Source of the DNA: Patescibacteria group bacterium
Lineage (GTDB): Bacteria; Patescibacteriota; Patescibacteriia; Buchananbacterales; UBA6539
Assembly (NCBI GenBank): GCA_028688055.1
Contig: JAQTYZ010000003.1
Coordinates: forward strand, 130,752 to 172,977
DNA length: 42,226 nt
Direction of reading: 5' to 3'
A model generated the notes under the pieces. That model was given only the letters and a program-made list of their open reading frames with translations, was not told the origin of the DNA and ran no database searches. The translations under genes were made by a program, and so were the position numbers. Shown in pieces: positions 1 through 42,226 of the stretch; within the stretch, counting starts at the first letter, position 1, and each line of letters begins with the position of its first letter.

Positions 1-1
1 T

Positions 2-457
2 ACACAGACTGGCGATTTTCTCCTCGGCGGTTTTTTCGGTCTCGCTACCGTCCCGTGACACAGTGTATACTGCCATCCATTCTGATAGGCCGTCGGCTTG
101 CGCTAACATTCTTTGTTCCGCCAGACGTTCGGCCTCACTGCCGGATGGCGCAATGACATAGACAGCTGCCGTTTGCGCAAGGCCTTGTGCGGTTTTGGCC
201 ATGCCACCAAGGGCGCGTTTTTCGAGCGGCGAATCAGACTCGGCCGAACGGAAAATAGTCTTTCATTGCTCAAAGTTCAAGTTCTGCCAGAAAGGCTCCT
301 GGAGCTGCTTTTCATAGAGCATGACGGCTTGGCCGAAGTTAAGACGTTGGACCGTCTGTTTGAATTCGGGCGAATCCTCGAACGCCACGGGCTGATTTGG
401 GGCGCAGCCAACCACCCACAAGACCAGAAGAAATACAATACTTAGTTTCTGCATCAT
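2..457 (-). pseudogene. Lipoprotein-like exported protein, interrupted by in-frame TGA and cut by window edge
   Basis: The first 64 codons (457 to 263) encode a short hydrophobic signal (LSIVFLLVLWVVGC) ending in a lipobox-like VVGC, so the mature protein should be lipid-anchored at Cys18. TGA at 263-265 stops it. However, the same frame stays open for 87 more codons to the window edge (KTIFRSAESDSPLEKRALGG...), in normal soluble-protein composition. The start ATG (455-457) is preceded by GGAGGG at good spacing. A TTGACA-17-TATATA promoter lies upstream. The gene is visibly GC-richer than the downstream plus-strand genes. It is either a nonsense-disrupted gene, a sequence error or, less likely, a readthrough case. 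Function unknown; no family recognised. Confidence 0.6.
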
Positions 458-531
458 GAGGCCCTCCGTTTTAGATCCCTGCCACGCTAATCCGGCAACA
501 CAATAGGTGTTTGCCTTCAGCTAACTAATCT

Positions 532-562
532 ATTATATAAACCGCTTGGTGTTTTTTGTCAA
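532..562 (-). promoter_or_regulatory. Sigma70-type promoter of the minus-strand lipoprotein gene
   Basis: On the minus strand TTGACA (562-557) is followed by 17 bases and TATATA (539-534). The overlapping TATAAT (537-532) would give 19 bases. It points at the lipoprotein gene. Downstream, at 515-494, the transcript can fold a hairpin (GGCAAACAC/GTGTTGCC with one bulged A). Confidence 0.6.
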
Positions 563-620
563 CCAGCGTTGTTAGCCTAGGTGTAATAGTCGGCGGCTGG
601 TTTATTATTTTAGATAAATT

Positions 621-629
621 CGGTATAAT
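621..629 (+). promoter_or_regulatory. -10 element upstream of the anchored hypothetical gene
   Basis: CGGTATAAT with a perfect TATAAT at 624-629. The expected start near 636 leaves about 22 bases of AT-rich leader without SD before the ATG at 658. No convincing -35. Confidence 0.45.
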
Positions 630-657
630 ATTATTAATTAATCTTTAACTTAAACTT

Positions 658-1341
658 ATGAATAAAATGGTTATTTGGGTGATCGTTGCTATCATCATCG
701 TGGCGGCGGTTGCCGGTGGTTTAATTTACTACCAGGGTGTGGCCCGGCCCTCAGTCCAGGGTAATGATGGCAACATCGTTGGCGACAATAGCAATACCGT
801 AGCTGACGATACTCAGTCTGGGACGTTGCGTTCATTATTGGCCTCCGGTCAGCCACAGACGTGTACCTTTAGTTTGGATCAAAGCGATGGTTCGGTGGTT
901 AATGGCACTGGTCAGCTTTATGTTGATAACGGAAAAATGCGGGGTGATTTTAAAATCAACAGCAACGGCCAAACGATGACCGCTCACACCGTGGTGATGG
1001 ATAATGCAGTTTATTCCTGGATCGACGGTATGGGAACTGGTAATAAAATGGCGATGTCAGCTGATTCGAGTGCGACTGATAATAACCAAGCCGTGAAAGA
1101 TTCATCCGGTTTAGACCAAAATGTAAATTATAAGTGTCAGCCGGCAGCAGCGGATGATTCAAAATTTGATTTGCCAGTGAACGTTAAATTTAATGAAATT
1201 GTCGCCGGACAGGTAACTAATACTGATGGTGCCAATACTGCGCCGTCGGGACAGCCAACGCCAGCCAAAGTTGATTGCACCATTTGCGATCAGGCACCGG
1301 ACAATCAGCGCGCGGCTTGCTTAGCTGCCTTGGGTTGCTAA
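658..1341 (+). CDS. N-terminally membrane-anchored extracytoplasmic protein, unknown function
   Basis: 227 residues. Residues 4-25 (MVIWVIVAIIIVAAVAGGLIYY) form one membrane anchor with no lipobox. Then comes a Ser/Asn/Asp-rich spacer, and from about residue 62 an extracytoplasmic domain with repeated beta-strand-like stretches (QTCTFSLDQSDGSVVNGTGQ, VVMDNAVYSWIDGM). This layout recalls LolA/DUF4412-like beta folds, but I cannot confirm a family. The C-terminus carries a Cys-rich tail, CTICDQAPDNQRAACLAALGC, with four cysteines that could form disulfides. This fits an oxidising exterior and the CcdA/thioredoxin genes downstream. No SD is visible. An intrinsic terminator follows directly, so it is a single-gene unit. 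Confidence 0.75.
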   Translation: MNKMVIWVIVAIIIVAAVAGGLIYYQGVARPSVQGNDGNIVGDNSNTVADDTQSGTLRSLLASGQPQTCTFSLDQSDGSVVNGTGQLYVDNGKMRGDFKINSNGQTMTAHTVVMDNAVYSWIDGMGTGNKMAMSADSSATDNNQAVKDSSGLDQNVNYKCQPAAADDSKFDLPVNVKFNEIVAGQVTNTDGANTAPSGQPTPAKVDCTICDQAPDNQRAACLAALGC

Positions 1342-1360
1342 ACAATTCTCAAAAATAAAA

Positions 1361-1394
1361 AAATTGCCGCTGACAAAATCAGTGGCAGTTTTTT
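1361..1394 (+). terminator. Intrinsic terminator after the anchored hypothetical gene
   Basis: Stem TGCCGCTGA (1365-1373) pairs with TCAGTGGCA (1379-1387) with one G-T pair. The loop is CAAAA, followed by a T-run at 1389-1394. Confidence 0.85.
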
Positions 1395-1395
1395 A

Positions 1396-1404
1396 TGATA
1401 TAAT
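1396..1404 (+). promoter_or_regulatory. Extended -10 promoter of the pyrophosphatase gene, predicted leaderless
   Basis: TGATATAAT is a perfect extended -10 and ends six bases before the ATG at 1411. A start about seven bases downstream of the -10 falls on the A of the start codon, and there is no SD. The element overlaps the end of the preceding terminator region. Confidence 0.65.
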
Positions 1405-1410
1405 AAAATT

Positions 1411-1758
1411 ATGAAAGATTACGCAATAAAATATTTAAACAAACCAGTTGTCGTAAAAATTGATCGTCCCCTTGGCAGTCAGCATCCAAAATTTAATTAT
1501 CATTATGACGTTAATTATGGCTTTGTTTCCCAGACCGTCGCGCCGGACGGGGAAGCGGTCGACGCTTATGTTTTGGGTGTGGCTGAACCGATCAGTGAAT
1601 TTACCGGTAATTGCATTGCCGTAATTCATCGACTCGATGATGACGATGATAAATTAGTGGTGGTGTCACCGGGCGTTGAATTGGCCGACGTGGAAATTAT
1701 GGCGCAGGTAAATTTTCAAGAAAAATATTTTACTAGTGAAATAATAAGAAATAACTAA
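1411..1758 (+). CDS. Small family I-type inorganic pyrophosphatase
   Basis: Hydrolyses pyrophosphate to two phosphates, pulling biosynthetic reactions forward in the cytoplasm. The 115-residue protein matches the short inorganic-pyrophosphatase-like family seen in many Firmicutes. It has IDRPLGSQHPKFNYHYDVNYGFV at the N-terminus, the acidic metal-binding stretch PDGEAVDAYVLGV (about residues 48-60), then CIAVIHRLDDDDDKLVVV. Classical family I enzymes are about 170-220 residues, so this is the trimmed form. The Asp-rich centre needed for magnesium binding is intact. It is nine bases from the pterin dehydratase gene and probably co-transcribed with it. Activity is assigned by family resemblance. 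Confidence 0.85.
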   Translation: MKDYAIKYLNKPVVVKIDRPLGSQHPKFNYHYDVNYGFVSQTVAPDGEAVDAYVLGVAEPISEFTGNCIAVIHRLDDDDDKLVVVSPGVELADVEIMAQVNFQEKYFTSEIIRNN

Positions 1759-1767
1759 TTCAAATTT

Positions 1768-2100
1768 ATGACCGACGAATTAATCAACCAAAAATGCGTC
1801 CCGTGCGAAGGCGGTATTCCGCCCTTTACGCCAACCCAAATTATTGAGTTTAAAAAAAATCTCAAAACTGAGTGGCAGGTTATTGATGACAAAAAATTGG
1901 TCAAAGATTTTGAGTTTGAAAATTTTGTGGCCGCGGTGGCGTTTGTCAATAAAATTGCCGAGCTCGCCGAAACCCAAGGCCATCATCCGAATTTAAATAT
2001 CCACGATTATAAATATGTGACCGTCGAACTTTATACTCATAAAATTGGCGGACTGCACGTTAATGATTTTATTCTCGCGGCCAAGATTGAAGCGCTATAA
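1768..2100 (+). CDS. phhB: Pterin-4a-carbinolamine dehydratase (PCD/DCoH family)
   Basis: Dehydrates 4a-hydroxy-tetrahydropterin in pterin recycling. In bacteria without aromatic amino acid hydroxylases, family members may act in molybdopterin or other pterin metabolism. The 110-residue protein has the usual length. The active-site segment is clear: AETQGHHPNLNIHDYKYVTV (about residues 69-88), with the tandem His and a second His, then THKIGGLHVNDFILAAKI. The N-terminal KCVPCEGGIPPFT is also typical. No SD precedes the ATG; translation may depend on the pyrophosphatase transcript. No aromatic hydroxylase is visible nearby, so the substrate in this organism is open. Confidence 0.9.
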   Translation: MTDELINQKCVPCEGGIPPFTPTQIIEFKKNLKTEWQVIDDKKLVKDFEFENFVAAVAFVNKIAELAETQGHHPNLNIHDYKYVTVELYTHKIGGLHVNDFILAAKIEAL

Positions 2101-2127
2101 TTCATTGTTTCAATCCGGTGGACCCAA

Positions 2128-2162
2128 GATTGCTTCTCCGCCAGTTGGCGGATCGCAATGAC
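2128..2162. repeat. REP-like palindromic element
   Basis: GATTGCTTCTCCGCCAGTTGG begins a nested palindrome. The inner arms are TCCGCCA (2137-2143) and TGGCGGA (2146-2152). The outer arms are ATTGC (2129-2133) and GCAAT (2155-2159). This resembles dispersed extragenic palindromes found in many bacteria. Only one copy was noticed here. Confidence 0.6.
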
Positions 2163-2170
2163 AAAATAAT

Positions 2171-2196
2171 AATTTTGCCTTTTGATAAGCAAAATT
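2171..2196. terminator. AT-rich hairpin between convergent genes, possible terminator
   Basis: AATTTTGC (2171-2178) pairs perfectly with GCAAAATT (2189-2196) across a 10-base loop. It lies between the convergent pterin dehydratase gene and the minus-strand exported-protein gene. No strong T-run follows on either strand, so its efficiency is doubtful. Confidence 0.4.
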
Positions 2197-2204
2197 TAAT
2201 TAAT

Positions 2205-2246
2205 ATAAAAAGGTAACTCCGCTGAAACCTGATGGTCGCAGCGGAG
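2205..2246 (-). terminator. Intrinsic terminator of the GC-rich minus-strand gene
   Basis: On the minus strand CTCCGCTG (2246-2239) pairs with CAGCGGAG (2224-2217) over a 14-base loop, followed by TTACCTTTTT. A second hairpin, GACCTC/GAGGTC, lies at 2267-2284 between the stop codon and this stem. Confidence 0.65.
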
Positions 2247-2309
2247 CTTGGTGCAAAGGGCGGGTGACCTCTTGGTTGAGGTCTTAGAGTTGAGGAGAGG
2301 GGGTGACGT

Positions 2310-2879
2310 CTAATCGACGACGTCGGGGTTGAGCAGGATCAGGTCGATCCGATAGAACATTCGCCTGACCTGGTCTTTCGGGTAACTCCAGGCGCTGTCG
2401 GTGTTCACGTAAATGCGGTTACAGCCGTTTGGGCTCATGGTGGGATTGATGAGGTATTCATCTTCCTTCCACCACTTTCCGGTTTCGGCTTTGGGCTGCA
2501 ATCCGTGTTCGTCCTCGACGAAAGACTTGGCGTCAGCCTTGATCTCGTACACCGGAAACTTGCTCCGGGATACGGTATCGCGATAGAAGTAGACGCGACG
2601 CCCATCTTCCATCCGGTATTCCACGAACTCGTCGCCATTGACGGCCGGATTGACCAACACGGCGTAGTCGTGGCTAATGCCCGAGTACGTCATTTCCCCT
2701 TTGTCGTTGCGGACGTAGGAGCGAACATTGTACCCGTTAAGCAGGAATACTCCGTTCAGATGTTGGGTGGCGCTGGAAGTCTCGGCGTTGACGTACGAGG
2801 CCGGCTTGCAGGAAATCTTGAGGCCTCCTGTCGCCAAGATCGCCAGCATGATAACCATCAAAAGTCTCTTGCTTGTCAT
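2310..2879 (-). CDS. Exported protein of unknown function, GC-rich
   Basis: About 189 residues. The N-terminus MTSKRLLMVIMLAILATGGLKISC is a basic, hydrophobic export signal with Cys near its end. The spacing is not a textbook lipobox, so it may be a lipoprotein or a cleaved signal. The mature part holds many Tyr and charged residues (YSGISHDYAVLVNPAVNGDE, GRRVYFYRDTVSRSKFPVYE) and no domain I recognise. The ORF track starts at a TTG (2885). I prefer the ATG at 2879-2877 because AGGAAGG lies nine bases upstream. It is visibly GC-richer than its neighbours, monocistronic, and has its own promoter and terminator. That is the same architecture as the genes at 2-457 and 25209-25793. Confidence 0.7.
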   Translation of the reverse strand: MTSKRLLMVIMLAILATGGLKISCKPASYVNAETSSATQHLNGVFLLNGYNVRSYVRNDKGEMTYSGISHDYAVLVNPAVNGDEFVEYRMEDGRRVYFYRDTVSRSKFPVYEIKADAKSFVEDEHGLQPKAETGKWWKEDEYLINPTMSPNGCNRIYVNTDSAWSYPKDQVRRMFYRIDLILLNPDVVD

Positions 2880-2890
2880 CCTCAAATTCC

Positions 2891-2908
2891 TTCCTCTCGT
2901 TCCTCTCG
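2891..2908 (-). repeat. Tandem 9-base repeat in the SD region
   Basis: TTCCTCTCG occurs twice head to tail (2891-2899, 2900-2908). On the mRNA this reads CGAGAGGAACGAGAGGAAGG, giving repeated purine-rich SD-like cores upstream of the exported-protein gene. Confidence 0.7.
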
Positions 2909-2961
2909 TTCAGTTAAGGAGCCTACGGAACACCCGTAAACAGCCTATTCTACAACTTTAT

Positions 2962-2990
2962 ATTGTACCATATATTATAAATTTTGTCAA
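2962..2990 (-). promoter_or_regulatory. Near-consensus sigma70 promoter of the exported-protein gene
   Basis: On the minus strand TTGACA (2990-2985), exactly 17 bases, then TACAAT (2967-2962) preceded by TGG. The leader contains the hairpin TACGG/CCGTA (2938-2924). Confidence 0.8.
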
Positions 2991-3002
2991 TATATAGCAA
3001 AA

Positions 3003-3031
3003 TTGCGCTTATTTAAGCCTGGTGATATACT
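3003..3031 (+). promoter_or_regulatory. Promoter of the 130-residue membrane protein gene, near-leaderless
   Basis: TTGCGC (3003-3008), 17 bases, TATACT (3026-3031) with an extended TGA. The expected start near 3038 leaves about three bases before the ATG at 3041. It is divergent from the exported-protein promoter. Confidence 0.6.
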
Positions 3032-3040
3032 CAAGCTGAT

Positions 3041-3433
3041 ATGAGAAGAAATATTGCCACCGTTATCTTAATTAGCTTTATCTTAATCGCCGTTTTTGGT
3101 TTTTTGGGTATGTTTGGTGAATCTGACCTTGGTTATCATGGTTGTTTGGCCGATACCGCTCAAGGTGCAACTTGCCCGGTTAATGCCGGCGCTTTAGGGA
3201 TGATTAATTTTCATCTTGGGACGTTTTTGAGTTTTTCGTCCGCCATCCTCGCCTATGTTTTAATACTGTTGCTGGTGGTTTTATTTTTAGGCACGGTTGA
3301 TTTTTCTTTTGATAAATTCAGCGGGGCTAAAGTTCGCTCAGCGCAGCAGCAACGCAGTGGTAATTTTTATGCCAGTCGCCGCTCACAATTGGGTTGGTTA
3401 GCGTTGCATTCTAATAGTCCGTCCGATTTTTAA
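3041..3433 (+). CDS. Small integral membrane protein, unknown function
   Basis: 130 residues with two membrane segments: residues 5-25 (IATVILISFILIAVFGFLGMF) and about 60-87 (LGTFLSFSSAILAYVLILLLVVLFLGTV). Between them is an extracytoplasmic loop with two cysteines (HGCLADTAQGATCP) that could form a disulfide. The tail is basic and presumably cytoplasmic (SAQQQRSGNFYASRRSQLGW). No family recognised. Its own promoter and two downstream hairpins make it a single-gene unit. The loop cysteines and the adjacent CcdA-like gene suggest an extracytoplasmic thiol connection, but that is inference. Confidence 0.65.
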   Translation: MRRNIATVILISFILIAVFGFLGMFGESDLGYHGCLADTAQGATCPVNAGALGMINFHLGTFLSFSSAILAYVLILLLVVLFLGTVDFSFDKFSGAKVRSAQQQRSGNFYASRRSQLGWLALHSNSPSDF

Positions 3434-3437
3434 GGCT

Positions 3438-3505
3438 CTAAATCAAAACTGTTTTTGAGTTTTTTGATTTAGTGCCGTTCAATCCCTTCAATAAGGGATT
3501 TTTTG
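3438..3505 (+). terminator. Double intrinsic terminator
   Basis: The first hairpin is CTAAATCAAAA (3438-3448) with TTTTGATTTAG (3462-3472). The second is AATCCCTT (3481-3488), loop CAAT, AAGGGATT (3493-3500), then a T-run to 3504. The second is a textbook terminator. Confidence 0.85.
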
Positions 3506-3524
3506 TGATAAATTAAATTAAACT

Positions 3525-4286
3525 ATGAACAAAAAATTGATAATGTTGGTGTTGGTTGGAATTGTTTTGGCTGCTGCCGCAGTTTTTTTGAGGCAGTTTC
3601 ATTGGCAGTATCAAAGTGGCCAATGGTTACTACCGATTATTGTTGCCGCGGCAATTGTTGACAGTATTAATCCGTGCGCCTTCTCGATTTTGCTGCTGAC
3701 CATCGCCTTTATGTTTAGCCTAGGCAAAAGCCGCCGCAAGGTGTTGGCGATTGGCGCTGTTTATATTCTGGGAATTTTTATTGTCTATCTGTTAATTGGC
3801 TTGGGAATTCTGAAAACCCTGCAATTGTTCAATGTGCCTCACGCGCTGGCAAAATTTGGTGCCGTGATTTTGATTGCCGCCGGAATTTTAAGTGTCATCA
3901 ATAAGCTTTATCCGAGATTTCCGATTAAGTTAAAGTTACCGGAATTGTCACACCAGAAAATCGCCACCCAGATGGAAAAAGCGACGATTGGTGCAGCGTT
4001 GGGGTTGGGAATTTTGGTCGGAATGTTTGAGTTTCCTTGTACCGGTGGACCATACTTGCTGATTCTTAGCTTGCTCCACGATCAGACCACCCTCTATGTT
4101 GGCCTAAGCTACCTGAGTCTGTATAACGCGATTTTTGTCTTGCCGCTGGTTATCATTTTACTGATTGCGGCTGATAATAGTTTGTTGGAGAAAGTAAAAA
4201 ACTGGAAGCGACAGGAAAGCGGACCGATGAGGCTGTGGGGCGGATTAGCAATGATTATTTTAGGCTTATTAATATTTATGCTTTAA
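3525..4286 (+). CDS. ccdA: CcdA/DsbD-type transmembrane thiol-disulfide transporter
   Basis: Moves reducing equivalents from cytoplasmic thioredoxin across the membrane to extracytoplasmic thiol proteins. The 253-residue protein has an N-terminal hydrophobic segment (residues 4-22) followed by about six membrane spans. The two redox cysteines sit in the expected family motifs: IVDSINPCAFSILLLTIAF (about residue 51) and GMFEFPCTGGPYLLILSLL (about residue 170). Thus both half-repeats of the CcdA fold are present. Downstream are a helical hypothetical gene (four-base gap) and a thioredoxin-fold gene overlapping that one, consistent with a redox operon. No cytochrome c maturation genes are visible, so the target is more likely disulfide-containing surface proteins or pilins. 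Confidence 0.85.
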   Translation: MNKKLIMLVLVGIVLAAAAVFLRQFHWQYQSGQWLLPIIVAAAIVDSINPCAFSILLLTIAFMFSLGKSRRKVLAIGAVYILGIFIVYLLIGLGILKTLQLFNVPHALAKFGAVILIAAGILSVINKLYPRFPIKLKLPELSHQKIATQMEKATIGAALGLGILVGMFEFPCTGGPYLLILSLLHDQTTLYVGLSYLSLYNAIFVLPLVIILLIAADNSLLEKVKNWKRQESGPMRLWGGLAMIILGLLIFML

Positions 4287-4290
4287 TCTT

Positions 4291-4797
4291 ATGGAAACTA
4301 AAGATCGGTTTAATGAGTTGATTAAAAAAATTGAAGAACAAAAAAAAGCTGGGACCGTTGATTTATCAACGGAAGAGGACTTGAGCATCGCGATTATGAA
4401 TTTGATCAGTTTGGAGGAACATTTCTTTTTCAGCGGCGTCAAGACAGCCAAAAGCGAATATTTTGATCTGTTAAATGAAGTCAGACAAATGCGCAAAGAA
4501 TTATTGGGTAAAATGATTGATCAGCACGAAGGTGAAACTTGGTGCATCGCCAAGCATTTATTAGCTACGGCAATGCGTTTGATGGAAGTTGGCACAAAAT
4601 TGTATTCGGACGGGAAAACTGACGACGGCAAAGAAATGTTTGATCGAGCCTATAAAGCCTATTCAATGTTTTGGGCGTTGCGTCTTAAGCTTGTTGATGT
4701 TGCTTCTTTTAAAGCAGAAGCAAAGATTGAAGGCGAGCAGCGGCCGTGGACGTTTGAAGATATTGTTAATAAATTAGTCGATTGCTGCGATGAATAA
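4291..4797 (+). CDS. Conserved-looking helical cytoplasmic protein, unknown function
   Basis: 168 residues, strongly charged and predicted helical, with no signal peptide or membrane segment. Examples are TKDRFNELIKKIEEQKKAG at the N-terminus, SLEEHFFFSGVKTAKSEYFD around residues 47-66, and a Trp/Cys-containing stretch GETWCIAKHLLATAMRL. The C-terminus ends in DCCDE. Repeated helical pairs suggest a TPR-like or four-helix bundle, but no named family is recognised. It begins four bases after ccdA without an SD and overlaps the next gene by eight bases (the ATG lies within GATGAATAA), so the three are almost certainly one translationally coupled operon. Confidence 0.7.
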   Translation: METKDRFNELIKKIEEQKKAGTVDLSTEEDLSIAIMNLISLEEHFFFSGVKTAKSEYFDLLNEVRQMRKELLGKMIDQHEGETWCIAKHLLATAMRLMEVGTKLYSDGKTDDGKEMFDRAYKAYSMFWALRLKLVDVASFKAEAKIEGEQRPWTFEDIVNKLVDCCDE

Positions 4798-5149
4798 AAT
4801 TATTATTATTTCAGCAACGGTCGCGGCTTTAGTCCTAGCGGGCTTTGCCTTGTTGCTGAGTCAACCAAACCAGCCGGCTAATTATGATAGCTTGGCCCAG
4901 TGTTTAACTGACAAAGGAGCGGTAATGTACGGGGCGGCATGGTGTTCACATTGCCAGGCGCAGAAAAAGGATTTCGGCGATGCTTTTCGCCTGATTAATT
5001 ATGTGGAATGCCCGGACCAAACCGAGCTCTGTCTGGCCAAGAACATCAGCGGTTATCCAACCTGGATTTTTAGCGATGGTTCGCGATTGGAAGGGGCTCA
5101 AAGTTTAGCCGACTTGTCGGCCAAAACCGCTTGCGCCTTGCCGAAGTAG
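4790..5149 (+). CDS. Membrane-anchored thioredoxin-fold protein (CxxC)
   Basis: 119 residues. Residues 2-23 are a membrane anchor or uncleaved signal (KIIIISATVAALVLAGFALL). The thioredoxin-like domain carries the active-site pair in GAAWCSHCQAQKKDFGDAF (about residues 48-66). The cis-Pro loop is recognisable as NISGYPTWIFSDG. Two further cysteines flank it (YVECPDQTELCLAK) and another lies near the end (KTACALPK). The sequence resembles thioredoxin domains found fused to or beside VKOR proteins as well as CcdA partners. It would act outside the membrane, taking electrons from the CcdA two genes upstream. Direction of electron flow (reductase or oxidase) is not decided by sequence. Confidence 0.8.
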   Translation: MNKIIIISATVAALVLAGFALLLSQPNQPANYDSLAQCLTDKGAVMYGAAWCSHCQAQKKDFGDAFRLINYVECPDQTELCLAKNISGYPTWIFSDGSRLEGAQSLADLSAKTACALPK

Positions 5150-5174
5150 CAAAATTTTAAAGATCGACGATTTT

Positions 5175-5206
5175 TGTTATAATGAATTGGGAGGTTTATC
5201 CCAATA
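5175..5206 (+). promoter_or_regulatory. Extended -10 promoter with 5'-terminal hairpin
   Basis: TGTTATAAT (TATAAT at 5178-5183) gives an expected start near 5190. ATTGGGA and TCCCAAT flank GGTTTA in this region, so the RNA can fold a small hairpin at or near its 5' end before the ATG at 5217. The GGGAGG in the hairpin is too far from the ATG to serve as a normal SD. Confidence 0.55.
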
Positions 5207-5216
5207 ATATTTAATT

Positions 5217-6128
5217 ATGGCGGCTAGTCGGTTAAAAAAACTGGATAGTGGCTCCGAGTCATTGGCGGTTGAGGTTTTGGAATCGTCACTAGATAACTGC
5301 GAGTTCAATGTTAAAGGTGTTCCGAGTCTTGAACGTGATGACTCCCAAGAATTAGGATGCCAAGACAAATGGGAAAATGATGAAGACTTATCTCAGGAGT
5401 ATCCGATCAAAAAAATGATTACGGCGGTTACTAATTTAGACGAGCTGTGCGAAGTTTTGTCGACCCTGCATGAAATTAACGGAAGTCAGGTTCACACTTC
5501 ACGCGACGTGATTGCCAGTATTCGAGAAATTCAAGAATTTTTTGGCTCACATTCAGATGAGCTGATGATTTCAGTTATCAATCATAGCGATAGCTATTAT
5601 AAAGATTCATTTGGTCAGAAATTAAATGCCATTACCCGCGGCGGTGATTTGAATATCAGAACGAAAGTTAAAGACATTTTGGTCGCTGAACTAAATCGGC
5701 GGTTTGAAACCAAGCGCGCCGATTTGGTAACCAAGGCGATTGCCGAGGTTACAAGTTTGTTGCAGTTATTTGGGATAATTGAAAAATTTAAGGCGGTAAA
5801 TGTAGCGCTAGAAAATAAACAATTAAAAGAAACTTTGCGTTATAGTCCGGAACAGGCAATTAAAGTTATCTTAGGGGCGCAAAATCAGTTAGTGGCAATG
5901 TTCAACGGTGACAAAATTAACCGGATAAATTCAGCTGGTCAATCAATGGCAATTAGCGCTGTGATGGATCAGTGGCGAGTACCGTATGATTCTGGTATTT
6001 ACGACAAGGTTGAAGAATTACTGACGGTCGAAATGGAAGAAATGAATCTAAAAATGGCAGTGGCTGAAATGAATCATGGAGCAGTTTCCAGATTCGGTAG
6101 TCGCTTAAGAAGTTTTTTTGGGCATTAA
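5217..6128 (+). CDS. Cytoplasmic helical protein, unknown function
   Basis: 303 residues, no signal peptide or membrane segment. The first 70 residues are acidic and Ser-rich and probably flexible (KKLDSGSESLAVEVLESSLD). From about residue 75 it is mostly helical (VTNLDELCEVLSTLHEINGS, VATKAIAEVTSLLQLFGI-type stretches). A regular charged region follows to the end, finishing in a basic tail (VSRFGSRLRSFFGH). No catalytic motif or named family is recognised. It has its own extended -10 promoter. The glpX gene follows within 45 bases without a clear terminator, so read-through transcription is possible, but a metabolic link is not implied by the sequence. Confidence 0.7.
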   Translation: MAASRLKKLDSGSESLAVEVLESSLDNCEFNVKGVPSLERDDSQELGCQDKWENDEDLSQEYPIKKMITAVTNLDELCEVLSTLHEINGSQVHTSRDVIASIREIQEFFGSHSDELMISVINHSDSYYKDSFGQKLNAITRGGDLNIRTKVKDILVAELNRRFETKRADLVTKAIAEVTSLLQLFGIIEKFKAVNVALENKQLKETLRYSPEQAIKVILGAQNQLVAMFNGDKINRINSAGQSMAISAVMDQWRVPYDSGIYDKVEELLTVEMEEMNLKMAVAEMNHGAVSRFGSRLRSFFGH

Positions 6129-6169
6129 TTTTTATTGCCAAATTTAAGTTGCGGTTTTTATTTTTGTTT

Positions 6170-7123
6170 ATGGATAGAAATTTAGCATTAGAATTTGTCA
6201 GAGTAACCGAAGCCGCGGCGATTGCCGCGGCGGTTTGGGTTGGACGTGGTGATAAACACGCTGCTGATGGTGCGGCCGTTGACGAAATGCGAGCACGATT
6301 CAATCAAATTGATTTTGCGGGCCGCGTGGTCATTGGTGAAGGTGAAAAAGATCAAGCGCCTAAACTTTATACCGGTGAAAAAGTTGGTAAGGGAAAAAGG
6401 CCCGTGCTAGATTTAGCCATTGATCCGCTTGAGGCAACCGACAGTGTCGCTTGGGGGCGAACCAACGCCATTTCGGTGATTGCGGCTGGCGCGCGCGGGA
6501 GTCTATTGAGCGCGCCTGACACTTATATGGATAAACTAGCGGTTGGGCCACAAGCCGCTAAAGTAATTAGTCTAAATTATTCAATCAGCGAAAATTTAAG
6601 AAAAATTGCCAAGGCTTTAAATAAAAAAATTGGCGAATTAACAACTGTTGTACTAGACCGCGAGCGGCATGAAGATTTAATTAAACAAATTAGAAAAACT
6701 GGCGCGCGCGTTAGGTTAATAACCGATGGCGATGTCGCCGCGGCCATTGCGACGTGTCTGCCTGACTCCGGCATTGATGTGTTGTTAGGTTCCGGTGGCA
6801 GCACGGAGGCCGTTTTAGCTGCCGTTCCGATCAAAATTTTTGGGGGTGAAATTTTATGTCGTTTTAAGCCACGTAGCGAGGCGGATTGTGACAGTATTAA
6901 AAAAAGTTTAAAAAAAATCGGCGTGGCAAATATCAATAAAGTATTTACCGCGGCCGATTTGGCCAAGGGTGATAAACTAACTTTTACCGCCACGGGTGTT
7001 ATTGACGGCCCGTTGCTTAATGGTGTTACCTTCGGCTCAGCGTCAATTCAAACACACTCAATTGTGATTCGCGGGATGTCAAAAACCGTTCGTTATATTA
7101 ATACTTTCCATCATCAGAAATAA
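6170..7123 (+). CDS. glpX: Class II fructose-1,6-bisphosphatase (GlpX type)
   Basis: Hydrolyses fructose 1,6-bisphosphate to fructose 6-phosphate; some GlpX enzymes also act on sedoheptulose bisphosphate. The protein is 317 residues from the chosen ATG at 6170. That start matches the family N-terminus (MDRNLALEFVRVTEAAAIAA); the ORF-track start at 6149 adds a spurious hydrophobic stretch. Family motifs in order are GRGDKHAADGAAVDEMR, VIGEGEKDQAPKLYTGE, AIDPLEATDSVAWGRTNA, ITDGDVAAAI and LLGSGGSTEAVLAA. The usual PLEGT reads PLEAT, a mild change in a metal/substrate loop. The aldolase gene follows after 18 bases. Together they give the gluconeogenic or anabolic direction from triose phosphates to hexose phosphate. 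Confidence 0.93.
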   Translation: MDRNLALEFVRVTEAAAIAAAVWVGRGDKHAADGAAVDEMRARFNQIDFAGRVVIGEGEKDQAPKLYTGEKVGKGKRPVLDLAIDPLEATDSVAWGRTNAISVIAAGARGSLLSAPDTYMDKLAVGPQAAKVISLNYSISENLRKIAKALNKKIGELTTVVLDRERHEDLIKQIRKTGARVRLITDGDVAAAIATCLPDSGIDVLLGSGGSTEAVLAAVPIKIFGGEILCRFKPRSEADCDSIKKSLKKIGVANINKVFTAADLAKGDKLTFTATGVIDGPLLNGVTFGSASIQTHSIVIRGMSKTVRYINTFHHQK

Positions 7124-7141
7124 ATATTAATTAGGATAATT

Positions 7142-8110
7142 ATGATCGTTTCGACTAAAGAATTATTTGCTCACGCCTATGGCCGATATGCCGTTGGTGC
7201 TTATAACATCAATAATCTTGAACAACTTATGGGTTTGTTCCGCGGTAATCTCGACAGCCAAGCCCCATTTATTATTCAAATTTCCAAGGGCGCAAGAGAA
7301 TATACTGACAAAAGGTTGTTGGAAGCAATGATTAAAGAGGCGGATCGAATATTTTCTGATGCGATCTTTGCCGTTCACCTTGATCATGGCGATGAGGCGT
7401 CATGCCTTGATTGTATTAAAAGTGGTTTTTACAGTTCGGTGATGATCGATGCCAGTGATCAAGAGTTTAAAAACAATGTTGCCATCACCAGCCGGGTCGT
7501 TAAGGCGGCTCATAAAAAAGGCATTGCGGTTGAGGCTGAGCTTGGTCGTTTGGGCGGTGTCGAGGAACATATTTCGGTCAAAGAATCAGACTCACGGTTA
7601 ACTGATCCCAACGATGCTAAAAAATTTGTGGCGTTGACCGGTTGTGACAGCTTGGCTTGTGCGATTGGTACCAGCCATGGCGCTTATAAATTTAACGGTA
7701 GTCAATCGTTGCACTTTGAAGTTATTACTGAAATTCAAAAGATATTGCCTGGCTATCCGTTAGTGATGCATGGATCAAGCTCGGTACCGGCCGAAGAAGT
7801 CAGCCGGATTAATGCCGCTGGCGGTGAGCTGGTTGGTGCTAAAGGGGTTGACGAAAAACAATTTAAGCAAGCGGCTAAACTCGGAGTGACTAAAATTAAT
7901 ATTGATACTGACGGTCGATTAGTTTGGACTAGAGTGCATCGAGAATATTTTAAGAATTATCCTAAAGAATTTGACTTAAGAAAACCGGGAAAAATTTTTA
8001 TGACTGAATATGCTAAATATATTGTTCATAAAAATAGCATGCTTGGGAGTGCCGGGTGGCTAAAATCTTTAAAACAATATTTGGGGAAAAGAAAAACTAA
8101 AACAATTTAA
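7142..8110 (+). CDS. fba: Class II fructose-bisphosphate aldolase
   Basis: Zinc-dependent reversible cleavage or condensation of fructose 1,6-bisphosphate with dihydroxyacetone phosphate and glyceraldehyde 3-phosphate. 322 residues, normal for class II. Motifs include the N-terminal VGAYNINNLEQLMGL, the zinc-binding segment FAVHLDHGDEASCLDCIKSG (about residues 77-96), SSVMIDASDQEF, VEAELGRLGGVEEH, IGTSHGAYKF, PLVMHGSSSVP with another zinc His, and KINIDTDGRLVWT for phosphate binding. A weak AGGA core precedes the ATG. It pairs with glpX in one transcription unit. The basic C-terminal tail (LKQYLGKRKTKTI) is not part of the catalytic fold. Confidence 0.95.
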   Translation: MIVSTKELFAHAYGRYAVGAYNINNLEQLMGLFRGNLDSQAPFIIQISKGAREYTDKRLLEAMIKEADRIFSDAIFAVHLDHGDEASCLDCIKSGFYSSVMIDASDQEFKNNVAITSRVVKAAHKKGIAVEAELGRLGGVEEHISVKESDSRLTDPNDAKKFVALTGCDSLACAIGTSHGAYKFNGSQSLHFEVITEIQKILPGYPLVMHGSSSVPAEEVSRINAAGGELVGAKGVDEKQFKQAAKLGVTKINIDTDGRLVWTRVHREYFKNYPKEFDLRKPGKIFMTEYAKYIVHKNSMLGSAGWLKSLKQYLGKRKTKTI

Positions 8111-8156
8111 ATTATTTTTTTAGTATCGCGGTAAAATGCCCGGTGCTTTGTTACTA

Positions 8157-9917
8157 ATGAAACGAAATACCAAAAAAACTTTAGCCATCTATTGGCAAGC
8201 GGCGAGCCAGTACAAGTTTGCTGTTGCCATTTGTGTTACGTCGGTTATTATGGCGTCAATTTTGAATGTCATTATTCCGCTTTATTTTAAGCAATTTTTT
8301 GATTTGTTGTCATCGGGTCAAGCTAAGCCAACAGTGGCGGCTGGGTTGGTATCAATTTTGATGATCATTGGCGTCATCGAATTTTTTCAGTGGCTGGGTT
8401 GGCGCGTGGCAACTTTTCACGCTTCCTATTTCCAGTCAAATGTTATGACTGGCTTAGCCGATTATAATTTTAAATACCTCCATCAGCACTCTTTCTCTTT
8501 TTTTAATAATAGTTTTGTTGGTTCATTGGTTAAAAAAGTAAAATGGTTTAGCAAGGCGTTTGAATCAATTTCGGATCGAATATTGTGGAATATCCTGCCG
8601 TTGATTGTAAATATTATAGTCATCACTTTTGTTTTGTTTAGGCGTAATACTTGGCTTGGGCTTGGCATTCTGGCTTGGGTGGTTTTCTTTTTGTTGGTTA
8701 ATTGGGCGTTTACTCGCTATAAGTTAAGATTTGATATCGCCAGGAGCGAAGCGGAAACCGAAACCACTAGTTATTTGGCTGACACTATTACCAACAATAC
8801 GACTGTTAAGTTGTTTAATGGTTTTACGCGCGAGCTTTCAGGTTTTCATCAGGTCAATAAAAAGTTTGCCAAACTCCGTCGCTTGACTTGGGATTTAGGA
8901 AATATTTTCGAAGCCATTCAAGGCGTTTTGATAATCTCGCTGGAAATAGCCGTTTTTTATTTGGCGATTAAATTATGGCAGCGCGATATCCTGACCATTG
9001 GTGATTTTGTTTTGATTCAAGCCTATTTGATAAATATTTTTATGCGCGTTTGGGACTTTGGCCGAATTATTCGTGATATTTATGAAAATTTGGCCGATGC
9101 GCAGGAGATGACTGAAATTTTAGAAACACCACATGAGATTCAAGACATTGTCAAGGCGCAAAAGCTAGTCGTCGTAAATGGCACCATTGATTTTGAGGGG
9201 GTTGATTTTTATTATCATCAGACCCGAAGAGTTCTGAAAAAATTAAATTTAAAAATTAAATCCAGGGAACACGTGGCTTTAATCGGTCCGTCGGGAGCGG
9301 GTAAAACAACGGTAATTAGATTATTAATGAGAATGCACGACATCACGGCTGGCAAGATTTTAATTGATAATCAAGATATTGCGAAGGTAACCCAGGAAAG
9401 CTTGTGGTCGAATGTTGGCTTGGTGCCGCAGGATCCAATTTTATTTCACCGAACCTTAATGGAAAATATTCGTTATGGCAAGCCCGATGCTACTGATCAA
9501 GAAGTTATGATCGCCGCCAAACTGTCTCACTGTCATGAGTTTATCAAAAATCTTTCAGAGGGTTATAACACTTACGTTGGCGAGCGGGGGATCAAATTAT
9601 CCGGCGGCGAGCGACAACGCGTTGCCATTGCCCGCGCGATCTTGCGCAATTCGCCCATTTTGGTTTTGGACGAAGCAACATCTAGTCTTGATTCTGAGTC
9701 CGAGCGATTGATTCAAGATGCGCTTGATACGTTGATGAAAGGCAAAACGGTGATTGTAATTGCCCACCGACTCTCGACAATTAGAAAAATGGACCGAATC
9801 ATTGTTATCAGTAATGGCACGGTGGCCGAGCAGGGAACCCATACCATTCTACTGAAGAAGAAATCAAGTATTTACTCAAAGCTGTGGAAACTTCAGGCCC
9901 TCGGTTTTGTCCCTTAA
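8157..9917 (+). CDS. ABC exporter half-transporter (TMD-NBD)
   Basis: A membrane domain fused to an ATPase domain; such half-transporters dimerise and pump lipids, peptides or drugs outward. From the preferred ATG the protein has 586 residues. The membrane half (about 1-310) contains six hydrophobic spans, for example ICVTSVIMASILNVIIPLYF and LGLGILAWVVFFLLVNWAF. The nucleotide-binding half has Walker A GPSGAGKTTVIRLL, the Q-loop region GLVPQDPILF, signature LSGGERQRVAIARAIL, Walker B ILVLDEATSSLDSE and the switch His in VIAHRLSTI. I prefer the ATG at 8157 over the track's 8136, because 8136 falls inside a TAAAAT -10-like sequence (8132-8137) and the next Met gives a typical start MKRNTKKTLAIYWQAA. 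The substrate is unknown. Confidence 0.88.
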   Translation: MKRNTKKTLAIYWQAASQYKFAVAICVTSVIMASILNVIIPLYFKQFFDLLSSGQAKPTVAAGLVSILMIIGVIEFFQWLGWRVATFHASYFQSNVMTGLADYNFKYLHQHSFSFFNNSFVGSLVKKVKWFSKAFESISDRILWNILPLIVNIIVITFVLFRRNTWLGLGILAWVVFFLLVNWAFTRYKLRFDIARSEAETETTSYLADTITNNTTVKLFNGFTRELSGFHQVNKKFAKLRRLTWDLGNIFEAIQGVLIISLEIAVFYLAIKLWQRDILTIGDFVLIQAYLINIFMRVWDFGRIIRDIYENLADAQEMTEILETPHEIQDIVKAQKLVVVNGTIDFEGVDFYYHQTRRVLKKLNLKIKSREHVALIGPSGAGKTTVIRLLMRMHDITAGKILIDNQDIAKVTQESLWSNVGLVPQDPILFHRTLMENIRYGKPDATDQEVMIAAKLSHCHEFIKNLSEGYNTYVGERGIKLSGGERQRVAIARAILRNSPILVLDEATSSLDSESERLIQDALDTLMKGKTVIVIAHRLSTIRKMDRIIVISNGTVAEQGTHTILLKKKSSIYSKLWKLQALGFVP

Positions 9918-9933
9918 GTTTTTTCTTCTTTTA

Positions 9934-9942
9934 TGTTATAAT
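9934..9942 (+). promoter_or_regulatory. Extended -10 promoter of the 244-residue membrane protein gene
   Basis: TGTTATAAT ends 18 bases before the ATG at 9961. The short leader carries AGGAAG (9948-9953), a possible SD. Confidence 0.55.
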
Positions 9943-9960
9943 TTATAGGAAGCTACTTAC

Positions 9961-10695
9961 ATGATTAGAAATTTATCATTATTTTTCGCTCTCGTCGTTG
10001 AAATTTTATTGTTAATTTTGATTGCGGTTGTGATGTTGGTCGGGGTGTTGGGCATCTTTTTGCCAATTTTACCTGGCATCTTTTTGCTTGGTGTTGGAGT
10101 GGCGTTATATTCTTTGATGGTTAAAGATACTAAACGAAAAATTACACCAAAAATTCATGTTAAAATGTTAAAATTAAAAGATTTTATTTTATCTTTAAAA
10201 ATAACACTAAAATTTATGGGCATCATAAAACTGATCAAAAAACGTCACGAGGAAAAGGCTAAGGAGGAGATTTTAAAAAATGGGTTAATTTTATTCGGTT
10301 TTAATATAATTTTAGTTTTGCTTTTTTTGTTTGTTTTTATTAGCCTGTCCATTATTGAAACTTGGTTTAAGGCCAATGACCTGTTTTTAGTTTTTGTACC
10401 GATTATTGTTTTATTCTTTTTTGCCGGCTTAGCGACGGTGATCTGGTATCGATTTGGTCAGATTTTGAGCGATCGATTTAAGGATCGTAAAATGGTTAAC
10501 AGCTCATTGGTCGTTTTAGTGTCGGTTTTGCCAATGTTAGCCTTCTTGATCCTCTTCACCGGAATTTTAGGAGTGGCTGGCGGTTTCGGTAACGAATTGG
10601 TGGCCGTCGCTTTTCTGGGGTTAATGTTGATGACGGTTTTTGCCGCGGCGTTTGAATTGTTAACTGTCAGTCTAGGCGTTGCCACCAAAAAATAA
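9961..10695 (+). CDS. Multi-pass membrane protein with PGPGW-like N-terminal segment
   Basis: 244 residues and about five membrane spans. The first pair (residues 7-50, VLGIFLPILPGIFLLGVGVA) resembles the hairpin of the small PGPGW/DUF454-type bacterial membrane proteins. A basic cytoplasmic stretch follows (KRKITPKIHVKMLKLKDF, KKRHEEKAKEEILKN). Three or four more spans then occupy residues 115-240 (ILVLLFLFVFISLSIIE, FLVFVPIIVLFFFAGLA, LVVLVSVLPMLAFLILF). No catalytic motif is visible and the function is unknown. Riboflavin kinase and an EamA transporter follow at a gap of seven bases and an overlap of four bases, so the three form one operon. Confidence 0.7.
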   Translation: MIRNLSLFFALVVEILLLILIAVVMLVGVLGIFLPILPGIFLLGVGVALYSLMVKDTKRKITPKIHVKMLKLKDFILSLKITLKFMGIIKLIKKRHEEKAKEEILKNGLILFGFNIILVLLFLFVFISLSIIETWFKANDLFLVFVPIIVLFFFAGLATVIWYRFGQILSDRFKDRKMVNSSLVVLVSVLPMLAFLILFTGILGVAGGFGNELVAVAFLGLMLMTVFAAAFELLTVSLGVATKK

Positions 10696-10702
10696 TTGGC
10701 TA

Positions 10703-11074
10703 ATGTTTTTAGAAATTGATGGAAAAATAAAGTCAGGTTTTAAACGCGGACGGCGTTTAGGATTCCCCACGATAAATATCCCGGTCAGCCAGAGCATTAA
10801 AAAAGATCAGTGGGGAATTTATTTTTCGCTTATTAAAGTCGGTGACGTTTATTATCCCGGCGTCACTCATCTTGGGCCACCCAAAACATTTGCCGTTTCT
10901 TACGCGACCTGCGAAACTTTTTTGTTAACTTTGAAACGGGACTTATATGGGCAGAAGGTTAAGAAGAAATTAATTTTGAGATTTAGAGATGTTGAAAAGT
11001 TTAATTCGACGAAAGCGCTGAAAAAACAAATTAAACACGATATTAAATTAGCTAAAAAATTTTTTGGTTTATGA
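10703..11074 (+). CDS. ribF: Riboflavin kinase, stand-alone domain
   Basis: Phosphorylates riboflavin to FMN. Bacterial RibF normally has an N-terminal FAD-synthetase domain of about 180 residues before this one; here only the flavokinase barrel is present, about 123 residues. Diagnostic segments are FKRGRRLGFPTINIPV (ATP/riboflavin loop), QWGIYFSLIKVGDVYYPGVT, ETFLLTLKRDLYGQKV with the catalytic-region Glu, and LILRFRDVEKFNSTKALKKQ. I chose the ATG at 10703; the track's TTG at 10679 overlaps the preceding gene and adds MPPKNNWL. FAD would have to be imported or made by another enzyme. The next gene starts in an ATGA overlap. The symbol refers to the kinase half only. Confidence 0.88.
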   Translation: MFLEIDGKIKSGFKRGRRLGFPTINIPVSQSIKKDQWGIYFSLIKVGDVYYPGVTHLGPPKTFAVSYATCETFLLTLKRDLYGQKVKKKLILRFRDVEKFNSTKALKKQIKHDIKLAKKFFGL

Positions 11075-11985
11075 AAAAAATTGGCTTGATCGGACCACTG
11101 TTTATAATTATTGCCGCAATTTTTTGGGGCATTGACGGCATTGTTCTAACACCAGCTTTGTACACTTTACCGGTACCGCTGGTGGTTTTTATTGAACATG
11201 CCTTAGTGTTTGCAATGCTGCTGCCGTTTTTTATCGCTGAAATCAAACAGGTTAAAAAATTTCAAACCGCCGACTGGTTCGCTTTTTTTTGGATTGCCAT
11301 TTTCGGGGGCGTCATCGGAACAATGTTTATTACTAAAGCCTTGTTTTACGTTAATTTTGTTAATTTGTCGATTGTTATCTTAATTCAGAAGCTGCAGCCG
11401 GTTTTTGCGTTAATTTTGGCAAAGATTGTCCTGAAAGAAAAAATGCCCAAGGATTTTTGGCGGTGGTCAGTCTTAGCTCTAGTGGCGACTTATTTTATTA
11501 CTTTTAGCGGTTTACTTCCTAATTTTCATACCGGCGATAAAACTTCCTTAGCAGCCTTGTTTGCCTTGGGAGCAGCATTTGCCTGGGGGTCATCGACGGT
11601 TTTTGGTAAACGGGCGTTAAAGAATGCCAGTTTTCGGATGAGCACTTATCTGAGATTTGGTTTAGCGACGTTGATAATGGCAGTAATTGCCTCAACGACC
11701 GGCAGCTTTGGCGCGATCGGGCAAATTACTAAAACGCAGTTAATGGTTTTTGCAATTATGATTTTTACTTCCGGCGGGACGGCGATGTTCCTCTACTATT
11801 ATGGGTTAAAAAGAGTGACGGCTTCGGTTTCAACCATCTGTGAGTTGGCCTTTCCGTTGACGGCTATCATGCTAGAATATTTTGTGCACCATAATTCGCT
11901 GTCTTTAATTCAGTGGCTGGCCGCCGCGGTTTTGTTTTTTGCCATCTATAAAGTTTCAACCTTAAAAAAAGCGGTTGTCATTTAG
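11071..11985 (+). CDS. EamA/DMT-family membrane transporter
   Basis: 304 residues with ten membrane spans in two EamA repeats of five (for example IGPLFIIIAAIFWGIDGIVL; LQPVFALILAKIVLKEKMP at the end of repeat one; ALGAAFAWGSSTVFGKRAL beginning repeat two). DMT-superfamily proteins export or import amino acids, nucleobases, sugars or other metabolites; the sequence does not specify which. The paired KEK and KRAL-type basic turns suggest both termini in the cytoplasm. It overlaps riboflavin kinase by four bases, which might hint at a vitamin or metabolite role, but membership of the operon is the only evidence. An intrinsic terminator follows. Confidence 0.85.
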   Translation: MKKIGLIGPLFIIIAAIFWGIDGIVLTPALYTLPVPLVVFIEHALVFAMLLPFFIAEIKQVKKFQTADWFAFFWIAIFGGVIGTMFITKALFYVNFVNLSIVILIQKLQPVFALILAKIVLKEKMPKDFWRWSVLALVATYFITFSGLLPNFHTGDKTSLAALFALGAAFAWGSSTVFGKRALKNASFRMSTYLRFGLATLIMAVIASTTGSFGAIGQITKTQLMVFAIMIFTSGGTAMFLYYYGLKRVTASVSTICELAFPLTAIMLEYFVHHNSLSLIQWLAAAVLFFAIYKVSTLKKAVVI

Positions 11986-12001
11986 TATTAATAAAAAGTT
12001 G

Positions 12002-12024
12002 ATCAGCGGTAAGGCTGGTTTTTT
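12002..12024 (+). terminator. Intrinsic terminator after the EamA gene
   Basis: ATCAGC (12002-12007) pairs with GCTGGT (12014-12019) through one G-T pair, followed by a T-run to 12024. It separates the transporter operon from the pilus locus. Confidence 0.65.
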
Positions 12025-12047
12025 ATTTGGTACTGTTGCTTTAAATA

Positions 12048-12056
12048 TGGTATAAT
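12048..12056 (+). promoter_or_regulatory. Extended -10 promoter at the head of the pilus locus
   Basis: TGGTATAAT, a perfect extended -10. The expected start near 12063 leaves about four bases before the ATG at 12067, so the response regulator mRNA should be nearly leaderless. No -35 is obvious. Confidence 0.65.
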
Positions 12057-12066
12057 ATGATAAAAT

Positions 12067-12450
12067 ATGGATAAAATTAACCCCAAAAAAATATTGCTTG
12101 TTGAGGATGATGATTTTTTAGCCAAAATGCTTTCAAAAAGTCTTGAATCTCACGGCTATCAGCCGATTTTAGCCGGCAGCGGGCGCGAAGGGATGGAAAA
12201 AATAAAAAGCTCTGGTGTTGATATGATCCTACTGGATATTATGTTACCTGATATGGATGGTTTTGATGTTTTAAAAAAAATTAATGCTGATGTAAGCGCG
12301 AGCAAATTGCCGGTGATTATTTTGTCTAACCTAGGACAGCCCGAAGATATTTATCAGGGCAAAAATTTAGGGGCCCGAGATTATTTGGTAAAAAGCGATT
12401 ACAGTTTGGATGAAATAGTTAAGCGAGTGAGCAAATATTTGCCCAATTAA
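12067..12450 (+). CDS. Single-domain response regulator (CheY-like receiver)
   Basis: Receiver domain without an output domain, 127 residues. The acidic pocket is VEDDDF (residues 12-17) and the phospho-acceptor is Asp57 in MILLDIMLPDMDGFDVL. The Ser/Thr switch position is in PVIILSNLG, and the conserved Lys in the GARDYLVKSDYS loop. It therefore has every residue needed for phosphorylation. No histidine kinase is adjacent. It is the first gene of the pilus locus and lies two bases before pilB, so it probably tunes pilus assembly or retraction in the way PilG/PilH do, although that role is inferred from position. Confidence 0.88.
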   Translation: MDKINPKKILLVEDDDFLAKMLSKSLESHGYQPILAGSGREGMEKIKSSGVDMILLDIMLPDMDGFDVLKKINADVSASKLPVIILSNLGQPEDIYQGKNLGARDYLVKSDYSLDEIVKRVSKYLPN

Positions 12451-12452
12451 TT

Positions 12453-14135
12453 ATGGTGATATCCAACGAGCGATTGAAAACAATTATTGAACAATTGGGG
12501 ATTATCGCGCCGGAGCGACTGGAAGGCGCTATGGTTTTTGCCCAAAAAAATAAAACTCCGCTGGCGGAGGTTTTAGTTGATAGTGATTTGATTTCTGACG
12601 ACCACTTGGGTGAAATTATCGCCGCTGAGCTGAAGTATGAATTTATTGATTTGGAAAAAATAGTCATTGATGAAGCGGTACTAAAAATTATCCCAAAAGT
12701 TATGGCCAAGGCCCAAAAGATTATTGCTTTTGGCCGCGCTGAAAATGTTCTTAAATTGGCGATGGTCAATCCTGGTAATTTAAGGTTGGTTAAGTTAATT
12801 GAAAAGAAGACGGGTGAACAGGCCAAGGTGTACTACACGACCGCGCAAAATATTGAAAGTGCTTTAACTAAATATCAGCAAAGCATTGTTAAAGAATTTG
12901 CCAAAATTATTCAGGAAAATATTAGTGAGGCCAAGAGTAGCAAAGATAAAAATGATTTGCCGATTATTAAAATTGTTGACACAGTTATTGAATATGCTTA
13001 TGACAATAAGGCGTCCGATATTCATATTGAGCCGCTGGAGGAAAAAACCTTGGTTAGGTTTCGCATTGATGGAATTTTGCACGATATTATTGATTTACCA
13101 AAAGCCGTTCACGAACTGATTGTTATGAGAATCAAGATTATGTCAAAGCTTAGAACTGATGAACATTTAAGTGCGCAAGACGGTAAAATAAGAAGCAAAA
13201 TTAATGAAAATAATTTAGATATTCGTGTGTCAATTATTCCCGTTGTTGATGGCGAAAAAATTGTGTTGCGATTATTATCGGAAAAAAACCGGCAATTTGG
13301 TCTCGAGGATTTGGGGATGTCGGCGGCTGATTTATTTAAAGTAAAAAAAGAATACTCGAAGCCGTACGGAATGGTTTTAGCAACCGGACCGACTGGTTCG
13401 GGCAAGACCACATCGCTTTATGCAATCTTAAAGATTTTAAATCGCCGGGAGGTTAATATTTCAACCATTGAAGATCCGGTTGAATACGATATTGAGGGCG
13501 TCAACCAAATTCAAGTTAATCCTAAAACTAACCTAACGTTTGCGGCCGGTTTGCGCTCAATTTTACGTCAGGATCCGGATATTATTATGGTTGGCGAAAT
13601 TCGCGATCAAGATACGGCCGAAATTGCTATTAATTCGGCGATGACTGGACATTTGGTTTTATCGACGCTTCATACTAATGATGCGGCGACCGCTTTGCCC
13701 CGATTTTTAGAAATGAATATTGAGCCTTTTTTAATCGCCTCAACGGTAAATATTATTGTCGCTCAGCGGTTAATTAGAAAAAATTGCACCGAGTGCATCG
13801 TTAGTGAAGAAAAAACGCTGGAAGAATTGAAGACAAAATTTTCCGCGACCTTAATTGAAAAACTTTTTGGTTTTGACAATAAGAGTATTCGATTATATCG
13901 GAGCAAGGGATGTCCAGTCTGCGGTAACACCGGCTACGCGGGGAGAATCGGAATCTATGAGGTTTTAGATGTGACTGAATCAATCCGCGATTTGATTATG
14001 AAAAGGGCGGATGCCGATCAAATAAAAAAAATGGCCGTGAGCGAGGGGATGACGACCATGATTGAGGATGGTGTTCGTAAAGCTTTAGCTGGAATTACTA
14101 CCATCGAAGAAGTTTTGCGCGCAACGCGCGAATAA
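12453..14135 (+). CDS. pilB: Type IV pilus assembly ATPase
   Basis: Hexameric cytoplasmic ATPase that powers pilin polymerisation. 560 residues, normal for PilB/GspE. The N-terminal part (about 1-150, GIIAPERLEGAMVFAQKNKT onward) corresponds to the MshEN-type regulatory domain. The ATPase core has Walker A ATGPTGSGKTTSLYAIL (about 311), the Asp box ISTIEDPVEYDIEGVNQIQV, Walker B DIIMVGEIRDQDTAEIA (about 374) and the His box LSTLHTNDAATALPRF. The zinc-binding cysteine set is complete: RKNCTECIV (about 445-448) and GCPVCGNTGYAGRIGIYEV (about 486-489). pilC follows after 11 bases. A retraction ATPase (PilT) is not in this window. Confidence 0.95.
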   Translation: MVISNERLKTIIEQLGIIAPERLEGAMVFAQKNKTPLAEVLVDSDLISDDHLGEIIAAELKYEFIDLEKIVIDEAVLKIIPKVMAKAQKIIAFGRAENVLKLAMVNPGNLRLVKLIEKKTGEQAKVYYTTAQNIESALTKYQQSIVKEFAKIIQENISEAKSSKDKNDLPIIKIVDTVIEYAYDNKASDIHIEPLEEKTLVRFRIDGILHDIIDLPKAVHELIVMRIKIMSKLRTDEHLSAQDGKIRSKINENNLDIRVSIIPVVDGEKIVLRLLSEKNRQFGLEDLGMSAADLFKVKKEYSKPYGMVLATGPTGSGKTTSLYAILKILNRREVNISTIEDPVEYDIEGVNQIQVNPKTNLTFAAGLRSILRQDPDIIMVGEIRDQDTAEIAINSAMTGHLVLSTLHTNDAATALPRFLEMNIEPFLIASTVNIIVAQRLIRKNCTECIVSEEKTLEELKTKFSATLIEKLFGFDNKSIRLYRSKGCPVCGNTGYAGRIGIYEVLDVTESIRDLIMKRADADQIKKMAVSEGMTTMIEDGVRKALAGITTIEEVLRATRE

Positions 14136-14146
14136 AAAACAAAAAT

Positions 14147-15373
14147 ATGAGGTTTAAATATATTGCCTACGACCAAGGTAATAAGATAAAAAAAGGAATA
14201 ACCGAGGCAAGTACGCTTAAGGAAGCGACTAGTTTGTTGATTAGTAATGGTTGGTTTATAAAAAAAATTTCTCCAATTGGTGCGGTTCATAAAAATTTTG
14301 ATATTCCAATCTTTAGCGGCGTTTCGTTAATTGATAAGGTGTTAATGGTAAAACATTTGGCGACGATGACTAAGTCGGGTATTAGTTTAGTCGAATCATT
14401 ACAAATTATTACCGAGCAAGCGACCGCGCGAAAATTTAAAAAAGTAATTTCAGAGATTTTAGCTAAGGTCAGGGCCGGTCAAAGCCTGGGCCAAGCATTA
14501 TCAAATTTTCCCAATATTTTTGATCCGCTGTTTATTAATATAATTAAGATTGGTGAAGATAGCGGAACGCTTGAAGAAAATTTGGAATATTTATCCTCTG
14601 AGTTAGAGGATCGTTTAGAGTTACGACGCAATATTCAAGCCGCTTCATTTTATCCGGCGATAATTTTAAGCGCGACTTTTGGTCTGGGGTTAATTTTAGC
14701 TTACTTTGTCCTGCCGAAAATCAAACGGCTTTTTTTGTCGCTTAATTTTAGCTTGCCCCTGCCGACTAAAATTTTAATCTGGGTGGCTGACGTCATGGAT
14801 AACTATGGTTTGATTATTATTATTACCGTTTTTGTCGCGGTCGTACTGTTTAGAATTTTAATCAGTCAGAAATTTGCCAAGCCGGCTTGGCATTGGTTAG
14901 TAATCAAGTCACCGATTGTCGGTCAAATCATTATTAATTACAACTTGGTTTTAATTAGTCGTACTTTAGCCATTGTTTTAAAAAGCGGTATGACCATTGA
15001 CCAAGGAATAAAAATTTCGATTGAAACGACTAACAATTATGTTTATAAAAAATTGTTAAGTAAGGTTTTGCCGCAGATTAACCGCGGCAAAAGTTTGAAC
15101 GAAAGTTTACAGTCGATTAGGCAATCGTCTCGTCGGCCTTACTTTCCGTTGCTGCTGATAAAAATGATTGGTGTCGGTGAGCGAAGCGGACGCCTCGACG
15201 AATCATTAACTTATCTTTCGGAATATTTTGAAAAAGAAGTCAATAATGCCTCAAAAAATATGTCGACGGTATTAGAACCAGCCTTACTGCTTTTCGTCGG
15301 GGCCATTGTTGGGTTTGTCGCGATTTCAGTCATTTCGCCCATTTATCAGATTACGGCAAAATTTAATCAATAA
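14147..15373 (+). CDS. pilC: Type IV pilus inner-membrane platform protein
   Basis: GspF/PilC-family platform that couples the PilB motor to pilin insertion. 408 residues with two homologous cytoplasmic helical bundles, each preceding membrane spans. Bundle one is around residues 65-165 (LATMTKSGISLVESLQIITEQ; LEENLEYLSSELEDRLEL). The first span is at about 170-190 (ILSATFGLGLILAYFVLP) and the second at about 222-242. Bundle two is around 268-370 (ISRTLAIVLKSGMTIDQGIK; MIGVGERSGRLDESLTYL), and the last span is LLLFVGAIVGFVAISVISPIY. A short N-terminal region resembles the family's KAxxxxxAxxxL start. It lies directly downstream of pilB and three bases before a minor pilin. Confidence 0.93.
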   Translation: MRFKYIAYDQGNKIKKGITEASTLKEATSLLISNGWFIKKISPIGAVHKNFDIPIFSGVSLIDKVLMVKHLATMTKSGISLVESLQIITEQATARKFKKVISEILAKVRAGQSLGQALSNFPNIFDPLFINIIKIGEDSGTLEENLEYLSSELEDRLELRRNIQAASFYPAIILSATFGLGLILAYFVLPKIKRLFLSLNFSLPLPTKILIWVADVMDNYGLIIIITVFVAVVLFRILISQKFAKPAWHWLVIKSPIVGQIIINYNLVLISRTLAIVLKSGMTIDQGIKISIETTNNYVYKKLLSKVLPQINRGKSLNESLQSIRQSSRRPYFPLLLIKMIGVGERSGRLDESLTYLSEYFEKEVNNASKNMSTVLEPALLLFVGAIVGFVAISVISPIYQITAKFNQ

Positions 15374-15376
15374 ATA

Positions 15377-15814
15377 ATGAAAGGTTTTACCTTAGTTGAG
15401 ACAATTTTAGTTTTGGCCATGCTAGTTATTATTTCTGGCCTTAGTATTCCGTTTATTCAATCATTCAACGCTTCGTCGGATTTATATACTTATTCAGATC
15501 AAATCGAAAAATTTGTTCGGAAGGCTCACGACCAAGCCCGGAGTGGTTTAAACGGCTCAGCCTGGGGAGTTTATTTTAATTCGTCGGCCCATCAAATTAT
15601 TTTGTATCGAGGAGATCGTTACGTAACTCGGGACTCGGATTATGATTTGGCATTAAACTATCCGGCGCCTTATTCCGTCTCAACCGATTTTGGCACGGAC
15701 TTAAATTTTAAGGCGTATGCTGGAACGCCTGATAACGTCGGGATTATTACGGTTTTAGGTCCAACCGCTGCTGCGAAGAATTTTACGGTCGACGACCTTG
15801 GGCTAATAAAATAA
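15377..15814 (+). CDS. Minor pilin-like protein (FimT/GspH-like)
   Basis: 145 residues. The class III prepilin signal is minimal and clear: MKG followed by FTLVETILVLAMLVIISGLS, so the prepilin peptidase would cut after Gly3 and methylate Phe. Glu at +5 is present, as needed for assembly. The remainder resembles GspH/FimT pseudopilins (QIEKFVRKAHDQARSGLNGS, then WGVYFNSSAHQIILYRGDRY). These minor pilins prime fibre assembly at the tip. Start codons and spacing (three bases after pilC, three before the next gene) indicate tight co-translation. No prepilin peptidase gene is visible in the window. Confidence 0.85.
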   Translation: MKGFTLVETILVLAMLVIISGLSIPFIQSFNASSDLYTYSDQIEKFVRKAHDQARSGLNGSAWGVYFNSSAHQIILYRGDRYVTRDSDYDLALNYPAPYSVSTDFGTDLNFKAYAGTPDNVGIITVLGPTAAAKNFTVDDLGLIK

Positions 15815-15817
15815 TTA

Positions 15818-17758
15818 ATGACCGCTTTGAAAAAACAATCAGGCTTTTCATTAGTTGAGGTAATTTTAGCTGTTGCCTTGTTTGGACTATTTGCGACCGC
15901 TTTAATTGGCCTGCTGATGAATTCTTATGGTAGTGATATTCAAGCCAAAGAAAAAGATGCCGCTACTATTTATGCTCAGCAGGGAATTGATGCGGTTCGG
16001 TCCATCCGTCGTCAGGCTTGGAATTTTTTAGTTAATGGCAGCTATGGACTTGATCAGTCAATCGGACACTGGCAGTTTAGCGGTTCGTCTGATTTTTTGG
16101 CGGCGAAATTCACGTGCGTCACAACAATTGGCAATGCCTGTCGTGATGTCGGTAAAAATCTTGTTGATTGTGTAACCCCCGGATCACAAATTGATTTAGA
16201 AACCAAAAAAGTGACCGTAGTCGTTTCTTATACCGCGGTTAACGGTGTTTTAAATAAGGTGATTTTAAATTCTTATTTAACAAATTGGCAGTCTAGCGAT
16301 TGGCGGCAGACTGATTGGGTCGGCGGATCAGGACAGACGGTTTGGGCCGACCCGACAAAATATAATGCCGATGATAGTAATATCAATATTGATACTGGTG
16401 GGCAGCTTAGTTTAGCCTCGGTTTCCGCTGACGGGTGTGGTATAAAAGTTTGGCCGTTTACCATGGCGGCAGATTATAATTACGACCCTAATAAAATCGA
16501 AGTTGTGGACGGTTTAGCGCAACTTAAAAATCAGGGTACGGTTCAAACCGGATCTTTAATAAATACCAATTTTAATGCTGATGCCAGCAACTGGACTTAT
16601 AGCGATTGGGACCAGGGCGGTGGTGAAGTAAACGTTGCTGGTTCATACGCTGCTAGTGGCGGTAATCCGGGCGGGATCGTAAATGTCAGTTTTCCGAGCG
16701 GCAAAAATGATGAACTGGGTGGCTATTGGTATCAGGCCTTTGAAACGACGGTCAGTAATCCGACGGTTACGGTTAATTTTGATTACAATGTTACTGATTA
16801 CAATTCCGCGCCGTTAACTTTTAAAGTTTATGTTTTTGTCGATTCATCACCAGGGACGCCAGTCATTGGTCAAGAGGTATGGTCATCGGGAGAAATTAAT
16901 TCGACGCAGAGTTGGACCAATCAGGCCAACATTGACGTCGCTTCTAGGGTTACTAATGTCGGTACCTATTATGTTAAATTTGCCGTTTGGGTGGAGACGC
17001 CTAATAGTAATACCGGGCCACTGACGGTAAATTTTGATAATTTAAATTTGTCTTGGTCGGGGTCGACCTTTGGTTATCCGACCAATCAGCCAACGATCAA
17101 TCCGGTCTCATCAGATACGGTCAATAACCTCGACACTTGGTCGTCATTTACCGAAGTTGCCACTAAAAATGGTGGGGAAATTTATTATCAGTTGTCTGAT
17201 AATAACGGCAGTACTTGGCAGTATTGGAATGGTAGTACTTGGACCACGGCTACGGCCGCCAATACCAATACCGCCGCGGTCATTAATTCAAATATTTCAT
17301 CATTTTCAACCTCCACGGGGCAACTGATGTTCAAAGCATTTTTAGCCAGTGATGGTTCACAGGCGGTTAGTTTGGATTCAGTGACTATTGGCTGGGGACC
17401 GGCCATGGCTGGCGGTAGTGGTTATCAGACGAGTGGTTATTTGATTTCATCAGCTTTTGATATGGGCGCGGCCGCCGCGGTGAATCTTATTAAATGGAGT
17501 CAGATTATTCCAGTTTGTTCGCCGTCGTGTTCAATTAAATTTCAGGTCAGGACCGCACCGGATAACGGCGGGAGTCCAGGCACTTGGTCTAATTGGTATG
17601 GGGCTGATGGCAGCGGTTTTTATTTTACGGATTCAAGTGGATCAATCATAAGCCCGGACTTAAATTTTAAGCAGTGGGTTCAATATCGGGCTGAGTTGTC
17701 AGGTGACGGTACGAAAACGCCGATTTTGAATGAGGTGATAATTAATTACACGCCATAA
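15818..17758 (+). CDS. Very large minor pilin with extracellular C-terminal domains, putative pilus-tip adhesin
   Basis: 646 residues, several times the usual minor-pilin size. The N-terminus is a prepilin signal: KKQSG, then FSLVEVILAVALFGLFATAL, with Glu+5 present. A PilV-like helix follows (GIDAVRSIRRQAWNFLVNGS). The rest is Ser/Thr/Asn/Gly/aromatic-rich and beta-like. It holds a jelly-roll-like region at about residues 245-410 (NFNADASNWTYSDWDQGGGE; GTYYVKFAVWVETPNSNTGP) and a second beta region to the end (NGGEIYYQLSDNNGSTWQYW; SCSIKFQVRTAPDNGGSPGT). Such folds often bind carbohydrate or other surfaces. Placement among the minor pilins suggests it caps the fibre as an adhesin. The next gene starts in an overlap (TAATG). 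Confidence 0.8.
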   Translation: MTALKKQSGFSLVEVILAVALFGLFATALIGLLMNSYGSDIQAKEKDAATIYAQQGIDAVRSIRRQAWNFLVNGSYGLDQSIGHWQFSGSSDFLAAKFTCVTTIGNACRDVGKNLVDCVTPGSQIDLETKKVTVVVSYTAVNGVLNKVILNSYLTNWQSSDWRQTDWVGGSGQTVWADPTKYNADDSNINIDTGGQLSLASVSADGCGIKVWPFTMAADYNYDPNKIEVVDGLAQLKNQGTVQTGSLINTNFNADASNWTYSDWDQGGGEVNVAGSYAASGGNPGGIVNVSFPSGKNDELGGYWYQAFETTVSNPTVTVNFDYNVTDYNSAPLTFKVYVFVDSSPGTPVIGQEVWSSGEINSTQSWTNQANIDVASRVTNVGTYYVKFAVWVETPNSNTGPLTVNFDNLNLSWSGSTFGYPTNQPTINPVSSDTVNNLDTWSSFTEVATKNGGEIYYQLSDNNGSTWQYWNGSTWTTATAANTNTAAVINSNISSFSTSTGQLMFKAFLASDGSQAVSLDSVTIGWGPAMAGGSGYQTSGYLISSAFDMGAAAAVNLIKWSQIIPVCSPSCSIKFQVRTAPDNGGSPGTWSNWYGADGSGFYFTDSSGSIISPDLNFKQWVQYRAELSGDGTKTPILNEVIINYTP

Positions 17759-18261
17759 TGTATCCCCAACTTAAAAAATCAGGTTTTACTTTAATTGAGA
17801 CGATAATATATATTGCTATCGTCGCTTCAATCCTGTTATCAATGTCTTATTTGATTATTAATATTGTTGGTGGGCAGTCGTCAAATAATTCTAAGAGTGA
17901 AGTTAATTATAATGTTGAATCAATTAGTAGTTTGATGAGGCGGGATTTTCGGTCGGCCAAAAAAATAAATTCACTAACCAGCGACCGTATTACCGTCGAA
18001 GAATCAAGTGGACAGCAGATTACCTATACGTTTGACAATCTTACTAAATCAATTTCTCGGGCCGTTGAATCATTACCGGCACAGGATCTAAATACATCGT
18101 TAGTTGCGGTGAGTGGTCAATTTTCAGACTTGTCATATCTGACACGTTCAAAAAATATCGGGGTTGCCTTGACGATTGAGTATAAGAATCCTGATAACTT
18201 AGCTGAATATCAAACGAGCAGTTCAATTGAGTTTGCTGTTGAATTAAGGGGAGTTAAATAA
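17758..18261 (+). CDS. Minor pilin-like protein (PilW/GspJ-like)
   Basis: 167 residues. The prepilin signal YPQLKKSG is followed by FTLIETIIYIAIVASILLSM with Glu+5. The extracytoplasmic part begins with a Ser/Asn-rich helix (SKSEVNYNVESISSLMRRDF) typical of PilW/GspJ proteins, then strands (ITYTFDNLTKSISRAVESL, GVALTIEYKNPD). It is the third minor-pilin-type protein in the locus and probably part of the tip complex with its neighbours. Its ATG overlaps the stop codon of the large pilin. Naming as PilW is by position and general resemblance only. Confidence 0.8.
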   Translation: MYPQLKKSGFTLIETIIYIAIVASILLSMSYLIINIVGGQSSNNSKSEVNYNVESISSLMRRDFRSAKKINSLTSDRITVEESSGQQITYTFDNLTKSISRAVESLPAQDLNTSLVAVSGQFSDLSYLTRSKNIGVALTIEYKNPDNLAEYQTSSSIEFAVELRGVK

Positions 18262-18262
18262 A

Positions 18263-18643
18263 ATGATTAATTATCAGAAAAAACCAAACGGTTATATTGC
18301 GTTGACATCGCTTTTGATTATCGCGACGGCGGCTTTAACGATTGGGCTGGCGGTAAGTCTGAATAGTATTGATAGTATCCAGTCGAGCTATGGTCATTCC
18401 CAGTCGGCTCGGGCCGAGGCTGCAGCCAACGCCGGTATTGAGGAAGGCTTACAAAAATTAAGAAAAAATTGGAGCAGTTATTCTGGCAGTTTGTCAATCA
18501 ATGATGATTCGTGTACAATAAATATTGTTACCAGCGGTTCGACTGCTTCCATTGAAGCCGTCGGTAAGGCCGATGAATATTTCCAAAAAATTTTAATCCA
18601 CGTCGACAGTCAGCTGTCGATTTTGAACTGGCAGGAGGAATAA
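18263..18643 (+). CDS. PilX/GspK-like minor pilin
   Basis: 126 residues. The N-terminus INYQKKPNGYIALTSLLIIA has basic residues, Gly9 and then a hydrophobic segment, but it lacks Glu at +5. This is characteristic of GspK/PilX-type tip pilins that do not need to neutralise a preceding subunit. The conserved SARAEAAANAGIEEGLQKL stretch is a hallmark of PilX N-terminal helices. A short beta part follows (CTINIVTSGSTASIEAV). GGGGAG upstream of the ATG is a plausible SD. The combination of FimT-, PilV-, PilW- and PilX-like genes in a row mirrors the minor pilin operons of other bacteria. Confidence 0.8.
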   Translation: MINYQKKPNGYIALTSLLIIATAALTIGLAVSLNSIDSIQSSYGHSQSARAEAAANAGIEEGLQKLRKNWSSYSGSLSINDDSCTINIVTSGSTASIEAVGKADEYFQKILIHVDSQLSILNWQEE

Positions 18644-18649
18644 AACAAA

Positions 18650-20218
18650 ATGATCATCAAACAAATTTTTGGCCTTGATATCTCAGATCATTCAATTGAG
18701 GCTTTGATAATTTCCAAAAAAATTTTTAGCAAGCCGAGGATTTCGACTTATGCTCGCGTGGTGTTGCCATCAGGCATCATCATTAATGGTCTTATCAAAA
18801 AACCAAATAAGTTGGCGGAGTATTTGCAGAAATTATTGATTAGCGCTCAGCCTAAGCCTATCAAGAGTCCGTACTGTATCTTGTCGATTCCTGAATCACA
18901 AGTTTTCAGTGCGGTTTTTAAGTTTCCGGCCGGCTTAAAACATCGTGAAATTCAAAAAACTATTCCGTTCAAGGCCGAAGAGGTCATTCCGTTTAAAACT
19001 TCAGAAATTTATTTTGATTTTAAGACCATATCAGTTCAGGGCGGAACCCAGGAAATATTTTATGTCGCCGTTCCGTCCCAGGTCGTCGATAGCTATATTG
19101 AGGTTTTAAGTATGGTAAATTTGAAACCGGTGGCTTTTGATTTAGAATCGGTTAGCTTGTCCCGAGGAGTTGTTAATCAGATCGCTAAGGGCCAGGCTAA
19201 ATTGATTGCTGATATTGGCTCGCGAACGACTAATTTTAATATCTTTGATCAAAACGGTATTCGAGCCAGCAGCCAGTCAAAAATTGCTGGTAGCAGAATT
19301 ACTAAAGCCTTAATGAGCGGTTTAAAAGTCACTGCCCAGCGCGCTGATGAAATAAAATCCAAGTACGGATTAAACCAAAAAAAACAACAGCCGCGAGCCT
19401 GGCAGATTTTAAAAAAAGAATATGCTAATTTAGTTGCGGAAGCTAAATCGCAAATTGATTTTTATCAAAAAGAGAGTGGTCGAATGGTAACGGAGGTAAT
19501 TTTGGCCGGCGGTTCGGCACTGACGCCTGGGGTTGATCAATTTTTTGCTGATGCGCTGGGATTGGAAGTTAATATTGGGGACGCTTTAGCTAAAGTTTCT
19601 GATCCAAAAAATGTTTTAAAAACGCAGCATAAAAATATTATTTTTGACAACGTTGCTGGCTTGGCTTGGCGAGGGCTGCGCCATAATCCCGCAACCGGCG
19701 ACATTAATTTACTACCGTTAGAAAGAAGATTATTTAGAGTCATGCCGTCAACTTATGAGCGCCGGCGCTGGAAAATGATTTATTTTAGGTTGTCGGTGTT
19801 AGTAGCTTTACTCTTGGCTTTGGTCGGATTATTTGTTTGGCGCCAACGCGGTAATGATTTATACCAAAACGTTTATCCATCCAATTCATATGATTCAAAC
19901 ATTGAGGCTGATATCGATTTGGAATTATTGGATGCGCTGCGCAATAATATTTTAAATCCGGCGACAACTACTGCTACGACGACGGCGACAACTACACCAG
20001 CAGCAGTTGAGACTTTGCCAAGGTTAGTTAAGATCAGACCAACGAGCGTCGGCTTTTTAAATGTTAGGGCCGATGCTGGTGCCAATTTTTCAGTTATCGG
20101 TCAGGCCCAATCAGGCCAAGAATACAATATGATTGATGAAAAAAACGGCTGGCTTAAAATTGACCTTGGCGGTGGGAAAATTGGTTGGGTTGATGGGTCT
20201 TATGTTGATAACTTATAG
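18650..20218 (+). CDS. pilM: PilM-PilN fusion with C-terminal SH3b domain
   Basis: 522 residues. Residues 1-345 are the actin-like ATPase PilM (IFGLDISDHSIEALIISKK; LIADIGSRTTNFNIFD; ILAGGSALTPGVDQFFADAL). Directly after, at about 350-356, comes DINLLPLERR. This is the INLLP motif with which PilN tails normally bind PilM in trans. A single membrane span follows (about 378-398, LSVLVALLLALVGLFVW), then a Thr/Ala/Pro-rich linker (NPATTTATTTATTTPAAVE). The SH3b domain occupies about 462-522 (FLNVRADAGANFSVIGQAQ; GKIGWVDGSYVDNL). PilN's usual extracytoplasmic domain is absent. SH3b domains commonly bind peptidoglycan, so this one protein could link the cytoplasmic ring to the wall. pilO and pilP are not visible. 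Confidence 0.85.
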   Translation: MIIKQIFGLDISDHSIEALIISKKIFSKPRISTYARVVLPSGIIINGLIKKPNKLAEYLQKLLISAQPKPIKSPYCILSIPESQVFSAVFKFPAGLKHREIQKTIPFKAEEVIPFKTSEIYFDFKTISVQGGTQEIFYVAVPSQVVDSYIEVLSMVNLKPVAFDLESVSLSRGVVNQIAKGQAKLIADIGSRTTNFNIFDQNGIRASSQSKIAGSRITKALMSGLKVTAQRADEIKSKYGLNQKKQQPRAWQILKKEYANLVAEAKSQIDFYQKESGRMVTEVILAGGSALTPGVDQFFADALGLEVNIGDALAKVSDPKNVLKTQHKNIIFDNVAGLAWRGLRHNPATGDINLLPLERRLFRVMPSTYERRRWKMIYFRLSVLVALLLALVGLFVWRQRGNDLYQNVYPSNSYDSNIEADIDLELLDALRNNILNPATTTATTTATTTPAAVETLPRLVKIRPTSVGFLNVRADAGANFSVIGQAQSGQEYNMIDEKNGWLKIDLGGGKIGWVDGSYVDNL

Positions 20219-20306
20219 TTGGTGATGGCAGATATTTTGTGCTATAATATTTATATCATTAAAAATTTTAATATTTCTAATAGCCGAAAGGCGCGGAGGT
20301 ATATTT
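20219..20306 (+). promoter_or_regulatory. Major pilin promoter and structured leader with SD
   Basis: TTGGTG (20219-20224), 18 bases, extended -10 TGCTATAAT (TATAAT 20243-20248). The leader of about 50 bases contains the palindrome ATTAAAAATTTTAAT and a GCC-GAAA-GGC mini-hairpin just before GGAGG, with the SD eight bases from the ATG at 20307. Independent expression of the abundant fibre subunit is expected. Confidence 0.75.
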
Positions 20307-20789
20307 ATGAAGAAAAAAGGTTTTACTTTAATTGAGCTATTAATTGTTATCGCCATCATTGCGATATTGGCCGCCATTATTTATGTTGCCGTTGATCCGG
20401 TTCGTCGTTTGTCCGAGGCCAGAAATGCCGAGCGATGGAGTTCAGTTAATTCGATTTTGAATGCTGTGTTAAAGTATACGGTTGATAATCAAGGTGTGTT
20501 ACCGAGCAATTTGTCCGCCGCAACCGCTGGCAATTATTATGTGCTAGGCACAGCTGGTTCTGGTTGCAACACAACCTGCACGGCTCAGGCCACCCAAGCG
20601 GCTTGTTTGGATCTAAGTAATAATTTGGTGAGTACGTATTTAGCCTCGATGCCCATTGACTCAAAAACCGGTAGCGCCGCGAATACTGATTATTACATTA
20701 TGAAATCATCCACCGGAAGAATTATGGTTGGCGCATGTGATGCCGAATCAGTTGGCGGAACAACACCGACGATTAGTGTTAGCCGTTAG
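20307..20789 (+). CDS. pilA: Major type IV pilin
   Basis: 160 residues. Canonical prepilin: MKKKG followed by FTLIELLIVIAIIAILAAII, cleavage after Gly5, Glu+5 present. The helical spine continues (RRLSEARNAERWSSVNSILN), followed by a globular head with four cysteines (GCNTTCTAQATQAACLDL and VGACDAESV). It is the best candidate for the main fibre subunit because it has its own strong promoter, SD and terminator and sits at the end of the locus. The C-terminus is Thr/Ser-rich (GGTTPTISVSR). The Cys-rich head fits with extracytoplasmic disulfide handling by the CcdA/thioredoxin proteins elsewhere in the window. Confidence 0.92.
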   Translation: MKKKGFTLIELLIVIAIIAILAAIIYVAVDPVRRLSEARNAERWSSVNSILNAVLKYTVDNQGVLPSNLSAATAGNYYVLGTAGSGCNTTCTAQATQAACLDLSNNLVSTYLASMPIDSKTGSAANTDYYIMKSSTGRIMVGACDAESVGGTTPTISVSR

Positions 20790-20813
20790 TTAATAACTTT
20801 AGTAAGTCACGGG

Positions 20814-20850
20814 CCCTTAGTCTCACTAGGCAAGACTAAGGGTCTGTTTT
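20814..20850 (+). terminator. Strong intrinsic terminator after pilA
   Basis: CCCTTAGTCT (20814-20823) pairs perfectly with AGACTAAGGG (20833-20842), a ten-base stem with a nine-base loop, followed by TCTGTTTT. Confidence 0.9.
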
Positions 20851-20851
20851 A

Positions 20852-20860
20852 TGTTATAAT
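20852..20860 (+). promoter_or_regulatory. Extended -10 promoter of the DJ-1/PfpI gene, near-leaderless
   Basis: TGTTATAAT. The predicted start near 20867 leaves about three bases before the ATG at 20870, without SD. It begins within ten bases of the pilA terminator. Confidence 0.65.
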
Positions 20861-20869
20861 TAAATTAAT

Positions 20870-21382
20870 ATGTCAAAACAAGCGATATTTATTGTTGCCC
20901 AACAAACCTTTCGCGATGAAGAGTTGCTTGAGCCAAAAGCGATTCTAGAGCAGCGTGGTATTAGGGTTAAGATTGCATCAAAAACTAGGCATAAAGCCAG
21001 TGGTAAACTGGGGACCGAGATTGAACCAGATTTGGCCCTCGCGGAAATTAACCCAACCGAAAGTGATGCGCTAATTTTTGTGGGCGGATCGGGATCGCGT
21101 CAGTATTTTGATGATCCTGAGGCTTTGAGGTTAGCCTCATCTTTTAAGGTTGCCGGTAAGCTGGTCGCTTCGATTTGTATCGCTTCATCAATTTTAGCAA
21201 ACGCTGGAATTTTAATGGGGAAAAGAGTAACTGGATTTCCCACTGAAGAAGAAAATATTATTAATCACGGCGGCGAATATACTGGGATGCAAGTTGAAGT
21301 TGATGGTAGTGTCGTGACGGCAAAGGACCCTAGCGCCGCCAAGGAATTTGGTGAAGCATTAGCCTATTTGTTAGAAGGTTAA
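20870..21382 (+). CDS. DJ-1/PfpI-family protein
   Basis: 170 residues, the usual size for bacterial DJ-1/PfpI proteins, which include deglycases, chaperones and proteases. The family glutamate lies in the FRDEELLEPKAILEQRGI segment. The nucleophilic elbow Cys sits in KLVASICIASSILANAGILM, and FVGGSGSRQYFDD precedes it. The residue after the Cys is Ile where most relatives have His or Gly, so the catalytic neighbourhood is altered. Hydrolytic activity should not be assumed. It heads a three-gene redox/stress unit with a glutaredoxin (three-base gap) and a thioredoxin-like protein, which fits a role in oxidative or carbonyl stress. Confidence 0.85.
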   Translation: MSKQAIFIVAQQTFRDEELLEPKAILEQRGIRVKIASKTRHKASGKLGTEIEPDLALAEINPTESDALIFVGGSGSRQYFDDPEALRLASSFKVAGKLVASICIASSILANAGILMGKRVTGFPTEEENIINHGGEYTGMQVEVDGSVVTAKDPSAAKEFGEALAYLLEG

Positions 21383-21385
21383 AAT

Positions 21386-21622
21386 ATGTCCAAGATCATA
21401 ATATATACCACCCCAACTTGCGCTTATTGTGCTAAGGCCAAGGAATTTTTTAAAGAAAATAAAGTTGCTTATAGCGAGATTGATGTCGCGGCCGACCCGA
21501 TGAAAGCGCAGAAAATGATCAAGAAGTCCGGTCAAATTGGCGTGCCCGTTTTTGATGTTGGTGGAAAAATTATTGTTGGCTTTGACCGCGGTGCCATTAG
21601 TGAGGCGCTTGGAATAAAATAG
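21386..21622 (+). CDS. Glutaredoxin-like protein
   Basis: 78 residues, cytoplasmic. The dithiol active site is in YTTPTCAYCAKAKEFFKE (Cys12, Cys15), the cis-Pro region in GQIGVPVFDVGGKIIVGFD, and the C-terminal helix AISEALGI is complete. Length and the CxYC motif match the NrdH/Uxx-type glutaredoxins that reduce protein disulfides or ribonucleotide reductase. The gene is three bases behind the DJ-1-like gene and its TAG stop is directly abutted by the ATG of the next gene, so the three are one transcription unit. Confidence 0.9.
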   Translation: MSKIIIYTTPTCAYCAKAKEFFKENKVAYSEIDVAADPMKAQKMIKKSGQIGVPVFDVGGKIIVGFDRGAISEALGIK

Positions 21623-22246
21623 ATGAAAAAAATTTGGAAAAAATATAAATTTTTAGTGCCGATCTTTGTTATTGTTATTGTTGTGACAGTTGGTTATATG
21701 GCAATCTATGCCAATAATCCATATCCGGAAATTTTTTCACTAGCTAAAACTGTTATGCACGGTCCGATGGTTAATCAAGCCGCGCCGGAATTTACCGGTT
21801 TGAGCGATTGGCTTAATACGGTCAATGGTTCGCCGGTTAAATTAAGTGATTTAAAGGGCAAAGTAGTTTTGGTGGATTTTTGGACTTATAACTGTATCAA
21901 TTGTCAGCGAGATATTCCTTATGTTAATCAGTGGTACGACAAGTATCATAATTACGGCTTTGAGGTAATTGGCGTTCATACGCCGGAATTCAGATTTGAA
22001 CAGAATTTGGATAATGTGAAAAAAGCAGTCAGCGACTATGGCATTAAATATCCCGTCGCCTTGGATAATAATTATCAAACTTGGCGGGTTTACCAAAATC
22101 ATTATTGGCCGGCTAAGTATTTAATTGACGCCAACGGACAAATTGTTTTTTATCGTTTTGGCGAAGGCGCGTATGATGTAACAGAGCAAAAAATTCAGGA
22201 ATTGTTGCAGCAGGCTACTTTGTTAAAGGTTGAACAAGCTGAATAG
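21623..22246 (+). CDS. Membrane-anchored TlpA/redoxin-like thioredoxin
   Basis: 207 residues. A signal anchor spans about residues 10-30 (FLVPIFVIVIVVTVGYMAIY), so the domain lies outside the membrane. The redoxin fold shows VKLSDLKGKVVLVDFWTYNC followed by INCQRDIPY, giving a CINC active site at about residues 90-93. The VIGVHTPEFRFE and YWPAKYLIDANGQIVFYRFG segments match the C-terminal redoxin part of DipZ-type proteins. The family reduces or rearranges disulfides in exported proteins, usually with electrons from a CcdA/DipZ membrane partner. The CcdA-like protein at 3525-4286 is a candidate, although it is distant on the chromosome. Confidence 0.88.
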   Translation: MKKIWKKYKFLVPIFVIVIVVTVGYMAIYANNPYPEIFSLAKTVMHGPMVNQAAPEFTGLSDWLNTVNGSPVKLSDLKGKVVLVDFWTYNCINCQRDIPYVNQWYDKYHNYGFEVIGVHTPEFRFEQNLDNVKKAVSDYGIKYPVALDNNYQTWRVYQNHYWPAKYLIDANGQIVFYRFGEGAYDVTEQKIQELLQQATLLKVEQAE

Positions 22247-22300
22247 GGAAGTTCTAGGTAAGTAATATTTTTTTATTAAAAGATTTCAGATTATATAAAT

Positions 22301-22807
22301 ATGAATAGAGAGAAATATATTCCGTCGGATTTCGCCGGTGCCGAAATTGGGGAAGGAAGTCAATTATTGCAGAAACGACAAACATTAGTTGAGTCTGGCG
22401 CATCTTTATTTAGCATCGGTGCTACCTCGGAAGGCCAAGAATATCTGGCTTCGCTTCGTCATGTATTGAACATTGAAGGGGACGAAGTTTTATCGGAGGA
22501 CGTGGCTGATGCTTTGTCCGCGGAAACTCTAGAATTAATGGAAACGCGCGAAGCGGTATTAACTAAAATGGGACCGGATTTTTTAGATACTATTAAAAAA
22601 ATACCGCGCGACTTATTACTTAGTGACGGCCGAGCAATTTTACGGGTAGTGCTCGGAATAACCGCCTCCTCCGCTGTGGAGCCAAGGTCATTAGGTTTAG
22701 CCGTTGGTGGTGTACTAATAGCCAAAGAGATGCTTTGGCCGAAATTGCGGAGTTTGCTTGCCAATCGAAGTTTAAGGAAGGAAATTTATGGTACTAAAGA
22801 TAAATAA
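22301..22807 (+). CDS. Hypothetical protein with C-terminal hydrophobic region
   Basis: 168 residues, no family recognised. The first 110 residues are soluble and acidic (REKYIPSDFAGAEIGEGSQL; GDEVLSEDVADALSAETLEL). The C-terminal third contains a weak hydrophobic region (ILRVVLGITASSAVEPRSLG, LAVGGVLIAKEMLW) that might associate with membrane, ending in a basic tail. The start follows an AT-rich stretch with a TATA-rich -10-like sequence and no SD. Its end overlaps the next gene by 20 bases in another frame, which indicates coupled translation and suggests that the two products work together. Confidence 0.6.
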   Translation: MNREKYIPSDFAGAEIGEGSQLLQKRQTLVESGASLFSIGATSEGQEYLASLRHVLNIEGDEVLSEDVADALSAETLELMETREAVLTKMGPDFLDTIKKIPRDLLLSDGRAILRVVLGITASSAVEPRSLGLAVGGVLIAKEMLWPKLRSLLANRSLRKEIYGTKDK

Positions 22808-23072
22808 AGTTAAAACTGAAAAGTTGGGTAATGATTTTTTATTTTTTGTTTTTCAGCGCGTTATTAAAAATATTAATGACCAATTGTCTTCGGATCAGCA
22901 ACAAATTCTTTTAGAAATGTTGAGAGTTCAGGACTACGAGCAGATAAAAAAAATGTTGTTTTTGTGGAAAATTGATTTTGAGAATATCTTTAATGTAGAA
23001 CTACAAAGAACGGCAGATGAATTTCAAAATATTAGGGAGCAGCTGATTAATAATCTGTCGTTAACTGAATAA
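22788..23072 (+). CDS. Small helical hypothetical protein coupled to the preceding gene
   Basis: 94 residues, no family recognised. It is helical, charged and aromatic (NDFLFFVFQRVIKNINDQL; YEQIKKMLFLWKIDFENIF), without signal or membrane segment. GGAAGGAAATTT lies just upstream of its ATG within the end of the preceding gene, giving a usable SD. The 20-base overlap with the upstream gene argues that it is a real gene and functionally linked to it. The 144 bases that follow hold the uvrB promoter and no further gene. Confidence 0.6.
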   Translation: MVLKINKVKTEKLGNDFLFFVFQRVIKNINDQLSSDQQQILLEMLRVQDYEQIKKMLFLWKIDFENIFNVELQRTADEFQNIREQLINNLSLTE

Positions 23073-23131
23073 ATAATTACGATTGATGCTAATTTACGGA
23101 TAATTTTGTAAAAAAAATACAGCAGGTTGGT

Positions 23132-23160
23132 TTGACTGGTGAAGGTTTTAGAGATATAAT
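23132..23160 (+). promoter_or_regulatory. Near-consensus sigma70 promoter of uvrB
   Basis: TTGACT (23132-23137), 17 bases, TATAAT (23155-23160). The leader of about 50 bases includes AAGGGA...TCCCTT (23188-23208), which could form a hairpin just before the uvrB start. No LexA-box-like palindrome was seen. Confidence 0.75.
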
Positions 23161-23216
23161 AAGAGATACAATTAAATATTATTACGTAAGGGATTTATGG
23201 TGTCCCTTTGCTTGCT

Positions 23217-25154
23217 ATGACAAAATTTCAGCTAAATAACATCTACCCCCCTAGAGGCGATCAGCCTAAGGCAATTGATAAACTGGTAGCTGGCTATGAT
23301 AAATATTCGCGCCAGACGCTTTTGGGTGTGACTGGATCGGGTAAGACTTTTACCGTCGCCAACGTGATAAATGAAATTCAGAAACCAACGTTGGTTTTAT
23401 CACACAATAAAACTTTGGCGGCTCAATTATATCAAGAATTTCAAACTTTTTTTCCAAATAATAAGGTTTGTTATTTTATTTCATATTACGATTATTATCA
23501 GCCGGAAAGTTATTTGCCCCCGTCGGATACCTATATTGAAAAGGATGTCATGATTAATGAGCAGATTGAGCAGTTGCGGATGGAAGCGGCGACGGCGCTG
23601 ATGTCGCGCCAAGATGTAATCGTCGTTTCGTCGGTATCTTGTATCTATGGTTTCGGTCAGCCGTCAGATTTTCAAAGTGAAAGTTTTCATTTAAAAGTAG
23701 CTCAAAAAATTGAGCGCCAAAGTTTACTCAAAAAATTAGTCGCCATTCAATATGAGCGCAACGACACGGAACTCCGTCCAGGTCGCTTCAGGGCTAAAGG
23801 CGACACTATTGATGTTGTTCAGGGTTTCTCGAATAATTCAATTATTAGAATTGAGTTACATCATGATCGGGTTGAAAAAATAAGCGAGTTGCATCCGATC
23901 ACTAAGAAAGTTTCAGCCAAGCTTGATGAAATTTGGATCTATCCGGCTAGACCATTTGTGGTGCCGGCCGATCGAATTCCGAAAGCGATTAATTCGATTC
24001 GCCAGGAATTAGCCGCTCGCTTGCCGGAATTGGATACCGTTGAATCATATCGCTTGAAGCAGCGAACTAATTATGATTTGGAAATGATGGAACAGTTGGG
24101 CTATTGTAAGGGGATTGAAAATTATTCTCGTCATTTTGACGATCGCTTGCCCGGTCAGCCGCCGTTTACGCTACTTGATTTTTTTTGTTATTCTTTCGCT
24201 AACGATTGGTTAATGGTGGTTGATGAAAGTCATCAAACAATACCACAACTCGGCGGGATGTATCACGGCGATTTTGCACGAAAAAAAAATTTAATTGATT
24301 ATGGTTTTCGGTTGCCGTCGGCCTATGATAATCGTCCGTTGAAATTTGATGAGTTTGAAAAATATATGAATCACGTTATTTATGTATCGGCAACGCCGTC
24401 AGACTATGAGGCCAAAACCAGCCAGCAGACGATTGAGCAAATAATTAGGCCAACTGGCGTCGTTGATCCGCCGATTGAAATTAAACCGCTGAGTGGACAA
24501 ATTGACGATGTTATTAAAGAGGTCAAACAAGTCACCGCCAAGGGATATCGAACGCTAATTACTACTCTGACCAAAAAAATGGCTGAAGATTTGTCATATT
24601 ATTTACAGAGCCAAGGTATGAAGTCGGTTTATCTTCATTCGGAAATTGATACCATGGAACGAACCAAGATTTTGCGTCAATTGCGGATTGGTAAATATGA
24701 TGTACTGGTCGGGATTAATTTATTGCGTGAAGGTTTGGATTTGCCGGAAGTTGCCTTGGTGGCGATTTTGGATGCGGACAAAGAAGGTTTTTTGCGAAAT
24801 GCCAGAAGTTTAATTCAGACCATTGGCCGCGCGGCCCGAAATGTTAATTCAAAAGTGATAATGTATGCTGATGTGATGACCAGATCAATTAAAGAAGCAA
24901 TTTCGGAAACTGATCGCCGGAGGAAAATTCAGCAAGCTTATAATGCTAAGCATGGTATTACGCCGACAACAATTATTAAGTCAATCGCGGAAGAAGAGGT
25001 GGTGATTGAACCTGGTGAAAAAGGCCAAGCGTTTGAACTTGATAAACTAATTATCGATTTGGCCGGGCAGATGGAAGTGGCCGCGGAAAATTTGGAATTT
25101 GAAAAAGCGATTGAGTTGCGAGATCGGATTGAACTGTTAAAGAAAAAATTGTAA
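23217..25154 (+). CDS. uvrB: Excinuclease ABC subunit B
   Basis: Damage-verifying helicase-like subunit of nucleotide excision repair. 645 residues from the ATG at 23217; the track's TTG at 23208 only adds MLA. Motifs in order are DQPKAIDKLVAGY, Walker A GVTGSGKTFTVANVI (about 37-51), LSHNKTLAAQLYQEF, the beta-hairpin YYDYYQPESYLPPSDTYIEK (about 90-110), DESHQTIPQLGGMYHGD, VSATPSDYE, LLREGLDLPEVALVAILDAD and the helicase motif VI QTIGRAARN. The C-terminal UVR domain (AAENLEFEKAIELRDRIELL) that contacts UvrC is intact. It lies upstream of uvrA and uvrC but is separated from uvrA by an antisense gene. Confidence 0.97.
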   Translation: MTKFQLNNIYPPRGDQPKAIDKLVAGYDKYSRQTLLGVTGSGKTFTVANVINEIQKPTLVLSHNKTLAAQLYQEFQTFFPNNKVCYFISYYDYYQPESYLPPSDTYIEKDVMINEQIEQLRMEAATALMSRQDVIVVSSVSCIYGFGQPSDFQSESFHLKVAQKIERQSLLKKLVAIQYERNDTELRPGRFRAKGDTIDVVQGFSNNSIIRIELHHDRVEKISELHPITKKVSAKLDEIWIYPARPFVVPADRIPKAINSIRQELAARLPELDTVESYRLKQRTNYDLEMMEQLGYCKGIENYSRHFDDRLPGQPPFTLLDFFCYSFANDWLMVVDESHQTIPQLGGMYHGDFARKKNLIDYGFRLPSAYDNRPLKFDEFEKYMNHVIYVSATPSDYEAKTSQQTIEQIIRPTGVVDPPIEIKPLSGQIDDVIKEVKQVTAKGYRTLITTLTKKMAEDLSYYLQSQGMKSVYLHSEIDTMERTKILRQLRIGKYDVLVGINLLREGLDLPEVALVAILDADKEGFLRNARSLIQTIGRAARNVNSKVIMYADVMTRSIKEAISETDRRRKIQQAYNAKHGITPTTIIKSIAEEEVVIEPGEKGQAFELDKLIIDLAGQMEVAAENLEFEKAIELRDRIELLKKKL

Positions 25155-25190
25155 AAAAAATTGCAGACCGCGTCGGGCGACGAGGTCTGC
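25149..25190 (-). terminator. Intrinsic terminator of the GC-rich minus-strand membrane gene
   Basis: On the minus strand GCAGACC (25190-25184), inner CGTC/GACG, then GGTCTGC (25169-25163) followed by AATTTTTTTT. It abuts the uvrB stop codon. The plus strand lacks a T-run, so it serves the minus-strand gene. Confidence 0.8.
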
Positions 25191-25208
25191 GGCGAAAACA
25201 GGGTGCGT

Positions 25209-25793
25209 TTAGGGTTGAGTGTAGCCAACACTCCAAATGAGTGCCCAGGCCGTGATGGCCTGAATCCAGCCGAGCCGGTCGATTCGACCGTGTCCTTCGA
25301 GGACGCGGTGGATTTCCCAGCCGGGTTGAATGATGGCTAGCGGCACAAACGCCGTGAGAGCCAGGCAGGCATACAGGCGCGGTGCGCCGGGACTGGATAA
25401 GAAGAAGAGTAGAATGATTGTTACCGTCCAGGCGAAATACGCCGCGTGGTACCAACCGCCCCAAGTTATCCTTTTCAGTCCTTTATAGCGCGGGTCAATG
25501 ATGTGGCCCGGGATTGGCATGGTCGTGGCATAGACCATGTGTGCTAGTGCCGAAACGCCGACGCCGATGGTCGCGCACAGCACGATTGTCTTGGTCGACC
25601 ATTGGCCGACGTAGGGTTGAGCGAAGCGGCAGATCATTGTGATCAGAAACAGATCGGCGTAGTTGCCACCGTGATTCAGCCACGGCATAGACCGCCCGCC
25701 GAGGCCGGCGTGATCAAATCGCTTTTCGGCAATCGCGATCCACATTCCGATGGCTATGGCTATGAAGTTCAAAGGTGCGAGCGGCAGTTGCAT
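25209..25793 (-). CDS. Multi-pass membrane protein, unknown function, GC-rich
   Basis: 194 residues with about five hydrophobic segments (LNFIAIAIGMWIAIA; TIVLCATIGVGVSALAHMVY; AAYFAWTVTIILLFFL; YACLALTAFVPLAII; AITAWALIWSVGY). Several His, Trp and Asp residues sit at loop edges (HGGNYADLFLITMI, GWYHAAYFAW, WEIHRVLEGHGRIDRLGW), which may be functional, but no family is recognised. GGAGG lies eight bases from the ATG. It runs opposite to uvrB and uvrA and is visibly GC-richer, with its own consensus promoter and terminator. It looks like an inserted single-gene cassette. Confidence 0.75.
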   Translation of the reverse strand: MQLPLAPLNFIAIAIGMWIAIAEKRFDHAGLGGRSMPWLNHGGNYADLFLITMICRFAQPYVGQWSTKTIVLCATIGVGVSALAHMVYATTMPIPGHIIDPRYKGLKRITWGGWYHAAYFAWTVTIILLFFLSSPGAPRLYACLALTAFVPLAIIQPGWEIHRVLEGHGRIDRLGWIQAITAWALIWSVGYTQP

Positions 25794-25846
25794 TGGTCAT
25801 CCTCCATATTACATCTGGACACAGTTATAGTTGTTTGCAACCCTGA

Positions 25847-25875
25847 ATAATAGCATATTTAAACATAAAAGTCAA
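25847..25875 (-). promoter_or_regulatory. Near-consensus promoter of the GC-rich membrane gene
   Basis: On the minus strand TTGACT (25875-25870), 17 bases, TATTAT (25852-25847) with an extended TGC. The expected start falls beside GTTG-CAAA-CAAC (25841-25830), a hairpin at the mRNA 5' end. The -35 lies only 16 bases from the uvrA ATG on the other strand. Confidence 0.8.
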
Positions 25876-25890
25876 CGAATTAACAAAATT

Positions 25891-28716
25891 ATGAAGGAAA
25901 TTAGTAAAAATATAAGCATCAAAGGCGCGCGCGAGCATAACTTAAAAAATATTGATGTTGACATCCCAATTGATAAATTTACCGTTATAACCGGTCTATC
26001 AGGTTCAGGCAAGTCAACCCTGGCTTTTGATACGCTTTACGCTGAAGGCCAGCGCCGTTATGTCGAATCATTATCCGCCTACGCGCGACAATTTTTAGGT
26101 TTAATGAATAAGCCGGACGTCGACAAAATCACCGGCTTGTCGCCGGCCATTTCGATTGAGCAAAAATCAATTTCCAAAAATCCACGATCAACTGTTGGCA
26201 CCATCACGGAAATTTCCGATTACTTGCGTTTGCTTTATGCCAGAATTGGTATTCCTCATTGTCCCAATTGTGGTAAGCGGATTATGTCGCAATCAGTTGA
26301 AACAATTGTTGATATAATTTTAACGGAAAAAGCCGGCACCAAAATTGAAATTTTAGCCCCGGTGGTTCGAGCTAAAAAAGGGACTTATGAACAGTTGTTT
26401 AAAGAATTAGAAAAACAGGGTTTCAGTCGCATGCGGGTTGATGGTAAAGTTTCAGCCTTGAATGATTGGCAGAATTTGAAATTAAACAAGCAGACTAAAC
26501 ATAATATTGAAATTATTATTGATCGGTTGCTGATTAAAAAAGGGATTAATAATCGTTTAAGCGAAGCGGTGGAAACGGCGGCGGCGGAAGCTGACGGTTT
26601 AATTTTGGTAGTCATTGGTAGTAAGGAAAAACTTTTTTCGCAACACAATGCCTGTATTGATTGTGGTATTTCCGTGGAAGAGCTTCAGCCGCGAATGTTT
26701 TCGTTTAATTCGCCGTTCGGCGCTTGTCCCGAATGTCACGGTTTGGGATTTCTACAAAAAGTTGACGCCGAATTAGTTGTGCCAAATTCCAATCTTTCAA
26801 TCGCCGAAGGTGCCATTAAGCCATGGCAGACTCACGGTGAGGGTTGGCGCAAACAATTATTAGACGGACTGGCTGGGCATTATCAGTTTGATTTGTGGGC
26901 ACCGTGGAAAACGCTGCCGAAAAAAATTCAAAATATCATTTTATTTGGTTCCGGTGATGCCATTAAATTTGATATTTCATCGCGAAGCAAAGATTCAAAT
27001 TATCGTTGGACCGGTGAATTTGAAGGCGTGATGCCACAATTGGAACGACTCTATACCCAAACCGAGTCAGATTGGCGGCGGCAAGAAATCGGAAAATTTA
27101 TGCGGCTTGGTGATTGTGTGGCTTGTAATGGTAAGCGCTTGAAGCCCGAAATTTTAGCCGTCACGGTGGCGGGAAAAAATATTTGGGAGATATCAGAACT
27201 TTCTATTGGGCGCTTAAAAGACTTATTTGTTGAGATTAAATTAAGCGCAACCGAAAAAGAAATTGCTAAATTAATTCTGCGTGAAATTTTAAGCCGTCTG
27301 CAATTTTTAATTGACGTTGGCTTGGATTATCTTACCCTGTCGCGCCAAGCCCAAACCTTGTCGGGTGGTGAAGGTCAGCGTATTAGATTAGCAACCCAAA
27401 TTGGTTCGGAGTTGCGGGGTGTTTTATATATCTTAGATGAACCGTCAATTGGCTTGCATCAGCGCGATAATGAGCGATTGATTGTAACGCTTAAAAATTT
27501 GAAAGCGTTAGGTAATACGGTTGTGGTTGTGGAACACGATGAGGAAACAATTTTGGCATCTGACTATGTCATTGATTTGGGTCCAGGTGCTGGTATCCAC
27601 GGCGGTGAAATTGTTTTTGCCGGCAAGCCGACTGAAATTAAAAAAGCCAAAAATTCAATTACCGGTCAATATTTGACTGGTCTAAAAAAGATTGAAGTTC
27701 CCAAAAAACGTCGCCGGGCCTTTGATTTTATGGAGATTTTCGGGGCCGCGGAGAATAATTTAAAAAATATTGATGTCAAAATTCCGCTCAAGGTTTTTAC
27801 GGCGGTTACGGGAGTGTCCGGATCCGGTAAAAGCAGTTTGATTAATGACATTTTATACAAAGCATTGTATAAAATATTTTGGTCCTCAAGCGAAAAACCC
27901 GGAAAATACAAGTCGCTTAAGGGGTATGGGATTTTGGATAAAGCGGTCATCGTCGATCAGTCACCGATTGGCCGAACGCCGCGTAGTAATCCGGCAACGT
28001 ATATCGGAATTTTTACGCCAATCCGCGAATTATTTTCGCAGGTTCCAGAAGCCAAAGCTCGGGGTTACAAGCCCGGTCGATTTTCGTTTAACGTCAGCGG
28101 CGGTCGGTGTGAAGAATGCGAAGGCGACGGTTTAAAAAAAATCGAAATGCATTTTTTGCCCGATGTTTATATTGAATGCGAAAAATGTAAGGGGACGAGA
28201 TATAATCAAGAAACGCTCGCGATCAGATTTAAAGGTAAAAATATTTCAGACGTGTTAAAGATGACGGTTGAAGAAGCGCTGGAATACTTTAAAAATATTT
28301 CAGCAATTTATAATAAATTAAAAACCTTAGCTGATGTTGGCTTAGGTTACATCGCCTTGGGTCAAAGTGCAACCACGCTCTCCGGCGGCGAAGCGCAACG
28401 AATAAAATTAACTTCGGAGTTGTCACGTAAAGGCGGTAATACGTTATATATTTTAGATGAGCCGACGACTGGTCTTCACTTTGATGACATCAAAAGATTG
28501 CTGGGGGTTTTGAATCGCTTAGTTGATAAAGGTAATTCGGTTTTGGTTATTGAACATAATTTGGATGTGATTAAATCAGCAGATTGGGTAATTGATTTGG
28601 GACCTGAGGGTGGCGAAAAAGGTGGTCGGGTGATAGCCGAGGGAACCCCGGAAAAAATTGCCAAATGTGCTAAGTGGTCATACACGGGAAAATATTTGAA
28701 AAATGTTTTATCGTAA
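25891..28716 (+). CDS. uvrA: Excinuclease ABC subunit A
   Basis: Damage-recognition ATPase of nucleotide excision repair. 941 residues from the ATG at 25891 ([20 protein letters not shown]); the track's TTG start runs back through the divergent promoter. It contains two ABC ATPase modules: Walker [13 protein letters not shown] and [13 protein letters not shown], signatures [16 protein letters not shown] and [15 protein letters not shown]. Zinc sites are CPNCGKRIM with [20 protein letters not shown], and the C-terminal CEECEGDG...[10 protein letters not shown] module that reads damaged DNA. Length and motif set are normal for UvrA. uvrC follows after about 80 bases. Confidence 0.97.
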
Positions 28717-28745
28717 AGACATCGGTATCGTTGGTAAAAAATTGA

Positions 28746-28774
28746 CGCCGACTAATTTAGTTTTAGTCGTGGCG
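28746..28774 (+). other. Imperfect hairpin between uvrA and uvrC
   Basis: CGCCGACTAA (28746-28755) pairs with TTAGTCGTGGCG (28763-28774) apart from a two-base bulge. There is no T-run, so it is not a classical terminator. It may be an mRNA processing or stability element in the uvrAC transcript. Confidence 0.4.
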
Positions 28775-28797
28775 CTTGTTGATTAGTAACAATTTTA

Positions 28798-30375
28798 ATG
28801 ATTCAATTAAAAAATAAAATTAAAACAGCACCAAAGAATCCGGGTTGCTATTTATTTAAAAATAAAGACGGTGATATTATTTATATTGGCAAAGCTAAGA
28901 ATTTGCGCCAACGAGTAAACTGGTATTTTAAGATAGAAAATCAAATTGATAAATCAGCTGAGCTGGCTAAAAATATTGTCGATGTCGAATTTATTGTGAC
29001 TGACAGCGAAATTGAAGCCTTATTGCTTGAAGCTCAGCTGATCAAGCGCAATCAGCCAAAATATAATATTGATTTAAAGGGGGATAGTCGTTACGCGTTT
29101 GTTAAGTTTACCGAGGAGAGGTTTCCGCGCCTAATAACCGTTAGAAATCCGGAACAGCATGATAAAGTTTTTGGTCCATATACGTCCGGCGCTTCACGGC
29201 AGGAAATAATAAGGTTAGCTAACCGCTTATTTAAAATTAGAATTGGAAAAAAATTATCTGTTAAAGATGAAACGGCGGGGCGGATTAAATTGGCAACGGC
29301 GCCATGGACCGAACAGGTGGCGCCAGCTGAATATGCTAAGCGTATTGAGTTAGTCAGGTTGCTTTTAAAAGGCAAAAGTGTAGCGTTAGTAAAAAAATTA
29401 AGCCAAGAGATGAATGATTTTTCAGCTAAACAAAATTTTGAGTTAGCTAAATCACGTCGGGATCAAATTAAGGCTTTGGCTAATATTGATGCGCGGCAAA
29501 AAGTTCAACGGCCCAAAAATTATAATCAAGACGTGATAAACTATTTGCAAGTCGGTGATAAATTTTTCTTCCAACTTTTTAATATTAATAAGGGAGTTAT
29601 TTCCGGCCGTCAGGAGTTTACCTTGGTATTTTTGGAAAATGATTTAAAAAAAATATTGTCCGATTTTATCCGACAGTACTATTTTAATCACGATTGTCCG
29701 CCGGAAATAATCTTGCCGCATAAAATTAACGATCAGCCGCTGGTTGCTGAGTATTTGTCGATTTTAGCCAAGCAAAGGATCAAGTTTACAATTCCGATCC
29801 GAGGTGACAAACTTAAGCTTTTAGAATTGCTTAAAAAAAATATTATCATTAGCGTTAGTAGTGGTGATCGTAGTCTGTTTGAGTTGCAACAGAAGTTAGG
29901 TCTATCAAAATTGCCAAATGTTATTGAATGTTTTGATGTTTCCAACCTAGGCGCTACGGGCGTGGTGGCGGCAATGGTCCAGTTCCGTGGTGGCAAGCCC
30001 GACAAAAATAATTATCGTAAGTTTAAGATCAAGACCGTTCGGGGCCAGTCAGATTTTGCTTCAATGAGAGAGGTGGTTTTGCGTCGCTATTATCGAATCA
30101 CAAAAGAGCAAAGTGCCTGGCCTGATTTAATAATGGTTGACGGCGGTAAGCCGCAGCTGTCAGCCGCTACCCAGGCTTTAAAGATTTTAGGGTTGACTTG
30201 GCCGTTAATTGCTTTGGCTAAAAAAGAAGAGGAAATTTTTACCAAAAATTCAAAGTATTCAATTAGGCTTGATAAAAAATCTGACGCGTTGAAATTATTA
30301 CAGCGCATTCGTAATGAGGCTCATCGATTTGCCATTACCTATCAGCGGCTGGTGAGAAATAAGCAAATACGTTAA
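28798..30375 (+). CDS. uvrC: Excinuclease ABC subunit C, C-terminally short and lacking Fe-S cysteines
   Basis: Makes the dual incisions of nucleotide excision repair. 525 residues; typical UvrC is about 600. The GIY-YIG nuclease is present (GCYLFKNKDGDIIYIGKAKN, then NLRQRVNWYF). The UVR domain that docks UvrB is at about 197-230 (NFELAKSRRDQIKALANI). The RNase H-like nuclease has its acidic residues and His (VIECFDVSNLGATGV, MVDGGKPQLSAA, RNEAHRFAI). The cysteine cluster normally found between the GIY-YIG and UVR domains, four Cys in E. coli, is replaced by GRIKLATAPWTEQVAPAEYA with none. The protein ends at YQRLVRNKQIR, where the helix-hairpin-helix DNA-binding tail should begin. Confidence 0.93.
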   Translation: MIQLKNKIKTAPKNPGCYLFKNKDGDIIYIGKAKNLRQRVNWYFKIENQIDKSAELAKNIVDVEFIVTDSEIEALLLEAQLIKRNQPKYNIDLKGDSRYAFVKFTEERFPRLITVRNPEQHDKVFGPYTSGASRQEIIRLANRLFKIRIGKKLSVKDETAGRIKLATAPWTEQVAPAEYAKRIELVRLLLKGKSVALVKKLSQEMNDFSAKQNFELAKSRRDQIKALANIDARQKVQRPKNYNQDVINYLQVGDKFFFQLFNINKGVISGRQEFTLVFLENDLKKILSDFIRQYYFNHDCPPEIILPHKINDQPLVAEYLSILAKQRIKFTIPIRGDKLKLLELLKKNIIISVSSGDRSLFELQQKLGLSKLPNVIECFDVSNLGATGVVAAMVQFRGGKPDKNNYRKFKIKTVRGQSDFASMREVVLRRYYRITKEQSAWPDLIMVDGGKPQLSAATQALKILGLTWPLIALAKKEEEIFTKNSKYSIRLDKKSDALKLLQRIRNEAHRFAITYQRLVRNKQIR

Positions 30376-30420
30376 AATTATAAAAATATTATTAAGTTTG
30401 TATGAATTATTTAATGTCAT

Positions 30421-31041
30421 ATGAAAAAAACCGTTAACCTTGGGCTATTGAGCAGTGCGATGTATGTTGCGGCGCAGGTGTCTGCAAATATTATGTCAAC
30501 TAAAATTATTCTCTTACCGCTAGTCTTGATGTCAGTTGATGGTGGCACGATTATCTATCCGCTTACATTTACCTTGCGTGATTTCGTCCACAAAACTTGG
30601 GGTAAAAATAATGCGCGACAGCTCGTCGTTATCGCCGCGGTATTTAATTTAATGATTGCCGGACTATTTTGGGTCGTGGGCAAGCTGCCGGCGGATCCGA
30701 CTTGGCCTTTACAGCAGGCTTATGAACAACTCTTGATGCCGGTTGGAAGAATTGTTATGGCTAGTGTTATTTCCCAAATTGTTTCGGAATTGATTGACAC
30801 AGAAATTTTTAGTTTTGTTTTTAAAAAAGTCAATGACGTCTTGGCGGTATTTATTTCCAATTTTTTTGGACTTATCGTCGACAGTGTGGTATTTTCGTTA
30901 CTGGCGTTTTTTGGTTCCCTGCCATTGAGTACGGTTATTAGTATTATCATTGCCAATATTCTAATTAAATTGATTGTCAGTATTATCAGCACTCCGTTAA
31001 TTAAACTTATCCCGCGCACAGTTGATTTGAGTGAGATCTAG
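30421..31041 (+). CDS. yhhQ: VUT-family queuosine precursor transporter
   Basis: Imports a queuine/7-deazaguanine precursor for tRNA modification. 206 residues and about six membrane spans. Family signatures are VSANIMSTKIILLPLVLMS, the conserved DGGTIIYPLTFTLRDFVHKT, and AVFISNFFGLIVDSVVFSLL with its Asp. The start lies in an AT-rich region without SD. No queuosine biosynthesis gene (tgt, queA) is visible in the window, and I could not recognise a preQ1 riboswitch in the 45 bases upstream. A weak terminator-like hairpin follows at its stop codon. Confidence 0.88.
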   Translation: MKKTVNLGLLSSAMYVAAQVSANIMSTKIILLPLVLMSVDGGTIIYPLTFTLRDFVHKTWGKNNARQLVVIAAVFNLMIAGLFWVVGKLPADPTWPLQQAYEQLLMPVGRIVMASVISQIVSELIDTEIFSFVFKKVNDVLAVFISNFFGLIVDSVVFSLLAFFGSLPLSTVISIIIANILIKLIVSIISTPLIKLIPRTVDLSEI

Positions 31042-31062
31042 GGTTGAAATTAGATCGTTTTT
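31035..31062 (+). terminator. Weak intrinsic terminator at the transporter stop codon
   Basis: GATCTA (31035-31040, overlapping the stop codon) pairs with TAGATC (31051-31056), followed by GTTTTT. A short AT-rich stem. Confidence 0.5.
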
Positions 31063-31078
31063 CTGTTATTTTTATGAT

Positions 31079-31741
31079 ATGGGAACACTCTACGTTGTCG
31101 CGACGCCGATCGGCAATCTCGAAGATATCAGCTATCGAGCGGTTAGAATTCTTGGGTCTGTTAACTTAATTGCCTGTGAAGATACCAGGGTAACCAAGAG
31201 ATTACTGGACAACTATCAGATAACCACACCGACTGTTAGTTATCATCAGCACAGCGCCTCAGGTAAAATTGATTTTTTAATTAGTAAATTAAAAAGCGGT
31301 CAAGCCGTGGCCTTAGTTTCCGACGCTGGCACGCCGGGCATTTCTGATCCAGGGGGTCTATTGGTCAGGGCGGCAGTGATTGAAGGAATTAAGGTCGAAA
31401 CCGTTCCGGGACCAAGCGCGGTCGTTGCCGCTTTAGCAATTTCAGGGTTACCAACCGATCGTTTTTTATTTTTGGGTTTTTTACCGCATAAAAAAGGACG
31501 CGAGACTCTAATCAAAGAAATGGTTGCGTCAAAACAGGCAGTGGTTTTTTATGAGTCAGTCCATCGCATTGCCAAGGCCCTGGAGCAACTTCAAACTGCT
31601 GGTTTAAAACGCGAAATGTTGGTTTGTCGTGAACTGACCAAAAAATTTGAAAGTGTTTATCGCGGACTACCGGAGGAAATTTTAAAACAATTAACACCGG
31701 AAAACACCAAGGGTGAGTTTGTGGTTATTATCGGAAAATAA
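31079..31741 (+). CDS. rsmI: 16S rRNA (cytidine-1402-2'-O)-methyltransferase
   Basis: Methylates C1402 of 16S rRNA in the decoding centre using S-adenosylmethionine. 220 residues from the ATG at 31079; the track's earlier start (31031) adds MRSRVEIRSFFCYFYD across the hairpin. The family N-terminus is GTLYVVATPIGNLEDISYRA; further motifs are CEDTRVTKRLLDNYQI, VALVSDAGTPGISDPG (SAM site), VETVPGPSAVVAALAISGL and FLGFLPHKKGRE. The C-terminal extension seen in longer homologues is absent. It is followed by metG, cvpA and tatD with very short gaps; rsmI-metG-tatD order recurs in many bacteria, which supports the call. Confidence 0.95.
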   Translation: MGTLYVVATPIGNLEDISYRAVRILGSVNLIACEDTRVTKRLLDNYQITTPTVSYHQHSASGKIDFLISKLKSGQAVALVSDAGTPGISDPGGLLVRAAVIEGIKVETVPGPSAVVAALAISGLPTDRFLFLGFLPHKKGRETLIKEMVASKQAVVFYESVHRIAKALEQLQTAGLKREMLVCRELTKKFESVYRGLPEEILKQLTPENTKGEFVVIIGK

Positions 31742-31744
31742 GCT

Positions 31745-33172
31745 ATGAGAAAAAAGTTTTATCTTACAACTGCTATTCCATACGTTAATGCTAAGCCCCA
31801 TATTGGTTTTGCTTTAGAATTGGTGCAAACTGATGCGTTGGCGAGGTTTCATCGCCTGAATGACGATGATGTTTATTTTTTGACCGGCACTGATGAAAAC
31901 AGCTTGAAAAATGTTTTAGCAGCCGAAAAAGATGGTATTGAAGTAAAAAAATTTGTTGATCGGAATACTCAAAAATATATTGATTTAACTAAAGAATTGA
32001 ATTTAACAAATGACGGTTTTATTAGAACAACCGATCGCGACCATATTTTAGGATCGCAGAAATTATGGTTAGCTTCTAAGCCAGACGATATTTATAAGAA
32101 AAAATATAAGGGCTTGTATTGTATTGGCTGTGAACAATTTTATACCGAAAAAGAGCTGGTTGATGGCAAATGTCCGGAACACTTGACAGTTCCCGAAACG
32201 GTTGAAGAGGAAAATTACTTTTTTAAACTTAGTAATTACCAAAAAAAGTTAGAGCAATTGCTTGAGTCCGATCAGTACCAGATTGTGCCGGAGAGCCGTA
32301 AAAATGAAATGCTAAGTTTTATTCGCCAGGGGCTGGAAGATTTTTCAATTTCGCGATCGCAAAAAAGGGCTAGGGGCTGGGGGGTACCAGTACCTAATGA
32401 TCCCGATCAGGTGATGTATGTTTGGTATGATGCGTTAAGTAACTATGTCACGGCCTTAGGTTATGCCAAAAACTCGGTTAAATTTAAAAAATATTGGCCG
32501 GCGAACGTCCATGTTATCGGCAAGGGTATTACGAGATTTCACGCGATTTATTGGCCGGCAATGTTGCTGTCGGCAGGTCTGCCATTACCGGAAAAATTGT
32601 TTGTTCACGGCTATATCAATATCGCTGGCGCCAAGATGTCTAAATCACTAGGCAATGTGGTTGATCCATTTGAAATAGTAAATAAGTATGGCGATGAGGT
32701 AACTCGTTATTACTTATTACGATATATGACGCCCTTTGGCGATAGTGATTTTTCATTTGAACAGTTGGATCAGGCTTATCAATCGGATTTAGCTAATGGT
32801 CTAGGTAATGTTGTTAGTCGCGTGACGGGATTAATTGAGCAGAATAATATTACTATTGAATATAAAAAATTGAGCTTGGACAAAAAATATTCTGAATTAA
32901 TGAATACCTTTAGAATCGATCAAGCAATAAAATATGTCTGGGAGAAGTTGGCGGTCGTTGATTCGCTGATCTCTGAGACCAAGCCATGGGAGCTGGCAAA
33001 ATTAGGTAAGAAAAATGAACTCACTAAAATTTTAAATACCGCGGCTAATGAAATTGTTGCGTCGGCCTATCTCTTAACGCCGTTTATGCCTAAAACCGCT
33101 CAGCTGATTGAAGAAATATTTTCCGCCGACAAAATTAAAAAATCAGCGGCAATTTTTCCGCGCTTAAATTAA
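31745..33172 (+). CDS. metG: Methionyl-tRNA synthetase, short form
   Basis: Charges tRNA-Met. 475 residues. The catalytic core has YLTTAIPYVNAKPHIGFALE, in which the class I HIGH signature reads HIGF, and GAKMSKSLGNVVDPFEIVNK with a normal KMSKS. The connective zinc knuckle has three of its ligands visible (GLYCIGCEQFYTEKELVDGKCPEH). DWYDALSNY-like tissue reads VWYDALSNYVTALGY and the WELAKLGKKNEL anticodon-helix bundle is present. The C-terminal EMAP/Trbp111-type tRNA-binding domain of longer enzymes is missing, as is usual in reduced genomes. It lies three bases after rsmI. The altered HIGH residue is conserved in position by the flanking sequence, so it is not an alignment guess. Confidence 0.96.
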   Translation: MRKKFYLTTAIPYVNAKPHIGFALELVQTDALARFHRLNDDDVYFLTGTDENSLKNVLAAEKDGIEVKKFVDRNTQKYIDLTKELNLTNDGFIRTTDRDHILGSQKLWLASKPDDIYKKKYKGLYCIGCEQFYTEKELVDGKCPEHLTVPETVEEENYFFKLSNYQKKLEQLLESDQYQIVPESRKNEMLSFIRQGLEDFSISRSQKRARGWGVPVPNDPDQVMYVWYDALSNYVTALGYAKNSVKFKKYWPANVHVIGKGITRFHAIYWPAMLLSAGLPLPEKLFVHGYINIAGAKMSKSLGNVVDPFEIVNKYGDEVTRYYLLRYMTPFGDSDFSFEQLDQAYQSDLANGLGNVVSRVTGLIEQNNITIEYKKLSLDKKYSELMNTFRIDQAIKYVWEKLAVVDSLISETKPWELAKLGKKNELTKILNTAANEIVASAYLLTPFMPKTAQLIEEIFSADKIKKSAAIFPRLN

Positions 33173-33177
33173 TAACT

Positions 33178-33696
33178 ATGTATTTAACCATTTTAGATTT
33201 AGTTTTGATACTCTCAGTTTTTAGCCTCATTGCGGTTGGCTTTGCGATGGGTTTAATTCAGGCCATTGGCGGTCTCGTCGGACTATTTCTCGGCGCTTGG
33301 GTGGCCGGACTTTATTATGGCACGGTTAGCGGCTGGTTGGTGCCGTTTTTTTTAGGTAATGATTTAGCTGCTAGAATTACCGCGTTCATTTTAATTTTTA
33401 CCATTATCAATCGCTTGGTTGGCTTGGTTTTTTATTTAGTCGGCAAGGTGTTCAACCTAGTGTCAATTATTCCTTTTACTAAAACGATTAACCGAATGCT
33501 GGGCGCGGCCTTAGGTCTGATTGAAGCCATCTTTTCGCTGGGACTGATGCTGTCGTTTGCCCAATCAATTTCAATTTCACCGTGGCTGGGTTCAATTATT
33601 GAGTCATCCAAAATTGCCACTTGGTTAATTGGGGCGGCACAAATTTTAATGCCGTTTGTACCGAAAGTTATTAGCAAAATAAGCACCGTTTTATAG
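33178..33696 (+). CDS. CvpA-family membrane protein
   Basis: 172 residues with four membrane segments (TILDLVLILSVFSLIAVGFA; MGLIQAIGGLVGLFLGAWVA; ITAFILIFTIINRLVGLVFY; MLGAALGLIEAIFSLGLMLS). The DLVLI start, the G-rich second span and the RMLGAALGLIEA segment fit the CvpA family. That family is linked in other bacteria to colicin V production and to envelope or stress functions without a defined biochemical activity. It sits between metG and tatD with one- to five-base gaps, so it belongs to the rsmI-metG-cvpA-tatD operon. Confidence 0.8.
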   Translation: MYLTILDLVLILSVFSLIAVGFAMGLIQAIGGLVGLFLGAWVAGLYYGTVSGWLVPFFLGNDLAARITAFILIFTIINRLVGLVFYLVGKVFNLVSIIPFTKTINRMLGAALGLIEAIFSLGLMLSFAQSISISPWLGSIIESSKIATWLIGAAQILMPFVPKVISKISTVL

Positions 33697-33697
33697 T

Positions 33698-34492
33698 ATG
33701 CTAATTGATAGCCACGCTCACGTTAATTTTACGGAATTTAATGAAGACGGGCCGGACGTTTTAGCTGATTGCCAAAAAAATAATATTTGGGTGATTAATG
33801 TCGGCTCGCAATATCAAACCAGCAAAAAAGCGATTGAAATTTCTGAGCAGTTTGAAGTCGGCGTTTATGCGGCCGTGGCGCTTCATCCGATTCATGTCTT
33901 AGGCAGTGAGTTTCATCCCGAGGAATTTATTGCCGCCGATTATGCTGAGTTGGTCAAGTCTTCAAAAAAAGTCGTGGCGATCGGCGAGACGGGCATCGAT
34001 TTTTTTCATACTGACAGTAACTTTAATCGCCAAAAAGAAGTCTTTATTAATCATATCAATTTAGCCAAAGAATTTGCTTTACCGTTAATCGTTCACGGGC
34101 GCGATAGTCGGGATGGAACGAAGAGTGCTTATCAGGAAATTTTGAAAATATTAGCTAAGCAAAATTTTAAAAATGGGGTTATTCATTGTTTTGGCGGTTT
34201 GATTACTGAAGCTGAGGATTTTTTGGATTTAGGTTTTTACGTCGGTTTTACCGGCATCATTACTTTTGATAAAACGGACAAGTTAGCCGAGGTGATCAAG
34301 CGTCTGCCGTTGGAAGCAATCTTAGTTGAAACCGATTCACCTTATTTGGCCCCGGTGCCGAATCGCGGTCGGCGTAATCAACCACAGTATGTTAAATATG
34401 TCGCGGCTAAAATTGCTGAAATTAAACAGTTGCCATATAATATGGTTGAGACCAAAACGGTCGAAAATACTAAAAAATTATTTAAGATCTAA
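33698..34492 (+). CDS. tatD: TatD-family metal-dependent deoxyribonuclease
   Basis: 3'-5' DNase/hydrolase of the amidohydrolase superfamily, implicated in DNA repair and quality control. 264 residues, standard length. Metal ligands are visible in order: LIDSHAHVNFTEF (His-x-His), VVAIGETGIDFFH (Glu), LPLIVHGRDS (His), GVIHCFGG (His) and LVETDSPYLAPVPNRGRRNQ (Asp). The ATG follows the cvpA stop by one base. Placement after metG is a common bacterial arrangement. Confidence 0.95.
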   Translation: MLIDSHAHVNFTEFNEDGPDVLADCQKNNIWVINVGSQYQTSKKAIEISEQFEVGVYAAVALHPIHVLGSEFHPEEFIAADYAELVKSSKKVVAIGETGIDFFHTDSNFNRQKEVFINHINLAKEFALPLIVHGRDSRDGTKSAYQEILKILAKQNFKNGVIHCFGGLITEAEDFLDLGFYVGFTGIITFDKTDKLAEVIKRLPLEAILVETDSPYLAPVPNRGRRNQPQYVKYVAAKIAEIKQLPYNMVETKTVENTKKLFKI

Positions 34493-34500
34493 TTTTGTTT

Positions 34501-34620
34501 ATGCCGCATTTGAGCGATGATTGCCCGTGCGGATCGGGCCGGCCTTACGGTGAATGTTGCGGGGCCGCCGAACCGTGTGACTGTGCCTCAGGGCTGCCGG
34601 CTGGCGAGTGCTGTTATTAA
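34501..34620 (+). CDS. 39-residue SEC-C-type zinc miniprotein
   Basis: Not in the ORF track. ATG at 34501, TAA at 34618, 39 residues. Two consecutive SEC-C-like units are visible: DDCPCGSGRPYGECC and PCDCASGLPAGECC. The first matches the SecA C-terminal zinc motif CxCxSG...CC very well; the second is a diverged copy. SEC-C units chelate zinc and in SecA help bind SecB or ribosomes. Stand-alone versions occur as accessory modules. Ten cysteines or metal-ligand-like residues in so short a reading frame make a chance ORF unlikely. It begins eight bases after tatD without SD, so it probably rides on the tatD transcript. Base composition is much GC-richer than tatD. Confidence 0.75.
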   Translation: MPHLSDDCPCGSGRPYGECCGAAEPCDCASGLPAGECCY

Positions 34621-34660
34621 ACAGTAATCGTCACAACAATTAATTTAAGCTGTTTCCGAG

Positions 34661-34680
34661 TTGATAGCTGATCAATTTTT
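34661..34680 (+). terminator. Weak terminator after the SEC-C gene
   Basis: TTGAT (34661-34665), loop AGCTG, ATCAA (34671-34675), then TTTTT. The stem is only five base pairs and AT-rich. Confidence 0.4.
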
Positions 34681-34693
34681 GGGCCACTTGCGA

Positions 34694-34766
34694 TTGACAA
34701 TTAGCCTTTTTTTTGTTAGGTTTTTGATGTTAACCGCAGTCGTAGCTGCAGATAAGGAGGTGAAAT
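34694..34766 (+). promoter_or_regulatory. Promoter, leader hairpin and perfect SD of the NYN gene
   Basis: TTGACA (34694-34699), 17 bases, TAGGTT (34717-34722, a poor -10). GCAG/CTGC (34736-34749) forms a small hairpin near the predicted mRNA 5' end. AAGGAGGTGA lies six bases from a TTG codon, which decides the start. Confidence 0.6.
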
Positions 34767-35561
34767 TTGGAGAGTCTGATGTCTGTTACTCGGGTTGAGT
34801 TTAAGCCAAATATTCGAGTTTCAGGCAACCATCAGTTTAAGCCAAGCTCTTTGGTCGGTTGTCATGGTAAGGTGCGAGTTTTCTCAACGCCTGAATTGGA
34901 GGAGTTTGTCTTCCATAATGGTATTACGGATACTGAGCTAAGAGCGGGAATTTGGGTCGCCTTAAAACGATATCGTAGTTCTTATGAGGCCTATCCGTTG
35001 CCATTAACGATGCCAAAGAGAAACGCCGAGCTGGTGGTTGCAAGAAAGCGGGTAGCACTTTTCATTGATGGGCAGAATCTGTTGCTTTCTCTTCGAGCGG
35101 CAAAGATTAAATTACCTCCGGCTGAGGTTATTGAGCTCATCTGTCGCCGTTATGAGGTTGAAGAGATGTACTTTTATATCTGTCCGAGTAAGGATGTTGG
35201 TAATCGGAAACTTATTTCTGAACAACATCTGGAAGAAATCAGAACGTTGCCGGGAATGAGGGTGGTTCTGAAGAAGAACCATGAGAATGGTAGCGATAAG
35301 GGCAATATTGATCATTTATTGCTCCACGGTATGTACCAGGCTTATTATGAAAAACCTGGGCTTGAGGGTGTGGTCGTCGTCAGTGGTGATGGCGGCTTTC
35401 ACAGCGCGATTAAGACTTGGTCGCTCGGCAAGGGTCATGGTGGACCAAAGTTTGTCGAAGTGATTTCGAGCAAAGATGCGTTATCAAGCAGTTTGGCGGG
35501 TGATCAAAGCATCAGCACCGTCTACCTTGAAGACATTTGTAGCTCTGCGGCGGCCGTATAG
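34767..35561 (+). CDS. NYN-domain (PIN-like) putative ribonuclease
   Basis: 264 residues starting at TTG 34767; the SD AAGGAGGTGA is placed for this codon, whereas the ATG at 34779 would be 18 bases away. The N-terminal 90 residues are of unknown fold. From about residue 93 there is a NYN/LabA-like domain: RVALFIDGQNLLLSLRAAK with the first Asp, then KGNIDHLLLHGMYQA and GVVVVSGDGGFHSAIKTW with the further acidic residues of the PIN-type metal site. The C-terminus (VEVISSKDALSSSLAGDQSI) completes the fold. Such proteins are usually RNases or nucleic-acid sensors. It is the first gene of the GC-rich island and has its own promoter and terminator. Confidence 0.82.
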   Translation: MESLMSVTRVEFKPNIRVSGNHQFKPSSLVGCHGKVRVFSTPELEEFVFHNGITDTELRAGIWVALKRYRSSYEAYPLPLTMPKRNAELVVARKRVALFIDGQNLLLSLRAAKIKLPPAEVIELICRRYEVEEMYFYICPSKDVGNRKLISEQHLEEIRTLPGMRVVLKKNHENGSDKGNIDHLLLHGMYQAYYEKPGLEGVVVVSGDGGFHSAIKTWSLGKGHGGPKFVEVISSKDALSSSLAGDQSISTVYLEDICSSAAAV

Positions 35562-35580
35562 GTTTGCCGCTTTTTTTTTA
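35548..35580 (+). terminator. Terminator overlapping the end of the NYN gene
   Basis: GCGGC around the last codons pairs with GCCGC just before a run of eight or more T. The T-run is strong and the stem short. Confidence 0.6.
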
Positions 35581-35648
35581 TTATAATTGGTAGTAAGCTG
35601 GCGGATAAATTTAGCAACATTTTGGATAATAATTTCGATAAAATTTAG

Positions 35649-35743
35649 TTGACAATTTAGCAAAAAATCAATAAAGTATACGGTGGTTGGGAGGGGCGTT
35701 CCTTTCCAATTTTTGTTTAAGGCTATAACTTGGAGGACTGACA
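35649..35743 (+). promoter_or_regulatory. pyrE promoter, 5' hairpin and SD
   Basis: TTGACA (35649-35654), 17 bases, TAAAGT (35672-35677, a weak -10). Twelve bases later GGAGGGG-CGTT-CCTTTCC (35690-35707) can fold a hairpin at the 5' end of the RNA. TTGGAGG (35730-35736) sits seven bases from the GTG start. The hairpin resembles the one before the HAD gene in sequence and position. Confidence 0.6.
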
Positions 35744-36484
35744 GTGGAACTTCTGACAGTACCACAGATTTTGGAAGCCTGTCGTAGGCGGGGTGCAATT
35801 TTGAAAGACGACCATGTCGTCTTGACCGAAAAACCCACTGGGTTTTTCCATGCGCCCAGCTATTTTGACAAGGATCGGGTGTTGTCGAGTGGACAGGTCT
35901 GTGATTCTGTTGCTCAGATCATGGCCACGCAATTTCTTGACGCTGATGTTGAGGTCGTCGTTGGGCCGACCTATGGGGCGGTGGGTTTGGCCGCCGAAGT
36001 AGCCGGTTGGTTGATCTGTTTGGGCGACCGTGATGTCCAATGGGCGTTTGCCCAGGAGAAGACCGTGACCGAACTTTTTGCTCCCATCGTCGATGGAGCA
36101 TACGGCGAACCGGTAACGTTAAGCCGACCGATTGGTCGCGAGCGAATTATTGGGCGTTATTTCCCGGAGATCGTTAAGGACGCCAAGGTGCTGGTGGTGG
36201 AAGATGTCCTTGCCAGCGGCGGTTCCGTAATGGAAACGAACGCGGCGGTGCGAGCTGTTGGCGGTATTGTTGTTGGCACTGCGGTTATCTGTAATCGCGG
36301 TGGAGTCACGGCGGATCAGCTCGGGGTTCCGATATTGTATTCGATGTTTGACATTCCAATGGAGATGTCCCCGGAGGAAGAGTGTCCGATGTGTCGGGCT
36401 GGCAAGCCGATCAATATGCAAGTCGGCCACGGCAAGCTGTTTTACGAGCGTCATCCGGGTAGTGTGGTGCCGCGCCAATTGTAG
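35744..36484 (+). CDS. pyrE: Orotate phosphoribosyltransferase
   Basis: Joins orotate with PRPP to give OMP, the penultimate step of UMP synthesis. 246 residues from a GTG supported by GGAGG. The PRPP-binding signature is AKVLVVEDVLASGGSVMETN (about residues 146-165). VVVGPTYGAVGLAAEVAGWL matches the pyrophosphate/substrate loop region. The C-terminal segment EECPMCRAGKPINMQVGHGK is characteristic of one PyrE subgroup and may bind metal through its CxxC. pyrF follows after 26 bases, so the two last steps of UMP synthesis are paired. No carA/B, pyrB, pyrC or pyrD gene is in the window, so orotate may be taken up or made elsewhere. Confidence 0.88.
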   Translation: MELLTVPQILEACRRRGAILKDDHVVLTEKPTGFFHAPSYFDKDRVLSSGQVCDSVAQIMATQFLDADVEVVVGPTYGAVGLAAEVAGWLICLGDRDVQWAFAQEKTVTELFAPIVDGAYGEPVTLSRPIGRERIIGRYFPEIVKDAKVLVVEDVLASGGSVMETNAAVRAVGGIVVGTAVICNRGGVTADQLGVPILYSMFDIPMEMSPEEECPMCRAGKPINMQVGHGKLFYERHPGSVVPRQL

Positions 36485-36510
36485 CCTCAACCCATAAGGA
36501 TATTATTAAG

Positions 36511-37353
36511 ATGAGACTTGAGGATGCTCAGAGAAAGATTATTGTCGCACTGGACGTTGGTACGGTGGACGAGGCTATTGAGATCGTCGAGGAGCTCGGC
36601 GATCATGTCGGTGGTTTCAAAGTCGGCTTTGAGTTCATTTTTGCCATTTTGGCGATGTTGATTGCGGATATCAGACTCAAGGATGCACGGCACAACTTGT
36701 CCAAAATTCGGGAGCTTTTCCGTCTCCTGAAGGGGCGAGTGTTGCTTGACTGCAAGTTAGCGGATATCCCCAACACAATGGGCAAGGCGGTTGTGAATAT
36801 CGTCAAGCTGAGGATTTGGGGGTTTAACTTCCACGCCTCAGCAGGGTCAAAGTCAATTGAAGCGGCCGTTAAGAATGCCGGCGACTGTGCCACCTTTGGT
36901 GTCACTGTTCTGACCTCCGTTAAGAAGGATGAATGTTTGTCTATCTTCGGTGCTGAACCGAATGAAAAAGTTGCACAGTTCGCCGAGATGCTGGTCAACG
37001 CCGGTGCCACAGGTGTTATTTGCTCGGCGGCCGAAGGTCCATATCTTCGCGGGACCGCGACTGATGACCATGGTAATTTGCTTGAGGGCTCCGAGGAGCG
37101 CGCGCTCAAATTCGTCGGTCTGAAGATCGCCACGCCGGGTATTCGTCCGTTGTGGGCACCATCTGACGATCAACAACGAGTCGTCACTCCTCATCAGGCA
37201 ATCAATGTTAACCGTGTTGACCTCGTCATCATTGGTCGACCGATTTTGAATCCGCCACTGGGTGTCACGTCGCGTGTTCACGCGGCGCAATTGATCGCGC
37301 GGGAAATCGCTGAAGGTCACGAAATCACGGCCGAAGAACTCATCGCGGTTTGA
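36511..37353 (+). CDS. pyrF: Orotidine-5'-phosphate decarboxylase
   Basis: Decarboxylates OMP to UMP. 280 residues against the usual 210-250. Active-site signatures are IIVALDVGTVDEAIEIVEEL, FKVGFEF, VLLDCKLADIPNTMGKAVVN (the Asp-Lys-x-x-Asp tetrad), FGVTVLTSVKKDE, IATPGIRPLWAPSDDQQRVV and LVIIGRPILNPP (phosphate site). There is an extra stretch of about 15 residues, rich in Ile/Leu/Arg, between the first Lys and the DxKxxD strand (FIFAILAMLIADIRLKDARH). TAAGGATA upstream of the ATG is a moderate SD. It is cotranscribed with pyrE and probably with the next gene. Confidence 0.93.
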   Translation: MRLEDAQRKIIVALDVGTVDEAIEIVEELGDHVGGFKVGFEFIFAILAMLIADIRLKDARHNLSKIRELFRLLKGRVLLDCKLADIPNTMGKAVVNIVKLRIWGFNFHASAGSKSIEAAVKNAGDCATFGVTVLTSVKKDECLSIFGAEPNEKVAQFAEMLVNAGATGVICSAAEGPYLRGTATDDHGNLLEGSEERALKFVGLKIATPGIRPLWAPSDDQQRVVTPHQAINVNRVDLVIIGRPILNPPLGVTSRVHAAQLIAREIAEGHEITAEELIAV

Positions 37354-37366
37354 GGTAGTGTGTCAA

Positions 37367-37390
37367 TCCTGTAGGGATTAAGGAGGTATT
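37367..37390 (+). promoter_or_regulatory. Small hairpin and SD before the 136-residue gene
   Basis: AATCC-TGTAG-GGATT forms a short hairpin directly before AAGGAGGT, six bases from the GTG start at 37392. The SD decides the GTG start. Confidence 0.55.
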
Positions 37391-37391
37391 T

Positions 37392-37802
37392 GTGATACCG
37401 CAAATGAAAAAGGGCGGGCATACTAGCCATCATGAGCATCAGCCGGCTACTGAGTTAAGGAAGGCGTTGTGTCGCCGTAAACTATTAGCTCGCAAGGCGA
37501 CGCGGCGTTATCATCAGCCGGTTTGTTGGATGAATGGCACACTCGTTTTTGTCAGCAATTGTGCTACGGTTCCAGGCGTGCCTGAGGTGTTAACCCCGGG
37601 CCAAGAGTTTACACCCGCCGAAGTGGCTGAAGCTAAAAAGCGCGGTATCTCCGTACCGCAGTTGCGCTGCCAACAGGCGGTTGCTAAACAGCAGCAAGAT
37701 CAGGCTGCTGAGAGGGATAGGCAACGGAGTCGTCGCCTTAATCAAGGAGGGTATAGTCCAAGTCGCGATCATTTGACGTGCGATCCGTACCGAAGGCATT
37801 AG
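37392..37802 (+). CDS. Small basic hypothetical protein
   Basis: 136 residues, no family recognised. The N-terminus is His/Arg/Lys-rich (KGGHTSHHEHQPATELRKAL; CRRKLLARKATRRYHQPVCW). A short central region contains WMNGTLVFVSNCATVPGVP and a Pro/Ala-rich EVLTPGQEFTPAEVAEAKKRG. The tail is Gln/Arg-rich and probably disordered (AVAKQQQDQAAERDRQRSRR). The four or five dispersed cysteines and the His cluster could bind metal or nucleic acid; this is only suggestive. GTG start with a perfect AAGGAGGT. It trails pyrF by 38 bases and is likely in the same transcript. Confidence 0.6.
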   Translation: MIPQMKKGGHTSHHEHQPATELRKALCRRKLLARKATRRYHQPVCWMNGTLVFVSNCATVPGVPEVLTPGQEFTPAEVAEAKKRGISVPQLRCQQAVAKQQQDQAAERDRQRSRRLNQGGYSPSRDHLTCDPYRRH

Positions 37803-37909
37803 TGCCTGTCTTAGACGGATGAGACCCGCTTCATATTTTGTTCAATAACGAGCGAAATCTGCGGCGGTTTTTTTTACGCTTGAATGTCTTAGGTCGAGAG
37901 TATTAGCCA
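37803..37909 (+). other. Intergenic region with T-run, possible weak terminator
   Basis: A run of eight or nine T follows GCGGCGG (about 37861-37875), but I found no convincing stem for it. The sequence TTTTTTTTACGCTTGA after it recurs at 38926-38941 behind the HAD gene terminator. Confidence 0.35.
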
Positions 37910-38008
37910 TTGACTTTTTGGGTTAATTTAACTAATATTTGGCTAGTAAATGGAGGGAACGGTTCCTTCTATTTTTTAGTTTCGTGATAATTAGGACTAC
38001 GGAGGTGA
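37910..38008 (+). promoter_or_regulatory. HAD gene promoter, 5' hairpin and SD
   Basis: TTGACT (37910-37915), 17 bases, TAATAT (37933-37938). Thirteen bases on, GGAGGGAACGGTTCCTTCT (37952-37970) is a near-palindrome at the predicted RNA 5' end. ACGGAGGTGA lies just before the ATG at 38013. The same order of elements as for pyrE. Confidence 0.7.
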
Positions 38009-38012
38009 TCGC

Positions 38013-38855
38013 ATGGGCGAACGTTTATTTGTGCCAGGAACGCAGATCGAGATTGTCAACAGAGACGTCGAGCTTGGGCGTTTCAAGTACGGCCTATTCG
38101 ACTTCGACGGGACCTTAAGTTGTCTGCGTCAGGGTTGGCAGGACATTATGGCACCGGTCATGGTTGAGGCGATTTGCGGCGACACGACGCCGACGCAAGA
38201 TATCCGCGACGAGGTTGAGAGAGTAATTGGTGAAACCACGGGCATCCAAACCATCTACCAGATGCAGGTGCTTGAGAGAATGGTTCGCGCTCACGCGCTG
38301 GTGCCGGAAGACAAGATTCTTGATCCCGCCGGCTACAAGGCAATCTACAACGATCGATTGATGGTGCCGGTACGTCATCGTATCGAGTGTCTAAATGTCG
38401 GTACATTATCTGTCGAACAAGTAACGGTGCGCGGATCAATCGACTTTGTGAAGCGCTTGCGGGAGCGGGGACTTCAACTTTACGTCTTCAGCGGCACGGA
38501 CCGCGAAGATGTCCGTAACGAGGCGGCACAAATTGGCGCGTCCCAGTACTTTAATGAAATCTGGGGCGCGATTCCCGATCTTGATGGCTACTCAAAGGAC
38601 AAGGTTATCAAGGCGATTCTTGCCGAGCACCATCTGTGTGGAACCGAAGTGCTTGTCTGCGGCGACGGCCCGGTCGAAATAAAGAACGGCGAAGAAAATG
38701 GTTGTGTAACCTTGGGCGTCTGCTCGAACGAGCAGGCGGGCTTCGGCTGGGATTTTGAGAAGCGCGATCGCCTGATCAAGGCTGGCGCGGATATGCTCGT
38801 TGCCGATTTTGGCGAGCTTCCAGCCCTAATGACTTATCTCTTCCCGCTGAGCTAG
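38013..38855 (+). CDS. HAD-superfamily phosphatase
   Basis: 280 residues. The HAD core is complete: motif I FKYGLFDFDGTLSCLRQGW (nucleophile Asp30 and Asp32), motif II LYVFSGTDREDV, motif III Lys in GYSKDKVIKAIL, motif IV VLVCGDGPVEIKNGEENGC. A long helical cap (about residues 40-135) between motifs I and II marks it as a C1-cap, phosphoglycolate-phosphatase-like enzyme, with small phosphoesters or nucleotides as likely substrates. Its neighbours pyrE and pyrF make a nucleotide (UMP or a pyrimidine intermediate) an attractive but unproved substrate. Start decided by GGAGGTGA. It has its own promoter and strong terminator. Confidence 0.88.
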   Translation: MGERLFVPGTQIEIVNRDVELGRFKYGLFDFDGTLSCLRQGWQDIMAPVMVEAICGDTTPTQDIRDEVERVIGETTGIQTIYQMQVLERMVRAHALVPEDKILDPAGYKAIYNDRLMVPVRHRIECLNVGTLSVEQVTVRGSIDFVKRLRERGLQLYVFSGTDREDVRNEAAQIGASQYFNEIWGAIPDLDGYSKDKVIKAILAEHHLCGTEVLVCGDGPVEIKNGEENGCVTLGVCSNEQAGFGWDFEKRDRLIKAGADMLVADFGELPALMTYLFPLS

Positions 38856-38887
38856 CTCAAGTCTGTATTGACCTTTTTGTATTTACG

Positions 38888-38933
38888 CCCGATTCGCGCC
38901 TTAGTTAAAGGATTGCGACTCGGGTTTTTTTTT
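38888..38933 (+). terminator. Strong intrinsic terminator after the HAD gene
   Basis: CCCGATTCGC (38888-38897) pairs with GCGACTCGGG (38915-38924), nine of ten positions, followed by nine T (38925-38933). Confidence 0.85.
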
Positions 38934-38944
38934 ACGCTTGATTG

Positions 38945-38953
38945 TGATAAAAT
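38945..38953 (+). promoter_or_regulatory. Extended -10 promoter of the helicase-nuclease, predicted leaderless
   Basis: TGATAAAAT ends six bases before the ATG at 38960, so the predicted start coincides with the start codon. There is no SD. It marks a return to the AT-rich expression style directly after the GC-rich island. Confidence 0.6.
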
Positions 38954-38959
38954 TAGCCC

Positions 38960-41900
38960 ATGGAAATTAATCTCAAGACTTTGAATGAGGAGCAAAAGCG
39001 GGCCGTTATCCACGATAAAGGGCCGCTTTTGATAGTAGCTGGCGCCGGGACTGGCAAAACCACGGTGATTACGCAGCGGATTGGTTATTTAATTGAACAG
39101 GAAAAAGTAAAACCGGATGATATTTTAGCTTTAACTTTTACTGACAAGGCCGCTGGTGAAATGGAAGAGCGAGTGGATCAACTTTTGCCTTATGGGTATA
39201 TTGATTTATGGATTTTGACTTTTCACTCCTTTGCCGAAAAGATTTTGCATCAGCACGGTTTAGAAATTGGTATTCCTAATGATTTTAAATTATTAAATCA
39301 AACGGAACAGTGGATGTTGGTTCGTCAAAATTTAGATTTATTTAAGCTGGATTATTATCAGCCGTTGGGCAATCCGACTAAATTTATTCACGCGTTAGTA
39401 AAACTTTTTTCGCGAGCCAAAGATGAAGTGGTTGAGCCAGCTGATTATTTAAAATATGCTCAAGATTTAAAATTAAATTTAGACGCTAACGATTTTGTCA
39501 AAGATTATTTTGACGCCGACCAAATTAAAGCAATGTCGGCGAAAGAAAAAAAAGAATTGATCGCGCAGGAAATTAAAAAGACTGAAGAAATCGCGAACGC
39601 TTTTCATATTTATCAACAATTATTACTCGACAATAATGCCTTGGATTTTGGCGATCTGATCAATTATTGTTTAAAATTATTTAAAACCCGACCGGCGATC
39701 CTGGCCAAGTATCGTGAAAAGTTTAAATATATTTTAGTTGATGAATTTCAGGATACTAATTACGCCCAGTACGAATTAGTAAAATTATTAAGTGAACCGC
39801 GGCGGAATATTACGGTGGTTGGTGATGACGATCAGTCAATTTATAAGTTTCGCGGAGCATCAATATCAAACATCTTAGAATTTAAAAAAGATTTTGCGGA
39901 GGCCGCGGAAGTTTTTTTGGTCAAAAATTATCGTTCCACCCAATCGATTTTAGATTTGTCCTATAAATTTATTGAGCAAAATAACCCGTATCGGTTGGAA
40001 GTAAAATTGGCGGCCCAAACAAAAACGGGGAAACTGACGAAAAAATTAATTTCACAAAATAAAACCAAAGGCGTGATTGAGCATTTGGCTTACGACACCG
40101 CCGAGGATGAAGTTAGGGGAGTGCTAAAAAAAATTGATGAGCTGAAAAAAGGCGATCCCGAAACGACCTGGAATGATTTTGCAATTTTAGCCAGAACTAA
40201 TGACGTTGCTAATGTTTTTTCGTTCGCGCTTAGTCAGACCCAAATCCCTCATCGTTTTATGGCCTCCAAAGGTCTTTACACTAAAAATATTATTTTAGAT
40301 GTTTTGGCCTATTTACGTTTATTGGATAACTATCATGAGAGTACGGCCGTTTATCGAATTTTGAAATGTCCGGTGGTCGGTTTAAGTGATAAAACGATTG
40401 TTCAATTAAACTATTGGGCTAAGCGCAAGGGCTATTCACTGTTTATGGTTTTGCAAAATCCGGAGGTTTTGAGGCAGTTTGACGCCGAAGCAGTTAAAAA
40501 AATTCAGCAATTTTTGGGTTACGTTTCCAAACATTCGGTGCTGGCGCGCGATAAGTCAGTCTCGGAAGTTTTACTGAATTTTTTGGAAGCTAGCGGCTAT
40601 TCAAAATATTTGGCGGAACATGAGAGTGTTGAGACTTTGGCGTCGATAAATTATTTAAATCAATTTTATCGACGCTTAAGCCAGTTTGAGCATTCGAGCC
40701 CTAACTCAACGGTTAAAGACTTTTTAGATTTTATTGATTTAGAACTTGAAGCTGGTGAAACCGGATCGTTAGATCAGGATTTGGATGAAGGGCCAGAAGC
40801 GGTTAAAATTATGACCGCTCATGCCGCCAAGGGGTTGGAATTTAAATATGTTTTTATTGTTAATCTAGTTGATCGTCGCTTTCCGACCGATGATCGCGGT
40901 GACGCGATTTCGCTGCCGGACAAATTAGTCAAGGAAATCCTACCGGAAGGTGATATTCATTTGTCGGAAGAGCGCCGGTTGTTTTATGTGGCAATGACGC
41001 GAGCAAAACTTGGATTATTTTTTACCAGCGCCCAAGATTATGGTGGAGCCAGAAAAAAGAAAATTTCTAGATTTTTAGCCGAATTAGCCGAACAAGGTTT
41101 TAAACTAAGTGATGATGGCAAAAAAGAAGAACGTCAGTTAGCAAAAGTTGAAGCTCAGGACAGTAAGAATCGACCGATTGTTTCGGCTGATATTCTTTAC
41201 CTGTTACCAAAAAAGTTTTCTTACAGCCAGTTGAGGGCATTTTCAACCTGTCCTTATCATTATTGGCTGGAATATATTTTAAAAATCCCTCAGCCGGGTA
41301 AAAACTTTTTTTCTTTTGGCAGTTCACTCCACCTCACCTTGCAAGAATTTTTTAAATTGGTTATTGAGCGCGCGTCGGTTGGCCAACCTGATCTATTCGG
41401 TGAGTCAAAAAAAAATGAATCTAAGCCATTAGTGACCTTTAACGAGTTAATTGATATTTATCAACGCAGCTGGATCGATGACTGGTATCATAATCGGCGT
41501 GAACATGATGAGTATAAAGAAAATGGCAAAGCCGCCTTAAAAAATTTTTATGCCAAATATCAAAAAACTTTGCCGGTGCCTAAATATTTAGAAACCATGT
41601 TTACCTTAAAGCTAAAAGATGGCAACCATTTTTATGAGTTGGTCGGAAAAATCGACCGCGTCGATCCGGTCGCTGGCGGTGTGGAAATTGTTGATTATAA
41701 AACTGGCCGTGGTAAGACGGAAGAAACCTTGGATGCTGGTGATAAGCGTCAACTCTTAACTTACAAAATGGCCGCGGAACAACAATTTAATGAAAAAGTT
41801 AAAAAATTAATTTATTATTATTTGGAGGATGATCGAGAAGTACCGTTTGTCGGTACCGACAAGGAAGTTGAAAATGTACGCCAGTGGATTATAACAACAA

Positions 41901-41980
41901 TTAAAGAAATTTTGGCGACACCATTTCCCTTAAAGCCGTCAGATTGTACCTGCCTAAAAACAGACTGGAGCAATGTGTAA
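38960..41980 (+). CDS. UvrD/PcrA-like helicase fused to a RecB-type nuclease domain
   Basis: 1006 residues. The superfamily 1A helicase part has motif I IVAGAGTGKTTVITQRIGYL (about 25-40), Q-motif LNEEQKRAV, motif II ILVDEFQDTNYAQYE (about 258), motif III VVGDDDQSIYKFRGA, motif IV VKNYRSTQSI, motif V VKIMTAHAAKGLEFKYVFIV and motif VI LFYVAMTRAK. After about residue 740 comes a PD-(D/E)xK nuclease of the AddB/RecB type: FSYSQLRAFSTCPYHYWLEY, then VGKIDRVDPVAGGVEIVDYK and DKRQLLTYKMAAEQQF. Fe-S versions have four cysteines; here only the Cys in STCPYHY and CTC near the end remain, so the cluster is probably incomplete. It likely acts in double-strand-break or general repair. Confidence 0.9.
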   Translation: MEINLKTLNEEQKRAVIHDKGPLLIVAGAGTGKTTVITQRIGYLIEQEKVKPDDILALTFTDKAAGEMEERVDQLLPYGYIDLWILTFHSFAEKILHQHGLEIGIPNDFKLLNQTEQWMLVRQNLDLFKLDYYQPLGNPTKFIHALVKLFSRAKDEVVEPADYLKYAQDLKLNLDANDFVKDYFDADQIKAMSAKEKKELIAQEIKKTEEIANAFHIYQQLLLDNNALDFGDLINYCLKLFKTRPAILAKYREKFKYILVDEFQDTNYAQYELVKLLSEPRRNITVVGDDDQSIYKFRGASISNILEFKKDFAEAAEVFLVKNYRSTQSILDLSYKFIEQNNPYRLEVKLAAQTKTGKLTKKLISQNKTKGVIEHLAYDTAEDEVRGVLKKIDELKKGDPETTWNDFAILARTNDVANVFSFALSQTQIPHRFMASKGLYTKNIILDVLAYLRLLDNYHESTAVYRILKCPVVGLSDKTIVQLNYWAKRKGYSLFMVLQNPEVLRQFDAEAVKKIQQFLGYVSKHSVLARDKSVSEVLLNFLEASGYSKYLAEHESVETLASINYLNQFYRRLSQFEHSSPNSTVKDFLDFIDLELEAGETGSLDQDLDEGPEAVKIMTAHAAKGLEFKYVFIVNLVDRRFPTDDRGDAISLPDKLVKEILPEGDIHLSEERRLFYVAMTRAKLGLFFTSAQDYGGARKKKISRFLAELAEQGFKLSDDGKKEERQLAKVEAQDSKNRPIVSADILYLLPKKFSYSQLRAFSTCPYHYWLEYILKIPQPGKNFFSFGSSLHLTLQEFFKLVIERASVGQPDLFGESKKNESKPLVTFNELIDIYQRSWIDDWYHNRREHDEYKENGKAALKNFYAKYQKTLPVPKYLETMFTLKLKDGNHFYELVGKIDRVDPVAGGVEIVDYKTGRGKTEETLDAGDKRQLLTYKMAAEQQFNEKVKKLIYYYLEDDREVPFVGTDKEVENVRQWIITTIKEILATPFPLKPSDCTCLKTDWSNV

Positions 41981-41981
41981 T

Positions 41982-42226
41982 ATGACTTTTACCAAGGTTA
42001 ATGATTTGTTGGGCAAGAGCTTAAAAAAGGCCGGGATCAAAAGGCAAGTTAATGAGGCTAAAATTTTAGAAGACTTTTTTGTTTTGACTAAAAAAATTTA
42101 AGGTCCAGAGGTTGACCGTAAACTTAAACCGCTTTATATCAAAGAGGGTACCTTACAGATTGCATGCCTCTCGACTGTTTTGGCGGAAAGGCTGAAAAAT
42201 CAAGAAGATGAGATAATCAAAGCTCT
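41982..42226 (+). pseudogene. dciA: DciA/DUF721-like gene, interrupted by in-frame TAA and cut by window edge
   Basis: An ATG at 41982, one base after the helicase stop, opens a frame that encodes TFTKVNDLLGKSLKKAGIKR onward and meets TAA at 42099-42101 after 39 codons. The same frame then continues open for 41 codons to the window end: GPEVDRKLKPLYIKEGTLQI, then ACLSTVLAERLKNQEDEI. Together these match DUF721/DciA, the bacterial replicative-helicase loader family. The stop sits in the KI-x-G turn, often KIVG or KIWG in relatives. It could be a true nonsense mutation, an assembly error or recoding. Neither half appears in the ORF track. Assignment to DciA is by pattern and confidence is moderate. 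Confidence 0.6.

Follow-up and report, generated by a model that had tools for sequence, protein, structure and literature searches.

Patescibacteria are tiny, uncultured bacteria that are thought to use pili for living on other microbes. In the 42,226-nucleotide stretch of patescibacterial DNA analysed here, referred to in full as the window, a type IV pilus operon carries a single gene in which a PilM domain is followed by a PilN-type docking motif, a membrane span, a linker and an SH3b domain. How could a PilM of this kind serve a pilus operon that has neither pilN nor pilO? PilM, PilN and PilO are deemed essential for type IVa pili, their individual roles being an open question (PMC6916266). 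In T. thermophilus a narrow channel of PilM receives the first eight residues of PilN; PilM also binds the PilF motor, and it connects this ATPase with the platform in the membrane (PMC6325625). We consider it fairly likely that the gene described below encodes a self-anchored PilM for an operon without PilN or PilO, its tail docking in PilN's stead and its SH3b domain lying outside the membrane.

The fusion gene and its operon

The fusion is the eighth gene of a tight block, with intergenic gaps of -1 to 11 bp as far as the fusion itself. The features of the operon (operon 3 of its genome) and of the chain are:

12067..12450, + strand: response-regulator receiver protein at the head of the conserved block, its place kept in most relatives
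12453..14135, + strand: PilB extension ATPase, 47% identical to the operon 1 PilB of the same genome
14147..15373, + strand: PilC platform protein, 30% identical to the operon 1 PilC
15377..18261, + strand: three pilin-like genes (15377-15814, 15818-17758, 17758-18261) with GFTLVE, GFSLVE and GFTLIE prepilin motifs and an N-terminal span
18263..18643, + strand: PilX-like protein, 6 bp upstream of the fusion, its position conserved in relatives
18650..20218, + strand: fusion gene (PilM, PilN-type docking motif, membrane span, linker, SH3b), a single ORF of 522 aa
18671..19627, + strand: PilM domain (actin/FtsA-like), residues 8-326, Pfam PilM_2 E 9e-35
19700..19729, + strand: PilN-type PilM-docking motif DINLLPLERR, residues 351-360, Asn353 being invariant in 15 relatives
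19778..19843, + strand: predicted membrane span, residues about 377-398, N-terminus in, from hydropathy and charge flanks
19958..20005, + strand: Thr/Ala/Pro-rich linker, from the acidic post-span segment to SH3b, read from the translation, limits approximate
20054..20209, + strand: SH3b domain, residues 469-520, predicted outside the membrane, Pfam SH3_3 E 8.3e-13
20307..20789, + strand: probable major pilin, 88 bp downstream of the fusion, N-terminus GFTLIELLIVIAIIAILAAI

Pfam and phmmer searches found the PilM_2/FtsA-like fold over the full length of the PilM body, which ends near residue 343 (phmmer E 1e-14 against 2ych_A and 2e-12 against 5eou_A). A first, sequence-only reading of this DNA had called the domain a PilM ATPase; its being a PilM is upheld by the Pfam match, and the word ATPase would be a label borrowed from the fold. 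Binding of ATP, and of PilB and PilC, is a further property of type IVa PilM that the fusion may share. A basic segment separates DINLLPLERR from the span and an acidic stretch follows it; because the flank on the PilM side has a net charge of +5 and the one beyond the span is about neutral (-1), PilM is predicted to lie inside and SH3b outside. The linker reads ATTTATTTATTTPAA, and the SH3_3 match covers positions 2-54 of the 54 in the profile.

Two features of PilN are present in the chain, an [ILV]NLL docking motif (DINLLP) and a span within 17-28 residues after it. The chain has no Pfam match to the PilN family, no credible PilN profile match and no ferredoxin-like extracytoplasmic domain, the place of which is occupied by SH3b. 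The layout originally proposed, in which one chain runs from PilM through DINLLPLERR, the span and the Thr/Ala/Pro linker to SH3b, is one on which ORF, Pfam and hydropathy agree, and the SH3_3 match together with the lack of any PilN-family match supports the claim that SH3b stands instead of PilN's extracytoplasmic domain. Two AlphaFold2 models, one for the whole chain and one for residues 1-376, were built from two-sequence alignments and came out poor, with mean pLDDT values of 46.7 and 46.6.

The fusion is encoded with pilB, pilC and pilins, as expected of a PilM, in a conserved block of response regulator, pilB, pilC, pilins, pilX, pilM and pilin. The pilN and pilO genes of a PilMNO(P) alignment complex are absent from this operon, and the probable major pilin sits where canonical operons have pilN. 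Profiles built from relatives' PilN and PilO gave no credible match within the window (best E 0.006), and the same profiles recover control operons at E 1e-33 to 1e-68. A pilN or pilO hidden inside neighbouring genes was ruled out by this profile search and by the narrow gaps of the block. The block recurs throughout the order and much of the class, and in close relatives a DJ-1-like gene and uvrB/uvrA often come after it.

Here the gene directly downstream of the major pilin (window positions 20870-21382) is DJ-1/PfpI-like; most relatives within the order retain it at this position, a conservation that points to a link with the pilus operon. A second SH3b protein, of 349 aa and with an N-terminal signal-like segment, is encoded on the other strand shortly before the window begins (L011:6904-7953; contig 6, 126.9-128.0 kb).

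The source genome (G000; 1.10 Mb, 22 contigs) contains two pilus operons besides that of the fusion. One, on contig 13, comprises pilB, pilC, pilins, pilX, pilM, pilN, pilO and a small membrane protein; the other, on contig 6 near 66 kb, comprises pilM, a longer pilN, pilO, pilB, a response regulator, pilT, pilC and pilins. Both therefore carry their own pilM, pilB and pilC. PilN and PilO have Pfam support on contig 13 and profile support on contigs 13 and 6. The sequence-only reading had named separate pilN and pilO genes in the genome as an observation that would tell against it. Such genes are there, in these two complete operons, and are absent from the fusion operon. That the fusion also replaces PilO/P is a suggestion drawn from gene absence only. 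The PilN of operon 2 (L010:11204-12352) has a long N-terminal extension with two PilN-type motifs, EINLLPNELREK at the start and DVNLIPADL just before the span; it may have an extra PilM-binding site.

Distribution of the fusion and of PilM tails

When other Patescibacteria were searched for the same architecture, the full chain with SH3b was found in 9 of the 12 genomes searched in the order, in three families, with identities of 48-53% within the family and 35-40% within the order. An assembly or frameshift artefact was ruled out by the presence of the same full-length chain in nine genomes. The closest relative that has a name is a Ca. Buchananbacteria MAG (JAFGGX010000033.1, locus L013). 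Within the order, G011 has a different ectodomain on PilM instead of SH3b, the PilM of G010 lacks a span, its last residues being RGVNLLQKARSHS, and in G004 only a canonical PilM was detected. A search of viral contigs added no usable relatives.

The survey was then widened to the class (286 genomes) and the phylum (380 genomes), and 105 distinct PilM genes were read in context. Forty of them were classed as PilN-dependent (group a), the downstream PilN having been read for nearly all; L073, which ends at a contig edge, was placed in this group by sequence, leaving 39 in the tests. Seventeen have neither a span nor a pilN (group b) and are mostly followed directly by a pilin gene; the span-free homologue of G039, for example, ends AGINLLPVGGGK. 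Group c consists of 45 PilMs with a span, mostly with an ectodomain, for which no pilN was found, and group d of three complete PilM-PilN fusions with a PilO-like gene downstream. SH3b occurs in 17 of the 105 proteins; in sister lineages the ectodomain is a different one or is missing, or the span itself is absent, the motif usually being kept. The SH3b module of the original reading is thus present in the window chain and is one of several endings across sister lineages. Because span-free relatives keep the tail, it is the tail rather than SH3b that is the more constant part.

Two further observations concern unusual architectures in this set. The PilM ectodomains of L128, L137 and L144 have weak Baseplate_J matches (E 5e-4 to 7e-3, under the Pfam cut-offs), and the PilM of L147 (G477) is preceded by about 500 highly charged residues, probably a coiled coil, with an FNFLP motif and span at the end.

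We scored the motif as [ILVMFYP]N[LFI] lying no more than 30 residues from the point where the PilM body ends, an expression picked after the tails had been seen. It occurs in 17/17 members of group b, 30/45 of group c, 3/3 of group d and 1/39 of group a, among matches to a search profile that included tails and may favour tail-bearing PilMs. Shuffling of the tails gave expectations of 2.6 for group b (maximum 8 in 2000 shuffles) and 5.4 for group c, so the motif in span-free tails is beyond chance. Group b against group a gave a Fisher p of 2e-13; none of these figures is corrected for relatedness. Of the 15 group c members without a clear motif, some have Asp or Ser in place of Asn, and several seem degenerate rather than unrelated (GLDLLPRERR, EIDFY).

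The likeness of these tails to PilN was assessed on PilN genes from the same survey. Each of the 37 fully read PilNs opens with M, then a few residues and an INLL/LNLI-type ([ILV]-[NST]-L-type) motif, with PilO following in nearly every case. In the 33 that were aligned, Asn and Leu at the matching place in the motif are the sole invariant residues. The span follows the motif by 17-28 aa in PilNs (about 24 residues) and by 19-29 in 18 of the 30 group c proteins that have the motif, longer inserts being present in the rest. Comparison of the PilN profile with that of tails and spans aligned exactly the motif (11 columns, probability 70%), a short match that is no more than suggestive of homology. 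The three group d fusions, from another class of the phylum (L150:1381-3135, L152:1399-3117, L153:955-2673), matched the PilN profile over 173 columns at E 9e-18 and are likely intermediates.

In a quick maximum-likelihood tree of PilM bodies, from which the tail columns had been removed and whose root is not known, all 39 PilN-dependent PilMs fall on one side of a branch with an SH-aLRT of 99, and the complete fusions of group d cluster at 97. The association between tail and pilN amounts to nearly one event, since it is confined to one main split. About nine interchanges between span-bearing and span-free forms, and six gains or losses of SH3b, are needed on this tree, in which one long-branch join was flagged. 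As the root is not known, the direction of change, with full fusion preceding loss, is inferred.

A proposed self-anchored PilM and the competing explanations

The preferred reading of a self-anchored PilM is built on the chain, the operon content, the distribution, the tail/pilN pattern and the tree. The C-terminal INLLP tail would fill the PilM groove otherwise held by the first residues of PilN, docking either in its own chain or in a neighbouring PilM. The chain would then cross the membrane about 25 residues past the motif, as PilN does, leaving PilM permanently tethered under the membrane, where it could couple PilB to PilC and allow a working pilus to be assembled. The outer SH3b, in place of the ferredoxin-like PilN domain that partners PilO, would probably fix the pilus base to peptidoglycan. 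Such a system may have begun with a complete PilM-PilN fusion, from which the outer domain of PilN and PilO would have been lost together, the outer part later being repeatedly replaced or lost while the docking tail was mostly kept. A wider proposal, to which we give an even chance, is that Patescibacteria possess a widespread type IV pilus without PilN or PilO in which a built-in PilN peptide fills the groove as the sole indispensable piece of PilN, anchoring or wall contact being optional and freely evolving (SH3b, other ectodomains or nothing).

That PilN and PilO from the two other operons of G000 serve the fusion operon in trans, with the tail competing with or supplementing PilN, appears unlikely. 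Both proteins are encoded in that genome (contig 13; contig 6 near 66 kb), and at least one PilN match was found in 56 of the 60 genomes with a fusion-type operon; against this, each of the other operons has its own PilM, PilB and PilC, and the tail would already fill the groove. Moreover, four genomes with the operon type (G005, G139, G208 and G147) yielded no credible PilN or PilO with two PilN profiles and a PilO profile. The strongest matches were marginal: one to the PilN profile in G147 (E 6e-4, inside a 538-aa frame) and those to PilO in G208 (E 1e-3) and G005 (E 9e-3). G005 carries the fusion type of the window and is about 98% complete. The absence of PilN and PilO from the four is moderate evidence, since all are drafts (4 to 100 contigs, estimated 95-100% complete). 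The operon-2-type PilMs of these genomes (L185 in G005, L176 in G139, L182 in G208, L183 in G147) have no tail and no adjoining pilN or pilO. The simple rule that every PilM lacking a PilN carries a tail was accordingly rejected, and the groove need not strictly be occupied.

The tail might instead be an autoinhibitory or regulatory latch, holding PilM in its PilN-bound shape or blocking a partner rather than anchoring it, with the span and SH3b as lineage-specific additions. We regard this as possible though doubtful. The 17 PilMs that retain the motif with nothing after it, and hence have no membrane link, fit a latch, as does the response-regulator gene at the head of the operon; yet 45 of the 62 PilMs of the lineage have a span, and a latch is compatible with the self-anchored PilM rather than exclusive of it. 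Least probable of all, in our judgement, is that SH3b is a sensor or substrate-binding module of an episymbiont, which would recognise a host cell wall or extracellular ligand and signal to PilM and PilB with no structural anchoring. Ectodomains that vary across lineages, and an SH3b gained or lost six times on the tree, would suit a sensor, but the single-pass chain and short, low-complexity linker would keep SH3b near the cell's own wall, and PilM is the only candidate signalling domain in the chain.

The natural series from separate genes through full fusion and swapped outer domain to bare tail tells which part of PilN persists when the remainder is lost, and it offers a compact system for testing the docking role of PilM without PilN or PilO. 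It is also relevant to the way in which pili are attached to the wall of cells that lack an outer membrane.

Comparison with known systems

As in the type IVa PilM-PilN pairs (T. thermophilus 2ych, P. aeruginosa PilM), the window chain combines a PilM fold, an INLLP-type peptide and a span. Those systems use two chains and a ferredoxin-like PilN domain that pairs with PilO, whereas the window has one chain and neither of the latter. The P. aeruginosa PilM/PilN chain in PDB entry 5eou appears from the molecule name of the entry to be engineered, and the 17 natural PilMs that end at the motif are comparable to that construct. In GspL of type II secretion the equivalents of PilM and PilN form one chain (PMC3815138), which resembles ours in having an actin-like cytoplasmic domain, one span and an outer domain. 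The outer domain of GspL is ferredoxin-like, however, and its partner is GspM, neither of which was found in the window. Membership of the fusion in the GspL family was rejected, there being no T2SSL match in Pfam and no GspM-type partner gene in the operon.

PilM and PilN are naturally fused in the monoderm C. difficile, according to a review that cites Melville and Craig 2013 (PMC6916266). The single chain of PilM and PilN first proposed for this locus is borne out by its domain content without being the first of its kind. As far as the review's statement of the fusion goes, the two chains share PilM plus PilN in one polypeptide and a monoderm host; the window chain has SH3b for the PilN outer domain and an operon without PilO. 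The phylum's own complete fusions (L150, L152, L153) share with it PilM, a VNLLP/LNLLP motif and a span in one chain, and differ in retaining the PilN outer domain and a PilO-like gene after it. According to a suggestion by Pelicic (PMC6916266), monoderms might use their enlarged PilO as the wall anchor of the machine; in the fusion operon, such anchoring could be provided by SH3b.

Surveys of Patescibacteria list separate PilM, PilN and PilO (PMC6744442, PMC12206443). The saccharibacterium TM7x has two type IV pilus loci, 1 and 2, both with pilM, pilN and pilO (PMC12206443), and is like G000 in housing several pilus machineries in one patescibacterial genome. Our literature search found no description of the fusion architecture, which does not by itself prove that none exists. 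Set beside these systems, what seems new is an operon type free of PilN and PilO, an SH3b domain in place of the PilN outer domain, and PilMs whose sequence stops at the docking motif.
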